Origin: Jiangella aurantiaca
GTDB lineage: Bacteria; Actinomycetota; Actinomycetes; Jiangellales; Jiangellaceae
DNA: 64,000 nucleotides
Assembly: GCF_004349105.1 (NCBI RefSeq)
Contig: NZ_SMLB01000007.1
Span: 1 to 64,000, forward strand
Direction of reading: 5' to 3'
Positions 1 to 64,000 of this stretch are shown piece after piece; the stretch's first letter is position 1, and each line of letters begins with the position of its first letter. Under the pieces are notes generated by a model. The model ran no database searches. It was not told the origin of the DNA and saw only the letters and a program-made list of their open reading frames with translations. The position numbers were made by a program, and so were the translations under genes.

Positions 1-175
1 GGCCGATCAGCAGCGGCACCACGTGGTCGCGCAGGTAGGACACCACCGCCAGCTCGCGGCCGTTCAGCGTCGCGTCGCCGAGCCCGGTCAAGCCGTCGTC
101 GGTGGTCAGCTTGAGGGTCACGAAGTTACGGTCCGGGCTCGTGACGACGACCTCGGCGGTCTGGATGGCGGTCAT
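1..175 (-). CDS. manD: D-mannonate dehydratase family protein (ManD/RspA-like), N-terminal part only
   Basis: Only the first 58 codons lie in the window; the gene runs off the left edge. The translated start ([18 protein letters not shown], then [11 protein letters not shown] and [12 protein letters not shown]) matches the N-terminal capping domain of the enolase superfamily, ManD/RspA subgroup. Members dehydrate D-mannonate to 2-keto-3-deoxygluconate in glucuronate catabolism, or act as low-activity sugar-acid dehydratases. A run GAGGGGGAA about 10 nt upstream of the ATG is a likely ribosome site. It is divergent from trpS. The catalytic residues lie outside the window, so substrate cannot be judged; the family call is fairly secure. 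Confidence 0.8.
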
Positions 176-305
176 GCGGCGGGTTCCCCCTCGTCCGGCG
201 GTGAGTGCCGGCGACTCATGCTATGGACCGCACGGCTCGGGACGCGCAAGGGGGTGCCGGCGCCGCGAACGGGCGCACCGGCGTGTCCCGCGGCGCAGTG
301 ACTGA

Positions 306-1328
<1,023 letters not shown>

Positions 1329-1332
1329 CCCG

Positions 1333-1884
1333 GTGACAGACGCACCTCGGCCCACCGGCCAGGCGATCGGCCTGGCCGTCCCGATTCCCGAGCCCTACGG
1401 CAGCGAGCTGCAGGACTGGCGCCGCTCGTTCGGCGACCCGCTGGCCGACGCCATCCCGGCGCACATCACGCTGCTGCCGCCGACGGTCCTCACCGACGCC
1501 GACCGCGACGGCGTGTACGAGCACCTCGACAAGGTGGCTGCGCGGTTCGCGCCGTTCCGGGTGCACCTGCGCGGCACGGCGACGTTCCTGCCGGTGTCGC
1601 CGGTGGTGTTCGTAGCGCTCGCGCAGGGCATCTCGGCGTGCGAGCGGCTGTCCGAGGCCATTCGCACCGGGCCGCTCGAGGTCGAGCTGTCCTTCCCGTA
1701 CCACCCGCACGTCACCGTCGCCCATCACGTCTCCGAGGAGGCGATGGACAACGCCTTCGACACCCTGGCCGGCTACGACGCCGGTTTCGACGTCGCGGCG
1801 TTCAGCCTCTACGAGCACGGCGACGACGGCTACTGGCGGCGCGAGCGCGACTTCGTCCTGACGGGAGAGGCAGCGCGCGTGTGA
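1333..1884 (+). CDS. 2'-5' RNA ligase family protein (2H phosphoesterase)
   Basis: A 183-residue protein of the 2H phosphoesterase superfamily. Both catalytic H-x-T motifs are visible: H44-I-T46 in PAHITLLPP and H126-V-T128 in HPHVTVAHH. Such proteins hydrolyse or ligate 2'-5' or cyclic phosphodiester bonds in RNA or nucleotides; the cellular substrate in actinobacteria is not established. The GTG start at 1333 lies 4 nt after the trpS stop, and its stop overlaps the GTG of the next gene (GTGA), so it is probably co-translated with trpS and the YihY gene. Confidence 0.9.
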   Translation: MTDAPRPTGQAIGLAVPIPEPYGSELQDWRRSFGDPLADAIPAHITLLPPTVLTDADRDGVYEHLDKVAARFAPFRVHLRGTATFLPVSPVVFVALAQGISACERLSEAIRTGPLEVELSFPYHPHVTVAHHVSEEAMDNAFDTLAGYDAGFDVAAFSLYEHGDDGYWRRERDFVLTGEAARV

Positions 1885-2924
1885 TCGGCCGGCTCCGCGC
1901 GCTCTGGGACCGGCTGCAGCTGACGCTGCCACTGCGCGCGTGGAAGCGCTACAGCGACCTGCGCGGCAACCGGCTGGCCGGCGCGTCCAGCTTCTACGGG
2001 TTCGTGTCGCTGTTCCCGCTGCTCGTCCTGTCGGCAGCGATCGTGAGCGCCATCGCCGGTCCGTCCGGCGTCGACACGGTGCAGGACATCGTGAACGAGA
2101 ACCTGCCGGGCCTGGAGGTGGACGTGTCGACGTTCCACCGCAACGCGGGGACGGTTGGTGTGATCGGCGCCGTGGTCCTGCTCTTCACCGGCCTCGGCTG
2201 GGTCGACTCCGTCCGCGCCGCCGTCCGGTCCATGTGGGGCCTGGACGACCAGCCCGGCAACATCGCGGTCCGCAAGGGCCTCGACATCCTGTCGCTCGCC
2301 GGCCTCGGCGTGCTGATCCTGGTGTCGTCCGGCGCCAGCGTCGTGGTCATCTCGTTCGCCGGCGAGGTGCTCGACTGGCTCGGGTTCGGCAGCGGCGGCT
2401 GGATGCTCCGGGTGGTCAGCGGCCTGGTGTCGGTGGGCGCCAGCACGGCGCTGTTCGCGTATCTGCTGTCCGGGCTGCCGCGCATCGTGGTGCCGGTGCG
2501 GATCCTCGCGGTCGTGTCGCTGTTGAGCGCTGTCGTGTTCGAGGTCCTCAAGCAGTTCCTGGTGCAGTACGTCGCGGGCACGGCGACGCAGAACTCGTAC
2601 GCGGCGTTCGCCACGCCGCTGGCCATGCTCGCGTGGATCTACCTGGTGACCCGGCTGCTCATGGTCGCCGCAGCGGTCACCGCCGAGAGCGCCATCGACG
2701 AGCTCGAGGCGGCCGAACGCGCCGAGGCGGCCGGGCCGCTGCAGTCGCAGACCCGTGGTGAAGAGCCGGCTGGTGCCGGGACCGCGGTGCTGTCCCCGGG
2801 CCAGATCCGCGCGACCGAGGTCGCCGCCGGCGCTGTGCTCGGCGCGGCGGGCCTCGGTCTGGCGCTGCTCGCGGCCCGCGCCGCGCGCACCGTCCGCTCC
2901 GCGTTCCGCCGCTCGTCGTACTGA
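1881..2924 (+). CDS. YihY/virulence factor BrkB family membrane protein
   Basis: A 347-residue integral membrane protein of the YihY/BrkB family (once wrongly called RNase BN). The family hallmark near the N-terminus is present (NRLAGASSFYGFVSLFPLL), followed by about six hydrophobic segments and a conserved NSYAAFATPLAMLAWIYL region near residue 235. The C-terminal ~80 residues are a polar, Ala/Glu-rich tail with one more hydrophobic stretch. The function of the family is unknown. The GTG start at 1881 overlaps the preceding stop by 4 nt, which decides the start even though the frame stays open further upstream. Confidence 0.92.
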   Translation: MIGRLRALWDRLQLTLPLRAWKRYSDLRGNRLAGASSFYGFVSLFPLLVLSAAIVSAIAGPSGVDTVQDIVNENLPGLEVDVSTFHRNAGTVGVIGAVVLLFTGLGWVDSVRAAVRSMWGLDDQPGNIAVRKGLDILSLAGLGVLILVSSGASVVVISFAGEVLDWLGFGSGGWMLRVVSGLVSVGASTALFAYLLSGLPRIVVPVRILAVVSLLSAVVFEVLKQFLVQYVAGTATQNSYAAFATPLAMLAWIYLVTRLLMVAAAVTAESAIDELEAAERAEAAGPLQSQTRGEEPAGAGTAVLSPGQIRATEVAAGAVLGAAGLGLALLAARAARTVRSAFRRSSY

Positions 2925-2987
2925 CCCACGGCGCCTGATCATTCCGGCCCCAGCGATGGGCGTGGGGCTAGGCGTCTCCACGGTTCG

Positions 2988-3005
2988 CCAGGCATGCATG
3001 CCTGG
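2988..3005. repeat. 18-bp perfect palindrome
   Basis: CCAGGCATGCATGCCTGG is its own reverse complement. It lies about 65 nt after the YihY stop, outside any gene. It could be a protein-binding site or an RNA hairpin; there is no downstream T-run, so it is not a classical terminator. Confidence 0.6.
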
Positions 3006-3137
3006 TAGAGCGGGAACACCCCTACTTGACGTGATCACTTCCGGCTCTTCTGCTCGTCCGTGGGTGGTGAGCGGCCGGGGGTCGGTCGGCACGGCCGGCC
3101 GCGCGCTCGGGCGACCGTGGCCGGCGGTATGGCGTTC

Positions 3138-3270
3138 GCCGTCCCCCTGCTGCCCCATTCTCTTGCCGCGACCGCGCGCCTCAAGCGGACTTTTGGGGCG
3201 CTTCGCGCGGCGATGACCGCTTGACCCGCACGCCCGCGGCCAAGAACGGGCAGCGATCAGGGGGACGGGG
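3138..3270 (+). repeat. Long palindromic intergenic repeat, copy A (~133 bp)
   Basis: The left end GTCCCCCTGCTGCCC (3141-3155) and right end GGGCAGCGATCAGGGGGAC (3248-3266) are inverted copies of each other, and the pairing continues inward through TTCT-CTTG/CAAGAA and CTCAAGCGG/CCGCTTGAC. The arms total about 45-50 bp each around an apex of about 35 nt. The whole unit is homologous, in opposite orientation, to the copy at 3529-3678. It contains no convincing coding sequence. It looks like a non-autonomous palindromic element (MITE- or REP-like) or a structured RNA; I do not recognise a named family. Confidence 0.7.
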
Positions 3271-3528
3271 CGAGTCTGGGCACACCTCAGTGTGGGCAGC
3301 TGTGCTCTCGGTCCGCCGAGGGCGCTGGGCGTGGTTTGGTGTGGCGTTGGTGCTGGTGGACAGCGGTGATCATCAACGATCGTGGACATCACCAGGATTA
3401 CCCGAGCCTCAACACGCCTGCAATCGTGTTGGTGCACCAGAAGACCTCATGATGGCCCCCGAAACGCCGGCAGATCTCACCACGTGGACACCGGCGAACG
3501 GTGCACCGGCGGGCTGTGCCCGCTCTTC
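3271..3528. other. Spacer between palindromic repeats, no gene seen
   Basis: About 260 nt between the two palindromic copies. Open frames here lack conserved-looking protein sequence and natural ribosome sites. A small inverted repeat GGTGAT...ATCACC lies near 3364-3393. I see nothing else that can be supported. Confidence 0.4.
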
Positions 3529-3678
3529 CCCCGTCCCCCTGATAGCTGCCCGTTCTTCGGCCGCGTGCGCGCGGGTCAAGTCCACGGCCTCCAACCAGCC
3601 ACGAAGCGCACCCAGCAGAGGCCGCGGACTTGAGGCGCGGGTGCGCGGCCAAGACAATCGGGCAGCAGGGGGACGGCC
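3529..3678 (-). repeat. Long palindromic intergenic repeat, copy B (~150 bp)
   Basis: The inverted homologue of 3138-3270. Left arm CCGTCCCCCTGATAGCTGCC and right arm GGGCAGCAGGGGGACGG pair, and pairing runs inward to GTCAAGTCCaCGGCCTC (left) and GAGGCCGcGGACTTGAG (right), leaving a ~26-nt apex. Arms are about 60 bp with few mismatches, so single-stranded DNA or RNA would fold into one long hairpin. Compensating length differences between copies A and B (ATAG or CGAT inserts beside CTGCCC) suggest that the hairpin shape is conserved. Confidence 0.7.
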
Positions 3679-3803
3679 AACCTACGAGCCCAGGCGAACG
3701 TGTCACGCGTCCAGCGGGAGGCGACCGCCGGGAACACGGCCGCGTCACCGACGAAACCGCGCCGGCACGTCCCCAACACCCGCGACGCCCTGACCGTCGT
3801 CAT

Positions 3804-3827
3804 CCACCCTGGCGGCTCACAGGGTGG
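3804..3827. other. Small hairpin (7-bp stem)
   Basis: CCACCCT (3804-3810) and AGGGTGG (3821-3827) form a 7-bp stem with a 10-nt loop. It sits about 110 nt downstream of the carboxypeptidase stop on the opposite strand and could end that transcript, but there is no U-tract on either side. Confidence 0.35.
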
Positions 3828-3867
3828 GAAGGACCCACGGATCGGGTCGGAGAGCCTCATTTCCATG

Positions 3868-3885
3868 GGCAGCAGGGGGACGGCG
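3868..3885 (-). repeat. Solo terminal remnant of the palindromic repeat
   Basis: GGGCAGCAGGGGGACGGC here is identical to the outer end of copy B (3660-3677). No matching opposite arm is present nearby, so this is a half-element or decayed third copy, about 50 nt from the end of the carboxypeptidase gene. Confidence 0.6.
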
Positions 3886-3935
3886 GACGTCCGTCCGGCC
3901 CACGGACCGAGCAGACCGACTGGCCAGGCTCCGCC

Positions 3936-5159
3936 TCACCTGGACGAGTAGCGGCCGGACGACTTCGGGCGGCGCCGGCGCAGGGCGAAGCCGACCCCAC
4001 CGGCGAGCGCCGCCGCGGCGAGGCTGAGCCAGACCACCGGGGGCACGTCGTCGGAGCTGCCGCCGGGGCTGCTCAGGGCGTCGCCGTAGTCGTCGAGTGG
4101 GTTGCGGCCGAGGATGTCGCCCTCGTCGGAAGCGTCGGTGACCATCGCCTCGACCTCGTCGGGCGCCACGAGGTGACCGACCGGCTGGGTCTCCGGCGCG
4201 GCGAACGCCCAGTCGAAGAGTGCGGCGGCGGCGTCCTCGGCGCGCCCCTCGGAGCCGAGGATCGTCGCGATGAGGGTCCGGCCGTCGCGCTCGACCGCGC
4301 CGACGAAGGTGTGGCCGGCGAGCGTGGTGAACCCGGTCTTGAGGCCGATGGTGCCTTCGTAGGAGCCGAGTAGCCGGTTCTGGTTCTGGATCTGGAACGT
4401 CGCGCCGTCGGTGCCAGGGAAGTCGTAGACCGCGGCGGCGGCCAGCCGGGCGATGGTCTCGTCGTCGAGGGCCTCCCGGCCGATCAGCGCGAGGTCGTAG
4501 GCCGACGACAGCTGGCCGGGGGAGTCCAGGCCGTGCGGCGTGACCGCCTTGGTGTCGAACGCGCCGAGCCGGCGGGCCTCGTCGTTCATCTTGTCGACGG
4601 TGGCGTCCTGGCCGCCGGCCGCTTCGGCGATGGCGTGCGCGGCGTCGTTGCCGGACGCGAGGATCAGGCCGTGCAACAGCTGGTCGACGGTGTAGGTCTG
4701 GGCGGCGACGATGCCGACGCGGCTGCCCTCGACCGACGCGTCCTCCTCGGTGGCGACGTAGGTCTCGTCGGGGTCCAGCGCGGCGCCGGTGGCCAGTGCC
4801 GTCAGCAGCTTGATCGTGCTGGCCGGCGGACGGCGCTCGTGCGGGCTGTACGCGGCCAGCACGTCGCCGGTCTCGGCGTCGGCGACCAGCCAGGCCTGTG
4901 CGTCGACGGCGGGCAGCGGCGGCGCCGACGGCGACACCAGCGGCACCCCGGTGGCGGCCAGGTCGTCGCCGCCGACGATCTCGTCGACGGGGGAGTCGGC
5001 CGGCGGCGCGAGGACGGTAGGCGACGGCGTGGCCGACCCGGTGCCGGCGGGCGTCTCGGCGTGGGCCGGCGGCAGCGTGGCGGATCCCAGCACGACGAAC
5101 GCCGCCACCGGCACGATCCAGGCGCGGTGGCTGCGGCGGGAGCGCAGTGCGGAGCCCAT
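3936..5159 (-). CDS. D-alanyl-D-alanine carboxypeptidase (serine peptidase S11, low-molecular-weight PBP)
   Basis: A 407-residue penicillin-binding protein that removes terminal D-Ala from peptidoglycan stem peptides outside the membrane. Catalytic motifs are visible: S114-T-I-K117 (SxxK), S169-G-N171 (SxN) and K274-T-G (KTG). An N-terminal signal segment (residues ~13-35, ending PPAHA) and a C-terminal hydrophobic anchor followed by a basic RRRR tail give the usual topology. The ATG at 5159 places a typical basic MGSALRSRRSHR before the signal core; the frame is open upstream to 5219 but that extension is unlikely. A Pro/Ser-rich linker (residues ~38-85) precedes the catalytic domain. Confidence 0.93.
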   Translation of the reverse strand: MGSALRSRRSHRAWIVPVAAFVVLGSATLPPAHAETPAGTGSATPSPTVLAPPADSPVDEIVGGDDLAATGVPLVSPSAPPLPAVDAQAWLVADAETGDVLAAYSPHERRPPASTIKLLTALATGAALDPDETYVATEEDASVEGSRVGIVAAQTYTVDQLLHGLILASGNDAAHAIAEAAGGQDATVDKMNDEARRLGAFDTKAVTPHGLDSPGQLSSAYDLALIGREALDDETIARLAAAAVYDFPGTDGATFQIQNQNRLLGSYEGTIGLKTGFTTLAGHTFVGAVERDGRTLIATILGSEGRAEDAAAALFDWAFAAPETQPVGHLVAPDEVEAMVTDASDEGDILGRNPLDDYGDALSSPGGSSDDVPPVVWLSLAAAALAGGVGFALRRRRPKSSGRYSSR

Positions 5160-5255
5160 GGTCCAGGTCAGAGTAGCCAACGCCGACCGCGAGGTCCCAA
5201 GCGGCGGTGAGTCCCACAAGGGGAAAGGTAATCAGCCAGTGTCCGGAGCTGGAGG

Positions 5256-5756
5256 TCAGCTCGGTGCGTCGTCGAACGGCAGGACGAGGGTCCGGAGCAG
5301 GTCGGCGAGCCGCCTCCGCTCCTCGGCGCCCAGCCCGGCGAGCAGCCGGCGCTCGTTCGCCAGCAGTCCCTCCAGCGCGGCGTCGACGGACTTCTTGCCG
5401 AATTCGGTGAGCCGGACGCGGACGGCGCGGCGGTCGTCCTCGTCGCGCCGCCGGCTGACCAGCCCGCGAGCGGTGAGCTTGTCGACCCGCGCCGTCATGG
5501 TGCCGCTGGTGACCAGCGTCTGACCGAGCAGGACGCCGGGCGACAGCTCGTACGGCTCGCCGGCTCGGCGCAGCGCCGCGAGGACGTCGAACTCCCACGG
5601 CTCCAGCCCGTGCTCGGCGAACGCGGCCCGTCGCGCGCGGTCGAGATGCCGCGCCAGCCGGCTGACGCGCGACAGCACCTCCATGGGGCTGACGTCGAGG
5701 TCGGGCCGCTCGTGCCGCCACGCCTCGGTCAGCCGGTCGACCTCGTCCTGCGCCAT
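5256..5756 (-). CDS. tamR: MarR family regulator, TamR-like
   Basis: A 166-residue winged-helix MarR regulator with the conserved wing region RRDEDDRRAVRVRLTEFG. It is divergent from the trans-aconitate methyltransferase gene, the arrangement described for Streptomyces TamR, which responds to trans-aconitate and citrate-type ligands and controls tam and central-metabolism genes. Two TCTTGA-type inverted repeats in the shared intergenic region are the likely binding sites. The TamR assignment rests on this context plus fold; ligand-binding residues were not checked. Confidence 0.85.
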   Translation of the reverse strand: MAQDEVDRLTEAWRHERPDLDVSPMEVLSRVSRLARHLDRARRAAFAEHGLEPWEFDVLAALRRAGEPYELSPGVLLGQTLVTSGTMTARVDKLTARGLVSRRRDEDDRRAVRVRLTEFGKKSVDAALEGLLANERRLLAGLGAEERRRLADLLRTLVLPFDDAPS

Positions 5757-5794
5757 GTCACGACTCTACGGCGCCTTATGTCACTGCCCAAGCT

Positions 5795-5808
5795 TCTTGA
5801 CGTCGAGA
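5795..5808. promoter_or_regulatory. Putative TamR operator, distal site
   Basis: TCTTGACGTCGAGA is an imperfect palindrome sharing TCTTGA with the perfect site at 5827-5842. The two centres are 33 bp apart, about three helical turns, which suits two dimers on the same face. It lies 39 bp upstream of the regulator's start. Confidence 0.6.
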
Positions 5809-5826
5809 GAGCGGCCTGATTCATTT

Positions 5827-5842
5827 ATCTTGACATCAAGAT
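5827..5842. promoter_or_regulatory. Putative TamR operator, perfect palindrome
   Basis: ATCTTGACATCAAGAT is a perfect 16-bp inverted repeat (ATCTTGA-CA-TCAAGAT) in the divergent tamR/tam spacer, 21 bp upstream of the tam ATG. MarR-family proteins bind palindromes of this size. Binding would cover the promoter region of tam. Confidence 0.75.
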
Positions 5843-5863
5843 TACCTCCGAAGGGTGCACGCG

Positions 5864-6628
5864 ATGTGGGATCCGGACCGCTACCTGACGTTCGCCGGCC
5901 AGCGCGCGCGGCCGTTCGCCGACCTGCTGGCCCAGGTGCCGGCCACCGACGTCGACGAGGTCGCCGACCTCGGCTGCGGGCCGGGCACGCTCACCGTCGG
6001 CCTGGCGCAGCACTGGCCCGGCGCGCACGTCGTCGGGGTCGACTCGTCGGCGGAGATGATCGCTGCGACGCCCACCTCCCCGCCTGACGGCGTCGAGTTC
6101 GTCCACGCCGACCTGCGCGACTGGACGCCGGAGCGCCCCGTCGACGTGCTGCTCAGCAACGCGACGCTGCAGTGGGTGCCCGGCCACCTCGACCTGCTGC
6201 CCCGGCTGGCCGGATTCGTCGCCGACGGCGGCTGGCTGGCGTTCCAGCTGCCGGGCAACTTCGCCGAGCCGGCGCACGCGCAGCTGCGCGACCTCGCCGC
6301 TGACGAACGCTGGCCGGCGCTGCACGACCTCACCTGGCCGTCGTCGCACGACCCCGCGACCTACCTCGACGCGCTGCTCGATCTCGGCTTGGCGGCCGAC
6401 GTCTGGGAGACGACGTACGTGCAGTTGCTCCAGGGCGACGACGCGGTGCTGGAGTGGATGAGCGGGACGGCGCTGCGCCCGGTCTTCGCCGCCCTGGACG
6501 ACGCCGCGCGGGCCGCGTTCGTCGCCGAGTACCGCGACCGGCTGCGGGCCGCCTACCCGCCCGGACGGTACGGGACCGTGCTGCCCTACCGGCGCATCTT
6601 CGCCGCCGGCCACAAGATCGCGCGGTGA
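5864..6628 (+). CDS. tam: trans-aconitate 2-methyltransferase
   Basis: A 254-residue class I SAM-dependent methyltransferase that methylates trans-aconitate, an inhibitory isomer of the aconitase intermediate. The SAM site DLGCGPG is at residues 35-41. Family features include the N-terminal MWDPDRYLTFAGQRARPF, LSNATLQWVPGH and the C-terminal YRRIF. The ATG at 5864 has GAAGG about 10 nt upstream; an in-frame GTG at 5855 is less likely. Divergent from the MarR gene, as in Streptomyces. Confidence 0.93.
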   Translation: MWDPDRYLTFAGQRARPFADLLAQVPATDVDEVADLGCGPGTLTVGLAQHWPGAHVVGVDSSAEMIAATPTSPPDGVEFVHADLRDWTPERPVDVLLSNATLQWVPGHLDLLPRLAGFVADGGWLAFQLPGNFAEPAHAQLRDLAADERWPALHDLTWPSSHDPATYLDALLDLGLAADVWETTYVQLLQGDDAVLEWMSGTALRPVFAALDDAARAAFVAEYRDRLRAAYPPGRYGTVLPYRRIFAAGHKIAR

Positions 6629-6648
6629 CCGCACCCGCCGCCAGAGTG

Positions 6649-6674
6649 CCCTGGGGGTGGGGCTGGCCCCAGGG
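6649..6674 (+). terminator. GC-rich hairpin downstream of tam
   Basis: CCCTGGGG (6649-6656) and CCCCAGGG (6667-6674) form a perfect 8-bp stem with a 10-nt loop, 20 nt after the tam stop. No U-run follows, as is common for high-GC actinobacterial terminators. Confidence 0.55.
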
Positions 6675-6729
6675 CAAGACGGGTGGTGCCGGGATGTCCC
6701 CGGAGTGCCGCCGCTTCGAGGATCGAAGC

Positions 6730-7764
6730 ATGACCACTCGGACAGACGTTCCCGCTGCTCCGCGGCCCGGCAGCGACTACGCGAGGCTCTCCCGGAAGAT
6801 CGCCGACGCCGGGCTGCTGGACCGCCGGCCCGGCTACTACGCCGTCCGGATCGGGCTGGTGGTGGCGGCCTACGCGTCGGCCTGGAGCATGTTCGCCGCC
6901 GTCGGCGACTCGTGGTGGACGCTGGCGCTGGCGGGCGTGCTGGCCGTCGTCTTCGCCCAGGTGGCGCTGGTGGCGCACGACCTCGCGCACCGGCAGGTGT
7001 TCAGCCGCCGGCGGCCCAGCGAGATCGCCGGTCGCATCGCCGGCAACCTCGGCATCGGCATGAGCTACGGGTGGTGGCAGGAAAAGCACACGAGGCACCA
7101 CTCGAATCCCAACCACGAAGAGCTCGACCCCGACGTGGCGCCGGACATCCTCGTCTGGTCGAAGCGGCAGGCGGGCAAGGCGTCCGGGCTGACCCGCGTG
7201 ATCGCGGCTCGGCAGGCGTTCCTGTTCTTCCCATTGCTCACGCTCGAGGGCTTCAACCTGCACGTCGCCGGCGTGCGGGCCACGCTGGACCCGCGGATGA
7301 AGCGCCGCCGGCTCGAGCTCGGACTGCTGCTCGCCCACTTCGCCGGCTACCTGGCGCTGGTGTTCTCTGTGCTGCCGCCCGGCAAGGCGATCGCGTTCAT
7401 CGTGCTGCACCAGGCGCTGTTCGGCATCTACCTCGGCTGCACGTTCGCGCCCAACCACAAGGGCATGCCCACGCTGACCGAGGAGGACGAGCTGGACTAT
7501 CTGCGCAAGCAGGTGCTCACGTCGCGCAACGTCAGCGGCGGTCCCGTCATGGACGTCGCCCTCGGCGGCCTCAACCACCAGATCGAGCACCATCTGTTCC
7601 CGAACATGCCGACGCCGAACCTGCGGAAGGCGAAGCCGATCGTCCAGCAGTACTGTGCGGAGCTGGGCGTGCCGTACGCGGAGACCACGCTGGTCGAGTC
7701 GTACCGCATCGCGCTGCGGCACATGCACGACGTCGGCGCGCCGCTGCGCACCGGCGCTCGATGA
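6730..7764 (+). CDS. membrane fatty acid desaturase / acyl-CoA desaturase
   Basis: A 344-residue membrane di-iron desaturase. All three histidine boxes are present: HDLAH (83-87), HTRHH (120-124) and HQIEHH (283-288). The third box with Q-x-x-H-H places it with front-end/linoleoyl-CoA-type desaturases rather than the Delta-9 type encoded at 10004-11002. Hydrophobic segments flank the boxes at ~40-80 and ~165-245. It probably introduces double bonds into membrane lipid acyl chains using ferredoxin or flavin reductase electrons. The start at 6730 follows CGAAGC without a strong ribosome site; the open frame upstream is not homologous. Confidence 0.9.
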   Translation: MTTRTDVPAAPRPGSDYARLSRKIADAGLLDRRPGYYAVRIGLVVAAYASAWSMFAAVGDSWWTLALAGVLAVVFAQVALVAHDLAHRQVFSRRRPSEIAGRIAGNLGIGMSYGWWQEKHTRHHSNPNHEELDPDVAPDILVWSKRQAGKASGLTRVIAARQAFLFFPLLTLEGFNLHVAGVRATLDPRMKRRRLELGLLLAHFAGYLALVFSVLPPGKAIAFIVLHQALFGIYLGCTFAPNHKGMPTLTEEDELDYLRKQVLTSRNVSGGPVMDVALGGLNHQIEHHLFPNMPTPNLRKAKPIVQQYCAELGVPYAETTLVESYRIALRHMHDVGAPLRTGAR

Positions 7765-8197
7765 CGTCCAGCGTCCGACCCAGCATCAGCAGCGAGGCCA
7801 GGACGCCGATCCCGCCGAGCATGATGAGCTGGAGATCGGACTCGTGCAGGCCGTAGGCGCCCCAGCACAGCAGCTCGGCAAGGATCAGCAGCCAGGTGGC
7901 ACGGGAGATCCCCGTCGCCCGGTCGGTGCGGTAGGCCGTCCACACCGACGGTGCGACCTGGATGGCGAAGGAGACGGTCAGTGCGCCGGCGGCGGCGAGC
8001 AGGACGGTCCAGCCCGCAGCCGTGGCCGCCGCGGCGGGGTCGATCCCGTCGCGGCGGGCGATCAGCATGGCGAGCGCGCCGGCGAAGATCGCGGCGGAGG
8101 CGGCAGGAACCAGGGCGGTCCAGTACGCGCCGAGCGGGAAGTGGGCGAGCCATCCAGCGTTGTTCACGCTCGTGAGCGCCGCCCACGACCATGACAC
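7571..8197 (-). CDS. PQ-loop/SWEET-like small membrane protein, probably degraded
   Basis: The frame from GTG 8197 encodes about 145 convincing membrane-protein residues, then runs about 195 nt antisense into the 3' end of the desaturase gene with an Arg/Ala-rich tail that looks spurious. The real part has four hydrophobic segments and a PQ-loop-like signature (IQVAPSVWTAYRT, then GISRATWLLILAELLCWGAYG), as in SemiSWEET/PQ-loop transporters. The absence of a natural stop before the neighbouring gene and of a clear ribosome site suggest that its 3' end was lost. It may alternatively be an intact overlapping gene; confidence in function is low. Confidence 0.45.
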   Translation of the reverse strand: MSWSWAALTSVNNAGWLAHFPLGAYWTALVPAASAAIFAGALAMLIARRDGIDPAAAATAAGWTVLLAAAGALTVSFAIQVAPSVWTAYRTDRATGISRATWLLILAELLCWGAYGLHESDLQLIMLGGIGVLASLLMLGRTLDVIERRCAAARRRRACAAARCGTTRPAWSPRTARPAPHSTAGRSASPSAGSASACSGTDGARSGG

Positions 8198-8242
8198 GCC
8201 CGCGGTGTCGCCGGTCCGGCGCAGCGTGGCGAGCTGGGGCTG

Positions 8243-8524
8243 GTGGCCGTCACGATGGACCGCGAGGACGCGGCCACCATCGCCGACTGCGAGGCCGCGA
8301 TTGCGGCGATCCCACAAGTGCGGCACGCGGAGCGCCTCTTCGGCGACCCTGACTATCTCCTGTGGGACGTCGCGCCGGACCTGACGTCGTACGCGCAGTT
8401 GCGCGACGAGAAGCTCGCCACCCTGCCCGGGGTCGCACGCCTCACCTCGACCATCGTGATGAAGCGGATCGTCGACAACCGCCCGCTGCCGGTCGGCGAG
8501 CCGCTGCGAAGCCACGCACAGTGA
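8243..8524 (+). pseudogene. Lrp/AsnC family regulator fragment (ligand-binding domain only)
   Basis: The 93-codon frame is a recognisable AsnC/Lrp RAM domain (VAVTMDREDAATIADCEAAI, then IPQVRHAERLFGDPDYLLW, ARLTSTIVMKRIV). The N-terminal HTH domain and linker that should precede it are absent; upstream DNA instead holds the start of the opposite-strand PQ-loop frame. Homology appears to begin slightly upstream at about 8232 (ELGLVAV), which argues for truncation of a full gene rather than a natural stand-alone RAM protein. No ribosome site is evident before GTG 8243. Confidence 0.7.
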
Positions 8525-8611
8525 CGCTCACCGGGCGAAACGGCATCGCACCGGCACGAGTTCCGCCAAATCGCCACGGAGAGTGATCGCGAGACGGTAC
8601 GTTCTCCCCTC

Positions 8612-9313
8612 GTGGGGGGACACAAACGAGCGCCCAGTGGCACCGCCCTGGCGCTGCGCCACGTCCGTCGATACACCCTGCGGTTCGTGGCGCTCGCCGC
8701 GCTCACCGTCCCGGTCGTCGCCGTCGTGGCCGACCAGGGCGAACCGGCGGCCGCCGGGCGCGACGGGGCGCCGGATCCATCGGACGGGCGGTATCCGGAG
8801 CTCCGCGACTCGGGCGAGTCCACGGGCACACCCACGTCACCGGCACCACGTCCCGCGTCGGCCGTCCCATCACCCCAGCCGACGGCGGGCAGGCCGGATG
8901 TGGACGGCCCGCCGCCGGAGTCCTCGTCCGTCCCGCCGGCCGGCGCCGGTACCGGCGCGCCGCGGCCGAACGGCGTCGCGGAGGACGGACCGGCGGGCGC
9001 GCCGCCGGACGCACCGTCCGAGCGCCCAGACGGCGAGAGCCACGAGCCGCAGCCGTCGGCGCCAACGGACGGCGAGACCCACGAGCCGCAGCCGTCGCCG
9101 TCGTCGACCGCGGCGCCGACCGACCGGCCGTCGCCGACCCACGAGCCGTCACCGACGCCGGAACCCCCGGAGCCGTCGCAGCCGCCCAAGCCGACGCCGA
9201 CGGCCGAGCCGTCGGAGACGCCGAAGCCGTCGGCGCCGCCGGAGGATCCGGACGAGGGCGACGGCGGTTCGCTGGTCTGCCTCGAGGTGCTCGGGATCCA
9301 GATCTGCTTGTAA
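8612..9313 (+). CDS. Secreted or membrane-anchored proline-rich protein of unknown function
   Basis: A 233-residue protein not recognised as a known family. Residues ~20-42 are hydrophobic after a basic start and act as a signal or anchor segment. Residues ~45-215 are Pro/Ser/Glu/Asp-rich low complexity with repeats of the type GE(S/T)HEPQPS and many PEPS/PTP steps. It ends in a distinctive LVCLEVLGIQICL containing two cysteines. Such linkers usually span the cell wall. The GTG at 8612 is embedded in a G-tract (GTGGGGGGA), so the start is uncertain. Codon bias at third positions supports coding. Confidence 0.65.
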   Translation: MGGHKRAPSGTALALRHVRRYTLRFVALAALTVPVVAVVADQGEPAAAGRDGAPDPSDGRYPELRDSGESTGTPTSPAPRPASAVPSPQPTAGRPDVDGPPPESSSVPPAGAGTGAPRPNGVAEDGPAGAPPDAPSERPDGESHEPQPSAPTDGETHEPQPSPSSTAAPTDRPSPTHEPSPTPEPPEPSQPPKPTPTAEPSETPKPSAPPEDPDEGDGGSLVCLEVLGIQICL

Positions 9314-9321
9314 CGCGGCCG

Positions 9322-9981
9322 TCAGCCGCCGGTGAGCCGCGGCTTGTGCTCCAGTCCGGACAGCCCGTTCCAGGCGAGGTTGACCAGGTGCGCCGCGACG
9401 TCGGCCTTCTTCGGCGAGCGCACCTCCAGCCACCACTGGCCGGTCAGCGCGACCATGCCGACGAGCATCTGCGCGTACATGGGCGCGTGCTTCGTGGCGA
9501 ACCCGCGGGCCTTGAACTGCGCGGCCAGGATGTGCTCGACCTGGCTGGCGGCGTCGGAGATGAGGCTGGCGAACCCGCCGGTCGAGTGCGCGACCGGCGA
9601 GTCGCGGACCAGGATGCGGAAGCCGTCGGTGGACGTCTCGATGTAGTCGAGCAGCGCCAGGGCGGCCCGCTCGAGGATCACCCGCGGGTGCGCGGCCGAC
9701 GCGAGCGCCGTCGTGATGCGGTCGAGCAGCTGCTCCATCTCGCGGTCGACGACGACGGCGTACAGGCCCTCCTTGCCGCCGAAGTGCTCGTAGACCACCG
9801 GCTTCGAGACGCCGGCGCGGGCCGAGATCTCCTCGATGGACGTGCCGTCGTAGCCGCGCTCCGCGAAGAGGGCGCGGCCCACGTCGAGCAGTTGCTCGCG
9901 GCGCTGCTTGCCGGTCATCCGGACCCTGCTGGGGGTGGCGCGGGGCCTGGTCACGACGTCGTCGGTCACATGCCCCATCAT
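9322..9981 (-). CDS. TetR family transcriptional regulator next to a desaturase gene
   Basis: A 219-residue TetR regulator. The HTH is clear at residues ~25-70 (GYDGTSIEEISARAGVSKPVVYEHFGGKEGLY); the C-terminal ligand domain is typical of lipid-linked TetRs. It lies 22 nt downstream of the Delta-9 desaturase gene on the same strand, so both probably share a transcript. The palindromes at 11016-11061 in front of the desaturase are its likely operators, giving autoregulated control of acyl desaturation. Likely ligands are acyl-CoAs, by analogy with DesT and FasR; this is inference. Confidence 0.9.
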   Translation of the reverse strand: MMGHVTDDVVTRPRATPSRVRMTGKQRREQLLDVGRALFAERGYDGTSIEEISARAGVSKPVVYEHFGGKEGLYAVVVDREMEQLLDRITTALASAAHPRVILERAALALLDYIETSTDGFRILVRDSPVAHSTGGFASLISDAASQVEHILAAQFKARGFATKHAPMYAQMLVGMVALTGQWWLEVRSPKKADVAAHLVNLAWNGLSGLEHKPRLTGG

Positions 9982-10003
9982 GCTCCTGTGGTGCGGCAGA
10001 GTC

Positions 10004-11002
10004 TCACGGCGCGATCAGCGTCGATTCGCCGCCGTAGTCGTCGACGCGCTTGGACTGGATGCGTTCGGGGCTCGGCCAGCGCACGTCCCAGACCCAGCCG
10101 GCCTTCTCCAGCGCCCAGATGATGCGCGCACTGGAGTCGATCTGGCCCTTGAGCACACCGTGCCGGGCGCAGGTCGGGTCGGCGTGGTGCAGGTTGTGCC
10201 AGGACTCGCCCATCGACAGGAACGCCAGCCACCACACGTTGCCGGACTTGTCGCGGCTCTCGAACGGCCGCTCGCCGATGGCGTGGCAGATCGAGTTGAT
10301 CGACCAGGTGACGTGGTGCAGCAGGCCGACCCGGACCAGCGTGGCCCAGAAGAACGCCGTCAGCGCGCCGTGCCACGACCACGTCGCCAGCCCGGCGATG
10401 ATCGGCGGCAGCAGCAGCGACAGCGCGACCCAGAAAGGGAAGAGCTTGCTGATGCGCCGGATGTCGTCGTCCTTGATCAGGTCGGGCGCGAACTTGCGCT
10501 GGTCGGTCTGCTCGACGTCGAACAGCCAGCCCATGTGCGCGAACCACATGCCCTTGATCAGCGCCGGGATGGTCTCGCCGTAGCGCCACGGGGAGTGCGG
10601 GTCGCCCTCCTTGTCGGCGAACTTGTGGTGCCGGCGGTGGTCGGCCACCCAGCGGATGACCGGGCCCTCGACGGCCATGCTGCCGGCGATGGCCAGCGTG
10701 TTCTTCACCGCGCGGTTCGCCTTGAACGACTTGTGGGTGAAGTGCCGGTGGAAGCCGACCGTGACTCCGTGCCCGGTGAACGCGTAGAAGACCACGGCGA
10801 GCACGACGTCGAGCCAGCTCAGGTAGCCGCCCATCCACGCGACCGGGATCGCGGCCACGAGTGCGACGAACGGGACGGCGATGAACACGCCGATCGTGAT
10901 GCGTTCGCCGAGCGTCTGAGTATCGCCTGACAGCGTGCCGCGAGGGAGGTCGCTCTGCGCCGGCGGCGACTGCGGACTGCGTGTCGTGTCCGTGGAAGCC
11001 AT
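10004..11002 (-). CDS. acyl-CoA Delta-9 desaturase (stearoyl-CoA desaturase type)
   Basis: A 332-residue membrane di-iron desaturase with the Delta-9 histidine boxes HRHFTH (85-90), HRRHH (122-126) and HNLHH (about 266-270), and hydrophobic pairs before and after the central region. It should insert a cis double bond into saturated acyl chains, tuning membrane fluidity. First gene of a likely two-gene unit with the TetR gene 22 nt downstream. Its upstream region contains three tightly packed inverted repeats. Confidence 0.94.
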   Translation of the reverse strand: MASTDTTRSPQSPPAQSDLPRGTLSGDTQTLGERITIGVFIAVPFVALVAAIPVAWMGGYLSWLDVVLAVVFYAFTGHGVTVGFHRHFTHKSFKANRAVKNTLAIAGSMAVEGPVIRWVADHRRHHKFADKEGDPHSPWRYGETIPALIKGMWFAHMGWLFDVEQTDQRKFAPDLIKDDDIRRISKLFPFWVALSLLLPPIIAGLATWSWHGALTAFFWATLVRVGLLHHVTWSINSICHAIGERPFESRDKSGNVWWLAFLSMGESWHNLHHADPTCARHGVLKGQIDSSARIIWALEKAGWVWDVRWPSPERIQSKRVDDYGGESTLIAP

Positions 11003-11015
11003 GGAGTCTCCGTCT

Positions 11016-11061
11016 GTAAGGGGAACCTTCCTTACGGCACCGTAACCTACGATGCCGTAGG
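11016..11061. promoter_or_regulatory. Cluster of inverted repeats, putative TetR operators
   Basis: Three overlapping or abutting palindromes: GTAAGG-8 nt-CCTTAC (11016-11035), TTACGG-CA-CCGTAA (11032-11045) and CCTACG-ATGC-CGTAGG (11046-11061). The last two are perfect and related (TACGG/CCGTA core). They lie 14-59 bp upstream of the desaturase start and abut the -10-like TATAGT (11065-11070) of the opposite-strand gene, so one regulator could control both directions. Confidence 0.7.
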
Positions 11062-11064
11062 TCG

Positions 11065-11070
11065 TATAGT
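11065..11070 (+). promoter_or_regulatory. Putative -10 element TATAGT
   Basis: TATAGT faces the DUF1801 gene. Transcription would start near 11077, giving either an almost leaderless message for the ATG at 11083 or a ~54-nt leader for the ATG at 11131. Confidence 0.45.
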
Positions 11071-11130
11071 CCGGATGTTCCGATGTGTACCCGCTCCGTC
11101 GCTGGTGATGCGTCCGGGGTGGGGGCGAGG

Positions 11131-11550
11131 ATGGCCGGCATGGCGGAGCTGAAGACCTCCCGCAACGATGACAGCGTCGAGGCGTTCCTCGCCGCCGTCC
11201 CTGACGCCGGCCGCCGTGCCGACGCTGTCGCCGTCTGCGACCTGATGCGGTCGGTGAGCGGGGCCGAGCCCACGATGTGGGGCGTGGGCATCGTCGGCTT
11301 CGGCGCGCGGCGGCTGCGCTACGACAGCGGCCGGGAACTGGACTGGTTCGACATCGGTTTCTCGCCTCGCAAGCAGGCGCTGACGCTGTACCTGCCCGGC
11401 GAGCTCGACGCGTACGCCGACCTGTTCGACCGGCTCGGCCCGCACCGGGTCGGCAAGGGCTGCCTCTACGTGAAGCGGCTGGCCGACGTCGATGCCGCCG
11501 TGCTCGCGTCGGTGTTGCGGCGGGCCTTGGAGCAGGCCCGGCTGGAGTGA
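11131..11550 (+). CDS. DUF1801 domain-containing protein
   Basis: A 139-residue cytosolic protein of the DUF1801 (YdhG-like) family. Signature stretches are TMWGVGIVGFG, the SGRE-LDWFDIGFSPRK region and ALTLYLPGELDAY, followed by a Lys/Gly-rich GKGCLYVKRLADVD. The biochemical role of the family is unknown. The ATG at 11131 has GGGCGAGG directly upstream; ATG 11140 and a longer start at 11083 remain possible. The promoter region is shared with the desaturase operator cluster. Confidence 0.85.
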   Translation: MAGMAELKTSRNDDSVEAFLAAVPDAGRRADAVAVCDLMRSVSGAEPTMWGVGIVGFGARRLRYDSGRELDWFDIGFSPRKQALTLYLPGELDAYADLFDRLGPHRVGKGCLYVKRLADVDAAVLASVLRRALEQARLE

Positions 11551-11631
11551 TCTCGGGTTGCCTACGAACTGCCCATGAGCTGCCCAGATACGAGTTGAGG
11601 CGCGTCCCGGGGCCGTGACAGGGTCGTGGTC

Positions 11632-12471
11632 ATGGTCGAACGCCTGATCGATGACGCCGAGCTGGCTGCGCGCGTGCATGCGATGCGCGCAGCCGGGAAG
11701 ACGTACGACGAGATCAGATGGGAACTGCACATCGGGGCCAGCACCATCAGCCGCATCCTCGGGGTCGCTGGGAGGAGGCCGGCCCGGCCGCGGGTCAGCG
11801 ACGGAGTGCGCGAGAAGGCGCGGGCGCTGCGCAGCGACGGCTGGTCGGTGCCAGAGATCGCCCGTGAGCTGGGGTTGGCGAAGAGCACTGCCTACGTGAT
11901 CACCAAGGACGTGCCGTGGACGCTCAGCGAGGATCGCGCGGAGCGTCGGGCTGCGGCCGCACGCGCCGGCTGGCGCAGGGAGAAGGCGCGGCGCCAGGCG
12001 GAGCGAGAGCGGGTGACCGGCGAGATCGGGGAGTCGTTCGGCGAGCTGACTGACCGGGAGCTGCTGATCGCCGGAGTCGTGGCCTACTGGGCAGAGGGGG
12101 CGAAGGCAAAGCCTTGGAATCCCAGGGAGGAGCTGCGGTTTATCAACAGCGACCCGGACATGATCCGCCTCTACCTCTCCTGGCTGGACCTGCTCGGAAT
12201 CGATCGCACCCGTCTCAAGTACCGCATCAACATCCACGAGTCCGCCGACGTGCCTGCGGCTGAGGCCTATTGGGCGGACGTCGCCGAAGTTCCAGTCGAG
12301 CAGTTCTATCAGGCAACTCTCAAGAAGCACAACCCAAAGACCGTCAGGAAGAACACCGGCCAGGACTACCGGGGATGCCTCGTTATCACGGTCGCCAAGA
12401 GCTCCCCGGAGTACCGGATCATGGACGGCATGTGGTCTGCTGTCGCCAGGGCCGTGCGATCGAGGCGATAA
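11632..12471 (+). CDS. HTH protein with LAGLIDADG-like C-terminal domain
   Basis: A 279-residue protein with two resolvase-type helix-turn-helix units (residues ~8-47, KTYDEIRWELHIGASTISRIL; and ~58-92, WSVPEIARELGLAKSTAYVI), a very basic Arg/Ala helix (~100-128), and a C-terminal domain that resembles a single LAGLIDADG fold: ELLIAGVVAYWAEGAK (143-158), FINSDPDMIRLYLSWLDLLG, then KTVRKN...GCLVITVAKSS. Such proteins may bind or cleave DNA as selfish elements or act as WhiA-like regulators. Codon use in the second half is less GC-rich than in neighbours. It ends 45 nt before tRNA-Gln. ATG 11632 is taken as start; GTG 11626 is possible. Confidence 0.65.
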   Translation: MVERLIDDAELAARVHAMRAAGKTYDEIRWELHIGASTISRILGVAGRRPARPRVSDGVREKARALRSDGWSVPEIARELGLAKSTAYVITKDVPWTLSEDRAERRAAAARAGWRREKARRQAERERVTGEIGESFGELTDRELLIAGVVAYWAEGAKAKPWNPREELRFINSDPDMIRLYLSWLDLLGIDRTRLKYRINIHESADVPAAEAYWADVAEVPVEQFYQATLKKHNPKTVRKNTGQDYRGCLVITVAKSSPEYRIMDGMWSAVARAVRSRR

Positions 12472-12516
12472 TCGTCGAAGCGCGCGGGCGTCGATGCGAC
12501 ACTCGAGCGCCAACGA

Positions 12517-12587
12517 TCCCGGGTTGTGTAAGGGCAGCACAGCTGGTTTTGGTCCAGTTAGTAGGGGTTCGAATCCTCTCCCGGGAG
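12517..12587 (+). tRNA. tRNA-Gln (anticodon UUG)
   Basis: The acceptor stem TCCCGGG (12517-12523) pairs with CCCGGGA (12580-12586) and the discriminator base is G12587. The anticodon arm is GCTGG-TTTTGGT-CCAGT, giving UUG at the anticodon position, which reads CAA. The T arm is GGGGTTCGAATCCTC. CCA is not encoded. Length of 71 nt is normal for tRNA-Gln. Confidence 0.95.
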
Positions 12588-12610
12588 CTAGGTTTCAATC
12601 CACGGCCGGT

Positions 12611-12644
12611 CTGTAGCGGAGTTCTCGCTGTAGCGGAGTTCTCG
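12611..12644. repeat. Perfect 17-bp tandem duplication
   Basis: CTGTAGCGGAGTTCTCG occurs twice with no spacer (12611-12627 and 12628-12644), between tRNA-Gln and glmU. It lies just upstream of the -10-like TAGTGT at 12663-12668 and could be a duplicated promoter element or regulator site, or simple slippage. Confidence 0.8.
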
Positions 12645-12708
12645 TGAGTCTGGTCGGCCAGGTAGTGTCGGTACCGAGCCCGCCACCGAAGCCGAGGAGC
12701 ACGAACGC

Positions 12709-14160
12709 GTGACTACGCGCCCGGCCGCCGTCGTCGTTCTCGCCGCTGGCGAGGGCACCCGGATGAAGTCGTCCACCCCGAAGGTCCTGCACGAGGTCGC
12801 CGGCCGCAGCCTCGTCGGGCATGCCGTCGCCGCCGCGCAGGAGCTGAAGCCCGACCACCTGACCGTGGTCGTCGGGCACGGCCGCGACCTCGTCGCCGCG
12901 CACCTCGGTGAGGTCGCGCCCGGGGTCACCACCGCGGTGCAGGAGCAGCAGCTGGGCACCGGCCACGCCGTCGGGGTGGCGCTGGAGTTGCTGCCCGAGC
13001 TCGACGGCGTCGTCGTGGTGACGTACGGCGATGTGCCGCTGCTCACCGGCGACACGCTGCACGAGCTGGTCGAGCGGCACGTCGCCGACGGCAACGCCGT
13101 CACCGTGCTCACCGCGCACGTCGCCGACCCCACCGGGTACGGCCGCATCCTCCGCGAGTCCGACGGCGGGGTGCGGGCCATCGTCGAGCACAAGGACGCC
13201 GACGCGGCGACGCGCGCGATCACCGAGATCAACTCCGGCATCTACGCCTTCGACGCCGCCGTGCTGCGCGCCGGGCTGGCCCGCATCACCACCCAGAACG
13301 CGCAGGGCGAGCTGTACCTCACCGACGTACTCGGGTTGGCGCGGCAGGACGGCCGCCGGGTCGGCGCCGTCGTCACCGACGACCCGTGGCAGACCGAGGG
13401 CGTCAACGACCGCGTCCAGCTGGCCGCCATGAACCGCGAGTTCAACCGGCGCGTCACCGAGCGGTGGATGCGCGCCGGCGTCACCGTGATCGACCCCGCG
13501 ACCACCTTCATCGACGTCACCGTGACGCTCGAGCGCGACGTCGTCCTGCGGCCGGGCGTGCAGCTGCGCGGCCGCACCGAGGTCGCCGCCGGCGCCGAGG
13601 TCGGTCCCGACACCACGCTCATCGACACCGTCGTCGGCCCGGGCGCCACCGTCGTGCGGGTGCACTCCGACGGCGCGCAGATCGGCGCGAACGCCACCGT
13701 CGGACCGTACACCTACCTGCGGCCGGGCGCCGTGCTCGAAGAGAAGGCGAAGGCCGGCGCGTACGTCGAGATCAAGAAGTCGACGGTCGGGCCGGGCGCG
13801 AAGGTGCCGCACCTGACCTACGTCGGCGACGCCACCATCGGCGAGGGCGCCAACATCGGCGCCGGCACCATCTTCGCCAACTACGACGGCGTCGCGAAGC
13901 ACCCGACCACGGTCGGCAAGCACGTCTTCGTCGGCAGCGACTCGGTGCTGGTGGCGCCGGTCGACCTGGCTGACGGCAGCTACGTTGCGGCCGGCTCCAC
14001 CGTCGTGTCGGACACCGCGCCGGGCGAGCTGGCCGTCGCACGCGGCCGGCAGCGCAACATCGCGGGCTGGGTGGCGCGCAAGCGTCCCGGCAGCAAGACC
14101 GCCGCCGCGGCCGAGGCCGCCGCGGACACCACGGGGGAGAACGAGGGGGACGAGCCGTGA
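12709..14160 (+). CDS. glmU: bifunctional UDP-GlcNAc pyrophosphorylase / glucosamine-1-phosphate N-acetyltransferase
   Basis: A 483-residue cytosolic enzyme that makes UDP-N-acetylglucosamine for peptidoglycan and for the polysaccharide locus downstream. The N-terminal uridyltransferase domain carries LAAGEGTRMKSSTPKVLHE near residues 9-27. The C-terminal half is a left-handed beta-helix acetyltransferase with hexapeptide repeats (GANATVGPYTYLRPG, NIGAGTIFANYDG). The C-terminal ~25 residues are Ala/Glu-rich, as in other actinobacteria. GTG 12709 follows GAGGAGCACGAACGC. The stop overlaps the prs start (GTGA), so the two are translationally coupled. Confidence 0.97.
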   Translation: MTTRPAAVVVLAAGEGTRMKSSTPKVLHEVAGRSLVGHAVAAAQELKPDHLTVVVGHGRDLVAAHLGEVAPGVTTAVQEQQLGTGHAVGVALELLPELDGVVVVTYGDVPLLTGDTLHELVERHVADGNAVTVLTAHVADPTGYGRILRESDGGVRAIVEHKDADAATRAITEINSGIYAFDAAVLRAGLARITTQNAQGELYLTDVLGLARQDGRRVGAVVTDDPWQTEGVNDRVQLAAMNREFNRRVTERWMRAGVTVIDPATTFIDVTVTLERDVVLRPGVQLRGRTEVAAGAEVGPDTTLIDTVVGPGATVVRVHSDGAQIGANATVGPYTYLRPGAVLEEKAKAGAYVEIKKSTVGPGAKVPHLTYVGDATIGEGANIGAGTIFANYDGVAKHPTTVGKHVFVGSDSVLVAPVDLADGSYVAAGSTVVSDTAPGELAVARGRQRNIAGWVARKRPGSKTAAAAEAAADTTGENEGDEP

Positions 14161-15137
14161 CGGGGATCCGCGCCACCGGCACCAAGACGCTCATGCTGTT
14201 CGGGGGCCGAGCGCATCCGGAGCTGAACGAGGAGGTCGCCGACCACCTGGGTGTCAGCCTGGTGCCGAGCAAGACCTTCAACTTCGCCAACGGCGAGATC
14301 TACGTGCGGTTCGAAGAGAGCGTGCGCGGCAGCGACGCGTTCGTCATCCAGAGCCACACCGCTCCGATCAACGAGTGGATCATGGAGCAGCTGATCATGG
14401 TCGACGCGCTCAAGCGGGCGTCGGCCAAGCAGATCACCGTCGTCATGCCGTTCTACGGATACGCCCGGCAGGACAAGAAGCACCGCGGTCGTGAGCCGAT
14501 CTCCGCGCGCCTGGTCGCCGACATGTTCAAGACCGCGGGCGCCGACCGCCTCATGGCCGTCGACCTGCACACCGCGCAGATCCAGGGGTTCTTCGACGGC
14601 CCGGTCGACCACCTGTGGGCACTGCCGATCCTGGCCGGCCACGTCCAGGACAACTACGCGCCCGAGAACATGACGGTCGTGTCGCCCGACGCCGGCCGCG
14701 TGCGGGTCGCTGACGTGTGGGCCGACCGCCTGGGCACGCCGCTGGCCATCATCCACAAGCGGCGCAACCCCGACGTCGCCAACGAGGTGAAGGTCCACGA
14801 GGTCGTCGGTGACGTCGAGGGCCGCACCTGCCTGCTGGTCGACGACATGATCGACACCGCCGGCACCATCACCCAGGCCGCCGAGGCGCTGATGGAGGCC
14901 GGCGCCGAGAGCGTGCTGGTCGCCGCAACGCACGCCGTCCTGTCGGGCCCGGCCGTCGACCGACTGAAGAACTCGGCCGGTATCAAGGAAGTCATCGTCA
15001 CCAACACGCTGCCGATCCCGCAGGAGCGCCGGTTCGACAAGCTGACGGTGCTGTCCATCGCGCCGCTGATCGCCCGGGCGATTCACGAGGTGTTCGAAGA
15101 GGGTTCGGTCACCAGCCTCTTCAACGGCAACGCGTAG
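14157..15137 (+). CDS. prs: ribose-phosphate pyrophosphokinase
   Basis: A 326-residue PRPP synthetase that transfers pyrophosphate from ATP to ribose-5-phosphate for nucleotide, His and Trp synthesis. Visible motifs include FANGEIYVRF, the flexible-loop region MPFYGYARQDKKHRGREPIS, DLHTAQIQGFF, VSPDAG, and the PRPP loop VDDMIDTAGTI. GTG start at 14157 overlaps glmU by 4 nt, the usual actinobacterial arrangement. Confidence 0.97.
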   Translation: MTGIRATGTKTLMLFGGRAHPELNEEVADHLGVSLVPSKTFNFANGEIYVRFEESVRGSDAFVIQSHTAPINEWIMEQLIMVDALKRASAKQITVVMPFYGYARQDKKHRGREPISARLVADMFKTAGADRLMAVDLHTAQIQGFFDGPVDHLWALPILAGHVQDNYAPENMTVVSPDAGRVRVADVWADRLGTPLAIIHKRRNPDVANEVKVHEVVGDVEGRTCLLVDDMIDTAGTITQAAEALMEAGAESVLVAATHAVLSGPAVDRLKNSAGIKEVIVTNTLPIPQERRFDKLTVLSIAPLIARAIHEVFEEGSVTSLFNGNA

Positions 15138-15206
15138 TCATCGGGGACTGACGTCAGACCTTGCGGTCGGCTGCCAACTTCCTGTCTGGGGAGGTCCGGG
15201 GCCGGT

Positions 15207-15236
15207 TTCACATCGGGGCAGCTCCAGGGCTAGACT
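15207..15236 (+). promoter_or_regulatory. Putative promoter of rplY
   Basis: TTCACA (15207-15212) and TAGACT (15231-15236) are spaced 18 bp and resemble housekeeping -35 and -10 elements. Transcription would begin near 15243, giving a ~125-nt leader before rplY; the leader has no structure I can name. Confidence 0.5.
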
Positions 15237-15368
15237 TCGAGGGTTGCCTCGGCGAGGGTGCAGTCTTCTGCTGCCACCGTGATCGACGCGGTGCGCAGTC
15301 GGTGCGCGCCCTTGCCCGAGCCCGACGTGCCGCTGACCGCCCACCGTGCTTTCCGAGGAGTTCTCACC

Positions 15369-16019
15369 GTGTCCGACGTCAAGATCGCCGCCGAGCTGCG
15401 TACCGAGTTCGGCAAGGGCGCCGCGCGCCGCCTCCGCCGCGCCGCCAAGGTTCCCGCGGTCCTCTACGGGCACGGAACCGACCCCGTCCACCTCGCGCTG
15501 CCGGGCCACGACACCATGCTCGCGCTGAAGACCCCGAACGTGCTCATCACGCTCGACATCGAGGGCCGGGGCAGCGAGCTGGCGCTGCCGAAGCACGTCC
15601 AGCGCGACCCGCTCAAGGGCTTCATCGAGCACGTCGACCTGCTGCTGGTCAAGCGTGGCGAGAAGGTCACCGTCGAGGTGGCGGTGCACGTCACGGGCGA
15701 GGCGGCGCCGGGCACGCTGGTCAACGTCGAGCACCCGACCGTCTCCATCGAGGCCGAGGCGACCCACCTGCCCGAGGGCATCGAGGTCTCCGTCGAGGGC
15801 CTCCCGGAGGGCACCCAGATCCTGGCCAAGGACCTCGTGCTGGCGGGCGGCTCCTCGCTGGCCGGCGACCCCGAGCAGCTGGTCGTCAACGTCACCGCCG
15901 CCCCGACCGCCGAGCAGCTCGAGGGCGAGGTCGAGGAGGCCGCGGCCGAGGAGGCCGAGGCCGGCGAGGCCGGCGCTGCCGAGGAGGCTCCGGCCGAGGC
16001 GCCTGCCGACGAGTCCTGA
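15369..16019 (+). CDS. rplY: 50S ribosomal protein L25/general stress protein Ctc
   Basis: A 216-residue two-domain L25 (CTC-type) that binds 5S rRNA. The N-terminal domain has the diagnostic ELRTEFGKGAARRLRR and VPAVLYGHG; a C-terminal TL5-type beta domain (~95-185) follows, and the last ~30 residues are an acidic Glu/Ala tail common in actinobacteria. The GTG at 15369 has GAGGAG 8 nt upstream, which decides the start, although the frame is open for 37 codons before it. Confidence 0.96.
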   Translation: MSDVKIAAELRTEFGKGAARRLRRAAKVPAVLYGHGTDPVHLALPGHDTMLALKTPNVLITLDIEGRGSELALPKHVQRDPLKGFIEHVDLLLVKRGEKVTVEVAVHVTGEAAPGTLVNVEHPTVSIEAEATHLPEGIEVSVEGLPEGTQILAKDLVLAGGSSLAGDPEQLVVNVTAAPTAEQLEGEVEEAAAEEAEAGEAGAAEEAPAEAPADES

Positions 16020-16050
16020 GTTCACTTCCGCCGGGCCGGGGAGCCTGTCG

Positions 16051-16632
16051 ATGTCCGACGCGTGGTTGGTGGTCGGGCTGGGCAACCCCGGCCCGACGTA
16101 CGCCGGCACCCGGCACAACGCCGGGGCCATGGTGGTCGACCTGCTCGCCGAGCGGGCCGGTGCACCGCTGAAGTCGCAGCGCAGGCTCCGGGCCGACGTC
16201 GCCGAGGTCCGGCTCGGCGGCGTGCCCGGCGTGCGCGCCGTCCTGGCCAAGCCGCGCACGTACATGAACGAGTCCGGCGGGCCGGTGGCGCTGCTCGCCG
16301 ACTTCTACAAGATCGCCCCCGACCACCTGCTGGTGGTGCACGATGAGCTGGATCTGCCGTTCGGCACCATCCGGCTGAAGCTCGGCGGGGGTGACAACGG
16401 TCACAATGGGCTGCGCTCGGTGCGCGCCCGCATCGGCACCGGCGACTACTGCCGGCTGCGGTTCGGCATCGGCCGGCCGCCCGGGCGCATGGACCCGGCC
16501 GCGTACGTGCTGAAGCCCTTCTCCACTGTTGAGAAGCGCGACATCGAGCTCGAGGTCGACCGTGCCGCCGATGCCGCCGAGGCCGTCGTGGTGGACGGCT
16601 TGACATACGCTCAAAATCACTACAACGCGTGA
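16051..16632 (+). CDS. pth: peptidyl-tRNA hydrolase
   Basis: A 193-residue Pth that recycles peptidyl-tRNAs dropped by ribosomes. The catalytic and substrate residues appear in VVGLGNPGPTYAGTRHNAG (Asn and catalytic His), KPRTYMNESG, HDELDLPFG and GGDNGHNGLRS. The ATG at 16051 matches the conserved start. It follows rplY by 31 nt, as in many actinobacteria, and closes the housekeeping block; the polysaccharide locus starts 150 nt later. Confidence 0.97.
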   Translation: MSDAWLVVGLGNPGPTYAGTRHNAGAMVVDLLAERAGAPLKSQRRLRADVAEVRLGGVPGVRAVLAKPRTYMNESGGPVALLADFYKIAPDHLLVVHDELDLPFGTIRLKLGGGDNGHNGLRSVRARIGTGDYCRLRFGIGRPPGRMDPAAYVLKPFSTVEKRDIELEVDRAADAAEAVVVDGLTYAQNHYNA

Positions 16633-16713
16633 ACCGCGCGGCCGGCGCCGGCTCGGCGCACCGCACGTTCCGAAATCATCGCGTTCGACTGGTCCCATTC
16701 CGCCCAATCAGCG

Positions 16714-16719
16714 TATAGT
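16714..16719 (+). promoter_or_regulatory. Putative -10 element of the polysaccharide locus
   Basis: TATAGT lies 62 nt before the first gene of the polysaccharide locus. No good -35 is seen. Downstream of it are two G-runs, G6 at 16754-16759 and G7 at 16772-16778, the second only 2 nt before the ATG. Confidence 0.5.
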
Positions 16720-16780
16720 CCGTCCCAGTTCGTCGGCTTGGTGATGAGCCGGTGGGGGGAATCGGAGCCTTGGGGGGGCC

Positions 16781-18301
16781 ATGGCTACGGTCGGTTTGTC
16801 GTCGGCTGGTGTGCGCGCACATGCAGGGAAGAGGCCATCGCATTTCGATGGTGAGAATCGCGGCGCGCATTCTCAGCCCGTCAATCGTCCTTTTCGTTAT
16901 CGTCGCGCCACAGCGGCGGGTGATCTGCTGATCGCAGCCGCTGCCGCTGGTGCGTCCTGGGCACTCAGTCGGGAGAACGTCGACGTCGCGATCGCCCTCA
17001 ACGCGATCGCGGTCGGCTGGCCGCTCGTCCTGACCGCCGGCAGCGGTCGGCCGGACCGGCTGTTCGGGGTCAGGAACACCTATCGCGACGTGTTGCAGGC
17101 GCTCGCCGGGCTCCTCTCGGTCGCCGCGATCGTCAGCGCGCTGCTGTCCGTGCCGCTGTTGGGCCCGGCGTTCCTCGTGACGGCCGCCGTGCTGACGGCG
17201 GGCTCGGTCGTCGTGCGCCTACTGGTCCGGCGAAGGCTGGGGCGGCTGAGGACCATGGGCCGGGCCACCCGGCGCACGCTGGTCGTAGGCCCGGCGGCCG
17301 GCGTCGCCGCCACGCTCGACCGCTTCACGCAGGACGGCGAACACCCGCTCAGCGTCGTCGCCGCCTGCATCGAGGACGACGGCACCGCACCGCCGGCGTC
17401 GATCCCGGTCGTCGGCACCATCGACCGCGGCCTGCCCGGCCGCGACGACGCGCTGCGCGACGAGGAGATGGTCCAGGCGGTCCGGCTCGCCGCCCAGCGG
17501 GTCCGCGCCCGTGCCGTCTGTGTCACGGCTGGCTCGGAGTTCGCCGGCGACCGGCTGCGGGCGCTGACGTGGATGCTGGGTGACCTGAACATCGACCTCG
17601 TGACCGACCTGGGGCTGTCCGACGTCGCCGCGCACCGCATGGGGCTGGGGAGCATGGGCTCGAGCGTGCTGCTGCACATCAAGCAGGCCCGCCCGACCAG
17701 GCTCCGGCTGCTGGCGAAGGTGGTCACCGACCGCGTGCTCGCGACGATGATCCTGCTGCTGATCTCGCCGCTGCTGCTGGGCATCGGCCTGGCCGTCAAG
17801 CTGACCGACTCGGGCCCGGCCATCTACCGGCAGGTCCGCGTCGGCCGCGACGGGCTGTTCTTCACCATGTTCAAGTTCCGCACGATGTACGTCGACGCCG
17901 ACCTGCGCCGTGCGGAGCTGCTCGACTCGGGCGACAACGACGGCCTGATGTTCAAGATGCGGGAGGACCCGCGGGTCACGCGGATCGGCCGCGTGCTCCG
18001 CAAGTACTCCCTCGACGAGCTGCCGCAGCTGGTCAACGTCCTGCGCGGGGAGATGTCGCTGGTGGGGCCGCGGCCCGCGCTGCCCGAGGAGGTGGCGGCG
18101 TACGACAGCACGGCGCGCCGCCGGCTGGTCGCGATCCCCGGCATGACCGGGTTGTGGCAGGTCAGCGGGCGGTCCAACCTCTCCTGGAACGAGACGGTGC
18201 GGCTGGACCTGCGCTATGTCGACAACTGGTCGTACGGTCACGACCTGCAGCTGCTGGGCCGGACGGCGAGCGTGGTGGTGCGCAGTACCGGCGCCTACTG
18301 A
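16781..18301 (+). CDS. polyprenyl-phosphate sugar phosphotransferase (WcaJ/WbaP-type initiating transferase)
   Basis: A 506-residue membrane protein that should start polymer synthesis by moving a sugar-1-phosphate from a nucleotide sugar to undecaprenyl phosphate. Four N-terminal hydrophobic segments (~45-145) precede a CoA-binding-like domain (~160-280) and a fifth hydrophobic segment (~310-340). The C-terminal bacterial sugar transferase domain follows, with VGRDGLFFTMFKFRTM, KYSLDELPQLVNVL, SLVGPRPALP and PGMTGLWQVSGR. The ATG sits 2 nt after a G7 run. As the first gene it defines the left border of the locus. Confidence 0.93.
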   Translation: MATVGLSSAGVRAHAGKRPSHFDGENRGAHSQPVNRPFRYRRATAAGDLLIAAAAAGASWALSRENVDVAIALNAIAVGWPLVLTAGSGRPDRLFGVRNTYRDVLQALAGLLSVAAIVSALLSVPLLGPAFLVTAAVLTAGSVVVRLLVRRRLGRLRTMGRATRRTLVVGPAAGVAATLDRFTQDGEHPLSVVAACIEDDGTAPPASIPVVGTIDRGLPGRDDALRDEEMVQAVRLAAQRVRARAVCVTAGSEFAGDRLRALTWMLGDLNIDLVTDLGLSDVAAHRMGLGSMGSSVLLHIKQARPTRLRLLAKVVTDRVLATMILLLISPLLLGIGLAVKLTDSGPAIYRQVRVGRDGLFFTMFKFRTMYVDADLRRAELLDSGDNDGLMFKMREDPRVTRIGRVLRKYSLDELPQLVNVLRGEMSLVGPRPALPEEVAAYDSTARRRLVAIPGMTGLWQVSGRSNLSWNETVRLDLRYVDNWSYGHDLQLLGRTASVVVRSTGAY

Positions 18302-18371
18302 TCCCTCGGTCCTGGACGAGCCGCCGGCCGCTCGCTGGTGCCGTCCTGACAGCCGGCGAGGGGAGTCAGGG

Positions 18372-19253
18372 GTGGCGACGTGGCTGGTCACCGGTGCCGA
18401 CGGCGTACTCGGCCGCGATCTGGTGACCATGCTGCGAGCGGTGCGTGAACGGGTCATCCCGGTCACCCGTGCCGTCCTCGACCTCACAGACCGGAACGCC
18501 GTCGAGGCGGCGGTCACCACCATCGCGCGCATCGGCGCTCGCGGCGGCTCGATCGTCGTGAACCTCGACACCTGGGCCGACGTCGACGCGGCCGAGGTCG
18601 ACGAGGGCGGAGCCCGCGCCGTCAACGTGCTCGGCGTGGCCAACCTCGCCCGCGCCTGCGCACGCGGCGACCTGCGGCTCATCCATCTGTCCACGAGCTA
18701 CGTCCACGACGGCGGCAGCGCTGAGCCGTACACCGAGGACGACCCGGTCGCACCGGCGACCGCCTATGGGCGCACGATGGCGGCGGGCGAGTGCGCCGTG
18801 CTGGAGGAGCTGCCGGACACAGGGGTGGTGCTGCGGACCGGCTGGCTGTACGGCGAGTACGGCCGCAGCTTCGTCCGAACGCTTGTGGCCGCGGCGGCGG
18901 AGCGCGAGTACGTCGACGTCATCGACGACCAGTGGGGTCAGCCGACGTGGACGCTCGACGTTGCCGACCGCATCGTCGACATCGGCCGGTCCGCGGGAAT
19001 GTCCGGGATCCTGCATGCGGTCAACTCCGGCGCCACGACGTGGTTCGGGCTGGCCCGCGCCGTCTTCGCCGAGCTCGGGCTCGACCCGGAGCGGGTGCGT
19101 CCGATCTCCGCGGGTCAGCTGCCGCGGATCGTGCCGCGCCCGGCCCGCTCGGTCATGTCGCAGGAGCGGTGGACGCGGTTCGGGCTGGCGCCGCTTCGGC
19201 CGTGGCGCGAGGCGCTGCGGGCGGCCGCACCCAGCGTCCTCGGTGTCGAGTGA
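18372..19253 (+). CDS. dTDP-4-dehydrorhamnose reductase-like (RmlD family) sugar nucleotide reductase
   Basis: A 293-residue extended short-chain dehydrogenase with the NAD(P) motif TGADGVLGRD near residue 7. It also has STSYVHDGGSAEPYTEDD and Y-x3-K-like AYGRTMAAGE (the usual Lys is replaced by Met in YGRTM), GWLYG, and the C-terminal RPARSVMS pattern of RmlD. RmlD makes dTDP-L-rhamnose, but rmlA, B and C are not in the window. The missing catalytic Lys in the YxxxK position makes activity uncertain. GTG 18372 follows GAGGGGAGTCAGG. Confidence 0.8.
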   Translation: MATWLVTGADGVLGRDLVTMLRAVRERVIPVTRAVLDLTDRNAVEAAVTTIARIGARGGSIVVNLDTWADVDAAEVDEGGARAVNVLGVANLARACARGDLRLIHLSTSYVHDGGSAEPYTEDDPVAPATAYGRTMAAGECAVLEELPDTGVVLRTGWLYGEYGRSFVRTLVAAAAEREYVDVIDDQWGQPTWTLDVADRIVDIGRSAGMSGILHAVNSGATTWFGLARAVFAELGLDPERVRPISAGQLPRIVPRPARSVMSQERWTRFGLAPLRPWREALRAAAPSVLGVE

Positions 19254-19373
19254 TGCGAGCCTTCGCAGGGGTGACCGGATACTGGACGCAGCGTCTCGGA
19301 TAATGGGCGAGGGCGTGATCCGGGGTGGGTTCGCCCTAGGCTGGGTCGTTCGAGACCGGCTTCGAGGAGTTCC

Positions 19374-20144
19374 GTGGCATCTACTGACGCGATCCTGGCC
19401 GCCCGCCTCGCGACCGAGGCGGGCGCGCTGCTGCTCGCGCTGCGCCGCGACCACGATCCGGCAACGGGCACTCAGGCGCTGCGCGATGCGGGGGATCGCG
19501 CAGCCCAACGACTTCTAGCCGCCGCGCTGGCCGAGCAGCGTCCCGGCGACGCCGTCCTCAGTGAGGAGGCGCCCGACACCGCGGCCCGGCTCGACGCGCG
19601 GCGGGTCTGGATCATCGACCCCCTCGACGGCACCCGCGAGTTCGGCGACGGCCGCGACGACTGGGCGGTGCACGTGGCGCTGTGGAAGGACGGCGAGCTG
19701 ACTGCCGGCGCCGTCGCGCTGCCCGGCATCGGCACCACGCTCACCAGTGACCCCGCCGCCGTCGTGCCGGACCATATCCCCGCCGCGCCGCCGCGCATCG
19801 CCGTCAGCCGCAGCCGTCCGCCCGCCGCTGCGCAGCGGGCCGTCGCCGCCCTGGGCGCAGAGCTGGTCCCTATCGGCTCGGCCGGGTTCAAGGTCGCCGC
19901 CGTCGTCCGCGGCGAGGCCGACGCCTACGTGCATGCCGGCGGCCAGTACGAGTGGGACTCCGCCGCGCCGGTGGCCGTCGCCCGCGCCGCCGGGCTGCAC
20001 GCCAGCCGGCTCGACGGCTCGCCGCTGGTGTACAACCAGGCCGACCCGTACCTGCCCGACCTGCTCGTCGCCCGCCCGGAGCTCGCCGACGCGCTCCTGG
20101 CGGCCGTCGCCGGCCCCGAACAACCCGTGAGGTCCGCGTCATGA
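19374..20144 (+). CDS. cysQ: 3'(2'),5'-bisphosphate nucleotidase CysQ-like (inositol monophosphatase family)
   Basis: A 256-residue Li-sensitive-type phosphatase. The metal-site motif [12 protein letters not shown] (DPLDGT) and the C-terminal [14 protein letters not shown] are visible. CysQ degrades PAP left by sulfotransferases or PAPS reductase, or hydrolyses PAPS itself. It overlaps cysD by 4 nt (ATGA), so it is coupled to sulfate activation here. GTG 19374 has GAGGAG 7 nt upstream. An inositol-phosphatase role is a less likely alternative given the neighbours. Confidence 0.9.
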
Positions 20145-21049
20145 CGATCCACGAGTACCAGCTCTCGCAGCTCGACTACCTCGAGGCCGAGGCGGTGCAC
20201 GTCTTCCGCGAGGTGGCGGCCGAGCTGGAGCGGCCGGTGCTGCTGTTCTCCGGCGGCAAGGATTCCATCGTCATGCTACGGCTGGCCGAGAAGGCGTTCT
20301 GGCCGGCGCCGATGCCGTTCCCCGTCATGCACGTCGACACTGGGCACAACTTCCCCGAGGTCCTGGAGTTCCGTGACCGCCGAGTCGCCGAGCTGGGCGT
20401 CAACCTCGTCGTCGCGTCGGTGCCCGACGCCATCGAGCGCGGGCTGGTGGCCGAGGAGCCGAACGGCTCGCGCAACCGCATCCAGACCCCGGTGCTGCTC
20501 GAGGCGGTCGAGAAGCACCGGTTCACCGCGCTGTTCGGCGGCGCCCGCCGCGACGAGGAGAAGGCCCGGGCCAAGGAGCGGGTGTTCTCCTTCCGCGACG
20601 ACTTCGGCCAGTGGGACCCGAAGAACCAGCGCCCGGAGCTGTGGAACCTGTACAACGGCCGCATCCACCTGGGCGAGAGCATCCGGGTGTTCCCGCTGTC
20701 GAACTGGACCGAGCTCGACGTCTGGCACTATATCCAGCGCGAGGAGATCGCTGTCCCGTCCATCTACTATGCGCACGACCGCGAGGTGTTCGAGCGCGAC
20801 GGCATGCTGTTCGCCGACAACGAGTTCTGCCGCCCGCGCGAGGGCGAGCCGACGTTCGTCGCGAAGGTCCGTTACCGCACCGTCGGCGACGCCTCGCTGA
20901 CCGCCGCGGTGCGCTCCGACGCCGACACCGTCGAGAAGGTGATCGAGGAGATCGCCGCCACCCGGCTCACCGAGCGTGGCGCCACCCGCGGCGATGACCG
21001 CGTCAGCGAGGCCGCGATGGAGGACCGGAAGAAGGAAGGCTACTTCTGA
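20141..21049 (+). CDS. cysD: sulfate adenylyltransferase subunit 2
   Basis: A 302-residue PP-loop ATP pyrophosphatase that with CysN makes adenosine 5'-phosphosulfate from sulfate and ATP. The PP-loop SGGKDS is at about residues 38-43; further family stretches are [26 protein letters not shown], and the C-terminal [10 protein letters not shown]. The start overlaps the cysQ stop; cysN follows after 1 nt. No cysH, cysC or sulfate transporter genes are adjacent. Confidence 0.97.
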
Positions 21050-21050
21050 G

Positions 21051-22301
21051 ATGGATCTGCTCAGGTTCGCCACCGCCGGCTCCGTCGATGACGGCAAGAG
21101 CACGCTGATCGGCCGGCTGCTGTTCGACTCGAAGGCGATCTTCACCGACCAGCTGGAGAGTGTCGAGCGCACCAGCCAGCAGCGCGGCGACGAGTACACC
21201 GACCTGTCGCTGCTGACCGACGGCTTGCGCGCCGAGCGCGAGCAGGGCATCACCATCGACGTGGCGTACCGCTACTTCGCGACGCCGCGGCGCAAGTTCA
21301 TCATCGCCGACACCCCGGGGCACATCCAGTACACCCGCAACATGGTCACCGGCGCGTCCACCGCCGACCTCGCCATCGTGCTGGTCGACGCGCGCAAGGG
21401 GATGGTCGAGCAGAGCCGCCGGCACGCGTTCATCGTGTCGCTGCTGCGGGTGCCGCACCTGGTGCTCGCGGTGAACAAGATGGACCTCGTCGACTGGTCG
21501 CAGGAGGTGTTCGAGTCCATCGAGCACGAGTTCTCCTCGTTCGCGGCCAAGCTCGACGTGCCCGACCTCACCGTCGTCCCGATCTCCGCGCTGCACGGCG
21601 ACAACATCGTCAGCCGCTCGCCGAACATGCCGTGGTACGAGGGGCCGTCGCTGCTGCACCACCTCGAGCACGTGCACATCGCCAGCGACCGCAACCTCGT
21701 CGACGTCCGGTTCCCGGTGCAGTACGTCATCCGGCCGCAGTCGCTGCAGCGCACCGACTACCGCGCCTACGCCGGGCAGGTCGCCGGCGGCGTCCTCAAG
21801 GCCGGCGACGAAGTCATGGTGCTGCCGAGCGGGTTCACCACCCGGATCGCCAGCATCGACACCGCCGACGGCCCGGTCGGCGAGGCGTTCGCGCCGATGT
21901 CGGTGACCATCCGGCTCGAGGACGAGATCGACATCTCGCGCGGCGACATGATCTGCCGGCCGCACAACCAGCCGGCCGTCGCACAGGACATCGACGCCAT
22001 GGTCTGCTGGATGGCCGAGACGCCGCTGGTGCCGGGCCAGAAGCTGGCGCTCAAGCACACGACGCGGTCAGCGCGGGCGCTGGTCAAGGAGCTGCAGTAC
22101 CGCCTCGACGTCAACTCGCTGCACCGCGACGACACCGCGACGCAGCTCGGCCTCAACGACATCGGCCGGGTGCGGCTACGCACCACCGTCCCGCTGCTCG
22201 CCGACGAGTACCGCCGCAACCGGCTGACCGGCGGGTTCATCCTCATCGACGAAGCGACCAATCGCACCGTCGGCGCCGGTATGATCACTTCTGCGTCGTG
22301 A
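21051..22301 (+). CDS. cysN: sulfate adenylyltransferase subunit 1 (GTPase)
   Basis: A 416-residue translation-factor-type GTPase that drives the CysD reaction by GTP hydrolysis. P-loop GSVDDGKST (10-18), DTPGH (87-91) and NKMD are clear; an EF-Tu-like domain 2 follows. The protein ends with AGMITSAS, so there is no fused APS kinase domain, unlike NodQ-type CysNC proteins. PAPS formation would need a kinase encoded elsewhere. It is the last gene of the cysQDN unit; 120 nt separate it from the large secreted protein. Confidence 0.97.
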   Translation: MDLLRFATAGSVDDGKSTLIGRLLFDSKAIFTDQLESVERTSQQRGDEYTDLSLLTDGLRAEREQGITIDVAYRYFATPRRKFIIADTPGHIQYTRNMVTGASTADLAIVLVDARKGMVEQSRRHAFIVSLLRVPHLVLAVNKMDLVDWSQEVFESIEHEFSSFAAKLDVPDLTVVPISALHGDNIVSRSPNMPWYEGPSLLHHLEHVHIASDRNLVDVRFPVQYVIRPQSLQRTDYRAYAGQVAGGVLKAGDEVMVLPSGFTTRIASIDTADGPVGEAFAPMSVTIRLEDEIDISRGDMICRPHNQPAVAQDIDAMVCWMAETPLVPGQKLALKHTTRSARALVKELQYRLDVNSLHRDDTATQLGLNDIGRVRLRTTVPLLADEYRRNRLTGGFILIDEATNRTVGAGMITSAS

Positions 22302-22328
22302 GTGTGGGATCGTTCGTTCCAGGGGATG

Positions 22329-22341
22329 CGGGACCGTCCCG
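22329..22341. promoter_or_regulatory. 13-bp palindrome upstream of the large secreted protein gene
   Basis: CGGGAC-C-GTCCCG lies 28 nt after cysN and 8 bp upstream of the -10-like TATGCT. Its place between candidate -35 and -10 positions suits an operator; the 1-nt loop rules out a terminator hairpin. Confidence 0.45.
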
Positions 22342-22348
22342 TTAAGGC

Positions 22349-22354
22349 TATGCT
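22349..22354 (+). promoter_or_regulatory. Putative -10 element TATGCT
   Basis: TATGCT lies 67 nt upstream of the ATG at 22422. The leader contains two G-runs, G6 at 22375-22380 and G7 at 22408-22414, the same arrangement as at the first gene of the locus. Confidence 0.45.
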
Positions 22355-22421
22355 CGATTCGATTCGCGAGTCGTGGGGGGCTACGGCACGCGTGTGGTGA
22401 TTCGCCCGGGGGGGCCGAGAA

Positions 22422-25400
22422 ATGCGGGTGCGCCGAAACGCGTCCTTTTCGCGTTGGTCGATGGTTGGCGCGGTTCTGATCGCCATCATCGGTTCCGCTC
22501 TGGTGCCGGTCGCGGCGAATGCGATCGTCGATCCGTGCGGTCCGGGCGGCAATCCGATCGTCTGCGAGAATTCGAAGCCGGGTGCCGATCCCGATGAATG
22601 GGAGATCGACGGCGCCGGCGACGCGAGCATTCAGGGCTTCGCCACCGACATCAGCGTCAACGTGGGCCAGCGCATCGACTTCAAGATCGACACCGACGCG
22701 CGGGCGTACACCATCGACATCTACCGGACCGGGTACTACAACGGCGACGGCGCCCGCTGGATCACCAGGGTGAACCCGTCGGCGCCGCTGCCGCAGCTCC
22801 AGCCCGAGTGCATGCGTGAAGTGACGACGGAGCTGTACGACTGCGGCAACTGGGGCGTGTCGGCGTCGTGGAACGTGCCGTCCACGGCGGTGTCGGGGGT
22901 TTACATCGCCCGGCTGAACCGCCCCGACCGCGACGAGTCGAGCCACATCACGTTCATCGTGCGCAACGACGCCAGCACCTCGGACATCGTCTTCCAGACC
23001 TCCGACACCACCTGGCAGGCGTACAACTCCTACGGCGGCTCGGACTTCTACCGCGGCGGCGCGAACGGCCGCGCGTACAAGATCAGCTACAACCGCCCGT
23101 TCGCCACGCGCGGCGGCATCGAGGCTCGCGACTTCTACTTCGGCGCCGAGTACCCGATGGTCCGCTTCCTCGAGCAGAACGGCTACGACGTCAGCTACAT
23201 CGCCGGCGTCGACACCGACCGCCGAGGCAACCTGTTGACCAACCACGACGTCTTCCTGTCGGTGGGGCACGACGAGTACTGGTCCGGCCGGCAGCGCGCG
23301 AACGTCGAGGCGGCCCGCGACGCCGGGGTCAACCTGGCGTTCTTCAGTGGCAACGAGATGTACTGGCGCACGCGGTGGGAGCCGTCGATCGCCGGCCCGG
23401 CCACGAACCACCGGACGCTGGTGTCGTACAAGGAGACCTGGAGCTACGCCAAGATCGACCCGGTGGCGACGGAGTGGACCGGCACCTTCCGCGACCCGCG
23501 GTACGCGGCACCGTCGACGGGTGCCGGCCGCCCCGAGAACGCCACCACCGGCACCGCGTACATGGTCAACTACTCCGACCTCCCGGTCACGGTGAACTCC
23601 GCCGAGGGCAAGCTGCGGCTGTGGCGCAACACCGGCCTCAACTCCCTGCCGTCCGGCACGAAGGTGGAACTGGCGCCCAGCACTGTCGGGTACGAGTCGA
23701 ACGAGGACCTCGACAACGGATTCCGGCCCGAGGGCCTCATCCGCATGTCGACGACAGTCGGACCGGTCACGGAGTACCTGCAGGACTTCGGCAACCGCGT
23801 CGCCCCGGGGAATACCACCCACCACATCACGCTGTACAAAGCGCCCAGTGGCGCGCTGGTGTTCTCGGCCGGGTCGGTGCAGTGGTCCTGGGGCCTCGAC
23901 GCCGTCCACGACGGCAGCGGCGGGCCCGCGGACAGGCGGATGCGTCAGGCGACGGTGAACCTGCTGGCCGACATGGATGCGTTGCCGTCCTCGCTGGACC
24001 CGACGCTGACCCTGGCCACGAAGTCGACCGACGTCATCGCTCCGACGGCCACGATCAGTTCGCCGGCGGCCGGCGCCCAGCTCGCCAACGGGACCACCGT
24101 CACGGTCACCGGGACGGCGGCCGACATCGGCGGGGTGGTGGCCGGGGTCGAGGTGTCGACCGACGGCGGCAAGACGTGGCACCCGGCCACCGGCACGACG
24201 AGCTGGTCGTACAGCCACGTGCAGCACGGCGCCGGTGCCGGCGACATCCGGGCACGCGCCATCGACGACAGCGCGAACATCGGGACCGCTGCGACCCGCG
24301 CCGTCCAGGTCAACTGCCCGTGCTCCATCTACGGGTCCACCACACCTCCGATCCAGAGCACCGACGACGGCTCGGCCGTCGAGCTGGGGCTGCGGTTCAC
24401 ACCGACCACTGACGGCTACGTCACCGGCGTCCGGTTCTACAAGGGTCAGGGCAACACCGGCACCCACGTCGGATCGCTGTGGAGCGCGACCGGCGAACGG
24501 CTGCGCAGCGTGACGTTCGCCAACGAGACCGCGGCCGGGTGGCAGCTGGCGCGGTTCAGCCGGCCGGTGGCCGTCACCGCGGGGCAGACGTACGTCGTGT
24601 CCTATACCGCTCCGGTCGGCCGCTACGCGAGCCAGCCGCACGCGTTCTCGGCGCGCAGCCTCGAGGCCGACCCGCTGCGGGTCGCCGGCGGCTTCGGCGC
24701 CGCTCCGGCGGGCGTCTTCGGCGCTCCCGCCACGTTCCCGGCGCAGAGCTGGAACAACACCTCCTACTTCGTCGACGTCGAGTTCTCGCTGGTCGACAAC
24801 TCGCCGCTGGAGGTCTTCGACCACTGGCCGCTGGTCGACGCCAGCAGCGTGCCGCAGAACACTGTCGTCAAGGCGTCGTTCTCGAAGATCGTCACGCCGT
24901 CGTCTGTCGCCGTGCGGGTCGAGGACGCTCTGGGCAACCAGGTCGCGGGCAGCACGTCCTACGACTCCGCCACTCGGACGGTGACCTTCGATCCCACAGC
25001 CGACCTCGAGGGCTTCGTCGAGTACACCGTCACGGTGACGGCGAACGAGCCGGTCGCCGCGGGCGGCAGCTGGTCGTTCCGCACTGCGCGGCCGCCGTCG
25101 GCGCCGGGGGTGTGCCCGTGCGGGCTCTACGAGGAGACCGAGGTGCCCGAGATCCTCGAGGTCAACGACCCCGGTCCTGTCACGCTCGGCGTCCGCTTCA
25201 CGCCGACTCGCGACGGCGACGTCACCGGCGTGCAGTTCTACAAGGGTCCGAACAACACCGGCACGCACGTCGGCACGCTGTGGGGGCCGGACGGCGCCCA
25301 GCTCGGCTCGGTGACGTTCACCGACGAGTCCGGCAGCGGCTGGCAGGAAGCCACCTTCTCCCAGCCGATCCGGGTCCTCAAAGACCAGCTGTACACGGTG

Positions 25401-27128
25401 GCCTACCGCGCCCCCAACGGCCGCTACTCCGCCACGCTCGACGCGTTCACGACGCAAGGGCGCGACCGGACGCCGCTGATCGCACCGGTGCGCGCAGGCG
25501 CCTACACCTACGGCACCGGTTTCCCGAACGAAACGTGGACCAGCGCCTACCTCGTCGACGTCGTGTTCGAACCGACCCCGACGGTGCCGACGGTGACCCA
25601 GCACCTGCCGGCGAGCGGCTCGGTGGGCGTCGCGACGGACACCAACGTGGGCGTGACCTGGACCGAGCCGCTGGACACCACCGGCACGCTCACCGTCACG
25701 TCCGCGAGCGGGCAGACGGTCGCGGGCACGACCACCCGGTCCGCCGACAACCTCACCGTCACGTTCGACCCGACGTCGCCACTGGCGGCCGGGCAGACGT
25801 ACACCGCGCGGCACAGCGGCGCCCGGACCGTCGAGGGCGCCACCGTGCCCACGTCGACGTGGACGTTCTCGACGATGCCCGCGGACGGCGGCTGCCCGTG
25901 CACGCTGCTCGGCAGCCAGACGCCGGCGGTGCCCAGCGCCCCGGACGGCGCGCCGGTCGAGCTCGGCACGGCGTTCATACCGTCCCGCGACGGTGTGGTC
26001 ACCGCCGTCCGGTTCTACAAGGGCCAGGGCAACACCGGCACGCACACCGGGTCGCTGTGGAACACGAACGGCGAGCGGATCGCGCAGGTGACGTTCACCG
26101 ACGAGACGGCGGTCGGCTGGCAGACCGCGACGTTCGCCCAGCCGGTCGACGTCGATGCGGGCACCACCTACATCGTCTCCTACTTCGCACCGCGCGGCCG
26201 GTACGCTGCCGACGGCAAGTACTTCGTCAACGCCCGCACCAGCGGCCCGCTGACCGCCCCGGCCGGCGACAACGGCAGGTACCGCTACGACGGCGGCTTC
26301 CCGCAGTTCTCCTACGAACAGACGAACTACTACGTCGACGTCGTCTTCGTCCCCGACGCCGCGCTGGTCACGGGGCACACGCCGGCCGATGGCGCGACCG
26401 GCGTGCCGGTCACGACGACCGTCTCGGCGAAGCTGCACGAGTCGGTGTCCGGAACGCCCACGCTGACGCTGACCGGACCGGGTGGGCCGATCGCGGGCCA
26501 GAGCTCCTATTCGGCCACGACCCGCACGGTGACGTTCACGCCCAGCGCCCCGCTGCCGTACGAGACGGAGTTGACCGCGGTGGTGTCGATCGATGGCACC
26601 CCGGTCGGCGACGGCACGTGGAGCTTCACCACCGTCGAGGCACCACCCGACGCCAACGGCTGTCCCTGCAGCCTGTGGAGCGATACCGACACGCCCGCCA
26701 CCGCGAACTGGAACGATCCCGACGCCGTGCAGGTGGGCGTCCGGGTGACCCCGGCCGCCGACGGCGTCATCACCGGGATCCGGTTCTACAAAGGCCCGCA
26801 GAACACCGGCACCCACACCGGCTACCTGTGGTCGTCGTCGGGGCAGAAGCTCGGCGAGGTGGTGTTCGGGAACGAGACGGCGTCGGGCTGGCAGACGGTG
26901 CGGTTCGCGACGCCGATCGACGTGACGGCCGGCGAGACGTACGTGGCGTCCTACTACACCACCGTCGGGCGGTACGCCGTGACCGCCAACGGCCTGGCCG
27001 ACCCGATCACGCGCGGGCCACTCTCGGTGCCGGCGAACGGCGGCGCCTACATCTACGGCACGGGCTTCCCGTCAGCGACGGCGCCGCACAACTTCTGGGT
27101 CGACGTGATCTTCAGATCGGATTCGTGA
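22422..27128 (+). CDS. Large secreted protein: N,N-dimethylformamidase-like domain plus four DUF4082 domains
   Basis: A 1,568-residue exported protein. A signal peptide (basic start, core ~13-34, ANA cleavage) is followed by a domain like the C-terminal part of N,N-dimethylformamidase beta subunit (~50-520; FQTSDTTWQAYNSYGG and the VGHDEYWSG motif near 281-288). Next come an Ig-like segment (537-630) and four DUF4082 domains (~632-789, 896-1049, 1157-1309, 1414-1568). Each DUF4082 has a CPC-type start, VRFYKGxxNTGTH, GWQ and a VDVxF end, and they are separated by Big_5-like Ig domains with TVTFDPT motifs. DUF4082 folds are probably carbohydrate-binding beta-sandwiches. A role in modifying or binding the surface polymer is inferred only from the locus. 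Confidence 0.88.
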   Translation: MRVRRNASFSRWSMVGAVLIAIIGSALVPVAANAIVDPCGPGGNPIVCENSKPGADPDEWEIDGAGDASIQGFATDISVNVGQRIDFKIDTDARAYTIDIYRTGYYNGDGARWITRVNPSAPLPQLQPECMREVTTELYDCGNWGVSASWNVPSTAVSGVYIARLNRPDRDESSHITFIVRNDASTSDIVFQTSDTTWQAYNSYGGSDFYRGGANGRAYKISYNRPFATRGGIEARDFYFGAEYPMVRFLEQNGYDVSYIAGVDTDRRGNLLTNHDVFLSVGHDEYWSGRQRANVEAARDAGVNLAFFSGNEMYWRTRWEPSIAGPATNHRTLVSYKETWSYAKIDPVATEWTGTFRDPRYAAPSTGAGRPENATTGTAYMVNYSDLPVTVNSAEGKLRLWRNTGLNSLPSGTKVELAPSTVGYESNEDLDNGFRPEGLIRMSTTVGPVTEYLQDFGNRVAPGNTTHHITLYKAPSGALVFSAGSVQWSWGLDAVHDGSGGPADRRMRQATVNLLADMDALPSSLDPTLTLATKSTDVIAPTATISSPAAGAQLANGTTVTVTGTAADIGGVVAGVEVSTDGGKTWHPATGTTSWSYSHVQHGAGAGDIRARAIDDSANIGTAATRAVQVNCPCSIYGSTTPPIQSTDDGSAVELGLRFTPTTDGYVTGVRFYKGQGNTGTHVGSLWSATGERLRSVTFANETAAGWQLARFSRPVAVTAGQTYVVSYTAPVGRYASQPHAFSARSLEADPLRVAGGFGAAPAGVFGAPATFPAQSWNNTSYFVDVEFSLVDNSPLEVFDHWPLVDASSVPQNTVVKASFSKIVTPSSVAVRVEDALGNQVAGSTSYDSATRTVTFDPTADLEGFVEYTVTVTANEPVAAGGSWSFRTARPPSAPGVCPCGLYEETEVPEILEVNDPGPVTLGVRFTPTRDGDVTGVQFYKGPNNTGTHVGTLWGPDGAQLGSVTFTDESGSGWQEATFSQPIRVLKDQLYTVAYRAPNGRYSATLDAFTTQGRDRTPLIAPVRAGAYTYGTGFPNETWTSAYLVDVVFEPTPTVPTVTQHLPASGSVGVATDTNVGVTWTEPLDTTGTLTVTSASGQTVAGTTTRSADNLTVTFDPTSPLAAGQTYTARHSGARTVEGATVPTSTWTFSTMPADGGCPCTLLGSQTPAVPSAPDGAPVELGTAFIPSRDGVVTAVRFYKGQGNTGTHTGSLWNTNGERIAQVTFTDETAVGWQTATFAQPVDVDAGTTYIVSYFAPRGRYAADGKYFVNARTSGPLTAPAGDNGRYRYDGGFPQFSYEQTNYYVDVVFVPDAALVTGHTPADGATGVPVTTTVSAKLHESVSGTPTLTLTGPGGPIAGQSSYSATTRTVTFTPSAPLPYETELTAVVSIDGTPVGDGTWSFTTVEAPPDANGCPCSLWSDTDTPATANWNDPDAVQVGVRVTPAADGVITGIRFYKGPQNTGTHTGYLWSSSGQKLGEVVFGNETASGWQTVRFATPIDVTAGETYVASYYTTVGRYAVTANGLADPITRGPLSVPANGGAYIYGTGFPSATAPHNFWVDVIFRSDS

Positions 27129-27158
27129 GACAGAAAGTCCTTGGGGGGAAACGAACGC

Positions 27159-28235
27159 ATGAGTGATCACGACAGCCCGCCGTTGAACGCCGCGGTGATC
27201 GGGGCCGGGTACTGGGGCCCGAACCTGGCCCGCAACCTCGCCACGGCGCCGGACTGGAACCTGGTGGCGGTCTGCGACCTCGACGGCGACCGCGCCGCGA
27301 AGGTGGCCCGCGGCTCGGGCGGTGCCGACGTCGAGACGTCGGTCGACCGCCTGCTGGCCCGCGACGACGTCGACGCGGTGGCGATCGCCACGCCGGCCCG
27401 CACGCACCATCCCATCGCGATGGCGGCGTTGCGGGCGGGCAAGCACGTCGTGGTCGAGAAGCCGCTGGCCGACACCGGTGAGCGGGCCGCCGAGATGGTG
27501 CAGGTGGCGTCGGACCAGGGCCTCGTGCTCATGACCGACCACACCTACTGCTACACGCCGGCCGTGCTGAAGATCGCCGAGCTGGTGGCCGAGGGCGCGC
27601 TGGGCGACATCCTGTTCGTCGACTCGATCCGGATCAACCTCGGGCTCGTGCAGCCCGACGTCGACGTGCTGTGGGACCTCGCGCCGCACGACCTGTCGAT
27701 CCTCGACGCCGTCCTGCCGGGCGGGCTGCGCCCCGTCGGGGTGTCCGCGCACGGCGCCGACCCGCTCGGCGCCGGCAAGGCATGCCTGGCGTACCTGTCG
27801 ATGCCGTTGGAGAACGGCGGCATGGCGCACGTGCACGTCAACTGGCTCAGCCCCACCAAGATCCGCCAGATGGTGATCGGCGGCAGCAGGCGCACGCTGG
27901 TCTGGGACGACCTGAACCCGCAGCAGCGGCTCAGCGTCTACGACCGCGGCGTGGACCTCGGCCAGACGGCGGCGGCCGGGGCGGACCGCGCCGCTGCGAC
28001 CATCTCCTACCGCCTCGGCGACACCTGGTCGCCCGCCCTGCCCGAGACGGAGGCGCTCGGCCTCATGGTCGGCGAGTTCGCCGCCAGCATCCGCGAGAGC
28101 CGGGCGCCGCGCACCGACGGCACCGCGGGGCTGCGCGTGCTGGGCGTGCTCGAGGCGGCGTCGGCGAGCCTGGCAGCGGGCGGAATGTTCACCAGCACGG
28201 CAGCGGTCGGTACTCATACGGAGGTCCTTGCATGA
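27159..28235 (+). CDS. Gfo/Idh/MocA family sugar-nucleotide oxidoreductase (WbpB/WlbA-like)
   Basis: A 358-residue NAD(P) oxidoreductase. The Rossmann motif AVIGAGYWGPNLARN and the EKPLADT signature (catalytic Lys) are visible, then DHTYCYTPAV and WDLAPHDLSI. With the DegT aminotransferases and acetyltransferases downstream it could oxidise the C3 hydroxyl of a UDP-sugar (WbpB-type) before transamination. ATG 27159 lies 10 nt after a G6 run (27143-27148). The stop overlaps the epimerase start by 4 nt. Confidence 0.9.
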   Translation: MSDHDSPPLNAAVIGAGYWGPNLARNLATAPDWNLVAVCDLDGDRAAKVARGSGGADVETSVDRLLARDDVDAVAIATPARTHHPIAMAALRAGKHVVVEKPLADTGERAAEMVQVASDQGLVLMTDHTYCYTPAVLKIAELVAEGALGDILFVDSIRINLGLVQPDVDVLWDLAPHDLSILDAVLPGGLRPVGVSAHGADPLGAGKACLAYLSMPLENGGMAHVHVNWLSPTKIRQMVIGGSRRTLVWDDLNPQQRLSVYDRGVDLGQTAAAGADRAAATISYRLGDTWSPALPETEALGLMVGEFAASIRESRAPRTDGTAGLRVLGVLEAASASLAAGGMFTSTAAVGTHTEVLA

Positions 28236-29230
28236 CCCAGCTCGAAGGCGCCCGCGTTCTCGTCACCGGGGGTGCCGGCACGATCGGCTCCACGCTCGTC
28301 GACCAGCTGCTCGACGCCGGTGTCGCGCACGTCGACGTCCTGGACAACCTGGTCCGGGGCCGGCGCGACAACCTCACCGACGCCCTGGCGAGCGGACGCG
28401 TGACCCTGGTCGAGGACGACCTGCGGAACCGCGACGCCGTCCACGACCTCATCCGCGGCAAGGATCTCGTCTTCCACCAGGCCGCCATCCGTATCACCCA
28501 GTGCGCCGAGGAGCCGCGGCTGGCGCTGGAGGTGCTGGTCGACGGCACGTTCACCGTCCTCGAAGCGGCCGCCGAGCACGGGGTCGACAAGGTCGTCGCG
28601 GCGTCCAGCGCGTCGGTGTACGGCCTGGCCGAGGAGTTCCCGACCGGCGAGCGGCACCACCACCACAACAACGACACGTTCTACGGCGCGGCGAAGTCCT
28701 TCAACGAGGGCATGCTGCGCAGCTTCCGGGCGATGTACGGCCTCGACTACGTCATCCTGCGCTACTTCAACGTCTATGGCCCGCGGATGGACGTCCACGG
28801 CCTGTACACCGAGGTGCTGGTGCGCTGGATGGAGCGGATCGCCGACGACAAGCCGCCGCTGATCTTCGGCGACGGCTCGCAGACGATGGACTTCGTCTGC
28901 GTGCCCGACATCGCCCGCGCCAACATCCTGGCCGCCCGCAGCGACATCACCGAGGGTGTCTACAACATCGCCAGCGGCACCGAGACCTCACTGCTCGAGC
29001 TCGCCACCGCGCTGCTGAAGGCGATGGACTCGGACCTGCCGGTCGAGCACGGGCCGGAGCGCACGGTGAACGCGGTGTCGCGCCGCCTGGCCGACACGTC
29101 CGCAGCCCGCCGCGACCTCGGGTTCGATGCGACCATCGGGCTGGAAGACGGGCTGCGGCAGCTGGTGTCGTGGTGGCGGCCGCTGCGCGAGGAGATCGCG
29201 GCCGGCCGGTCCCTGGCGGGAGCGCGATGA
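28232..29230 (+). CDS. NAD-dependent epimerase/dehydratase (UDP-glucose 4-epimerase-like)
   Basis: A 332-residue extended SDR enzyme. NAD motif TGGAGTIGSTL near residues 13-23, VFHQAAIRITQ, SSASVYG, the catalytic Y-x3-K in FYGAAKSFNE, and RYFNVYGPRMD. A run of four histidines (GERHHHHNN) is unusual at the position before the catalytic Tyr. It probably provides a 4-epimerised or 4-keto UDP- or GDP-sugar. GAGG precedes the ATG and the gene overlaps both neighbours by 4 nt. Confidence 0.92.
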   Translation: MTQLEGARVLVTGGAGTIGSTLVDQLLDAGVAHVDVLDNLVRGRRDNLTDALASGRVTLVEDDLRNRDAVHDLIRGKDLVFHQAAIRITQCAEEPRLALEVLVDGTFTVLEAAAEHGVDKVVAASSASVYGLAEEFPTGERHHHHNNDTFYGAAKSFNEGMLRSFRAMYGLDYVILRYFNVYGPRMDVHGLYTEVLVRWMERIADDKPPLIFGDGSQTMDFVCVPDIARANILAARSDITEGVYNIASGTETSLLELATALLKAMDSDLPVEHGPERTVNAVSRRLADTSAARRDLGFDATIGLEDGLRQLVSWWRPLREEIAAGRSLAGAR

Positions 29231-30357
29231 CCCGCGTCAACGTCATGCGCCCCTGGCTGGGCGACGAGGAGGTGGCCGCGGTCGCCGCGGCGATCCGGTC
29301 CGGCTGGGTCGCCCAGGGCCCGCGGGTCGCCGCCTTCGAGACCGCATTCGCGGCGGCCATGGAAGCCCCGCACGCGGTGGCGACGTCGTCGTGCACGACG
29401 GCGCTGCACCTGGCCCTCGTCGTGGCCGGGATCGGGGCGGGCGACGACGTCGTGGTGCCGTCGTTCTCCTTCATCGCGACGGCCAACGCCGCAGCGTACG
29501 TCGGCGCCCGGCCGGTGTTCGCCGACGTCGACCTCGCCACAGGCAACCTCACCCGCGACACCGTCGAGGCCGCGCTCACACCGGCGACCCGGGCCGTCAT
29601 CGTCGTGGATCAGGGCGGTGTCCCGGTCGACCTCGACCCGATCCGTGAGCTGTGCGACGCCCGCGGCATCGTCGTCATCGAGGACGCCGCATGCGGCGCC
29701 GGCTCCACGTACCACGGCCGGCCGGTCGCGGCGACGGCGGAGATCGCGGCCTGGTCGTTCCACCCGCGCAAGATCATCACGACCGGCGAGGGCGGCATGG
29801 TCACCTCCGGCCGCGATGACTGGGCGACCCGGGCGCGGCGGCTGCGCGAGCACGCGATGAGCGTCTCGGCGGCAGACCGGCACGCCAACGTGCTCGCCCC
29901 GGTCGAAGAGTACGCCGAGGTCGGCTTCAACTACCGGATGACCGACCTGCAGGCGGCCATGGGCCTGGTCCAGCTCGGCCGGCTGCCCGAGATCGTCGCC
30001 CGCCGCCGCGCGCTGGCCGACGGCTACGCCAAGCAGCTCGCCGAGATCCCGGGCCTGCGGCCGGTCGCCGACCCGGCATGGGGGACCGGCAACTTCCAGT
30101 CCTACTGGATCGAGGTGCAGCCGGAGTACCCGCTGAGCCGCGAGGAGCTGCTCGCCCACCTGGCCGCCGCCGACATCTCCGCGCGCCGCGGCATCATGGC
30201 AGCGCACCGCCAGCCGCCCTACCGGGAGCTGACGCCGTCGTCGGGCCTGCCGGTCACGGAGCGGCTCACCGACACCACCCTGATCCTGCCGCTGTTCCAC
30301 GAGCTCATCGAGAGCGACCAGGAACGCGTCATCGCCGCATTGCGACGGCCTGTGTGA
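29227..30357 (+). CDS. DegT/DnrJ/EryC1/StrS family sugar aminotransferase (first of two)
   Basis: A 376-residue PLP enzyme that should aminate a keto-sugar nucleotide. Conserved parts are SGWVAQGPRVAAFE, the substrate loop VVPSFSFIATANA, the PLP-contacting IEDAACGAG, and the Schiff-base lysine K182 in SFHPRKIITTGEGG, then NYRMTDLQAAMG. The S-F-H-P-R-K context is typical of 4-amino sugar (PerA/GDP- or UDP-4-keto) aminotransferases. Coupled by 4-nt overlaps to both neighbours, the following gene being a NeuD-like acetyltransferase, which fits N-acylation of the new amino group. Confidence 0.93.
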   Translation: MTRVNVMRPWLGDEEVAAVAAAIRSGWVAQGPRVAAFETAFAAAMEAPHAVATSSCTTALHLALVVAGIGAGDDVVVPSFSFIATANAAAYVGARPVFADVDLATGNLTRDTVEAALTPATRAVIVVDQGGVPVDLDPIRELCDARGIVVIEDAACGAGSTYHGRPVAATAEIAAWSFHPRKIITTGEGGMVTSGRDDWATRARRLREHAMSVSAADRHANVLAPVEEYAEVGFNYRMTDLQAAMGLVQLGRLPEIVARRRALADGYAKQLAEIPGLRPVADPAWGTGNFQSYWIEVQPEYPLSREELLAHLAAADISARRGIMAAHRQPPYRELTPSSGLPVTERLTDTTLILPLFHELIESDQERVIAALRRPV

Positions 30358-31010
30358 GCAGGGCACTGGTGCTCGTCGCGGCCGGTGGCCTGGCCCGGGA
30401 GGCGCTCGCGGCGATCCGCGCCGGCGCCGCACCGGGGCACGAGGTCGCCGGTCTCCTCGACGACGACCTGCGCAAGGCGGGGACCAGCGTCGACGGCGTG
30501 CCCGTCCTCGGGACGCTGGACGACGTCACCGAGCACGCCGACGCCGACGTGGTGATCTGCTCGGGCCGCGGGGGCGCCCGGCGCGACATCGCTGCGCGGT
30601 TCGCCAAGCTCGGCGTGGACGCGAGGCGGTACGTGAGCATCGTCCACCCGGCCACGCCGGTGCCGGCCGGCTGCGTCGTCGGCGCGGGCAGCATCCTGCT
30701 GGCCGGCGTGGTGCTGACGGCGGCCGTCACGGTGGGCCGGCACGTGGTGTGCATGCCGCACGTCACGCTCACCCATGACGACGTGGTGGGGGACTACGCC
30801 ACGCTGGCCGCCGGGGTGGCCCTCGGCGGCGGTGTGGTCGTCGGCGAGGCCGCGTACCTGGGGATGAACTCCTCGGTGCGCGAACAGCGCCGGGTGGGGG
30901 ACGACGCCGTCCTCGGGATGGGCGCCGCGCTGGTCGAGGACCAGCCGGCGAGGACGACCTGGGCCGGTGTGCCCGCACGGCCGCTGACGCGGCGGGAGGA
31001 GCCGAAGTGA
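30354..31010 (+). CDS. NeuD/PglD-type sugar O-/N-acetyltransferase
   Basis: A 218-residue hexapeptide-repeat acyltransferase with an N-terminal PglB/D-type Rossmann-like segment (VLVAAGGLAREALAAI; LLDDD; VPVLGTLDDV). A left-handed beta-helix follows (HPATPVPAGCVVGAGSILL, HVTLTHDDVVGDYATL). NeuD/PglD family members acetylate UDP-4-amino sugars or sialic-acid-like sugars with acetyl-CoA. The active-site His lies in HVTLTHDD. GTG 30354 overlaps the aminotransferase stop. Confidence 0.88.
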   Translation: MSRALVLVAAGGLAREALAAIRAGAAPGHEVAGLLDDDLRKAGTSVDGVPVLGTLDDVTEHADADVVICSGRGGARRDIAARFAKLGVDARRYVSIVHPATPVPAGCVVGAGSILLAGVVLTAAVTVGRHVVCMPHVTLTHDDVVGDYATLAAGVALGGGVVVGEAAYLGMNSSVREQRRVGDDAVLGMGAALVEDQPARTTWAGVPARPLTRREEPK

Positions 31011-32119
31011 CGAACATTCCGCTGGTCGACCTGCGGGCCCAGCAGGCCGAGATCGCGGCCGAGGTGGAGCCGCTGGTCCTCGACGTGCTCCGCGGCGCCG
31101 GGTTCGTCGGCGGGCCGCACGTGGTGGCCTTCGAGACCGCGTACGCCGAGTACATCGGTGCCGGTCACTGCGTCGGCGTCGCCAACGGGACCGACGCTAT
31201 CGAGCTCGCGCTGCGGGTCGTGGGCGTGGGCGCCGGCGACGAGGTGATCATGCCGGCGAACACGTTCATCGCGACCGCCGAGGCGGCCTCGCGCATCGGC
31301 GCGGTCCCCGTGCCGGTCGACGTCGACCCGGACCACCTGCTGATCTCGCCCGAGGCCGTCGCGGTGGCGATCACCGAGCGGACCCGCGCGATCGTCCCCG
31401 TCCACCTGTACGGGCAGGTCGCGCCGGTCGAGGCGCTGGAGCCGATCGCCGCGTCGGCCGGCGTCCCGATCGTCGAGGACGCCGCGCAGTCGCAGGGCGC
31501 CCGGCGGCACGGCCGGGCCGCCGGCGGGCTCGGCGCCGTGGCCGCCACCTCGTTCTATCCCGGGAAGAACCTGGGCGCCTCGGGCGACGGCGGCGCCGTC
31601 ACGACGAACGACGCCGACCTGGCCGCCCGGGTACGGCTGCTGGCCAACCACGGTTCCGCGGTGAAGTACCGGCACGAGGCGGTCGGCATGAACTCCCGGC
31701 TGGACGCGATCCATGCCGTGACTCTCAAGGCCAAGCTCGCCCGGCTGGGGGACTGGAACGAGCGCCGGCGGCAGGCCGCCGGCCGGTACGCCGCGCTGCT
31801 GGACGGCGTCCCGGGCGTGCGGGTCCCGCGGACGATGCCCGGCAACACTGACGTCTGGCACCTGTACGTGGTGCGGGTCGAGGACCGCGACCGGGTACTG
31901 GCGGAGCTGAACGCCGCCGGGGTGGGCGCCGCGCTGCACTATCCCGAGCCGTGGCACCTGTCGCCCGCATACGCCGGCCGCGGGTACGCGCCGGGCAGCT
32001 GCCCCGTGGCGGAGCAGGCGGCCGGCGAGATCCTGTCGCTGCCGCTCTACCCCCACCTCACCGCCGATCAGCAGGAACAGGTGGCCACCGCACTGGTCAA
32101 GGCGCTCGGAGGGCCATGA
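31007..32119 (+). CDS. DegT/DnrJ/EryC1/StrS family sugar aminotransferase (second; FdtB/WbpE-like)
   Basis: A 370-residue PLP aminotransferase, distinct from the one at 29227. It starts IPLVDLRAQQAEIAAEV, as in FdtB/WbpE/TylB 3-aminotransferases, has VANGTDAIELALR, IMPANTFIATAEA, VEDAAQSQGARR, and Schiff-base lysine K187 in SFYPGKNLGASGDGG; C-terminal LHYPEPWHL is also typical. It likely makes a 3-amino-3-deoxy sugar nucleotide using the 3-keto product of the Gfo/Idh/MocA enzyme. GTG start overlaps the NeuD-like gene. Confidence 0.93.
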   Translation: MTNIPLVDLRAQQAEIAAEVEPLVLDVLRGAGFVGGPHVVAFETAYAEYIGAGHCVGVANGTDAIELALRVVGVGAGDEVIMPANTFIATAEAASRIGAVPVPVDVDPDHLLISPEAVAVAITERTRAIVPVHLYGQVAPVEALEPIAASAGVPIVEDAAQSQGARRHGRAAGGLGAVAATSFYPGKNLGASGDGGAVTTNDADLAARVRLLANHGSAVKYRHEAVGMNSRLDAIHAVTLKAKLARLGDWNERRRQAAGRYAALLDGVPGVRVPRTMPGNTDVWHLYVVRVEDRDRVLAELNAAGVGAALHYPEPWHLSPAYAGRGYAPGSCPVAEQAAGEILSLPLYPHLTADQQEQVATALVKALGGP

Positions 32120-33390
32120 CAACGCATCGTCGCCAGGTCCTCGTCCAGCTCGACAACCTCGAGCTCGGTGGGGCGCAGATCAACGCCGTGCAGCTGTCCG
32201 CCGCGGTGGCCGAGCACGGGTACGAGAGCCTGCTCGTGGGGCCGAGCGACACGCTGCCGACGGGCCCGTCAGTGCTTGATGTGAGTGCCGACTACAAGGT
32301 GCCGGCGCGCGCCTACGAGCGGCCGCCGTCGCTGTTCGCGCACGCGCGGGTGCTGTCGCGGTTCGCGCGCGGCTGCGGCGCATCGCTCGTTCACGCGTTC
32401 AGCACTTCGGAGCGGGCCGCCTACTGGGGTGCAGGGCTCCTCGGCCGGCGGGCCCTGGTGCGCACGATCTACGAGATGTCCTTCGACCCGCGGACCCACC
32501 CGTCGATCCCGCTGGTGATCGGCACCGGATACCTGCGCGACGAGTTGGCGGGGCGCCCGGGCGGCGCGACGCTGGTCAGCCCGCCGGTCGACACCGCACG
32601 AGACGCACCTGGCGGGATCGGCCGGGCCGCGTTCCGGCGGGAACTCGGGCTGGACGCCGAGACCGTCGTGCTGGTGATCGTCAGCCGGCTGTCCGAGGAG
32701 ATGAAGGCCCGCAGCGTCGAGGACGCGATCAACGCCGTCGAAAGGCTCGGTGACCCGCGAGTGCGCCTGGTCGTCGTCGGCACCGGCGACGCGGCGGCGC
32801 GGCTGCGCGGTGTGGCCGAGGCCGTCAACACCCGGCTCGGCCGGACGGCGGTCATCTTCACCGGCCCACTCGCCGACCCGCGGCCCGCCTACGACGCCGC
32901 CGACGTCGTGCTGGGCATGGGCAGCTCCGCCGCGCGCGGGTTGGCTTTCGGCAAGCCGCTCGTGGTGCTCGGCGAGCGTGGCTGGAGCGCGGTATTCCGC
33001 GAGCCCGACGTCGAGGCGATCTTCCGCAACAGCTTCTGGAGCCCCGCCGAGGTCACGGATGGTGCCGGCCTGCTCGCCGCGCACCTCCGGGTGCTGGTCG
33101 GTGACACCGCCGAACGGGACCGGCTCGGGACGGCGGCGCGGGCGTTCGCCGAGGCGAACTTCGGCCTGCCCGCCATGGCGGAGCGCCTCGCCGGCGTGTA
33201 CGACGACGCGCTGCGGACGACGTCGAGCCGGCTGTGGATGCGCGACCTGCGGATGGAAGGCCGGATCCTCGCCGCCAAGCTCGAGCGCAAGGCCGGCCTG
33301 TCCCGTGGGCCGGCGTCCAGGGCGCTGGCCTGGAACCAGCGCGACACCGACGTCGTGCGCGAGCCGCAGCCGGAAGGGGCCCTCAGATGA
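32116..33390 (+). CDS. glycosyltransferase, GT4-like
   Basis: A 424-residue cytosolic or membrane-associated GT-B glycosyltransferase. The N-terminal LDNLELGGAQINAVQL is the common GT4 acceptor-side motif; a donor domain follows (VLVIVSRLSEEMKARSVEDAI; VVGTGDAA; VFREPDVEAIF). The E-x7-E donor motif is not canonical. The sugar is unknown. The gene overlaps the preceding aminotransferase and the following glycosyltransferase by 4 nt each, so it belongs to the same transcript. Confidence 0.85.
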   Translation: MTTHRRQVLVQLDNLELGGAQINAVQLSAAVAEHGYESLLVGPSDTLPTGPSVLDVSADYKVPARAYERPPSLFAHARVLSRFARGCGASLVHAFSTSERAAYWGAGLLGRRALVRTIYEMSFDPRTHPSIPLVIGTGYLRDELAGRPGGATLVSPPVDTARDAPGGIGRAAFRRELGLDAETVVLVIVSRLSEEMKARSVEDAINAVERLGDPRVRLVVVGTGDAAARLRGVAEAVNTRLGRTAVIFTGPLADPRPAYDAADVVLGMGSSAARGLAFGKPLVVLGERGWSAVFREPDVEAIFRNSFWSPAEVTDGAGLLAAHLRVLVGDTAERDRLGTAARAFAEANFGLPAMAERLAGVYDDALRTTSSRLWMRDLRMEGRILAAKLERKAGLSRGPASRALAWNQRDTDVVREPQPEGALR

Positions 33391-34616
33391 GCGCCGCCGA
33401 CGCCACCCGCCAACTGGGCGCGAAGCTCGCCAAGGCGGCCGGCATCCTGCGCGAGGACGGCCCACGCGCGCTGGCGCAGCGGCTCACCCGGGTCGCCTAC
33501 GACCGGCTGGACGCTGCCAGCCTGGACGAGCCATTGCTCTACGACGACATCGCCGACTCCACACAGCTGGACCTGTCCGTGCCCGACCGCCGCCCGCCGC
33601 GGTCACAGTCGCTGACCGTCGGCTGGGTGACGGTGCCGCCGCGGGCCGGATCGGGCGGCCACACCACGCTGTTCCGCATGGTCGAGGCCGTGGAGCGGGC
33701 CGGCCACCGGTGCGAACTGTTCCTCTACGACCGCTATGGCGGCGACCTGCGCGCGCACGAACGGGTCATCCGCGACTGGTGGCCGAACATCCGGGCCGGC
33801 GTCCGCGACGCGTCGGCCGGGATCACCGGCGTCGACGCCGCCGTCGCGTCGTCGTGGGACACCGCCCACGTGCTGGCCCGCCGGGGTGCGGCGCCGATGC
33901 GGCGGCTGTACTTCATCCAGGACTTCGAGCCGTACTTCTACCCGCGCGGCTCGCTGTACTCGCTGGCCGAGGACACCTACCGATTCGGCTTCCGCAACAT
34001 CGCCCTGGGCGAGATGGTCGCGCAGGCGCTGCGCTCGGAGCTGAGCCTGTCGCCGGACGTGACGGAGTTCGGCTGTGACACGTCGGTGTACCGGCTCCTC
34101 GACGGCCGGGAGCGCAGCGGAGTGGTCCTCTACGCGCGGCCTACCGTGCCCCGTCGCGGCTACTGGCTGGCCCGGCTGGCGCTGCAGCGTTTCCACGAGC
34201 GGCACCCGGAGGTCCCGATCCACTTCTACGGGACCGTGGTCAAGAACCTGCCGTTCCCGGCGGTCCAGCACGGCCGGCTCACCCCGGCCGAGCTCAACGA
34301 GCTGTACAACTCCAGCATCGCCGGCCTGGCGATGTCCTTCACCAACATCTCGCTGGTCGCGGAGGAGATGCTCGCGGCCGGCACTGTCCCCGTCGTGAAC
34401 GACTCCGTCCACTCGCGGGCGGACCTGATCAACGAGCACGTCGCCTGGGCGACGCCGACGCCGCACGGCATCGCCGCGGCGCTGAGCGCCGTCGTGACCC
34501 GTGGAGACCGGGACGTCACCGCGAAGGCCGCCGCGGAGTCGGTGCGCCAGTTCGGCTGGACCAAGGCCCAGGGCGACGTGCTGCGCATCCTCGAGGACGA
34601 GGCGTACGGGTCGTGA
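33387..34616 (+). CDS. WsaF-like glycosyltransferase (rhamnosyltransferase family)
   Basis: A 409-residue protein resembling WsaF of Geobacillus S-layer glycan synthesis. Diagnostic parts are VGWVTVPPRAGSGGHTTLFRM, YFIQDFEPYFYPRGSLYSLAEDTYRF, FGCDTSVYR, VVLYARPTVPRRGYWLA and YNSSIAGLAMSFTNISLVAEEMLAAG. Characterised relatives transfer rhamnose, but the donor here is not known. Its presence supports a rhamnose- or deoxysugar-containing repeat unit together with the RmlD-like gene. Ends 21 nt before the flippase gene. Confidence 0.88.
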   Translation: MSAADATRQLGAKLAKAAGILREDGPRALAQRLTRVAYDRLDAASLDEPLLYDDIADSTQLDLSVPDRRPPRSQSLTVGWVTVPPRAGSGGHTTLFRMVEAVERAGHRCELFLYDRYGGDLRAHERVIRDWWPNIRAGVRDASAGITGVDAAVASSWDTAHVLARRGAAPMRRLYFIQDFEPYFYPRGSLYSLAEDTYRFGFRNIALGEMVAQALRSELSLSPDVTEFGCDTSVYRLLDGRERSGVVLYARPTVPRRGYWLARLALQRFHERHPEVPIHFYGTVVKNLPFPAVQHGRLTPAELNELYNSSIAGLAMSFTNISLVAEEMLAAGTVPVVNDSVHSRADLINEHVAWATPTPHGIAAALSAVVTRGDRDVTAKAAAESVRQFGWTKAQGDVLRILEDEAYGS

Positions 34617-34637
34617 CGCGGCGGGTCAGCTTCTGAC

Positions 34638-36224
34638 GTGGTGTCCACGATGACCGAACACGAGCGGCAGCCGAGCGCAGCGCCGGACCAGTCCGTCGGC
34701 CGGCAGGCCGCCGCGGGCGTGCTCTGGCTGACCGTCCAGAAGTGGGCGGTCCGGCTCTCGGGCCTGGTGACGATCGCCGTCCTCACCCGCTTCCTCAGCC
34801 CGGAGGACTTCGGTGTCGTCGCCGCGGCATCGACGGTGCTGCCGTTCTTCTACCTCCTCGCCGACCTGGGGTTCGCCGCCTACATCGTCCAGGTCGACCG
34901 CGCCGACCGGCGGCTGCTCAGCACGGCATTCTGGTTCTCCTGCGTGGCCGGTGTGGTGCTCAGCGTCGCCGTCGTCGGGGCCGCGCCCCTGTTCGGGCTG
35001 GTCTTCGGCTCCGGCGACGTCGTGCCGGTGCTGCAGGTGCTGGCGTTGGCCGTGCTGATCACGGCGCTGTCGTCGGTGCCGACAGCGATCCTGCGGCGCG
35101 AGATGCGGTTCCGGACCCTGGCCGTTCAAGGCACCGTCGCGTCGGTCACCGCGCAGGTCGTCGCCGTTGCGATGACACTCACCGGGGCGGGGGTCTGGGC
35201 CCTGGTCGGCCAGGTACTCACGGTCCAGACGGCGACCGGCCTGCTCGCCTGGACGGCCGCACGCTGGTGGCCGGGGTTCACGTTCTCGCGCACCCAGTTC
35301 ACCGTCATGGCTCGGTACGGCGGCCAGGTGCTCGGCGTCGAGTGCGTCGCCGTCTGCCGGCAGTGGGCCGAGACCGCGATCATCTCCGTCGGCCTCGGCC
35401 TGGCCGCACTCGGCTACCTCAACATCGCCCAGCGGCTGGTGCAGATCGTTCAGGAACTGACCGGTGCGGCGCTGCTCCCGGTGACCATGGTGGCGTTCGC
35501 CAAGATCCGCGACTCCGCCGAGCGGCTGCGCGAGGCCTACCTGCGGGCGCTGCGGATGACATACGCGATCCTCGCGCCGCCGCTGACGCTACTCGCGGTG
35601 GCGGCGCCACTGATCCTGCCGCTGGTCTTCGGCGCCGGTTGGGAGGAGAGCGTGCCGGTGGCCCGGATCCTGGCACTCGCCGGGATCATGGTGGTCGGTG
35701 CGACGCTGGACCACGGGCTGTTCTACGGGCTCGGCCGGCCCGGCCGCTGGTTCGTATACGCGCTGGTCATCGACGCGCTCACAGTGGCCGTGACGGCACT
35801 CACCGTGCGCTGGGGGCTGGTCGGGGTCGCGACCGGCTTCCTCGTGGTCGCCGCCGTCGCCACGGCGTCGCGCTGGTTCCTGGTCGCGCGGCTGCTGCGC
35901 GCCCAGCCACGTGCCCTGGCCGGGCCGTTCGGCTTCCTCGCCGCCGCGGTGCCCGTCGGCGCCGCGGCCGGCTGGGTCGTCATGACGGCGACGGCCGGGC
36001 TACCGCCGATCGTGCGCGTCGGACTGACCGGCATCACGATCCTCGCGGCGTACGCGGGCGTGACCGTCCTGCTCGCGCGGTCCGTCATCACCGACATCGC
36101 CGGTTACCTCCCGGGACGGGACCGGCCCGACTACTTTCCGCGGCACAGCCGGACGAGCTATCTGCCTCGCCACACCCGGACCGGCCGTGTCAGCATTCTG
36201 GTCAACTCGATGGAGCACTCATGA
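34638..36224 (+). CDS. oligosaccharide flippase family protein (Wzx-like)
   Basis: A 528-residue multi-spanning MOP-superfamily membrane protein. The N-terminal AAAGVLWLTVQKWAVRLSG and LSPEDFGVVAAA are Wzx/MurJ-type, with about 12-14 hydrophobic segments to residue ~490 and a polar C-terminal tail rich in Arg and Tyr. It should flip lipid-linked repeat units across the membrane for Wzy-dependent polymerisation. GTG 34638 or ATG 34650 may start it. The stop overlaps the next glycosyltransferase by 4 nt. Confidence 0.92.
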   Translation: MVSTMTEHERQPSAAPDQSVGRQAAAGVLWLTVQKWAVRLSGLVTIAVLTRFLSPEDFGVVAAASTVLPFFYLLADLGFAAYIVQVDRADRRLLSTAFWFSCVAGVVLSVAVVGAAPLFGLVFGSGDVVPVLQVLALAVLITALSSVPTAILRREMRFRTLAVQGTVASVTAQVVAVAMTLTGAGVWALVGQVLTVQTATGLLAWTAARWWPGFTFSRTQFTVMARYGGQVLGVECVAVCRQWAETAIISVGLGLAALGYLNIAQRLVQIVQELTGAALLPVTMVAFAKIRDSAERLREAYLRALRMTYAILAPPLTLLAVAAPLILPLVFGAGWEESVPVARILALAGIMVVGATLDHGLFYGLGRPGRWFVYALVIDALTVAVTALTVRWGLVGVATGFLVVAAVATASRWFLVARLLRAQPRALAGPFGFLAAAVPVGAAAGWVVMTATAGLPPIVRVGLTGITILAAYAGVTVLLARSVITDIAGYLPGRDRPDYFPRHSRTSYLPRHTRTGRVSILVNSMEHS

Positions 36225-37546
36225 CCGGTCGCCCGCACGTCCTCATCATCGTGCAGAACCTGCCCGTGCCACTGGACCGGCGGGTCTGGCTGGAGTGCCA
36301 GGCGCTGCTCGCCCGCGGCTACCGGGTGAGCGTGATCTGTCCCAAGGGCCCCGGCGATCCCGGCCACGAGGTCGTCGACGGCGTCGTCCTCTACAAGTAC
36401 CGGCCCGCGCCCGAGGCGAAGGGGGTGCTCGGGTTCGCCTGGGAGTTCGCCTACAGCTGGCTGCGTGCCGCGTGGCTGTCGCTGCGGGTGCGGCGGGCCG
36501 GCCGGTTCCACATCCTCCAGGCGTGCAACCCGCCCGACACGTACTGGCTGCTGGCGTTGCTCTGGCGCCCGTTCGGCGTGAAGTTCGTCTTCGACCACCA
36601 CGACCTCAACCCCGAGCTGTTCCTGTCCCGTTTCGGCGAACCCAGCGGCGGCGCCCAGCAGGCCCAGTACCGCGCATTGGTCTGGCTGGAGCGGCGCACG
36701 TTCCGGGCGGCGCACCGGGTCATCTCGACCAACGAGTCGTACCGGGCCATCGCCATTCGGCGCGGCGACCGGCGGCCCGAGGACGTGACCGTGGTCCGCA
36801 GCGGGCCCGACACCCAGCAGATGCGCCCGATCTACCCCGAGCGGCCCCGCCCGGCCGACGGCATCGTGCTCGTCTACCTCGGCATCATGGGTCCGCAGGA
36901 CGGCGTCGACCAGGTGCTCCTCGTCGTCGACGAGCTCGTGCACCGGCGCGGGCGGTCGAACGTGACCGCCACGCTGCTCGGGTTCGGCGACTGCTTGGAG
37001 GACCTGAAGGCGCAGTCCACCGCGCTGGAGCTCGACGACCACGTGACCTTCACCGGCCGCGTCGACCGCGTGCAGGTCGCGGAGTACCTGAGCCGTGCCG
37101 ACATCGGGATCGGACCGGACCTGAAGACGCCGCTCAACGACCTGTCGACCATGAACAAGACGATGGAGTACATGGCCTACGGACTGCCGTCGGTCGCGTT
37201 CGACCTGGCCGAGACCCGGGTGTCCGGAGCCGACAGCGTGCTGTACGTGCCCTCCGGCGACATCCACGCGTTCGCCGACGCGGTCGAGAAGCTCATCGAC
37301 GATCCGGGTGTGCGCGCGGAGCTGGGCCGGAAGGCACGCCGCCGGGTCGCCGCGGAGCTCGACTGGCGCTCGCAGGCCGAGGCCTACGTGTCGGTGTTCG
37401 ACGAGCTGTCAGGGTTCTCCCGGCCGGGGCCGGCCGTTCCCGATGACGAGCCCGGCCGCGACGCCGATTCGCAGGGCCGCCGGTACGTCGACCTCGACGA
37501 TGCCGAGGAGTTCGACCACTACCTCAGGGAGAGGAGGGTGCCGTGA
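36221..37546 (+). CDS. glycosyltransferase family 4 protein
   Basis: A 441-residue GT-B enzyme. The N-terminus has IIVQNLPVPLDRRVWLECQAL, then LQACNPPDTYWL and the DHHDLNPELF motif; the donor domain has LVYLGIMGPQDGVDQVL and LLGFGDCLEDLK, then the NKTMEYMAYGLPSVAFD stretch in place of the usual E-x7-E. A 40-residue acidic tail ends in DDAEEFDHYLRERRVP. It is translationally coupled to the acyl-ligase gene that starts the unusual cassette. Confidence 0.9.
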   Translation: MTGRPHVLIIVQNLPVPLDRRVWLECQALLARGYRVSVICPKGPGDPGHEVVDGVVLYKYRPAPEAKGVLGFAWEFAYSWLRAAWLSLRVRRAGRFHILQACNPPDTYWLLALLWRPFGVKFVFDHHDLNPELFLSRFGEPSGGAQQAQYRALVWLERRTFRAAHRVISTNESYRAIAIRRGDRRPEDVTVVRSGPDTQQMRPIYPERPRPADGIVLVYLGIMGPQDGVDQVLLVVDELVHRRGRSNVTATLLGFGDCLEDLKAQSTALELDDHVTFTGRVDRVQVAEYLSRADIGIGPDLKTPLNDLSTMNKTMEYMAYGLPSVAFDLAETRVSGADSVLYVPSGDIHAFADAVEKLIDDPGVRAELGRKARRRVAAELDWRSQAEAYVSVFDELSGFSRPGPAVPDDEPGRDADSQGRRYVDLDDAEEFDHYLRERRVP

Positions 37547-39111
37547 CAGCGATCCGGACGACGTTCCACGACCTGCTCGCACAGGCCGCCGCAGCCCGGC
37601 CCGACGCGCCGGCGCTGACCTACCGCCACCAGACGGTGGGCTACGGCGACGCCTGGCGGACGGCGCAGGCCGCCGCCGCGCAGCTGACGGCCCTGGGCCT
37701 GCAGCGCGGTGACCGCGTGGCGATCTACCTGGAGAAGCGCATCGAGACCGTGGCCGCATTCTTCGCGGTCTCCGCCGCCGGCGGCGTGTTCGTCCCGGTC
37801 AACCATGTGCTCAAGGCCGCTCAGGTGGGGCACATCCTCGCCGACAGCGGCGCGACGGTGCTCGTCACGTCCGGCGACCGGCTCGGCCAGCTGGCATCCG
37901 TCCTGGCCGGGACAGCGGTCACAGACGTCGTCACCGTCGGCACGGGCGTGGCGCCGGCCGGGACCGGGTACCGCGTGCACGCCTGGGACGCCGGGCAGGA
38001 GGCCGGCGGCGAGCCGGAGCCGTCGCCGGCCATCGACATCGACCCGGCGGCGATCCTCTACACCTCTGGCAGCACCGGCAAGCCCAAGGGCGTCGTGCTG
38101 AGCCACCGCAACCTCATCGTCGGCGCCGAGAGCGTGAGCAGCTACCTCGAGAACAGCGCCCACGACGTCATCCTCAGCGTCCTGCCGCTCAGCTTCGACG
38201 CCGGGCTGAGTCAGGTGACGACGGCGTTCTCCGTCGGCGCGCACTGTGTGCTGATGAACTACCTGCTGCCGCGCGAGGTGCCGAAGCTCTGCGAGCAGTA
38301 CGGCGTCACGGGGCTCACCTGCGTCCCGCCGCTGTGGCTGCAGCTGGCCGGCGTGCCGTGGCCCGAGACGGCCGCCCGGAAGCTGCGCTACTGGGCCAAC
38401 ACCGGCGGCCGGATGCCCCGGGTGACGCTCGACAAGCTCCGCGGCATCTTCACGGAGGCCCGGCCGTACCTGATGTACGGCCTCACCGAGGCGTTCCGCT
38501 CCACCTACCTCGACCCGGCCGAGGTCGACCGGCGGCCCGACTCCATCGGCAAGGCGATCCCGAACGCGGAGATCCTGGTGCTGCGCCCCGACGGCACGCC
38601 GTGCGAGCCCGGTGAGGAGGGCGAGCTGGTGCACCGCGGCGCGCTGGTGGCGCTCGGCTACTGGAACGACCCGGTTCGGACGGCGGAGCGCTACAAGCCG
38701 CTGCCACGGCCGGGCGAGGAGTGGCGGACCACAGAGCTGGCCGTATGGTCCGGCGACACCGTGGTGGCCGACGACGAGGGCTTCCTGTACTTCGTGGGCC
38801 GCAAGGACGACATGATCAAGACCTCGGGGTACCGGGTCAGCCCTACGGAGGTCGAGGAGGCCGCGTACAGCACCGGGCTGGTACGCGACGCCGTCGCCAT
38901 CGGGGTCGAGGACGCCGCGCTGGGGCAGCGGATCGTCCTGGTCGCCACCCCCGCGGAGGCGGAGCTGGACGTGGCCGCGCTGCTCGCGGCGCTGCGCCAG
39001 CTGCTGCCGCTGTACATGGTCCCGTCCGAGGTCGACGTCCGCACCGAGCTGCCGCGCTCGCCCAACGGCAAGTTCGACCGCGGCCTCATCAAGGCAGAAG
39101 GAGTCCGGTGA
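37543..39111 (+). CDS. acyl/aminoacyl-adenylating ligase (AMP-forming), exosortase-A-cluster type
   Basis: A 522-residue ANL-superfamily ligase. The P-loop TSGSTGKPKG is at 174-183, YGLTEAF near 314, a TTELAVWSGDTV...GRKDDMIKTSGYRVSP hinge region, and C-terminal NGK (about 508-510) with the catalytic lysine. Its partners (a LysA-like decarboxylase and an acyl carrier protein, directly downstream) match the ligase/decarboxylase/ACP set often found near exosortase A in Gram-negative EPS loci, and resemble BtrJ of butirosin synthesis. It should adenylate a carboxylic or amino acid and load the carrier protein. Substrate is unknown. GTG start overlaps the preceding stop. Confidence 0.85.
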   Translation: MTAIRTTFHDLLAQAAAARPDAPALTYRHQTVGYGDAWRTAQAAAAQLTALGLQRGDRVAIYLEKRIETVAAFFAVSAAGGVFVPVNHVLKAAQVGHILADSGATVLVTSGDRLGQLASVLAGTAVTDVVTVGTGVAPAGTGYRVHAWDAGQEAGGEPEPSPAIDIDPAAILYTSGSTGKPKGVVLSHRNLIVGAESVSSYLENSAHDVILSVLPLSFDAGLSQVTTAFSVGAHCVLMNYLLPREVPKLCEQYGVTGLTCVPPLWLQLAGVPWPETAARKLRYWANTGGRMPRVTLDKLRGIFTEARPYLMYGLTEAFRSTYLDPAEVDRRPDSIGKAIPNAEILVLRPDGTPCEPGEEGELVHRGALVALGYWNDPVRTAERYKPLPRPGEEWRTTELAVWSGDTVVADDEGFLYFVGRKDDMIKTSGYRVSPTEVEEAAYSTGLVRDAVAIGVEDAALGQRIVLVATPAEAELDVAALLAALRQLLPLYMVPSEVDVRTELPRSPNGKFDRGLIKAEGVR

Positions 39112-40334
39112 AACCGCACGAGCACGTCGAGACCTTCGGCACGGTGGACGGTGAGCTGCGGGTCGGCGGGATGCCGCTCTCCCGGTTCGCCGAGCGCATG
39201 GGCGCTACGCCGTTCTTCGCCTACGACCGTGGGCTGCTGGACGGCCGGATCGACCGGCTGCGGTCGACGCTGCCCGAGTCGGTGCAGCTGAGCTACGCCA
39301 TGAAGGCCAACCCGATGCCGGCCGTCGTCCAGCACCTGGCGCAGCGGGTCGACCGCATCGACGTCGCCTCGGCGCTGGAGATGCACGCGGCCCTCGACAC
39401 CGTCATCGCCGCCGACCGGGTCAGTTTCGCCGGTCCGGGCAAGTCGCCGGCCGAGATCCGGCAGGCGGTCGCCGCCGGCATCATCGTCGAGGTCGAGTCC
39501 ACGACAGAGCTGGCTCGCGTCGTCGCGGCTGGAGACGACCTCGGGCTGGTTCCGAACGTCGCGCTGCGCGTCAACCCGGACTTCGCGGTCAAGGGCTCGG
39601 GCATGCGCATGGGGGGCGGCCCACAGCAGTTCGGCATCGACGCGGAGCAGGTGCCCGCAGTGCTGCGTGAGTTCGCTGCGGCGGGCGTGAACTGGCTCGG
39701 CTTCCACGTCTTCGCCGGATCGCAGAACCTCAACGCCGAGATCATCGCCGAGGCGCAGCGGCGCACAGTCGACCTGGTCGCCTCGCTCGCGGAGCACCTG
39801 CCCGCTCCGGTGCGCTACCTCAACCTCGGCGGCGGCTTCGGGATCCCGTACGTGGAGAAGGACGGGCCGCTCGACCTCGACCTCGTCGCCGCGCACCTGC
39901 ACGACCTCGTCGGCGGCACGCTGGCGCAGCGGCTGCCGCAGGCCGTCCCCGTCATCGAGCTGGGCCGGTACATCGTCGGCGAGTGCGGGGTCTACGTCAC
40001 CCGCGTCCTGGACCGGAAGATGTCGCGCGGCAAGACGTACCTCGTCGTCGACGGCGGCATGCACCACCAGCTCGCGGCGTCGGGCAACTTCGGGCAGGTC
40101 ATCCGCCGCAACTACCCGCTCGTGGTAGGCAACCGGGTCGAGAAGAGCGGCGACGAGACGGCCACCGTCGTCGGCTGCCTCTGCACGCCGCTGGACCTGC
40201 TCGGCGACGACGTCGAGCTGCCCGCCGCGGAGATCGGCGACCTGATCGTGATCTTCCAGGCGGGGGCGTACGGCCTCACGGCCAGCCCGACGGCCTTCCT
40301 CGGACATCCGGCGCCGCTCGAAGTCCTCGTCTGA
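39108..40334 (+). CDS. PLP-dependent decarboxylase, LysA/Orn-DAP-Arg group IV fold
   Basis: A 408-residue alanine-racemase-fold decarboxylase. PLP lysine K66 lies in LSYAMKANP; the glycine-rich phosphate loop appears as NLGGGFGIPY, the ELGRYIVGECG segment follows, and a C-terminal cysteine motif GCLCTPLDLLGDD matches the catalytic Cys/Asp of the family. It is not an ordinary lysA, since it lies inside the polysaccharide locus between an adenylating ligase and an ACP. By analogy with BtrK, which decarboxylates glutamyl-ACP, it may act on a carrier-bound amino acid. GTG start overlaps the ligase by 4 nt. Confidence 0.85.
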   Translation: MKPHEHVETFGTVDGELRVGGMPLSRFAERMGATPFFAYDRGLLDGRIDRLRSTLPESVQLSYAMKANPMPAVVQHLAQRVDRIDVASALEMHAALDTVIAADRVSFAGPGKSPAEIRQAVAAGIIVEVESTTELARVVAAGDDLGLVPNVALRVNPDFAVKGSGMRMGGGPQQFGIDAEQVPAVLREFAAAGVNWLGFHVFAGSQNLNAEIIAEAQRRTVDLVASLAEHLPAPVRYLNLGGGFGIPYVEKDGPLDLDLVAAHLHDLVGGTLAQRLPQAVPVIELGRYIVGECGVYVTRVLDRKMSRGKTYLVVDGGMHHQLAASGNFGQVIRRNYPLVVGNRVEKSGDETATVVGCLCTPLDLLGDDVELPAAEIGDLIVIFQAGAYGLTASPTAFLGHPAPLEVLV

Positions 40335-40368
40335 TCCCCTCGTCTGATCCATGGAACAAGGAGCGCAC

Positions 40369-40626
40369 ATGACCGAGACCCTCGACACCGTCCGCACGGT
40401 GCTGATCGAGGCGCTGGACCTCCCACAGCGGCCCGAGGACCTCCAGGAGGACACCGAGCTGTTCGGGTCATTGCCGGAGCTGGACTCGCTGGGGGTGCTG
40501 CAGTTGGTGTCGGCCATCGAGGAGCGGTTCGACATCACCATCGCCGACGACGAGTTCGGGGCCGAGTTGTTCGAGACGCTGGGCAGCCTGACGGCGTTCG
40601 TCGAGTCCAAGCTCGCCGCGGCCTGA
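40369..40626 (+). CDS. acyl carrier protein
   Basis: An 85-residue acidic four-helix carrier protein. The phosphopantetheine attachment serine is S40 in PELDSLGVLQL. ATG 40369 has AAGGAG 5 nt upstream, deciding it over an in-frame ATG at 40351. It would carry the product of the neighbouring ligase and decarboxylase as a thioester. No phosphopantetheinyl transferase is in the window. It converges with the GNAT gene, with only 4 nt between stops. Confidence 0.92.
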   Translation: MTETLDTVRTVLIEALDLPQRPEDLQEDTELFGSLPELDSLGVLQLVSAIEERFDITIADDEFGAELFETLGSLTAFVESKLAAA

Positions 40627-40630
40627 CCGG

Positions 40631-41497
40631 CTACCACCGCACCAGAGTGAGCTCACTGTAGAGATGATCGATGGACTCGGGGCCGACGTTCTTGGCCCGG
40701 AACATCTTCGGCCGTGGCCGGGACAGCTCGATTCCCGGGCCGCCGGGCGTGAACCCCAGGACGCGCCGCTCCGCGAGCGTCAGCGCGAGCCCCTGCCGGA
40801 GCAGGTGCGCGCTCACCGCCGGCCACGCCGCCTCGAGGCAGCCGGGATCTCCGCCCGCGTGCAGCGGCGAGGCGAACACCGGCAGCCGCTTGCGGCGGTC
40901 GCGCCGGAACATGAGGTAGCCGTGTGCGCCGTCCCGCTCGACCAGCAGGTGTTGCGCCGCCGGCGCCTGCCGGTGGTCGCGGTAGATCTCGGCGTCGCGG
41001 CCCGTGAGCGCCCGCTCGAGCGCCGCCGGCTGCGTGGCCACCCGGGCGCCGCGGCCGGGAACGCGCGGCAGGTTGGCGACGAGCCTGGTCGCGGTGTCGA
41101 GGCGCGTGAAGCCGAGGCGCTCGTTCAACGCGATGACGTTCCCGCTCGGCGAGAGGTCCGTGAAGACGTAGCCCCGCTGGCCGAGCAGGGCGCGGACCAG
41201 CCGCAGCGAGTGCGGGCGGTACTCCTCGAGTACACAGAACGCGGCCAGGTTGCAGAACGGGACCCGCTCGCCGCCGATCTCCCGCTCGGAGTAGACGGCG
41301 GCGTACACGCCGACGACTGCCTCGCCGTCGAGCAGTTGGAACCCGTGGTTGGGCGTCTCGGCCTTCCACGGCGGCGCGACCAGGTGGCTCCAGGCGTCGG
41401 CGGATACCCGCTGGTTGAGGTGCTGGTGGAGGAACCGGCTCACGGCCGTGGCATCGGCGTCCGAAATCGGCCGTACCGCCACGTCGGGCGCTCCCAT
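40631..41497 (-). CDS. GNAT-fold acyltransferase-like protein
   Basis: A 288-residue protein with an N-terminal GNAT domain (VRPISDADATAVSRFL; VGVYAAVYSER; FCNLAAFCVLEEYRPHSLRLVRALL as the acyl-CoA-binding beta4/alpha3; NERLGF). A second half follows with LVERDGAHGYLMFRRDRRKRLP and a C-terminal PKMFRAKNVGPESIDHLYSEL. It is the only gene on this strand between 16.7 and 43 kb and converges on the ACP gene. It may transfer the ACP-bound group to the polymer or a sugar, but could use acyl-CoA independently. Confidence 0.8.
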   Translation of the reverse strand: MGAPDVAVRPISDADATAVSRFLHQHLNQRVSADAWSHLVAPPWKAETPNHGFQLLDGEAVVGVYAAVYSEREIGGERVPFCNLAAFCVLEEYRPHSLRLVRALLGQRGYVFTDLSPSGNVIALNERLGFTRLDTATRLVANLPRVPGRGARVATQPAALERALTGRDAEIYRDHRQAPAAQHLLVERDGAHGYLMFRRDRRKRLPVFASPLHAGGDPGCLEAAWPAVSAHLLRQGLALTLAERRVLGFTPGGPGIELSRPRPKMFRAKNVGPESIDHLYSELTLVRW

Positions 41498-41538
41498 CCG
41501 GCCACCATATCGCAGCGGAACTCTGGGAAGGAGCGACG

Positions 41539-42411
41539 ATGGCCAGCGTCGTGATCGCCGCGCACAACGAGGCGAACGTCATCGGACAGTGCCTTGACGC
41601 ACTGGCCGCTCAGCGATTCTCCGGCCCGATCGAGATCGTCGTGAGCGCCAACGGCTGCACCGACGACACCGCCGCGGTGGCTGCCCGCCCGGGCGTCACC
41701 GTGCTCGACCGCCCGGAAGCGGGCAAGCCCGCTGCCCTGGACGCCGCCGACCGCGTGGCGACCGGCTTCCCCCGGGTGTACTTGGACGCCGACATCGTCG
41801 TCCCGCCGCACGGCGTCGCCACGCTGGTGGCCCGGTTCGAGGTGCTGCCGCGGCCGCTGGCCGTGGTTCCCCGGCGGCGGGTGGACACCACCGGCCGGCC
41901 GTGGCCGGTCAGGGCGTACTTCTCCATCAACGAGCGGCATCCCGCCTTCCGGGCCGGGTTGTTCGGCCGGGGGATGATCGTGCTGTCCGAGGAGGGTCGC
42001 GCGCGGTTCGACACCTTCCCGTCGCTGATCGCCGACGACCTCTTCCTCGACTCCCGGTTCTCCGCCGCCGAGAAGGCCGAGGTGAGCGAGGTGGAGGTGG
42101 TCGTCGAGTCGCCACACACGACCCGCGACCTGCTGCGCCGGCTGGTCCGCGTACGGCGGGGCAACGCCCAACTGCGCGCCGCCGCGGCGGCGGGGGCTCT
42201 GGACCTGCCGGTGCGTCCGCCGGACCGCTGGGCGTGGCTGCGCGACGTCGTGCTCCGTGAGCCGCGCCGGGCGCCAGCGGCGATCCCCTACCTTGTCATC
42301 ACCGTCGCCGCGGCGCTGCTCGCCCGCCGCCCGGTCAGAGCCGGCGACGCCTGGGGCCGTGACGACAGCACGCGTGCGCCCTCGCCCCCCGCGGAAGGGA
42401 CGTCCACATGA
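41539..42411 (+). CDS. glycosyltransferase family 2 protein
   Basis: A 290-residue GT-A enzyme. The N-terminal VVIAAHNEANVIGQCLDAL, VVSANGCTDDT and the D-x-D equivalent YLDADIVVPP are clear. A hydrophobic segment (residues ~255-275) near the C-terminus suggests membrane attachment. It is divergent from the GNAT gene (41 nt apart) and overlaps the polysaccharide deacetylase by 4 nt, so transferase and deacetylase probably act on the same glycan. Confidence 0.9.
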   Translation: MASVVIAAHNEANVIGQCLDALAAQRFSGPIEIVVSANGCTDDTAAVAARPGVTVLDRPEAGKPAALDAADRVATGFPRVYLDADIVVPPHGVATLVARFEVLPRPLAVVPRRRVDTTGRPWPVRAYFSINERHPAFRAGLFGRGMIVLSEEGRARFDTFPSLIADDLFLDSRFSAAEKAEVSEVEVVVESPHTTRDLLRRLVRVRRGNAQLRAAAAAGALDLPVRPPDRWAWLRDVVLREPRRAPAAIPYLVITVAAALLARRPVRAGDAWGRDDSTRAPSPPAEGTST

Positions 42412-43061
42412 TCATCCACCTCTGCTTCCACGGCATCGGGAGTTGCGAGCGGGAGCGCGAGCCCGGAGAGGCCCGGTACTGGGTGACCGAGCCGACGTTC
42501 TACCGCCTGCTCGACGAGGTCGCGGCGCATCCGCACGTGCGGCTCAGCTTCGACGACGGGAACGCCTCCGACGCCTCGGTCGCGCTGCCGGCGCTGCTCG
42601 GGCGGGGCCTGCGGGCCACCTTCTTCGCACTTGCCGGCCGCCTGGACGACCCAGTGAGCCTTGGTGCGGCCGATCTCGAGGAACTGCGCGCGGCCGGGAT
42701 GGCGATCGGCAGCCACGGCTGGGCCCACGTGCCCTGGCGAGGGCTCTCGGCCGTCGACGCCCGCCGCGAGCTGGTGGACGCGCGCGTCGCGCTCGCCGAG
42801 GCGAGTCGGGGACCGATCACGGAGGCGGCGCTGCCACTCGGCCGCTACGACCGCCGGCTGCTCAGGCGGTTGCGGAGCACGGGCTACGACGCCGTCTTCA
42901 CCAGCGACCGCTTTCCGGCGCGGCCCGGTTCGTGGCTGCAGGCGCGCTACAGCGTGACCGCGGCCGACACCGTCGACTCGGTCCGGTCCGTCATCACCCA
43001 CCGGCCGGGGCTGCACGACGCCCGCAACGCCGTGGTGAGCACGATCAAGCGGTGGCGCTGA
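42408..43061 (+). CDS. polysaccharide deacetylase family protein (NodB fold, CE4)
   Basis: A 217-residue CE4-type deacetylase. The metal and base residues appear as SFDDGN (D49, D50) and H103-x3-H107 in GSHGWAHVPW; a later LGRYDRRLLRRL motif is present. No signal peptide is seen, so it may act on lipid-linked or nucleotide-linked intermediates inside the cell. Its 3' end overlaps the convergent Wzz-like gene by 17 nt. Confidence 0.9.
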   Translation: MIIHLCFHGIGSCEREREPGEARYWVTEPTFYRLLDEVAAHPHVRLSFDDGNASDASVALPALLGRGLRATFFALAGRLDDPVSLGAADLEELRAAGMAIGSHGWAHVPWRGLSAVDARRELVDARVALAEASRGPITEAALPLGRYDRRLLRRLRSTGYDAVFTSDRFPARPGSWLQARYSVTAADTVDSVRSVITHRPGLHDARNAVVSTIKRWR

Positions 43062-43713
43062 ACTCGCGCGGAATGGGCGTGCCGCGTACCCGCGCGCGGT
43101 ACTCCAGTAGGACGATCACCGCCAGCGTCGCGCCGCCGCCGAGAAGCCCCGTCATGCCCATGGCGCGCATCCTGCTGCCACCGACCTCGTAGACGGTGGA
43201 CGTCCGCGGGTTCACTGTCACCGTGATGTCGTTGACAGGGTCGACGCCGGCGTTGCGCTGCAGGTTCTCCAGCTCCTGCGCGATGCGGTCGACGAGCTCC
43301 TGCTGCCGCGCCACGACGGTCTCGCGGTCCGGTGCCACCACCTCGACGGAGAGCACCTGGCTGGCGAAGTTCGGGGCCCACTGGCCGCCGGTGTCGGGCA
43401 GCTTGACGGACCAGCCGTCGCGCACCCCGATGCCCACGAGGTTGGCGTCGGGAGACGCGTACTTCAGAGTGGCGGCCGGACCGGTGACCATCTTCGCGAC
43501 GACCCCGGCGGTGATGATGATGTCTTCGGACGGCGCATTGAGCGCGTTGGGGTACAGCCGGCTGGTGGGGGCGAGGAAAACCACTTCGGTGCGCGACCAG
43601 TAGACGTGGTCGCCGGCGGCCATGGCGAACGCGAGCGCCCCCGTGCACAGCGCGCCGGCCAGCACGACCGGCCACCGGCGGATCATGGTGAGAATCAGTT
43701 CCCACGGCGTCAT
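43045..43713 (-). CDS. Wzz-like chain-length determinant protein, copy 1
   Basis: A 222-residue protein with two transmembrane segments (~17-35 and ~186-204) flanking an extracytoplasmic coiled region (ETVVARQQELVDRIAQELENLQRN near ~135-160), the polysaccharide co-polymerase topology. No tyrosine kinase domain. The ATG at 43713 lies 7 nt after a G6 run on its strand; the frame is open upstream but lacks a signal there. It shares a divergent promoter region with the second Wzz-like gene. Confidence 0.75.
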   Translation of the reverse strand: MTPWELILTMIRRWPVVLAGALCTGALAFAMAAGDHVYWSRTEVVFLAPTSRLYPNALNAPSEDIIITAGVVAKMVTGPAATLKYASPDANLVGIGVRDGWSVKLPDTGGQWAPNFASQVLSVEVVAPDRETVVARQQELVDRIAQELENLQRNAGVDPVNDITVTVNPRTSTVYEVGGSRMRAMGMTGLLGGGATLAVIVLLEYRARVRGTPIPREFSATA

Positions 43714-43734
43714 CGGTGCACCCCCCGTGCCCAC

Positions 43735-43801
43735 CGGATCGCGGCGACCGCCCCAGATCCCCGTCCAGGCTATAGTAGCCAGCACGGATCGCGGCGACCG
43801 C
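43735..43801. promoter_or_regulatory. Divergent promoter region with 17-bp direct repeats
   Basis: CGGATCGCGGCGACCGC occurs at 43735-43751 and again at 43785-43801, exactly 50 bp apart. Between them lies GGCTATAGTAGCC (43768-43780), a palindrome that offers TATAGT on the + strand (43771-43776) and TACTAT on the - strand, so it could be the -10 region for both divergent Wzz-like genes. The repeats are plausible sites for one regulator. Confidence 0.6.
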
Positions 43802-43892
43802 GGCTCGGCCGGCTCCCGGGCCAGGGGAGAGTTCTCCCGGCTGAGCGCGGGATGGAGATGGTGGCCCGGTCACCAAGAGTCTGTGGGGGTCG

Positions 43893-43946
43893 ATGTCGGT
43901 GGGTGCGGCGTGGTCACGCGTGCCGGTAGCACGGCGATCCGGCTGA
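43893..43946 (+). other. Possible 17-codon leader peptide
   Basis: ATG at 43893 lies 3 nt after a G5 run (43885-43889) and reads MSVGAAWSRVPVARRSG before TGA. It sits between the divergent promoter and the second Wzz-like gene. Short frames arise easily by chance; no attenuation structure was identified. Confidence 0.25.
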
Positions 43947-44018
43947 GCGCCGGTCGCGCGGCGCGGGCGCTGCCGGGCAATCACTCCAACCGGCCGCGGT
44001 GAGGGTGGGAACTCCGTC

Positions 44019-44762
44019 ATGTCGGACTTCCTCGCCGCCGCCGGTCGCCGGTGGTACGTCCTGGTGCTGGGGGTTCTGCTGACGGCCGGTCTCGGCGTCG
44101 GCGCGGCGGCGCTGTCGCCGCCCACGTACTCCGCGCGCGGGCTCGTGCTGCTGCTGCCGCCGGAGGAGGCCGTCGGCGCCGGTGGCAACCCCTTCCTTGC
44201 GCTGGGTGCGCTGGACATGCCGGCCCGGATCATCGTGTCCTTTCTCGACAGCCCGTCCGCGCGTGCCGGGATCGAGGAAGCGGTGCCGAGCGTCGACTAC
44301 GAGGTCGCCATGGAAGAGGCTACGCGCGGCCCCGTCATCGCCATCGAGGTCACGGCTTCCACGCCCGGCGGCGCCATGACCGCGCTGCAGGACATCGCCG
44401 AGGCCGTGCCGAACACGCTGGCGCGGCTCCAGCTGGAGCTGGATGTTCCAGCCGCGTCCGCGGTCACGTCCATGCCGCTGACCATGAGCACAGAGGCCGT
44501 GAAGGATACCGGCGGTACGACTCGGGCCGTGGTGGTCGCCATCGGCACCGGGCTGGCAGCGACGGTGGTCGCGACCCTCTCGACCGACCGGCTGGCACTG
44601 CGCCGCGCCGCACGCTGGCGGGCGATGCCGCGGTCGCGGGGCGACACTCGGCCCGCCGGTGGCGACGGACCGTCCGGTGCGGCAGGGCAGGCCGGCGATG
44701 CCGGGACCGTCGCGGCGGACTCCCCGAGGCGTGCGCCGGCCGCCCGGAGGCGGGCGCGGTGA
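44019..44762 (+). CDS. Wzz-like chain-length determinant protein, copy 2
   Basis: A 247-residue protein with an N-terminal transmembrane segment (~14-33), an extracytoplasmic region beginning with the Wzz-type PPTYSARGLVLLLPP, and a second transmembrane segment (~170-188). A cytoplasmic Arg/Gly/Ala-rich tail without kinase motifs follows. It is closely similar in plan to the protein at 49885-50685 (PTYESTATATLVP, then a GGNPFL/RGNPLL motif). GGTGAGGGTGGGAA precedes the ATG. The stop overlaps the polymerase gene by 4 nt, which fits control of polymer length. Confidence 0.8.
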   Translation: MSDFLAAAGRRWYVLVLGVLLTAGLGVGAAALSPPTYSARGLVLLLPPEEAVGAGGNPFLALGALDMPARIIVSFLDSPSARAGIEEAVPSVDYEVAMEEATRGPVIAIEVTASTPGGAMTALQDIAEAVPNTLARLQLELDVPAASAVTSMPLTMSTEAVKDTGGTTRAVVVAIGTGLAATVVATLSTDRLALRRAARWRAMPRSRGDTRPAGGDGPSGAAGQAGDAGTVAADSPRRAPAARRRAR

Positions 44763-46066
44763 CCTCGGGGGCCGGCACCGACACGCGGACGCGCAAGAGA
44801 CTCGACGCTGCCGCCTGGCTCACGTTGTACATCGCACTGCTGTTCTTCGTGCCGGCCAAGCTGATCTTCGGTCCGCTCGGAAGCGCCGGTTCCCCGTCCA
44901 TGGTCTTCGGACTGGGCAGCCTGGTGTTGTGGACCTTCTACTTCGTCGGCGCCACAAAGCCGGTCCAAGTGCGCGTCCAGCCCATCCGGATCGCGCTCTG
45001 CGCGTTCCTTGTCAGCGTCGGCGTGACCTACGTGCTGGCGATGTCGGGCCCGATCAACCCCGACGAGATCAGTCCGGCCGACGTCGCGCTGCTGGCGCTG
45101 GCCTCGTGGGCGGGTACGCTGCTCGTCGCGCACGACGGCGTGACGAATCGCGCTCGTCTGGACAGCCTCGTCTGGCGCATCGCGGTCTGCGGCGGCCTGA
45201 TCGCCATGCTCGGTGTCGTGCAGGTGCTGACGAACCAGATCTGGGTCGACCGGATCTCGATCCCTGGGCTGACCGCTTCCGACACCGCGGGCACGTACTT
45301 GCGCGGGGCGTTCCTCCGGCCGGCGGGGACGGCCATCCACCCGATCGAGTACGGCGTCGTGGTGACGATGCTGCTCCCGCTCGCGTTACACGTGGGCTTC
45401 CAGCACACCTGGCGCCACCGCATCGCCCGGTGGTTCCCGGCGGCGGCGCTCGCCGCGGTCATTCCGGTGACCTCGTCGCGGTCGGCCTATCTCGGGGCGA
45501 TCGTCGGGGTCGCGATCTGCGCGATCGGCTGGCCCACCGCGCGCCGGCGGGTCGTCCTGGGCATCGGAGCGGCCGGCGTCGCCGCGATGACCATCCTGAC
45601 GCCCACGCTGTTCAACTCGATTCTCGGATTGTTCACCGGCGCGTCCGAGGACCCGAGCATCGCGTCGCGTACTGACAGCTTCGGACTCGCGGCCTCGTTC
45701 ATCGCCGAGAACCCGTGGTTCGGTCGCGGTCTCGGAACGTTCCTGCCCAAGTACCGGATCTTCGACAACCAGTACCTGGGCCTGCTGGTGACCGTCGGTA
45801 TCGTCGGCACGACGCTCTTCGTCGCCCTCAGCGTCGTCACGATCGTGACGTTGCTGCGCCTGCGGCGCGGCGTGCGGAACGAGCCGACCCGCGACCTCGC
45901 CATGGCGCTCGTCGCTTCAGTCGCGGTGGGTTTCATCTGCCTGGTCATGTTCGACGCATTCGCATTTCCGATGACGATGGGTACGCTCTTCCTGCTGCTC
46001 GGAATCTCCGGTGCGCTACGGAGAACCGAAGACCAGGGGGGAACCATGCCGGCAGTGCGCCCATGA
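44759..46066 (+). CDS. O-antigen ligase/Wzy-type polymerase family membrane protein
   Basis: A 435-residue protein with about ten hydrophobic segments and the large outside loop followed by the Wzy_C/WaaL-type region: GTAIHPIEYGVVVTMLLPLAL, VTSSRSAYLGAIVG, SRTDSFGLAASFIAENPWFGRGLGTFLPKY, DNQYLGLLVTVGIVG. The R-x-D and G-R-G-x-G features are family hallmarks. It should polymerise flipped repeat units outside the membrane. GTG start overlaps the Wzz-like stop by 4 nt; its stop overlaps the next GT2 by 4 nt. Confidence 0.9.
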   Translation: MTSGAGTDTRTRKRLDAAAWLTLYIALLFFVPAKLIFGPLGSAGSPSMVFGLGSLVLWTFYFVGATKPVQVRVQPIRIALCAFLVSVGVTYVLAMSGPINPDEISPADVALLALASWAGTLLVAHDGVTNRARLDSLVWRIAVCGGLIAMLGVVQVLTNQIWVDRISIPGLTASDTAGTYLRGAFLRPAGTAIHPIEYGVVVTMLLPLALHVGFQHTWRHRIARWFPAAALAAVIPVTSSRSAYLGAIVGVAICAIGWPTARRRVVLGIGAAGVAAMTILTPTLFNSILGLFTGASEDPSIASRTDSFGLAASFIAENPWFGRGLGTFLPKYRIFDNQYLGLLVTVGIVGTTLFVALSVVTIVTLLRLRRGVRNEPTRDLAMALVASVAVGFICLVMFDAFAFPMTMGTLFLLLGISGALRRTEDQGGTMPAVRP

Positions 46067-46971
46067 GCGCAGGGTCCGTCGACGTCGCCGTCGTCGTCGT
46101 GACGTACAACAGCGAGCACGACATCGCCGACCTGCTCGACAGCGTCCCGGCGGCGCTGGGCGAGCTCACCTACTCCGTCGTGGTGGTCGACAACGGCTCG
46201 GCGGACGGCACCCTCGTAGTGCTCGACGGCCGGCACGACTGCGTCGTGGTCCGGTCGACCAACGACGGCTACGCCGCCGGCATCAACCGGGCGGTGCGAT
46301 CGTCGCCGCCCGCCTCGGCGGTGCTCGTGCTCAACCCGGACGCGACTCTCGACCCCGAGTCGGTGCCACTCATGATCGACGTGCTGCGCAAGCCGGGCGT
46401 CGGGATCGTGGCCCCGCGGGTGCGTGAGGCCGACGGCAGCCTGTCGCCCACCCTGCGTCGCGGCCCGACGCTCGGCCGGGTCGGCGGGCTCAGCTTCACC
46501 GGGCTCGCGGCGTTCACCGAGCGCATCGAGGATCCGCGGGAGTACGAGGCCGAGCACGAGGTCGACTGGGCCGTCGGCGCGATCCTGCTCATCGACCGTG
46601 AGTGCTTCGACGCGCTCGGCGGCCTGGACGAGTCGTACTTCCTCTACTCCGAGGAGACAGACTTCAGCCTGCGCGCCCGGAACCTGGGTTGGGCGACCGT
46701 ATACACCCCCCAGGCCGGCGCCATGCACGTCGGCGGCGGGTCGGGGGAGAGCGCGACCACCCACACGATGAAGATCATCAACCGGGTTCGGCTCTACCGG
46801 CGGCTCACTGACGACCGCCGTGCCTGGGTGTACTTCGTGCTGACCGTCCTCATCGAGGTCCGCCGCGGCGTCCTGGGCCACCGGAAGTCGTGGCCGACCG
46901 TGCGAGCACTGCTGCGGCCGTCGACGCGGCCGGCGCCGCTGGGCGCGAGCGATGCGTTCCTGCCTCGGTGA
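46063..46971 (+). CDS. glycosyltransferase family 2 protein (rhamnosyltransferase-like)
   Basis: A 302-residue GT-A enzyme of the WbbL/RfbN type. N-terminal VVVVTYNSEHDIADLLDS, VVDNGSADGT, TNDGYAAGINRAV, the VLNPDATLDP D-x-D region, and the C-terminal DWAVGAILLIDRECFDALGGLDESYFLYSEETDFSLRARNLGW are all characteristic; relatives include dTDP-rhamnosyltransferases. The ATG at 46063 overlaps the polymerase stop. An upstream G6 run at 46036-46041 is too far away to serve this start. Confidence 0.92.
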   Translation: MSAGSVDVAVVVVTYNSEHDIADLLDSVPAALGELTYSVVVVDNGSADGTLVVLDGRHDCVVVRSTNDGYAAGINRAVRSSPPASAVLVLNPDATLDPESVPLMIDVLRKPGVGIVAPRVREADGSLSPTLRRGPTLGRVGGLSFTGLAAFTERIEDPREYEAEHEVDWAVGAILLIDRECFDALGGLDESYFLYSEETDFSLRARNLGWATVYTPQAGAMHVGGGSGESATTHTMKIINRVRLYRRLTDDRRAWVYFVLTVLIEVRRGVLGHRKSWPTVRALLRPSTRPAPLGASDAFLPR

Positions 46972-47036
46972 TCCGCCGGGGCCCCGCCGGGTGGGCGGGT
47001 AGCCGAGTATTGATCGTCTCCAGGGGGAATGGCGAG

Positions 47037-48251
47037 ATGAAGATTCTGATGATCGCACCGGCGTGCGATGGGCAGGACGTCGGTGAGTCGTGGGTGGCGT
47101 TCCAGTGGGCGTCGCTGGTGTCGCAGCGGTTCGAGCTCACGCTGCTGACCACGTACAAGCGTGGCCATGTTCCGCCGTCGCAGCAGCTTCCTGCTGTGCG
47201 GGTGGTGGAGTGGAGTGAGCCGCCGCTGGTCGATCGCGTCGAGCGGCTCAACAGCCTGATGCAGCCGGCGTACGCGCCGTTCTACGTGCGGGCGCGCCGC
47301 TGGATCCGCGCCCGGTTGCGCGACGGCGAGCGCTTCGACGTCGCGCACCAGGCCGTTCCCGTCGCGATGCGCTACCCGTCACCGGCCCGGCGACTTGGCG
47401 TCCCGCTCGTCATGGGGCCGGTCGGGGGGAGTCTGGAGTCGCCGCCGGGGTTCGTGGCCGAGGAAGGAGCGACCCCCTGGTACCAGCGGCTGCGCGCGCT
47501 CGACGGCTGGCGGATCCGGCATGACGCGCTGCTGCGCTCCACGTACGAGTCGGCTGAGTGCGTGGTCGGTGTCGCGCCCTACGTCCAGGAGTTCCTCGCC
47601 GATCTGACGCTCCGGCGGTTCGAGCTGATGAGCGAGACCGCCGTCCACGACGTTCCGCCGCCGGTCGACCGGTCGGGGCGTACCGGCCCGGTCCGGCTGC
47701 TGCACGTCGGGCGCATCGTCCGCACCAAGGGCCTGCGCGACGTCATCCGCGCCATGGCGGCCCTCCGCGACCTCAATCTCATGCTCGACGTCCTGGGCGA
47801 CGGCAGCGACCGGGCGGCATGCGAGGAGCTCGTTCAGGAACTCGGCCTGACGGACCGGGTCACGTTCCACGGCGCGGTGCCGCGCGTCCAGGTGGACGCG
47901 TTCTACGAGCGCGCCGACATCTTCGTGTTCCCGAGCTACCGCGAGCCCGGCGGCAACGTGAGCCTGGAGGCCATGGGCTACGGCCTGCCGGTGGTCGTGT
48001 GCGACCGCGGCGGTCCCGGAGCGAACGTCGCCGACTCGTGCGCCTTCCGGCTGCCCGCGGTCTCGCCGGAGCAGCTCGCCGTGGACTGCGCGGCGGCGGT
48101 CCGCAAACTCGCCGAGGATCGTGAGCTGAGGTTGCGGATGGGCGCCGCCGCGCGTGAGCACGTCACCGCCACGCACCTGTGGCAGCACCGGCTCGACCGC
48201 ATGAGCGACCTCTACGCGTCGGTCACCGGCCGCCCTCCATCGAGCAGCTGA
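47037..48251 (+). CDS. glycosyltransferase family 4 protein
   Basis: A 404-residue GT-B glycosyltransferase. The N-terminal MKILMIAPACDGQDVGESWVAF, the PLVMGPVGGSLESPPGF segment, the donor domain start LLHVGRIVRTKGLRDVI and the E-x7-E motif EPGGNVSLEAMGYG are visible. The ATG at 47037 lies 9 nt after a G5 run in CAGGGGGAAT. A 65-nt gap separates it from the GT2 gene. Its 3' end overlaps the convergent DUF4082/beta-helix gene by 29 nt. Confidence 0.92.
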   Translation: MKILMIAPACDGQDVGESWVAFQWASLVSQRFELTLLTTYKRGHVPPSQQLPAVRVVEWSEPPLVDRVERLNSLMQPAYAPFYVRARRWIRARLRDGERFDVAHQAVPVAMRYPSPARRLGVPLVMGPVGGSLESPPGFVAEEGATPWYQRLRALDGWRIRHDALLRSTYESAECVVGVAPYVQEFLADLTLRRFELMSETAVHDVPPPVDRSGRTGPVRLLHVGRIVRTKGLRDVIRAMAALRDLNLMLDVLGDGSDRAACEELVQELGLTDRVTFHGAVPRVQVDAFYERADIFVFPSYREPGGNVSLEAMGYGLPVVVCDRGGPGANVADSCAFRLPAVSPEQLAVDCAAAVRKLAEDRELRLRMGAAAREHVTATHLWQHRLDRMSDLYASVTGRPPSSS

Positions 48252-49746
48252 TCGGCTTCACCGGGATCGGCTGGCCTGCGCTGTCCAGCCGGACCACCTG
48301 CGCCTGCCACGGGTCGACCACCGAGCACTTCACGTCGATCGGCCCGTAGCCCCAGCTGCCCTCGACGACGTTGAGGTTGCGCACCGAGCCCGGCATGCCG
48401 TTGCGGAACGGGTAGCCGCCGCCGGCCACCAGGAGGCCGTCGACGTCGAGCGAGGTGTTGCCCTGGCTGTGCGGGTAGAAGAAGGCCGCCGTGCCCCAGC
48501 ATCCGTCGCGCTCCTCGAGGATGACGGTGCTGTTGCGGACCTTCAGGTGGCCGCCGTAGTAGCCCTGGACGCCGTCGCCGTGCCAGTCGCCGCACTCGGT
48601 GGGCGGGGAGACCTGGATGAAGGAGTCCTCGATGGTGACGCCTTCGCAGCCGTAGTCGTCGCCGGCCGCGCGAAGGCCTTCCGGCACGCCGTCGACGAGG
48701 ATGTTGCGCGCGGTGTAGCCGCCCGGTCCGATGACGAAGATGTCCTGGTCCGAGGTGCGCGACCGCGGCGTGAAGGTGGAATCCTCGATGACGAGCCCGT
48801 TACGGCAGACGTTGCGGGGGTCGTTCACGACGTTGGTGCCGACGGCGTCGATGCGCCGCAGCGTCACGTTGGGCGCGTCGACGTAGATGGTGCCGTTCGT
48901 GACCCGCAGGTCCTCGACGACCGCGCCGGCCTCGGTGATCCTCAGGTCTCCCGACACCTCGCGCACCGGCTTCCAGTCGGCCGGCAGGCCCGCCGACTCC
49001 CGGGTCGGGAACGCGCCGGGGTTCGACGGCTCGGCCGGGCGCGTCGGCGTGGCCGACGGGGTCGGCGTCGGTGTCGTCGACGGCGACTCGCCCGGCAGGG
49101 GCGGCACCGGCGGCAGCGGGGCGTCGGACGTGTCGTAGACGATGTCGACGAGGTAGTTCGAGCCGCGGTAGGTGTCGTCGGGGAAGCGGCTGTGGCTGCC
49201 GTAGTGGTACACGCCGGCGCCGGCCTGCAGGACGAAGCCGTTGCGGACCTGCCGCGTGGTCAGGTCGTGTTCGGTCACGGCGTAGCCGCCCTGGGGCGCG
49301 TGGTACGACGCGACGTAGGTCTCGCCGGCGGTGAGTGGTACGGAAGTCTCGAGCGGGACGGTCCGCCAGCCGACCGACCTGCTGGCCGCGAAGCTGACCC
49401 GGGCCAGGACCTCGCCCTCCGCCGACCAGAGCGTGGCGGTGGTGACATCGCGGGTCCGCGCGCCCTGGTAGTACTGCAGCGCGGTGACGCTGCCGTCCTC
49501 CTGCGGGGAGAAACGCACGCCCAGCTCCACTGCGCGGCGGTCCGGGTCGGCGGCCGTCCGGGGCGCGAGGTCGTCGGCGAAGATGCCGTCTGTCGACGGG
49601 GTGTCGTTGAGCGCCCACGCGACCGTGACGCCACTCACCACCGCGATCGCGGTGACAATGGCGGTGGAGAGGCGGAGCCGGATTCGACGATGACGGGCAC
49701 GACGGATGCGTCTGCTGGCACGGCTGCGGATCGGCAGGTGAGTCAT
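48223..49746 (-). CDS. Secreted DUF4082 plus right-handed beta-helix-like protein
   Basis: A 507-residue exported protein. A basic N-terminus (RSRASRRIRRARHRRIRLR) leads into a hydrophobic signal or anchor (~30-46). A DUF4082 domain follows (~70-205; VELGVRFSPQEDGSVTALQYYQ, YVASYHAP, GSNYLVDIVY), matching those of the 1,568-residue protein. After a Pro/Ser/Thr linker (~210-245), the C-terminal ~260 residues show repeating short strands (DLRITEAGAVVEDLRVTNGT, NVTLRRIDAVGTN) and GDWHGDGVQGYYGG, as in parallel beta-helix pectate-lyase-like proteins. It may bind or cleave the surface glycan. The ATG at 49746 is chosen because the region before it is AT-richer and lacks conserved sequence. Confidence 0.75.
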   Translation of the reverse strand: MTHLPIRSRASRRIRRARHRRIRLRLSTAIVTAIAVVSGVTVAWALNDTPSTDGIFADDLAPRTAADPDRRAVELGVRFSPQEDGSVTALQYYQGARTRDVTTATLWSAEGEVLARVSFAASRSVGWRTVPLETSVPLTAGETYVASYHAPQGGYAVTEHDLTTRQVRNGFVLQAGAGVYHYGSHSRFPDDTYRGSNYLVDIVYDTSDAPLPPVPPLPGESPSTTPTPTPSATPTRPAEPSNPGAFPTRESAGLPADWKPVREVSGDLRITEAGAVVEDLRVTNGTIYVDAPNVTLRRIDAVGTNVVNDPRNVCRNGLVIEDSTFTPRSRTSDQDIFVIGPGGYTARNILVDGVPEGLRAAGDDYGCEGVTIEDSFIQVSPPTECGDWHGDGVQGYYGGHLKVRNSTVILEERDGCWGTAAFFYPHSQGNTSLDVDGLLVAGGGYPFRNGMPGSVRNLNVVEGSWGYGPIDVKCSVVDPWQAQVVRLDSAGQPIPVKPISCSMEGGR

Positions 49747-49884
49747 ATGAGTCCAAATATCGGGATCATCGAACCGGACTGGAACCAATCGACAGTCTGC
49801 CCATCCACGGGCGCTCTTATGCCGCGAAATAGAAAAATATTCGCCGAAGTTTCGGAGCTGTCCCAATTCTAGACCTGTGCCGGT

Positions 49885-50685
49885 CTAATCAGACCTCTGG
49901 TGCATTCTCGCCGGCTCAAGATCCGTTTCTGCTTCCGATCCGGACGGAGCGGGATTCGTTCGGTGGCTCGGCGATTCGGGCGCATCGCCGGCGGGTTCGG
50001 CGGCCTCGGCAGGGTGCACCGGCTGGTGGGGCGGGGCGGCCGTCGCTTTGGGGCGGGCTCGTTCGCGGCCGCGGTTCGGCCGGCGTTGCCGGCGCCCGCC
50101 GATCAAGCCGTCGACCAGCCCGGTCACCAGCAGGGTCGCCACGATCCCGACGCCGCCGACGGCGCCGACGGCGCGGATCACCGCGGTGCGCACGGTCTCG
50201 GGCGCCCCGGGCCCGGCCAGGCGGAGCACGGAGATGCGGTCGGCGTCGGGCGACTCCACCTCGTCCTGGAGCACGTCCAGCCGCGCCGGCAGCTCGTCGA
50301 CGACCCGGGAGACGATGGCGCCGGCCATGTCGGGGGTCGGAGCGGTCGACTCGACCACGATCATCGGCCCGCTGGTGCTTGGATCGGCGTCGACCGAGAA
50401 GTCGGCCCCCGGGAACTCGGCGAGGATCGGCTCGCGCACATCGTCGGAGCTCAGTGAGCGGACGAGGACATCACGGGCCAAGATGAGGCCGTCGAGGTAC
50501 AGGAGCGGGTTGCCGCGCTGTGCGATCGTCGACTCGCCGGGCACGAGCGTCGCGGTGGCCGTGGACTCGTAGGTGGGCGCGACCCGCGCGGCCACCATGA
50601 AGCACAGCAGCCCAGTGCCGACCAGCCCCACCAGCACCACGTACCAGCGCCGCAGCAATGCGTTCAGGAGGTCACTGAGGATCAC
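49885..50685 (-). CDS. Wzz-like chain-length determinant protein, copy 3
   Basis: A 266-residue protein with transmembrane segments at ~15-35 and ~175-195 around an extracytoplasmic domain (PTYESTATATLVPGESTIAQ, RGNPLLYLDGL, a predicted helix PARLDVLQDEVESPDADR). A long polar Pro/Ala/Glu-rich cytoplasmic tail (~200-266) lacks kinase or Tyr-rich motifs. Same plan as copy 2. GTG start at 50685 with only a weak ribosome site. Downstream gene on the same strand is the DUF4082/beta-helix gene, 138 nt away. Confidence 0.75.
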   Translation of the reverse strand: MILSDLLNALLRRWYVVLVGLVGTGLLCFMVAARVAPTYESTATATLVPGESTIAQRGNPLLYLDGLILARDVLVRSLSSDDVREPILAEFPGADFSVDADPSTSGPMIVVESTAPTPDMAGAIVSRVVDELPARLDVLQDEVESPDADRISVLRLAGPGAPETVRTAVIRAVGAVGGVGIVATLLVTGLVDGLIGGRRQRRPNRGRERARPKATAAPPHQPVHPAEAAEPAGDAPESPSHRTNPAPSGSEAETDLEPARMHQRSD

Positions 50686-50773
50686 GTTTCGTCGGTCCTG
50701 CCCATCGATGTGTATCTGACCTGCAGTGTCTCACAGGCCCGCGGTCAGCGACGGCGCGCCTGCGCGACGATCG

Positions 50774-51793
50774 TCACTGTCGCAACACGGCGGGCGACCA
50801 CGCCTCGGGGATCAGCACCTCAGGCGTGCCGCCGGCTGCCGGCATCGCCCACACGTCGGTGACGCCGGGCTCGTGGTCGCGGGGGAGGCCGTAGAGGATG
50901 GTGTCGTCGTCGAGCCATTCGACCTGGTCGTCGACGTTGCGCTGCTCGCCGAGCACGGTCTCCTCGCCGCTGGCGAGGTCCAGCACGGCGATCGACCAGT
51001 GCACGCCGGACCCGTCGTCGACATCCTTCTTGAAGGCGATCCGGCTGCCGTTCGGCGAGAGTGACGGACACTCGACGCCGTCGCGGACGACGCTCAGCGT
51101 TCGTGCCTCGAGGTCGCCGCGGACCAGCCATGTGTGCCCGAGCGCCTGGGATTGTGCGGTCGCGTAGAAGATGGTGTCGTCGACGAACGTGACGCCCCAC
51201 ATATTCCGGTCCACCGGGGCGATCTTCTCGCCGTCGACGAGTAGATCGAATTCTTCGATGTTCCCGTAGTCGCGGCCGCCGATTTCGTGGATCACCGTCT
51301 CTGTGGAGAATCCCGTCGACATGTAGGAATGTCCGGTGACGAATGAGGTCGTCGCCACGAGAGCGCCGTCGGGAGACAGCCGGGTGCGGCTGGGAATTCC
51401 CGGCAGCGGCCACGATCGCGTCGGCTGCCAGTTCGCGTCCAGCAACGCGGCCTCGAAGGTGGTGACGACGCCGCGGTCGGTGCGCAGGCACACCGTCCGG
51501 TCGCCGGTGGTGTCGACCCGGTCGCAGGCGACCGGTGCGACCTCGCGCGGGCCACCGGGGTCGTCGGCGGCGACGGTGGCGACGCGGCCGTACAGATCGC
51601 CGGGGGCCGTGCTGCGGAACACGATCCGCTCGCCGGTCACCGTCACGTCGGCCGGTACGAGGTCGACGTCGGTCGCGGTCGTCCGGGCCTGGCGGCTGCG
51701 GTCGTACTCCGACCAGCCGTAAGCACCGGCCGCCACGACGACCACGAGGACGACGAGGACGAAGCCGATGACTCGCCGGTTGCGCACCGTCAT
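50774..51793 (-). CDS. TolB-like beta-propeller protein with N-terminal anchor
   Basis: A 339-residue protein with one N-terminal transmembrane segment (~9-28; VIGFVLVVLVVVVAAGAYGW) and an extracytoplasmic part with WD40-like/PD40 repeats: RTRLSPDGALVATTS, CPSLSPNGSRIAFKKD, SIAVLDLASGEETVL, VEWLDDDTILYGL, DVWAMPAAGGTPEVL. Such propellers mediate protein or glycan contacts. The ATG overlaps the MFS gene stop by 4 nt, so the two are coupled. Its precise role is unknown. Confidence 0.8.
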   Translation of the reverse strand: MTVRNRRVIGFVLVVLVVVVAAGAYGWSEYDRSRQARTTATDVDLVPADVTVTGERIVFRSTAPGDLYGRVATVAADDPGGPREVAPVACDRVDTTGDRTVCLRTDRGVVTTFEAALLDANWQPTRSWPLPGIPSRTRLSPDGALVATTSFVTGHSYMSTGFSTETVIHEIGGRDYGNIEEFDLLVDGEKIAPVDRNMWGVTFVDDTIFYATAQSQALGHTWLVRGDLEARTLSVVRDGVECPSLSPNGSRIAFKKDVDDGSGVHWSIAVLDLASGEETVLGEQRNVDDQVEWLDDDTILYGLPRDHEPGVTDVWAMPAAGGTPEVLIPEAWSPAVLRQ

Positions 51794-53076
51794 GCCAGCG
51801 CGCCGCCCTCGGGTTCAGGAGCCGGCCGCGGCGGGTCGAGGCCGCGCAGCGCGAGGAAGCACACCGGGACCGCGGCCGCGAGCAGCGCCGCCACCAGCAG
51901 CATCGCCGTGCTGCGGCCCAGGGCGTACCACAGCACGCCGAACGCCGCCGCCGCGATCATCCGGGTGACGGCGACCACCGTCTGCGCGGTCCCGATGGCC
52001 GCGGCGCGTACCGACGTGTCGGCGAGCTGGCCGGCCAGCGCGGCCAGGACGCCGTCGGTGGCGGCGTAGAACACCCCGAGCAGCACGAGTGCCGCGATCG
52101 TCAGCCCGGCCATGCCGGTGGCCGACCCGGCGCACAGGTAGGCGGCGAGCAGCGCCAGATGCCCCAGTACCAGCACCCGGGCGCGGCCGACGCGGTCGGA
52201 GAGCCGACCCACCGGGATGGCCAGCGCGAGGTAGGCCACGTTGGTCCCGACGTACAGGAGCGGGAACCACTGCGTGGCGAAGCCGTCGCGCGACTGGAGC
52301 GCAAGATAGACGAAGCCGTCGCCGATGGTGAGCAGCCCCAGGGCGCCCGAGACGATCAGCAGCCGGCGTAACCGCGGTTCGGCCACCGAGCGCCAGCTGA
52401 ACGGGCGTCCTGCGGGATGCTCGCCCGGTTCCCTGGCGGCCCGGCGGCGCGGCCGGAGGTCGGGGACCAACAGGGCCAGCAGCGCGAACCCGATGACCGC
52501 ACAGCCCAGGGACAGGACGAAGACGGTGGTGTAGCCGTCCGGGATCGCCCAGAGGATGACGAAGGCGAGCAGCGGGCCGAGCGCGGCGCCGATGGTGTCG
52601 AGCGTGCGGTGCACGCCGAAGGAGCGGCCGAGGTGCGCCGGGTCGGACGCCGCGGTGATCATCGCGTCCCGAGGCGCGGTGCGGATGCCCTTGCCGACGC
52701 GGTCGATCGCGACCAGGGCGGTGATGGAGGCGAATCCGGCTGCGACCAGCAGCCCCGCCCTGGTGACCATCGACAGGCCGTAACCGACGAGGGCGACCCA
52801 CTTCGGGTGGTCGCCGCGGTCGGCCGCCCAGCCGCCGGCGATGCGGACCAGCGCGCTGGCGCCCTGCATCAGTCCGTCGATGAAGCCGTAGGCGATGGTG
52901 GTGAGCCCCAGAGCGGCGGTGACGTAGAGCGGCAAGATGGCCGCGACCGCCTCGGACGAGATGTCGGTCATGAGGCTCACGACGCCCAGCGTCACGACCA
53001 CCGAGGAGACCCTGCTCTTCGTCCGGGGCGTTGCCTGCCGGCCGGTCTTCGGCCGGTCGCGCAGGGTGATGTACAT
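51790..53076 (-). CDS. MFS transporter
   Basis: A 428-residue major facilitator protein with about 12 hydrophobic segments. It has VVSLMTDISSEAVAAILPLY in the first helix, RIAGGWAADRGDHPK and RVGKGIRTAPRDAMI as MFS motif A and its loop, and GRLSDRVGR at the second-half motif A. These features resemble the DHA1/MdtG-like or Bcr/NepI-type exporters often annotated as drug transporters. In this context a sugar or glycan-precursor substrate is possible. Lies 3 nt downstream of the lipoprotein gene. Confidence 0.9.
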   Translation of the reverse strand: MYITLRDRPKTGRQATPRTKSRVSSVVVTLGVVSLMTDISSEAVAAILPLYVTAALGLTTIAYGFIDGLMQGASALVRIAGGWAADRGDHPKWVALVGYGLSMVTRAGLLVAAGFASITALVAIDRVGKGIRTAPRDAMITAASDPAHLGRSFGVHRTLDTIGAALGPLLAFVILWAIPDGYTTVFVLSLGCAVIGFALLALLVPDLRPRRRAAREPGEHPAGRPFSWRSVAEPRLRRLLIVSGALGLLTIGDGFVYLALQSRDGFATQWFPLLYVGTNVAYLALAIPVGRLSDRVGRARVLVLGHLALLAAYLCAGSATGMAGLTIAALVLLGVFYAATDGVLAALAGQLADTSVRAAAIGTAQTVVAVTRMIAAAAFGVLWYALGRSTAMLLVAALLAAAVPVCFLALRGLDPPRPAPEPEGGALA

Positions 53077-53079
53077 CCG

Positions 53080-53775
53080 TCAGCCCTGGGCGACCAGCAC
53101 GCCGGTCACGCTGAACACGGTCTCGTCGCCGGATGTCCGCGAGCTCACGACCAGGGCGTCGCCGGACCGGGAGAACGACGCCGCCGTGGTGCCGACGACC
53201 GCCGGCACCTGGTCCTCGGCGAACCCGCCGGCGACGAACCGGGCGCGGTAGTGCCCGATCACCTCGTCGGGCGACAGCGGAGCGGTCGCCTCCAGCGAGA
53301 CCTGGACCCGCCGCCCTTCGGCCGACACCGCGCTCGAGGTGACCGTGGCGTCCGGCACGAGGTCGATCACGCCGACCGGGAAGCCGTCGACGAGCTCGCC
53401 GCTCGCGCTGCCGTTCGGCGGGACCTGCGCCAGCGACTCGGCTGCGGGCGCGTCGTCGTAGAGCTCGTCCAACCGCGGTGGCGCCGTGTCCTGCGGCTGC
53501 GGGATCACTTCGCTGCCGTCGCCCTCGGTAGCCCCATCGCTGCCGGTGGCCGTGGTGCCGGAAGTCGACGGGGCGTCGTCCGGCGCGTCGCCGCCGGGGG
53601 TGTTCTGGTCGGTAGGCTGCGCACCGGGCGCCATGCCCGATGTGCCCGGCGCGCCGGCCGACTGGGTGGCGCCCGCGGACTGGTCCATGGCACCGGACGG
53701 CTCGTCGTCGCCGGAGCAGCCTGTCACGGCGCACGCGAGCACCACGGCAGCGACCATGGCTGGTGTGTGTTTCAC
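53080..53775 (-). CDS. Putative lipoprotein of unknown function
   Basis: A 231-residue protein with a lipoprotein signal peptide: basic KHT start, hydrophobic core, and lipobox V-T-G-C (Cys20) before SGDDEPSG. Residues ~22-95 are a Ser/Gly/Thr/Pro-rich linker. The C-terminal ~120 residues form a compact-looking domain (LDELYDDAPAAESL, VGVIDLVPDATVTSSAV, PLSPDEVIGHYRARFVAGGF, VFSVTGVLVAQG) that I do not recognise. GTG 53775 is chosen for the lipobox and lies 5 nt after a G6 run. It is the first gene of a lipoprotein-MFS-TolB unit. Confidence 0.75.
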   Translation of the reverse strand: MKHTPAMVAAVVLACAVTGCSGDDEPSGAMDQSAGATQSAGAPGTSGMAPGAQPTDQNTPGGDAPDDAPSTSGTTATGSDGATEGDGSEVIPQPQDTAPPRLDELYDDAPAAESLAQVPPNGSASGELVDGFPVGVIDLVPDATVTSSAVSAEGRRVQVSLEATAPLSPDEVIGHYRARFVAGGFAEDQVPAVVGTTAASFSRSGDALVVSSRTSGDETVFSVTGVLVAQG

Positions 53776-53850
53776 GGCGGCCCCCCACCCGTGCGAACAC
53801 CTGCAGATCGACGAACTGCCCTCCCCGCGGCTCGTCACAGGCGATTCCTC

Positions 53851-53856
53851 ACTGTA
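53851..53856 (-). promoter_or_regulatory. Putative -10 element TACAGT of the lipoprotein operon
   Basis: TACAGT on the minus strand is about 75 nt upstream of the lipoprotein GTG. The divergent WbpD-like gene starts at 53944, so the 168-nt spacer carries promoters for both directions. No palindrome was noticed. Confidence 0.35.
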
Positions 53857-53943
53857 GCCTCATCCCGCGCATCTCCGCCACGCAGGACGCGGCGGACGGC
53901 GGGAGCGGGTGGCTCCGCCGGGGGACTCGACGAGGGGGATCGA

Positions 53944-54558
53944 GTGGACGCAAGGATCGACGCGTCGGCCGACGTCGACGCGCGGGCGGCCGTCGGCGAC
54001 CGAACGACGGTGTGGCATCTGGCGCAGATCCGCGAGGACGCCGACGTCGGCGCGGACTGCGTCATCGGGCGCGGCGCCTACATCGGACCTGGCGTCCGGG
54101 TCGGCGCGGCGTGCAAGATCCAGAACTATGCGCTGGTCTACGAGCCGGCGGTGCTCGAGGACGGCGTCTTCGTCGGCCCGGCGGCCGTGCTGACCAATGA
54201 CCTCTACCCGCGTGCGGTCAACCCCGACGGCACCCTGAAGTCCGCCGACGACTGGAGGCCGGTGGGTGTGACGGTGCGCGAGGGCGCGTCCATCGGCGCA
54301 CGTGCCGTCTGCATCGCGCCGGTGGTGGTCGGGCGCTGGGCCACGGTCGCGGCCGGCGCCGTGGTGACCGGCGACGTGCCCGACTACGCGCTCGTGGCCG
54401 GTGTCCCGGCGCGGCGGTTGCGGTGGGTGGGGCGGGCCGGCGTACCTCTGGAGGCGGACGGGGACGGAGCGTGGCGATGCCCCGTCACCGGGGAACGGTT
54501 CGCCGAGACCGACGGCGGGCAGGCCGTCGTGCCGGTGGCCGCGGCCGAGGCGGGATGA
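53944..54558 (+). CDS. N-acetyltransferase, WbpD/WlbB-like (hexapeptide repeats)
   Basis: A 204-residue left-handed beta-helix acetyltransferase. DVDARAAVGDRTTVWHLAQIREDADVG, IGRGAYIGPGVRVGAACKIQNYALVYEPAVLEDGVFVGPAAVLTND and DYALVAGVPARRLRWVG match enzymes that N-acetylate UDP-3-amino-2-acetamido sugars with acetyl-CoA. It therefore fits as the final step after the Gfo/Idh/MocA enzyme (27159) and the WbpE-like aminotransferase (31007), though it lies 22 kb away. GTG 53944 follows a G5 run by 5 nt. It overlaps the PAP2-like gene by 4 nt. Confidence 0.88.
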   Translation: MDARIDASADVDARAAVGDRTTVWHLAQIREDADVGADCVIGRGAYIGPGVRVGAACKIQNYALVYEPAVLEDGVFVGPAAVLTNDLYPRAVNPDGTLKSADDWRPVGVTVREGASIGARAVCIAPVVVGRWATVAAGAVVTGDVPDYALVAGVPARRLRWVGRAGVPLEADGDGAWRCPVTGERFAETDGGQAVVPVAAAEAG

Positions 54559-55163
54559 CCGGCCGGACCACCCGGCGCGGCCTCACCCTGCTCGCCGCCG
54601 CGGCCTCCTTGGGCGCGGCGGTCGCGATCGCGTACGTGCTGGGCAGCACGTCGTGGGGGACCGGGGTAGAAGGGTCGGTCGCCGACCTCGTGTCCGGCTG
54701 GCGCGACGGCGTCTGGCGCCTGCTGCGCGGTGGCTTCGGCCGGATCGTGCCGCCGTTCGTGCTGGTGCTGTTGGTCGTGCTGATCGTCGCGGTCCACCGT
54801 CGCGATCCGCGGACGGCGCTGTTCGCGGCTATCACCGCGGTGGGCTCCAACGTCACGGTGCAGGCGCTCAAGTCGGGATGGCTGCCGTTCCCGCCCAGCG
54901 CGCGACCGTCGGGGGAGGCGCTGCTCAGCGGCCACGTGCCGCTGGTGCTGTCAGGGGCGCTGATGGCCGTTCTCGTGGCGCCGTCCGGGGCGCGCCGGTG
55001 GGTCGCCGCTCTGGCCGCGCTCGCCGTGGTCGCGACGCTTGCCGAGGTGGTGGTCAGCGGCTGGCACACCGTCGGAGAGGCCCTCGCCCCTGCGCTGGTC
55101 TTTCTCGCGTGGGTGCTGCTGGCCGACGCCGTGACCGGCGGCGCCGGGAGGCGTCAGCCCTGA
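54555..55163 (+). CDS. PAP2-like phosphatase family membrane protein
   Basis: A 202-residue protein with about five hydrophobic segments. PAP2-type signatures are present but loose: a first-motif-like LKSGWLPFPPSARPSG, then LLSGHVPLVLSG (SGH) and VSGWHTVGEAL (W-H with Thr instead of the usual x-x-x-D). Relatives dephosphorylate undecaprenyl pyrophosphate or phosphatidic acid. In a Wzy-type locus, lipid-carrier recycling is plausible. The weak third motif makes activity uncertain. ATG overlaps the acetyltransferase stop. Confidence 0.7.
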   Translation: MTGRTTRRGLTLLAAAASLGAAVAIAYVLGSTSWGTGVEGSVADLVSGWRDGVWRLLRGGFGRIVPPFVLVLLVVLIVAVHRRDPRTALFAAITAVGSNVTVQALKSGWLPFPPSARPSGEALLSGHVPLVLSGALMAVLVAPSGARRWVAALAALAVVATLAEVVVSGWHTVGEALAPALVFLAWVLLADAVTGGAGRRQP

Positions 55164-55561
55164 CGGTAGAGCGGGCTCGCGCCGGACGTGGCGCCGGACC
55201 GGGCAGGGGTCTCGGCCGAGACGGTGTCGGTGCGGTTGCGGGTGTGAGCCTGGCCGAGCCATTCGCCCACCTCGGTCTCATCGGCGTCGCGGCCGGCCTG
55301 CCGCTCATGCCGGGCGACCTGTTCGCGCAGGTACTCGATCTCCTCGCGCCGGGCCCGCGAGCGGTTCACCCCGGCGACGATCGCCATGATGCCGAGTAGC
55401 AGGAGCAGGCCGGTGCCGACGCCCGCGGCGAAGACGCCCCAGACCGGCGAGTCGAGGTCGACGTCGAACGCGCTGAGCGCGACGGTATCACCGCCGGCGA
55501 TGACGGCGACGACAACCGCTGCGGCGGCAGCGACGATGAGGAGCAGTCCGAGCACGATCAT
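55154..55561 (-). CDS. Small two-helix membrane protein of unknown function
   Basis: A 135-residue protein with transmembrane segments at ~2-22 and ~42-64, then a basic stop-transfer (NRSRARREEIEYLREQ) leading into a short charged coiled segment and a polar tail. The layout resembles LapA/YtxH-like or hypothetical actinobacterial envelope proteins, but I do not assign a family. Its 3' end overlaps the convergent PAP2-like gene by 10 nt. Confidence 0.65.
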   Translation of the reverse strand: MIVLGLLLIVAAAAAVVVAVIAGGDTVALSAFDVDLDSPVWGVFAAGVGTGLLLLLGIMAIVAGVNRSRARREEIEYLREQVARHERQAGRDADETEVGEWLGQAHTRNRTDTVSAETPARSGATSGASPLYRQG

Positions 55562-55701
55562 GCCGGGATCCTTTCGCAGGCGGCGTGTCAGTAGTCATCT
55601 CTTCCCGCGCCCACAACGGGGCAAACCCGGACGTCTGGCGCGATGAGTTCCGGCGCCGGGGCTGGTCTATCGTCCGAGAGTACGTCCCGAAGGAGACGAC
55701 C

Positions 55702-56235
55702 ATGACCACACCGACCGGCGACCGGAACCTCGACGGCTACGGTGCACCGCTGATTCCGTGGGAGAAGGTGCGGGCACGACTGGACGCGGGCGTGCCGCAG
55801 GCACCAGCCACCGGCGGCCCGAACCGGCACACCTGGTGGCTGGCGACGTCCCGGCCGGACGGCCGGCCGCACGTGATGCCGCTCGGCGTGCTGTGGATCG
55901 ACGGCGTGCTCTACTTCACCTCCGGCCCGGGCACCCGCAAGTCCCGTAACCTGGCCGCCGACCCACGCTGCACGCTCACCGTCGCGCTGGACCCCTTCGA
56001 CGTGATCGTCGAGGGGACGGCGGAGCGGGTGACTGACGAGGCGACGCTGCGGCGGGTCCGCGACGCCTTCGCGGCCGACGGCTGGGAGGCGGCCGTCGAG
56101 GACGACGCGCTCACCGCGCCGTACAGCGCGCCCAGCGCCGGGCCGCCGCCGTGGTATGTCTTCCGCCTGACGCCGGTGACGGTGTACGCGCTCGGCGCCG
56201 AAGAGCCGTACGGCGCGACGCGGTTCACGTTCTGA
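55702..56235 (+). CDS. Pyridoxamine 5'-phosphate oxidase-fold (F420/FMN-binding PPOX) protein
   Basis: A 177-residue split-barrel flavin or deazaflavin-binding protein. TWWLATSRPDGRPHVMPLGVLWIDGVLYFTSGPGTRKSRNLAADPRCTLTV is the characteristic PPOX core, with ATPWYVFRLTP-type C-terminal strand (here PPPWYVFRLTPVTVYAL). Members reduce or oxidise small molecules, often with F420 in actinobacteria. The ATG at 55702 has GAAGGAG 8 nt upstream; 39 open codons before it are not conserved. Confidence 0.88.
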   Translation: MTTPTGDRNLDGYGAPLIPWEKVRARLDAGVPQAPATGGPNRHTWWLATSRPDGRPHVMPLGVLWIDGVLYFTSGPGTRKSRNLAADPRCTLTVALDPFDVIVEGTAERVTDEATLRRVRDAFAADGWEAAVEDDALTAPYSAPSAGPPPWYVFRLTPVTVYALGAEEPYGATRFTF

Positions 56236-56306
56236 GCGTTCCCGGCGCTGTTCCCCTTTCCGTTGTGGGACTCGCCGCCATCCGGGACCTCGCGGTCGGC
56301 GCCTGG

Positions 56307-56990
56307 TCAGTCCTCGTTGCGCATGATGTCGAGGTCGACCGGGCCGTCGATGCCGTCGACCCGGGCGAACGTGTTCACCTGCCAGACGTGCCATCGCTCG
56401 TCGGTGGGCCGGCGGAAGAAGCGGTAGTCCCAGAGCCGCCGGTCCAGGCCGTCGCGCATCGGGTAGAGGTCGTCCCAGTCGGGCCGGACGTAGAACAGCA
56501 GATCGCGGCCCCACGCGCTCTCCACCAGCTCGACGAACGCGTCGACCTCGGCGGCCACCTGGTCGGCCGGCGGCCGCTCGCTGCAGTTGCCGGACAGCTC
56601 CAGGTCGATGACCGGCGGCAGTGCGTCGTCGTCGGGTGGTGCGACGGCGAGGAAGTTCTCGGCCTGCGCCGCACCCGGCGCGCAGAGGGTGAAGAAGTGG
56701 TAGGCGCCGCGGTCCAGCCCGACGCGGCCGGCGCCGGCCCAGTTCTCGTCGAACCACTCGTCGACCCACCCCTGGCCCTCGCTGGCCTTGATGTAGGCGA
56801 ACTCGATGCCGTCGCGCGCGACGGCGTCCCAATCGATCTCGCCCTGGTGCGCCGAGACGTCGATGCCGTAGCGCTCGCCGTGTTCCAGCGCCGGCCGCCA
56901 GTGGGGGACGACGCCGAACCAGAGCACCGCGCCCAGCCCGATGGCCGCTACCACCACCGCCGAGACGGTGATGATGATGCGACGGCGCAT
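56307..56990 (-). CDS. GH25 family lysozyme (1,4-beta-N-acetylmuramidase)
   Basis: A 227-residue membrane-anchored or secreted muramidase. An N-terminal hydrophobic segment (~5-28) is followed by the GH25 catalytic domain: YGIDVSAHQGEIDW (Asp44), FAYIKASEG, GAYHFF, and PPVIDLELSGN with the catalytic D129-x-E131 pair; WQVNTFARVDGIDGPVDLDIM ends it. It cleaves peptidoglycan glycan strands. The ATG at 56990 lies 8 nt after a G6 run. Confidence 0.92.
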   Translation of the reverse strand: MRRRIIITVSAVVVAAIGLGAVLWFGVVPHWRPALEHGERYGIDVSAHQGEIDWDAVARDGIEFAYIKASEGQGWVDEWFDENWAGAGRVGLDRGAYHFFTLCAPGAAQAENFLAVAPPDDDALPPVIDLELSGNCSERPPADQVAAEVDAFVELVESAWGRDLLFYVRPDWDDLYPMRDGLDRRLWDYRFFRRPTDERWHVWQVNTFARVDGIDGPVDLDIMRNED

Positions 56991-57060
56991 GTCCCGTTCC
57001 CCCCGGATCCGTAACCTTCGTCCGTCACCCTAATGGGCCGGAGGGACGTATCGTCGCCAC

Positions 57061-57852
57061 ATGACAACGGACGTCTGGGCCGAGGGCGACGCCTACGAGG
57101 CGTACGTCGGGCGATGGAGCCGCCGGGTCGCCGCCGCGTTCGTGCCCTGGCTGGACGTGCCGGCCGGCGCGCGGTGGGTGGACGTCGGCTGCGGCACCGG
57201 CGCGCTCACCGAGGCCGTGCTCGCGCTGGCCGCGCCGGCCTCCGTCCTCGGCATCGACCCGTCGGACGGATTCCTCGAGACCGCCCGCGCGCAGGTCCCG
57301 GGCGCGACGTTCGAGGTCGGCTCCGCGGCGGCGCTGCCCGTCGCCGCCGGCGCGGCCGACGCCGTCGTCAGCGGGCTGGCGATCAACTTCGTGCCGGACG
57401 CGACGGCCGCCGTCGCGGAGTTCGTCCGGGTGGCCGCGCCCGGTGCCGTCGTCGCGGCGTACGTGTGGGACTACGCCGATGGCATGCAGCTCATGCGGTA
57501 CTTCTGGGCGGCCGTGGCGGACGTCGACCCGGCCGGTGCCGGCCTGGACGAGGGCGCCCGCTTCCCGCTGTGCCGGCCCGAGCCGCTGACCCGCCTGTGG
57601 CTGGCTGCCGGGTTGTCCGACGTGGCGGTTCGGTCCATCGACATCCCGACGCTGTTCGCGACGTTCGACGACTACTGGCGCCCGTTCCTCGGCGGCCAGG
57701 GCGCGGCACCTGGCTACCTGGCCACGCTGCCGCCGTCCCAGCAGGAGGCGATCCGCGACGCGGTGCGGGCGCGGCTGCCGGTGGCGGCGGACGGCTCCAT
57801 CGCGCTGACCGCCCGCGCTTGGGCCGTCCGGGGCGTGTGGCTCAGCGGCTGA
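57061..57852 (+). CDS. class I SAM-dependent methyltransferase
   Basis: A 263-residue methyltransferase with motif I VDVGCGTGALTE near residues 40-51, LGIDPSDGFLETAR (motif II region) and PVAAGAADAVVSGLAINF. It resembles UbiE/MenG- or ArsM-like small-molecule enzymes; the substrate is not evident. ATG 57061. Its 3' end overlaps the convergent thioredoxin gene by 11 nt. It is divergent from the lysozyme gene. Confidence 0.85.
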   Translation: MTTDVWAEGDAYEAYVGRWSRRVAAAFVPWLDVPAGARWVDVGCGTGALTEAVLALAAPASVLGIDPSDGFLETARAQVPGATFEVGSAAALPVAAGAADAVVSGLAINFVPDATAAVAEFVRVAAPGAVVAAYVWDYADGMQLMRYFWAAVADVDPAGAGLDEGARFPLCRPEPLTRLWLAAGLSDVAVRSIDIPTLFATFDDYWRPFLGGQGAAPGYLATLPPSQQEAIRDAVRARLPVAADGSIALTARAWAVRGVWLSG

Positions 57853-58165
57853 GCGCGTCCTCCAGCTCCTTGAGCAGCCGGGCCTTCGGCCGGGCTCCGA
57901 CCAGCGCCTGCACCGGCTCACCGTCGACGAACAGCATGAGCGTGGGCAGCGACATGATGCGGTAGCGGGCGCCCAGACCGGGGTGCTCGTCGGTGTTCAC
58001 CTTGCGGATGGCGATGGTGCCGTCGAGCTCCTCGGCCAACTCGGCCAGCATCGGGGCGATCATGTGGCACGGCGGGCACCACTCGGCCCAGAAGTCCACC
58101 AGCACCGGGATGTCGCTCTGGAGCACGTCGCGGTCGAACGTCTCGTCGGTGACGGTGAGCGTCAT
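57842..58165 (-). CDS. thioredoxin family protein with WCPPC active site
   Basis: A 107-residue thioredoxin fold: VLVDFWAEWCPPCHMIAPML with redox cysteines C30 and C33, MSLPTLMLFVDGEPV with the cis-Pro loop, and a C-terminal helix. The active site is WCPPC instead of the canonical WCGPC, which should shift redox potential or partner choice. The ATG overlaps the merR stop by 4 nt, so it is made together with the regulator. Confidence 0.93.
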   Translation of the reverse strand: MTLTVTDETFDRDVLQSDIPVLVDFWAEWCPPCHMIAPMLAELAEELDGTIAIRKVNTDEHPGLGARYRIMSLPTLMLFVDGEPVQALVGARPKARLLKELEDALSR

Positions 58166-58536
58166 CGCCGCTCCTCCTGCCGCTGCCGCGCCTGGGCGTC
58201 GTGGAGCTTGGCCTGGATGCCGGCTCGGATCGCCGTCAGCCGGTCCAGGTAGCCGTCGACCTCCGCGAGCTTGCGCCGGTAGGTCTCGATCGAGTCCGCG
58301 CAGGAGTCGCCGGACTCGTGGCCGGAGCGCAGGCAGTCGACGAACGGGCGGGTGTCGTCGAGGCTGAACCCGATGCCCTGCAGCGTCTGGACCTCCGTGA
58401 CCAGCCGCAGGTCGTCCTCGTCGTACTCGCGGTAGCCGTTCGGGGCGCGCTGCGCCATCAGCAGGCCCTGGGACTCGTAGAACCGCAGCGCACGGGTGGT
58501 GGTGCCGGCGCGCTGGGCGAGGTCGCCGATTCGCAT
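58162..58536 (-). CDS. MerR family transcriptional regulator
   Basis: A 124-residue MerR regulator. Winged HTH MRIGDLAQRAGTTTRALRFYESQGLL (1-26) and YREYDEDDLRLVTEVQTLQGIGFSL, then a dimerisation helix. Two cysteines in CLRSGHESGDSC (about residues 72-83) could sense metal, thiol or redox state. It precedes and overlaps the thioredoxin gene. A 20-bp palindrome with a 19-bp-spaced promoter lies directly upstream, the classic MerR arrangement. The -10 end is 7 nt from the ATG, so the transcript is likely leaderless. Confidence 0.9.
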   Translation of the reverse strand: MRIGDLAQRAGTTTRALRFYESQGLLMAQRAPNGYREYDEDDLRLVTEVQTLQGIGFSLDDTRPFVDCLRSGHESGDSCADSIETYRRKLAEVDGYLDRLTAIRAGIQAKLHDAQARQRQEERR

Positions 58537-58542
58537 GCCTCG

Positions 58543-58573
58543 ACGGTAATCCTTGACGCGCGCGTCAAGGCAA
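58543..58573 (-). promoter_or_regulatory. MerR-type promoter with 20-bp palindromic operator
   Basis: On the minus strand, TTGCCT (58568-58573) and TACCGT (58543-58548) are separated by 19 bp, longer than the usual 17, as in MerR-controlled promoters. CCTTGACGCGCGCGTCAAGG (58551-58570) is a perfect 20-bp palindrome that fills the spacer. Predicted transcription start coincides with the merR ATG at 58536. Confidence 0.75.
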
Positions 58574-58607
58574 GACACTGCCGGTGCCGCCGCGACGGCA
58601 GGCGCCG

Positions 58608-59819
58608 TCAGGGGTGCTCGACGGGCAACGGTGTGGCATAGACGTCCAGCAGGCGCCGCTCGGCGTCGGCGAGGGCGAGCCGCACGGCGCCGAGCGCGAC
58701 CGCGTCGTCGCCGAGCCGCGAGAGCTCCAACCGGGGCTCGACCAGCGTGCGGCTGCCCAGGTGCCGCCGCAGACCGGCCAGGATGACGTCGCCGGCGAGC
58801 GTGATGCTGCCACCGATCACGACCAGCTCCGGATCGATGGCGGACACGAAGGAGGCCAGACCGCGCGCCAGCCGGGCGCAGGCCTCGTCGACCGCCTGCA
58901 GCGCCCGCGGGTCGCCGCCGGCGGCAGCGGCGAGGACGGCGGCGGCGTCCGAGCTCTCGTCGTCGCCGAGGCTGCGTGCGCGGCGAAGGATCCACGCGGT
59001 CCCGACGGCGGACTCCAGCGGGCCGAGCCCGTCGGCCTGCACGCCCTGCGGTTCCTCCTCGAGCTCGAGAAACCCGATCTCGCCGGCCGCGCCGTGCGCG
59101 CCACGGTGCAACTGCCCGTCCACCAACACGGCGGCACCGATCCGGGCGCCCCACTGTACGAGGATCAGGTTCTCGGCGTCGCCGGCCGTGCCGTTCCACC
59201 GCTCAGCCATGACGGCGAGGTTGACGTCGTTCTCGACCCGCACCGGGCAGTCGAGGCCGCGGCGGAACAGGCTGGCGAGTTCGAGCGAGCTCCAGCCGGG
59301 GACGGAGGGCGCCTGCACGACGGCGCCGCGCCGGTCGTCGACGATGCCCGGTGTGCCGATGCCCACCGCCGCCACGTCGGCCGCGGTGATCGGCACCTGG
59401 TCCAGCGCCGTTCGCATGGTCGCCTCGACCTGGTCGAGCAGCTCGGCATGGGTGCTCGCCGCGGTGACATCGCGACGTGCGTGGGCGACGACCCGGCCGC
59501 TGAGGTCGGCGACCGCGCAGTAGATCTTGTGCGGTCCGACGTCGATCCCGAGGACGTGCCAGGCGTCGGCGCGGAAGCGCAGCACGCGCGCCGGCCGCCC
59601 CATGCGTGGGAGGTCGAGGTCGGGCGCCTCGGTCTCCTCGACCCAGCCGTCGGCCATCAGCGTCGAGACTGCCGCGGTGACCGTCGGGCGGGACAGGCTG
59701 GTCGCCTGGACGAGCTCGGTCACGCGCGCCGTTCCGGCGGCACGGATGGCGCTGAGGACCGCCGCGCAGTTCATGAGCCGCAGCACCTGAGGTCCGCTGC
59801 CATGTCCGGTTTGTTTCAC
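58608..59819 (-). CDS. ROK family transcriptional regulator
   Basis: A 403-residue sugar-responsive regulator. An N-terminal winged HTH (~12-75; VTELVQATSLSRPTVTAAVSTLMADGW) precedes a ROK sugar-kinase-like domain (~90-390; LGIDVGPHKIYCAV ATP loop, GIGTPGIVDD, VENDVNLAVMAE with the sugar-contacting Asn-Asp, GAHGAAGEIGFLEL). The zinc-binding CxCGxxGC motif usual in ROK proteins is absent, as in some regulators. It is divergent from the sugar dehydrogenase gene and probably represses it. GTG 59819 is preceded on its strand by a G5 run. Confidence 0.9.
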   Translation of the reverse strand: MKQTGHGSGPQVLRLMNCAAVLSAIRAAGTARVTELVQATSLSRPTVTAAVSTLMADGWVEETEAPDLDLPRMGRPARVLRFRADAWHVLGIDVGPHKIYCAVADLSGRVVAHARRDVTAASTHAELLDQVEATMRTALDQVPITAADVAAVGIGTPGIVDDRRGAVVQAPSVPGWSSLELASLFRRGLDCPVRVENDVNLAVMAERWNGTAGDAENLILVQWGARIGAAVLVDGQLHRGAHGAAGEIGFLELEEEPQGVQADGLGPLESAVGTAWILRRARSLGDDESSDAAAVLAAAAGGDPRALQAVDEACARLARGLASFVSAIDPELVVIGGSITLAGDVILAGLRRHLGSRTLVEPRLELSRLGDDAVALGAVRLALADAERRLLDVYATPLPVEHP

Positions 59820-60120
59820 TGTGCCCCCTTGACACCGACGTGTCGTGCCAACATAGTGATCATTCACACATAGTGAAGGAAGTTTCTTTACTAAGTCTAG
59901 GCGGCGCGCTGACGACACCGTCGGAGGGCCGCCCTGCCCGCCGTCGACGCTCGGGAGGTCGCCTGACCCGTACCTCGTCTGAGTACCGCGATCCCCGCAG
60001 CTCGCCGCTCGAAACGAGGCTCTGCTTGCCGGCACCTGCAGGGCGCTACCCACGAATTCCACGCAGTAGATCAACACGGCGTTCATTCAGGTCACTACCG
60101 GTCTCCCCCCGGAGGAAGCC
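59820..60120. other. Divergent intergenic region of the ROK regulator and sugar dehydrogenase
   Basis: About 300 nt that are AT-richer than the surroundings near 59850-59900. It contains TTCAC-ACATA-GTGAA (59863-59877) and a direct repeat ACATAGTGA (59851-59859 and 59868-59876), both likely regulator sites. GGAGGAAGCC just before 60121 is a strong ribosome site. No further gene is supported. Confidence 0.6.
59863..59877. promoter_or_regulatory. Putative ROK operator
   Basis: TTCAC-ACATA-GTGAA is a perfect 5+5 inverted repeat 44-58 nt upstream of the ROK start codon. The overlapping ACATAGTGA occurs again 17 bp away. The spacing suits binding of two dimers. Confidence 0.5.
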
Positions 60121-62139
60121 ATGTTGGGTAAGCGATCCGCATCGTTACTGTTGTTCCTGGCGCTGCTGCTCTCCGTCCTGGTCAGCACGCCGGGCGCCGC
60201 ACATGCCGCCGAGGCTCCGGCCGACACCGAGAGCACGTTCGCGGAGTTGTCCGCGGCCGACGAGTTCGAGAAGGTGCTGGTGGCGCCGGGCATCTCCCAG
60301 CCGATGTCCATGGACATCGCCGACGACGGCCGCGTCTTCATGACCAGCCGCGACGGCGTCATCCGCGTCTATCACCCGCACACGGGGCAGGTGAGCGTGG
60401 TGGCGGAGCTGAGCGTGTTCGACGACCACCCGTTGCCGCCGAATCCTGATTTCGAGGGGTCGAAGAACCAGGAGGGCGGCCTTCTGGGACTGGCCCTGGA
60501 TCCGGATTTCGAGACGAACGGCCGGGTGTACGTCTACTACACCAGCCGGGAAGAGAACGCCCATTACCTCTCCCGGTACATCATCGAGGGCGATGCGCTC
60601 GATGTCGCATCGGAGATCGTCATGTTGGAGGTGCCCTACAACAAGACGCACTGCTGCCATGTCGCGGGCGATCTGGAGTTCGACTCCGCCGGCAACCTGT
60701 ACCTGAGCACCGGTGACGAGTCGCCGCCGGATCTGAACCAGCAGTACTCGCCGCTCGACAGCCGCCCAACGCATTGGTACAACGACGACCGGAGGACGTC
60801 GGGCAACACGAACGACCTGCGCGGGAAGGTCCTGCGGATCACCCCGCAGCCGGACGGCACCTACACGATCCCGGACGGCAACCTGTTCACCGGCGACGAG
60901 GAGGGCGGCGGCAAGACCCGGCCCGAGATCTACGCGATGGGCTTCCGGAATCCGTTCCGCATCTCGATCGACCCCGAGACCGACCGGCTGCACATCGGCA
61001 ACTACGGCCCGGACCGCCTGGGCGAGTGGACCGAGCGTGGGCCGTGGGGCTTCGACCAGTACATGGCGACGTCCGAGGCGGCCAACTTCGGGTATCCGTA
61101 CTGCATCGGGAACAACTACCCGTACCGCCCGTGGGACTACGCGACCAACCAGCCGCTCGGTGACTTCTACGACTGCGAGAACGGCCCGGTCAACGACTCG
61201 CCGAACAACACCGGGCTCGAGCAGCTTCCGCCGGTGACGCCGGCGACGATCTACTACCCGCGAAGCTGGGCGGGCTGGCCCGAGAGCTGGGTCGGCTGGC
61301 CGGCGCAGGAGATCAACCCGATCCCCGAGCCGTTCCTCAACATGGGGTCCGGCGCCGGCGGGCCGATGTCGGGCCCGGTGTACCGCTACGACGCCGCCCT
61401 GCAGTCCGACACCAAGTTCCCGGAGCACTACGACGGACGCTGGTTCCTGCTCGACTTCCACCGCGGCCACGTGAAGACGGTCGAGCTGGACGAGAACGAG
61501 ACCGTCGTAGCCATCGACGACTTCATGCCCGGCCAGACCTGGTCCGGTCTGATGGATGGCGAATTCGGCCCGGACGGCTCGCTGTACGTGCTGGAGGGCG
61601 GCTCGTTCGGGAACAGCCCGAACGCCGGCCTGTACCGGGTCGACTACGTGAGCGGCGACGATCCCGGTCCTGGGCAGTGCGTGACCGACGAGTTCGCCGG
61701 GACCGAGCTCGACCGCGAGCTGTGGTCGACGATCGTGCGGGAGAACCCGGACGGGTACCGGCAGGTCGACGGCGTGCTCGAGATCGACATGCTGCAGGGC
61801 GACATGATCAGCAACCACCTGAGCGGCAACATCAACACAACCGCGCAGAACCTGGTCATGACGCCGGTTCCGGACGGGCGATGGGTGGCCGAGGTCACCG
61901 TCGAGCTCCCAGCGAATTCGGTCAACCATGACCAAGCCGGCTTCATCATCTACGACGACGACCAGAACTTCACCAAGGCGGCGTTCTTCCCGCCGTACAG
62001 TGGCGCGGCCGACGGACGGTTCGAGTACCTCTACCACGAGAACGGGGAGATCCGTTATCAGGGTGGAATCGACAATGCCACCGTCGCGGCGGCGCCGCTG
62101 ACACTCCATCTGCGGCTGACCAGTGACGGCGACAATTGA
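60121..62139 (+). CDS. Secreted PQQ-type sugar dehydrogenase domain protein, 5' part (interrupted by a frameshift)
   Basis: A 672-codon frame. Signal peptide ~1-30 (LLLFLALLLSVLVST, AHA cleavage), then a six-bladed glucose/sorbosone dehydrogenase-like propeller (~40-515; NQEGGLLGLALDPDF, YTSREENAHYLSRY, CCHVAGDLEFDSAGNLYLSTGD, YAMGFRNPFRISIDP, DGRWFLLDFHRGHVK). A concanavalin-like DUF1349-type domain (~519-672) is cut by TGA at 62137 in the middle of LRLTSDGDN. Sequence homologous in style continues without stops in the -1 frame from 62139. It would oxidise or bind sugars outside the cell. Strong ribosome site GGAGGAA. Divergent from a ROK regulator. Confidence 0.85.
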   Translation: MLGKRSASLLLFLALLLSVLVSTPGAAHAAEAPADTESTFAELSAADEFEKVLVAPGISQPMSMDIADDGRVFMTSRDGVIRVYHPHTGQVSVVAELSVFDDHPLPPNPDFEGSKNQEGGLLGLALDPDFETNGRVYVYYTSREENAHYLSRYIIEGDALDVASEIVMLEVPYNKTHCCHVAGDLEFDSAGNLYLSTGDESPPDLNQQYSPLDSRPTHWYNDDRRTSGNTNDLRGKVLRITPQPDGTYTIPDGNLFTGDEEGGGKTRPEIYAMGFRNPFRISIDPETDRLHIGNYGPDRLGEWTERGPWGFDQYMATSEAANFGYPYCIGNNYPYRPWDYATNQPLGDFYDCENGPVNDSPNNTGLEQLPPVTPATIYYPRSWAGWPESWVGWPAQEINPIPEPFLNMGSGAGGPMSGPVYRYDAALQSDTKFPEHYDGRWFLLDFHRGHVKTVELDENETVVAIDDFMPGQTWSGLMDGEFGPDGSLYVLEGGSFGNSPNAGLYRVDYVSGDDPGPGQCVTDEFAGTELDRELWSTIVRENPDGYRQVDGVLEIDMLQGDMISNHLSGNINTTAQNLVMTPVPDGRWVAEVTVELPANSVNHDQAGFIIYDDDQNFTKAAFFPPYSGAADGRFEYLYHENGEIRYQGGIDNATVAAAPLTLHLRLTSDGDN

Positions 62140-64000
62140 GGGCGGCGTATTCACGCGACGGCGTGACGTGGACCAGCGTCGGGCGACCGGCCCCGATCTC
62201 GCAGTACGAAGCGCCCGAGTTCGGCTTGTTCGCCGCGCACGGCCCGAACGAGATCGAGACTCCGCTGACCGCGACCTTCTCCGACTTCTCGCTGTGCGTC
62301 CCGGAGGACCCCGCGTGCGCGGCCCCGGCCGTCGACGAGGGGTACCGGCCGCTGTGGGACGGGGCGACTCTGGACGGGTGGAACCAGGCCGGCCCGGGCG
62401 GCTTCGCCGTCGTCCCCGACGAGGAGCGGGCGGGATCGTGCGCCCTCGAGTCGGTCGGCGACCCAGCCGGCTTGGGGATGCTGTGGCACGAGGAGGAGTT
62501 CGACTCCTACCGGCTGCACCTCGACTTCAAGGCCGTGGCGGAGGACGACAACTCCGGCGTGTTCATCGGCTTCCCGGATCCCGGTGACGACCCGTGGGTC
62601 GCCGTGCGGCAGGGCTACGAGATCCAGATCGACGACACCGGGGGCTCCCCCGGGGCCGCTGACAGCTCGAAGACCGGATCGATCTACACCTTCCAGGCGC
62701 CGACGTCGTTCCCGACCGTCGCTGGTGAGTGGAACGAGATGGAGATCGAGGTCGACGACCCGATGATCCGCGTGTGGATCAACGACGTGCTGGTCAACGA
62801 GTACCACAACCCGGACGGTTCGGGACGCGACCTGGCCACCGGGTACGTCGGCATCCAGAACAACCGCGTGTCGGACAACGTTTTCTTCCGCGACATCTGG
62901 ATCAAGGAGCTCGGCGACGACCAGTGCCCCGAGCCGGAGACGCCGCCGGCGGGCTTCGTGCCGTTGTTCGACGGCGAGACGCTGGATGGCTGGACCCAGG
63001 CCGGTCCCGGCGGCTTCGAGATCGACGAGTGCGGTCTGCTCGAGCCGTACGGTGGCATGGGCCTGCTCTGGTACGACGAGCGGACGTTCGCGGACTACGT
63101 CATGCGGGTGGACTTCCGGGTCCAGGCGCCGACGGACAACGCCGGCGTGTTCGTGCGCTTCCCCGACCCGCAGGGTGACCCGTGGATCCCGGTGAACGAG
63201 GGCCACGAGGTCCAGATCTACGACGCCACTGACAACCCGCTGACCCGGACCGGCGCGATCTACAACTTCGCTCCGGCCGAGACGCTGGCCACGAACCCGA
63301 TCGGCGAGTGGAACACGATGGAGATCGAGGTGATCGGCCAGGAGTACCGCGTCACCCTGAACGGCACCGAGGTCACCACCTACACCGGCGACGGCAGCCG
63401 CGGGCTCGAGGGCTACGTCGGCCTGCAGAACCACTCGGCCGGCCAGGCCGCCGGCGAGAGCGTCGAGTTCCGCAACGTCTGGATCAAGGAGATCGAGGAC
63501 GAGCTGACGGTCGACGCCTCGGTGGCGCCGGCCGAGCCCGACGGCGCCGGCGGCTGGTACGTCTCGCCGGTCACGCTCACCCTCGAGTCCAACGACCCCG
63601 ACGCCGAGCTGTACTGGCGGCCGCGGACGGACGAGACCCAGTGGCTGACCTGGACCGAGCCGGTGGTGTTCGACGCCGACGGCGTCTACAACATCGACTA
63701 CAAGGCGGTGGTCCCCGGTGACGGCGGCGGCGAGCCGGCCGAGAAGGAGATCCTCGTCGGATCCGGTGGCTTCGGGTTCAGCGAGACCGAGTTCAGCGTG
63801 CGGCAGGGCGACACCGTCAAGTTCCAGTACGTCCCCGGCTACGCGCACGACGTCGTGGTCACGGACGAGAACGGTGTGGTGCTGGCATCTCGTCCGCTCG
63901 GAGACGACTGGGAGGACGATCCGTTCTCCTTCGAAGCGACCGAGGTGGGCACGTACTACGTGTACTGCACGCCCCACTCGAACCGGCCGGACCCGGACGA
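62139..64000 (+). pseudogene. 3' continuation of the sugar dehydrogenase gene in a shifted frame (two DUF1080 domains, Ig-like domain, cupredoxin)
   Basis: From 62139 the frame reads RAAYSRDGVTWTSVGRPAPI, the natural end of the DUF1349-type domain, and stays open to the window edge. It has two 3-keto-disaccharide hydrolase/DUF1080 domains (62,346-62,920, LWDGATLDGWNQAGPGGF; 62,955-63,500, LFDGETLDGWTQAGPGGF). An OmpL47/chitobiase-like domain follows (63,508-63,710), then a plastocyanin-type cupredoxin (63,770-end; FSVRQGDTVKFQYVPG, YAHDVVV, YYVYCTPHS copper-ligand pattern). No start codon or ribosome site precedes it, so it is one gene with the 60121 frame, broken by a net loss of one base near 62136, or a sequencing error. 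Confidence 0.8.

Follow-up and report, generated by a model that had tools for sequence, protein, structure and literature searches.

A palindromic composite of about 500 bases, lying where two genes of Jiangella aurantiaca converge, is probably a non-autonomous mobile element of the genus Jiangella that would be moved by an enzyme acting in trans. It was found in a window of 64,000 nucleotides (the whole stretch of J. aurantiaca DNA that was analyzed) and consists of a left hairpin (H1), a central palindrome (core C), and an inverted right hairpin (H1'), in that order, with outer repeats on both sides. H1 occupies 3141–3266 on the plus strand, has the outer end GTCCCCCTGCTGCCC and the inner end GGGCAGCGATCAGGGGGAC, and scores 140.3 bits with a model of the hairpin; the inner flank that follows it, GGGGCGAGTCTGGGCACACCTC (3267–3288, plus strand), is conserved after many copies. 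H1' (3533–3674, minus strand) is 142 nt long, has a longer inner helix, and scores 107 bits, and its inner flank reads GGGGGAAGAGCGGGCACA on the minus strand (3515–3532). Core C (3360–3479, plus strand; stem 3386–3454), which the initial annotation overlooked, is decayed here but conserved elsewhere, and its consensus has long complementary arms. The outer zones R, at 3095–3140 to the left of H1 (plus strand) and 3675–3700 to the right of H1' (minus strand), have approximate limits set by inspection; the left zone holds degenerate units of ~20 nt resembling GTTGGCCGGGGNTTGC, and units of ~20 nt like GTTGGCCGGGG recur, again by inspection, outside H1 toward gene ends. The left flanking gene (1881–2924, plus strand) encodes a BrkB-type membrane protein (PF03631, E = 2.8e-37) and the right flanking gene (3936–5159, minus strand) a D-alanyl-D-alanine carboxypeptidase (PF00768, E = 6.7e-47), and both end toward the element.

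The initial annotation had described 3138–3270 and 3529–3678 as inverted homologs, each able to fold into a hairpin, and had recorded a lone outer end near 3868–3885. A repeat search bore out the inverted homology, aligning 3134–3165 with 3650–3681 (91%), 3220–3241 with 3559–3580 (91%), and 3242–3284 with 3515–3557 (86%), and it recovered the lone end, a remnant on the minus strand, at 3867–3889, which matches the outer end of H1 (3133–3155) at 96%; 3867–3893 is also a direct repeat of 3660–3686 (85%). Folded as single-stranded DNA, H1 has a predicted energy of −41.8 kcal/mol (z = −4.5) and H1' one of −53.7 kcal/mol (z = −7.25), and none of 200 shuffles was equally stable in either case; the decayed core gives z = −1.77. 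Across copies, the hairpins have the ends GTCCCC...GGGGAC and lengths of 114–143 nt. Beside the remnant lies another outer repeat, M (3784–3866, plus strand), which also adjoins some other copies near gene ends.

Copies of the hairpin are dispersed through the J. aurantiaca genome. BLAST with H1 gave 56 matches at E ≤ 0.001 (best non-self match, 5e-66), which is more than the number of copies because both strands of a single palindrome may be matched. Among 41 places examined, comprising 40 that were fetched and the window, 40 hold hairpin or core pieces, and 28 near-full hairpins were found at 23 places; two near-full hairpins are present at only 5 of the 41, the window included, indicating that most places hold shortened or decayed forms. 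With at most one mismatch, the outer end occurs 54 times in the J. aurantiaca genome, 81 times in the complete genome G008, and 69 times in the complete genome G001, as compared with 3, 4, and 7 occurrences of a reversed-pattern control. The covariance search that had been proposed in the initial annotation, run with a model of 27 copies on both strands with at most 150 candidates scored per genome, gave 62 matches in J. aurantiaca, 42 to 150 in nine other Jiangella genomes, one in Jiangella gansuensis (G003), and none in G006. By BLAST, H1 has matches in 11 of the 12 genus genomes, and J. rhizosphaerae contains at least 74 distinct full-length H1 sequences. When 84,980 species, each represented by one genome, were scanned for the pattern, at least 106 stretches were returned, and the 80 loci listed belong to five Jiangella species; 5 of 48 non-Jiangella genomes gave one BLAST match each, of 26–55 bases (E = 8.5e-6 to 8.9e-4). 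A phage or plasmid origin was rejected, as viral contigs gave no exact-pattern matches and plasmids and phages no BLAST matches. A known RNA family was likewise rejected, as Rfam gave nothing at gathering level in eight loci; within 2900–4000 of the window, one sub-threshold match to a plant microRNA was returned (26.6 bits against 90). No paper on such repeats in Jiangella was found in the open-access literature, and in the portion of text on Jiangella from PMC5292007 the string "palindrom" refers to CRISPR.

Differences between copies preserve the pairing of the arms, as the initial annotation had claimed. The clearest case, seen among 27 copies, is an internal helix that switches between AAGCGG/CCGCTT and AAGTCCGC/GCGGACTT. 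In 139 H1 copies from six species, 11 of 38 pairs occur with at least two Watson-Crick types; this set was drawn from the best 150 of 257 matches in relatives and 60 matches in the genome itself, after exclusion of sequences shorter than 110 nt, longer than 150 nt, lacking recognizable ends, or identical to one another. All 139 copies have a C·C or C·T mismatch at columns 39/87, and the adjacent columns 40/86 are C·C in 121 of them. Simple arm-to-arm correction would remove the mismatch at 39/87. That the copies retain both the pairing and the fixed mismatch suggests that the folded form is under selection, rather than that one arm is merely copied from the other.

Orthologous sites are filled in some species and empty in others. 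At the window site, the flanking genes abut or overlap without the element in 7 of 11 relatives (G001, G004, G005, G008, G009, G010, and G011); G002 has a short piece there, in which a palindrome resembling the core is reversed, J. gansuensis has a different palindrome, and the site falls at contig ends in G006 and G007. When the joined flanks of seven J. rhizosphaerae elements were searched across the genus, six sites had at least one compact empty orthologue, and an empty orthologue of the seventh was suggested by coordinates only. With one genome compared per species, the difference at some sites may stem from loss of a copy instead of gain. Only 2 of 31 J. rhizosphaerae sites match one of 39 J. 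aurantiaca sites. In the J. aurantiaca genome, a pair also occupies the site at locus L125, and the site at L175 matches a core piece that lies outside the 39 sites.

For 120 of 139 H1 copies, the nearest neighbor is a copy from the same species (shuffles: mean 47.7, maximum 66), a clustering that is biased by the selection of copies for their resemblance to the window or to an exact pattern. Most of these cases come from J. rhizosphaerae, with 72 of 74 copies, and from J. ureilytica, with 17 of 18, and a copy from J. aurantiaca has a same-species neighbor in only 15 of 27 cases. Mean identity is 0.793 both within J. rhizosphaerae and between J. rhizosphaerae and J. aurantiaca. Taken with the filled and empty sites, this would fit repeated lineage-wise spread with retention of old copies.

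All copies sit in gaps between predicted genes and show a marked preference for junctions at which genes converge. In J. aurantiaca, 20 copies are at convergent, 17 at tandem, and 2 at divergent junctions (n = 39), as compared with 23, 139, and 48 among the 210 remaining junctions of these loci (convergent, 20/39 versus 23/210; odds 8.6, p = 6e-8). In other species, 22 of 25 pairs could be classified, as 10 convergent, 9 tandem, and 3 divergent, as compared with 12, 96, and 21 among 129 background junctions (10/22 versus 12/129; odds 8.1, p = 1e-4); divergent sites are not depleted in these species. Gene orientations were taken from a simple codon-bias gene finder. The bias may reflect target choice or selection against other insertions.

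A structured RNA, the third option named in the initial annotation, may also be considered as a candidate reading beside mobile DNA. If the composite were a functional 3'-end element, each hairpin would end or stabilize the incoming transcript, and the whole would act as a two-way terminator or RNA stabilizer for convergent genes. The convergent bias and the compensatory changes are in keeping with such a role, as are the short distance from gene end to hairpin (median 34 nt at ten convergent sites of other species) and the J. rhizosphaerae flanks, which are G/T-rich toward the hairpin. However, a scan of 2900–4000 for terminators of the T-run type found none, the orthologous gene pairs of 7 of 11 relatives do without the element, tandem (17/39) and divergent (2/39) sites occur, and 19 of the 20 long copies of G008 and G001 have insertion sequences inside them. 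Wobble pairs over the 38 positions of the modeled strand number 100 G·T against 169 A·C, counts that partly reflect alignment register and that indicate neither which molecule nor which strand folds; they give no support to an RNA of the modeled strand, and an RNA of the opposite strand would be compatible with them. We regard a 3'-end function as unlikely.

A role in chromosome structure is somewhat less probable still. The composite would then be a cruciform or a protein-binding site, for example for gyrase or a nucleoid protein, selected at many places. Positive supercoils meet at convergent junctions, where the copies are concentrated, and selection for such a site would account for unpaired bases that are conserved and pairing that is kept in most cells. 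Against this, few sites are common to species (the 2 of 31 above), and the H1 model has no match in G006 and one in J. gansuensis.

For the non-autonomous mobile element that we favor, we infer gain by transposition. The form recognized would be the hairpin, probably in single-stranded DNA or extruded from the duplex, and a trans-acting enzyme would copy or paste the unit into new sites; copies would survive best at convergent gene ends, since an insertion there disrupts no promoter. The dispersed copies, the filled and empty sites, the convergent bias, and the compensatory changes with their conserved mismatch speak for this reading, whereas the uneven species clustering, the small share of places with two near-full hairpins, and the failure to find a clear target duplication or a mover speak against it. 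A mover of the RAYT/IS200 type, which the initial annotation had suggested seeking, was rejected for the PF01797 family: Y1_Tnp/RAYT was found in none of the 12 Jiangella genomes, some of them multi-contig assemblies that may miss a gene, and in 5 of 14 control genomes. A group II intron or another retro-mechanism was rejected as well, since the RVT_1 reverse transcriptase domain is present in 1 of 12 genomes, the one without an H1 model match, and the eight loci searched gave no Rfam match at gathering level.

The element itself appears to carry no enzyme. No gene was predicted inside 25 H1–H1' pairs examined. In the complete genomes G008 and G001, 20 H1–H1' intervals (16 and 4, respectively) are 1.4–4.7 kb long; in 19 of these, nested insertion sequences supply transposase genes, whereas L322 contains other genes, and no element-borne enzyme gene was recognized in any of the 20. 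Pfam was run on 10 of 39 internal reading frames, all ten of which belong to transposase or integrase families (DDE_Tnp_1_4, DDE_Tnp_1, rve, Transposase_mut, and DEDD_Tnp_IS110), and the remaining frames were assigned by similarity to these ten. In the J. aurantiaca genome, no interval of 1.4–4.7 kb is present among those listed. An autonomous parent with the same ends was thus rejected as an account of the long intervals.

Target duplications, another point raised by the initial annotation, were sought in the flanks of 39 elements, after two duplicates had been dropped, and again in a set of 41 rows, and in neither did direct repeats show a clear excess over mismatched flanks; in the second set, flanking 5-mers matched in 41 of 41 rows, as compared with a control maximum of 40. 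Because the exact ends of the element are uncertain, short target duplications may still occur. At the L194 site of J. rhizosphaerae, comparison with empty sites in relatives reveals a possible target duplication of ~10 bp with one mismatch.

The initial annotation had considered the repeats to be MITE-like or REP-like. This was right in kind, as the copies are dispersed and site-polymorphic and the element works like a REPIN or a MITE, but the RAYT, the short stem, and the tag that mark a REPIN were not found. REPINs and BIMEs are, like the present element, extragenic inverted pairs of palindromes that reach high copy number, lie at the ends of convergent and tandem genes (compare the excerpted descriptions in PMC3116915 and PMC3733652), and host insertion sequences. 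The Jiangella hairpins are 114–143 nt long, as opposed to ~20–40 nt in REPINs, have a third palindrome between them, and end differently from the GTAG and CGTC tags; their stems are several times longer than the 5–13 bp given for GTAG REPs in the available part of PMC3733652. With PF01797 in 0 of 12 genomes and in 5 of 14 controls, membership of the REP superfamily and movement by a RAYT (Y1 HUH) transposase are highly improbable. The CGTC-tagged REPs, as portrayed in the same part of PMC3733652, resemble the Jiangella palindromes in often forming inverted pairs and in having no known dedicated transposase, and are set apart, by description, through stems of 8–9 bp and the CGTC tag. A local duplication without wider meaning, to which two copies and a remnant within 750 bases might point and which the initial annotation had expected if the genome held no further copies and relatives no conserved ones, can be dismissed, as BLASTN found many copies in both and pieces occur at 40 of 41 places in the genome and in many copies in most other Jiangella species.

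Bacterial MITEs, to which the Jiangella element may belong, share with it a short length (~500 bp in Jiangella), the lack of genes, inverted terminal parts, and dispersal. The Jiangella element differs in that each end is itself a full hairpin and in that it has neither a clear target duplication nor a parent insertion sequence found with the same ends. ERIC (PMC2267715) and RU (PMC2759123; units of 103–168 bp), compared by description from the portions of these papers at hand, are also intergenic repeats with secondary structure, but they have other hosts, and the Jiangella unit is a composite of three palindromes.

REPINs are tiny palindromes that persist for ages in bacterial genomes with the help of a transposase. 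The Jiangella element would be their far larger counterpart, with three palindromes, in a genus of actinobacteria where the known helper was not found. If the element moves, another enzyme must handle its long hairpins, and the species, whose model matches number between zero and considerably more than 100, offer a natural comparison for finding that enzyme.

The hairpins are themselves entered by insertion sequences. Nine breakpoints inside H1, at eight G008 loci (L306, L308, L309, L312, L314, L315, L317, and L319), were chosen because the breaks looked alike; the 3' part resumes at TAAG in 9 of 9, and the 5' part ends in YTAA in 7 of 9. One and the same spot of the hairpin is thus hit by insertion sequences of three or more kinds. 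Other nested insertion sequences lie in the core or elsewhere. As REPs are known targets of insertion sequences according to the available part of PMC1525189, H1 works like a REP in this respect. In a GC-rich genome, such palindromes would be places where an insertion sequence can land without doing harm.

The palindrome at the window site of J. gansuensis led to a second family, P2, of ~90-bp palindromes with the ends AAATGATCA...TGATCATTT (for example, L236:1380–1480 and loci L353–L391). P2 has 80 matches in this genome (both strands, 40 candidates scored), in which the H1 model has one. It is found at convergent junctions at 27 of 39 fetched sites, as compared with 9 of 91 other junctions. 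The P2 arms co-vary, and 15 of 25 copies have arms that agree exactly across 9 bases, as compared with 6 in shuffles. No clear flanking duplication was seen for 25 copies with recognizable ends, among which longer repeats are not in excess; adjacent 4-mers match in 6 of 25 (control mean 3.4, maximum 5), perhaps as a result of C/G-palindromic flanks. Homology between core C and P2 was not supported, as most P2 copies share with the core only short words such as TCACCAGG. Occupation of the same orthologous sites by P2 and H1 likewise found no clear support: 4 of 39 P2 sites match, one being the window site that led to P2, and by rough reckoning this overlap is not clearly above chance. It is conceivable, although we would put it forward only tentatively, that the giant hairpin elements form a genus-wide system that spreads without a Y1 transposase, a reverse transcriptase, or a detected duplication, in which a hairpin-recognizing enzyme would insert units at converging gene ends, and that this machinery would also have given rise to P2, independently of H1.

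To the left of the element in the window, a palindrome at 2936–3046 (no strand assigned) resembles J. gansuensis P2 by eye only; it is absent among the P2 BLAST matches listed and folds weakly (z = −1.49). A stretch related to the outer repeat M trails a P2 palindrome in L359. In J. rhizosphaerae, a tandem 20-bp unit, GTCCCCCTGCTGCGTTGGCC, adjoins the element end at L156:4116–4235, as if the end had been iterated, and in J. ureilytica (L163:4530–4754 and L191:4713–4836), H1 outer ends are arranged in tandem with a spacing of ~102 bp.
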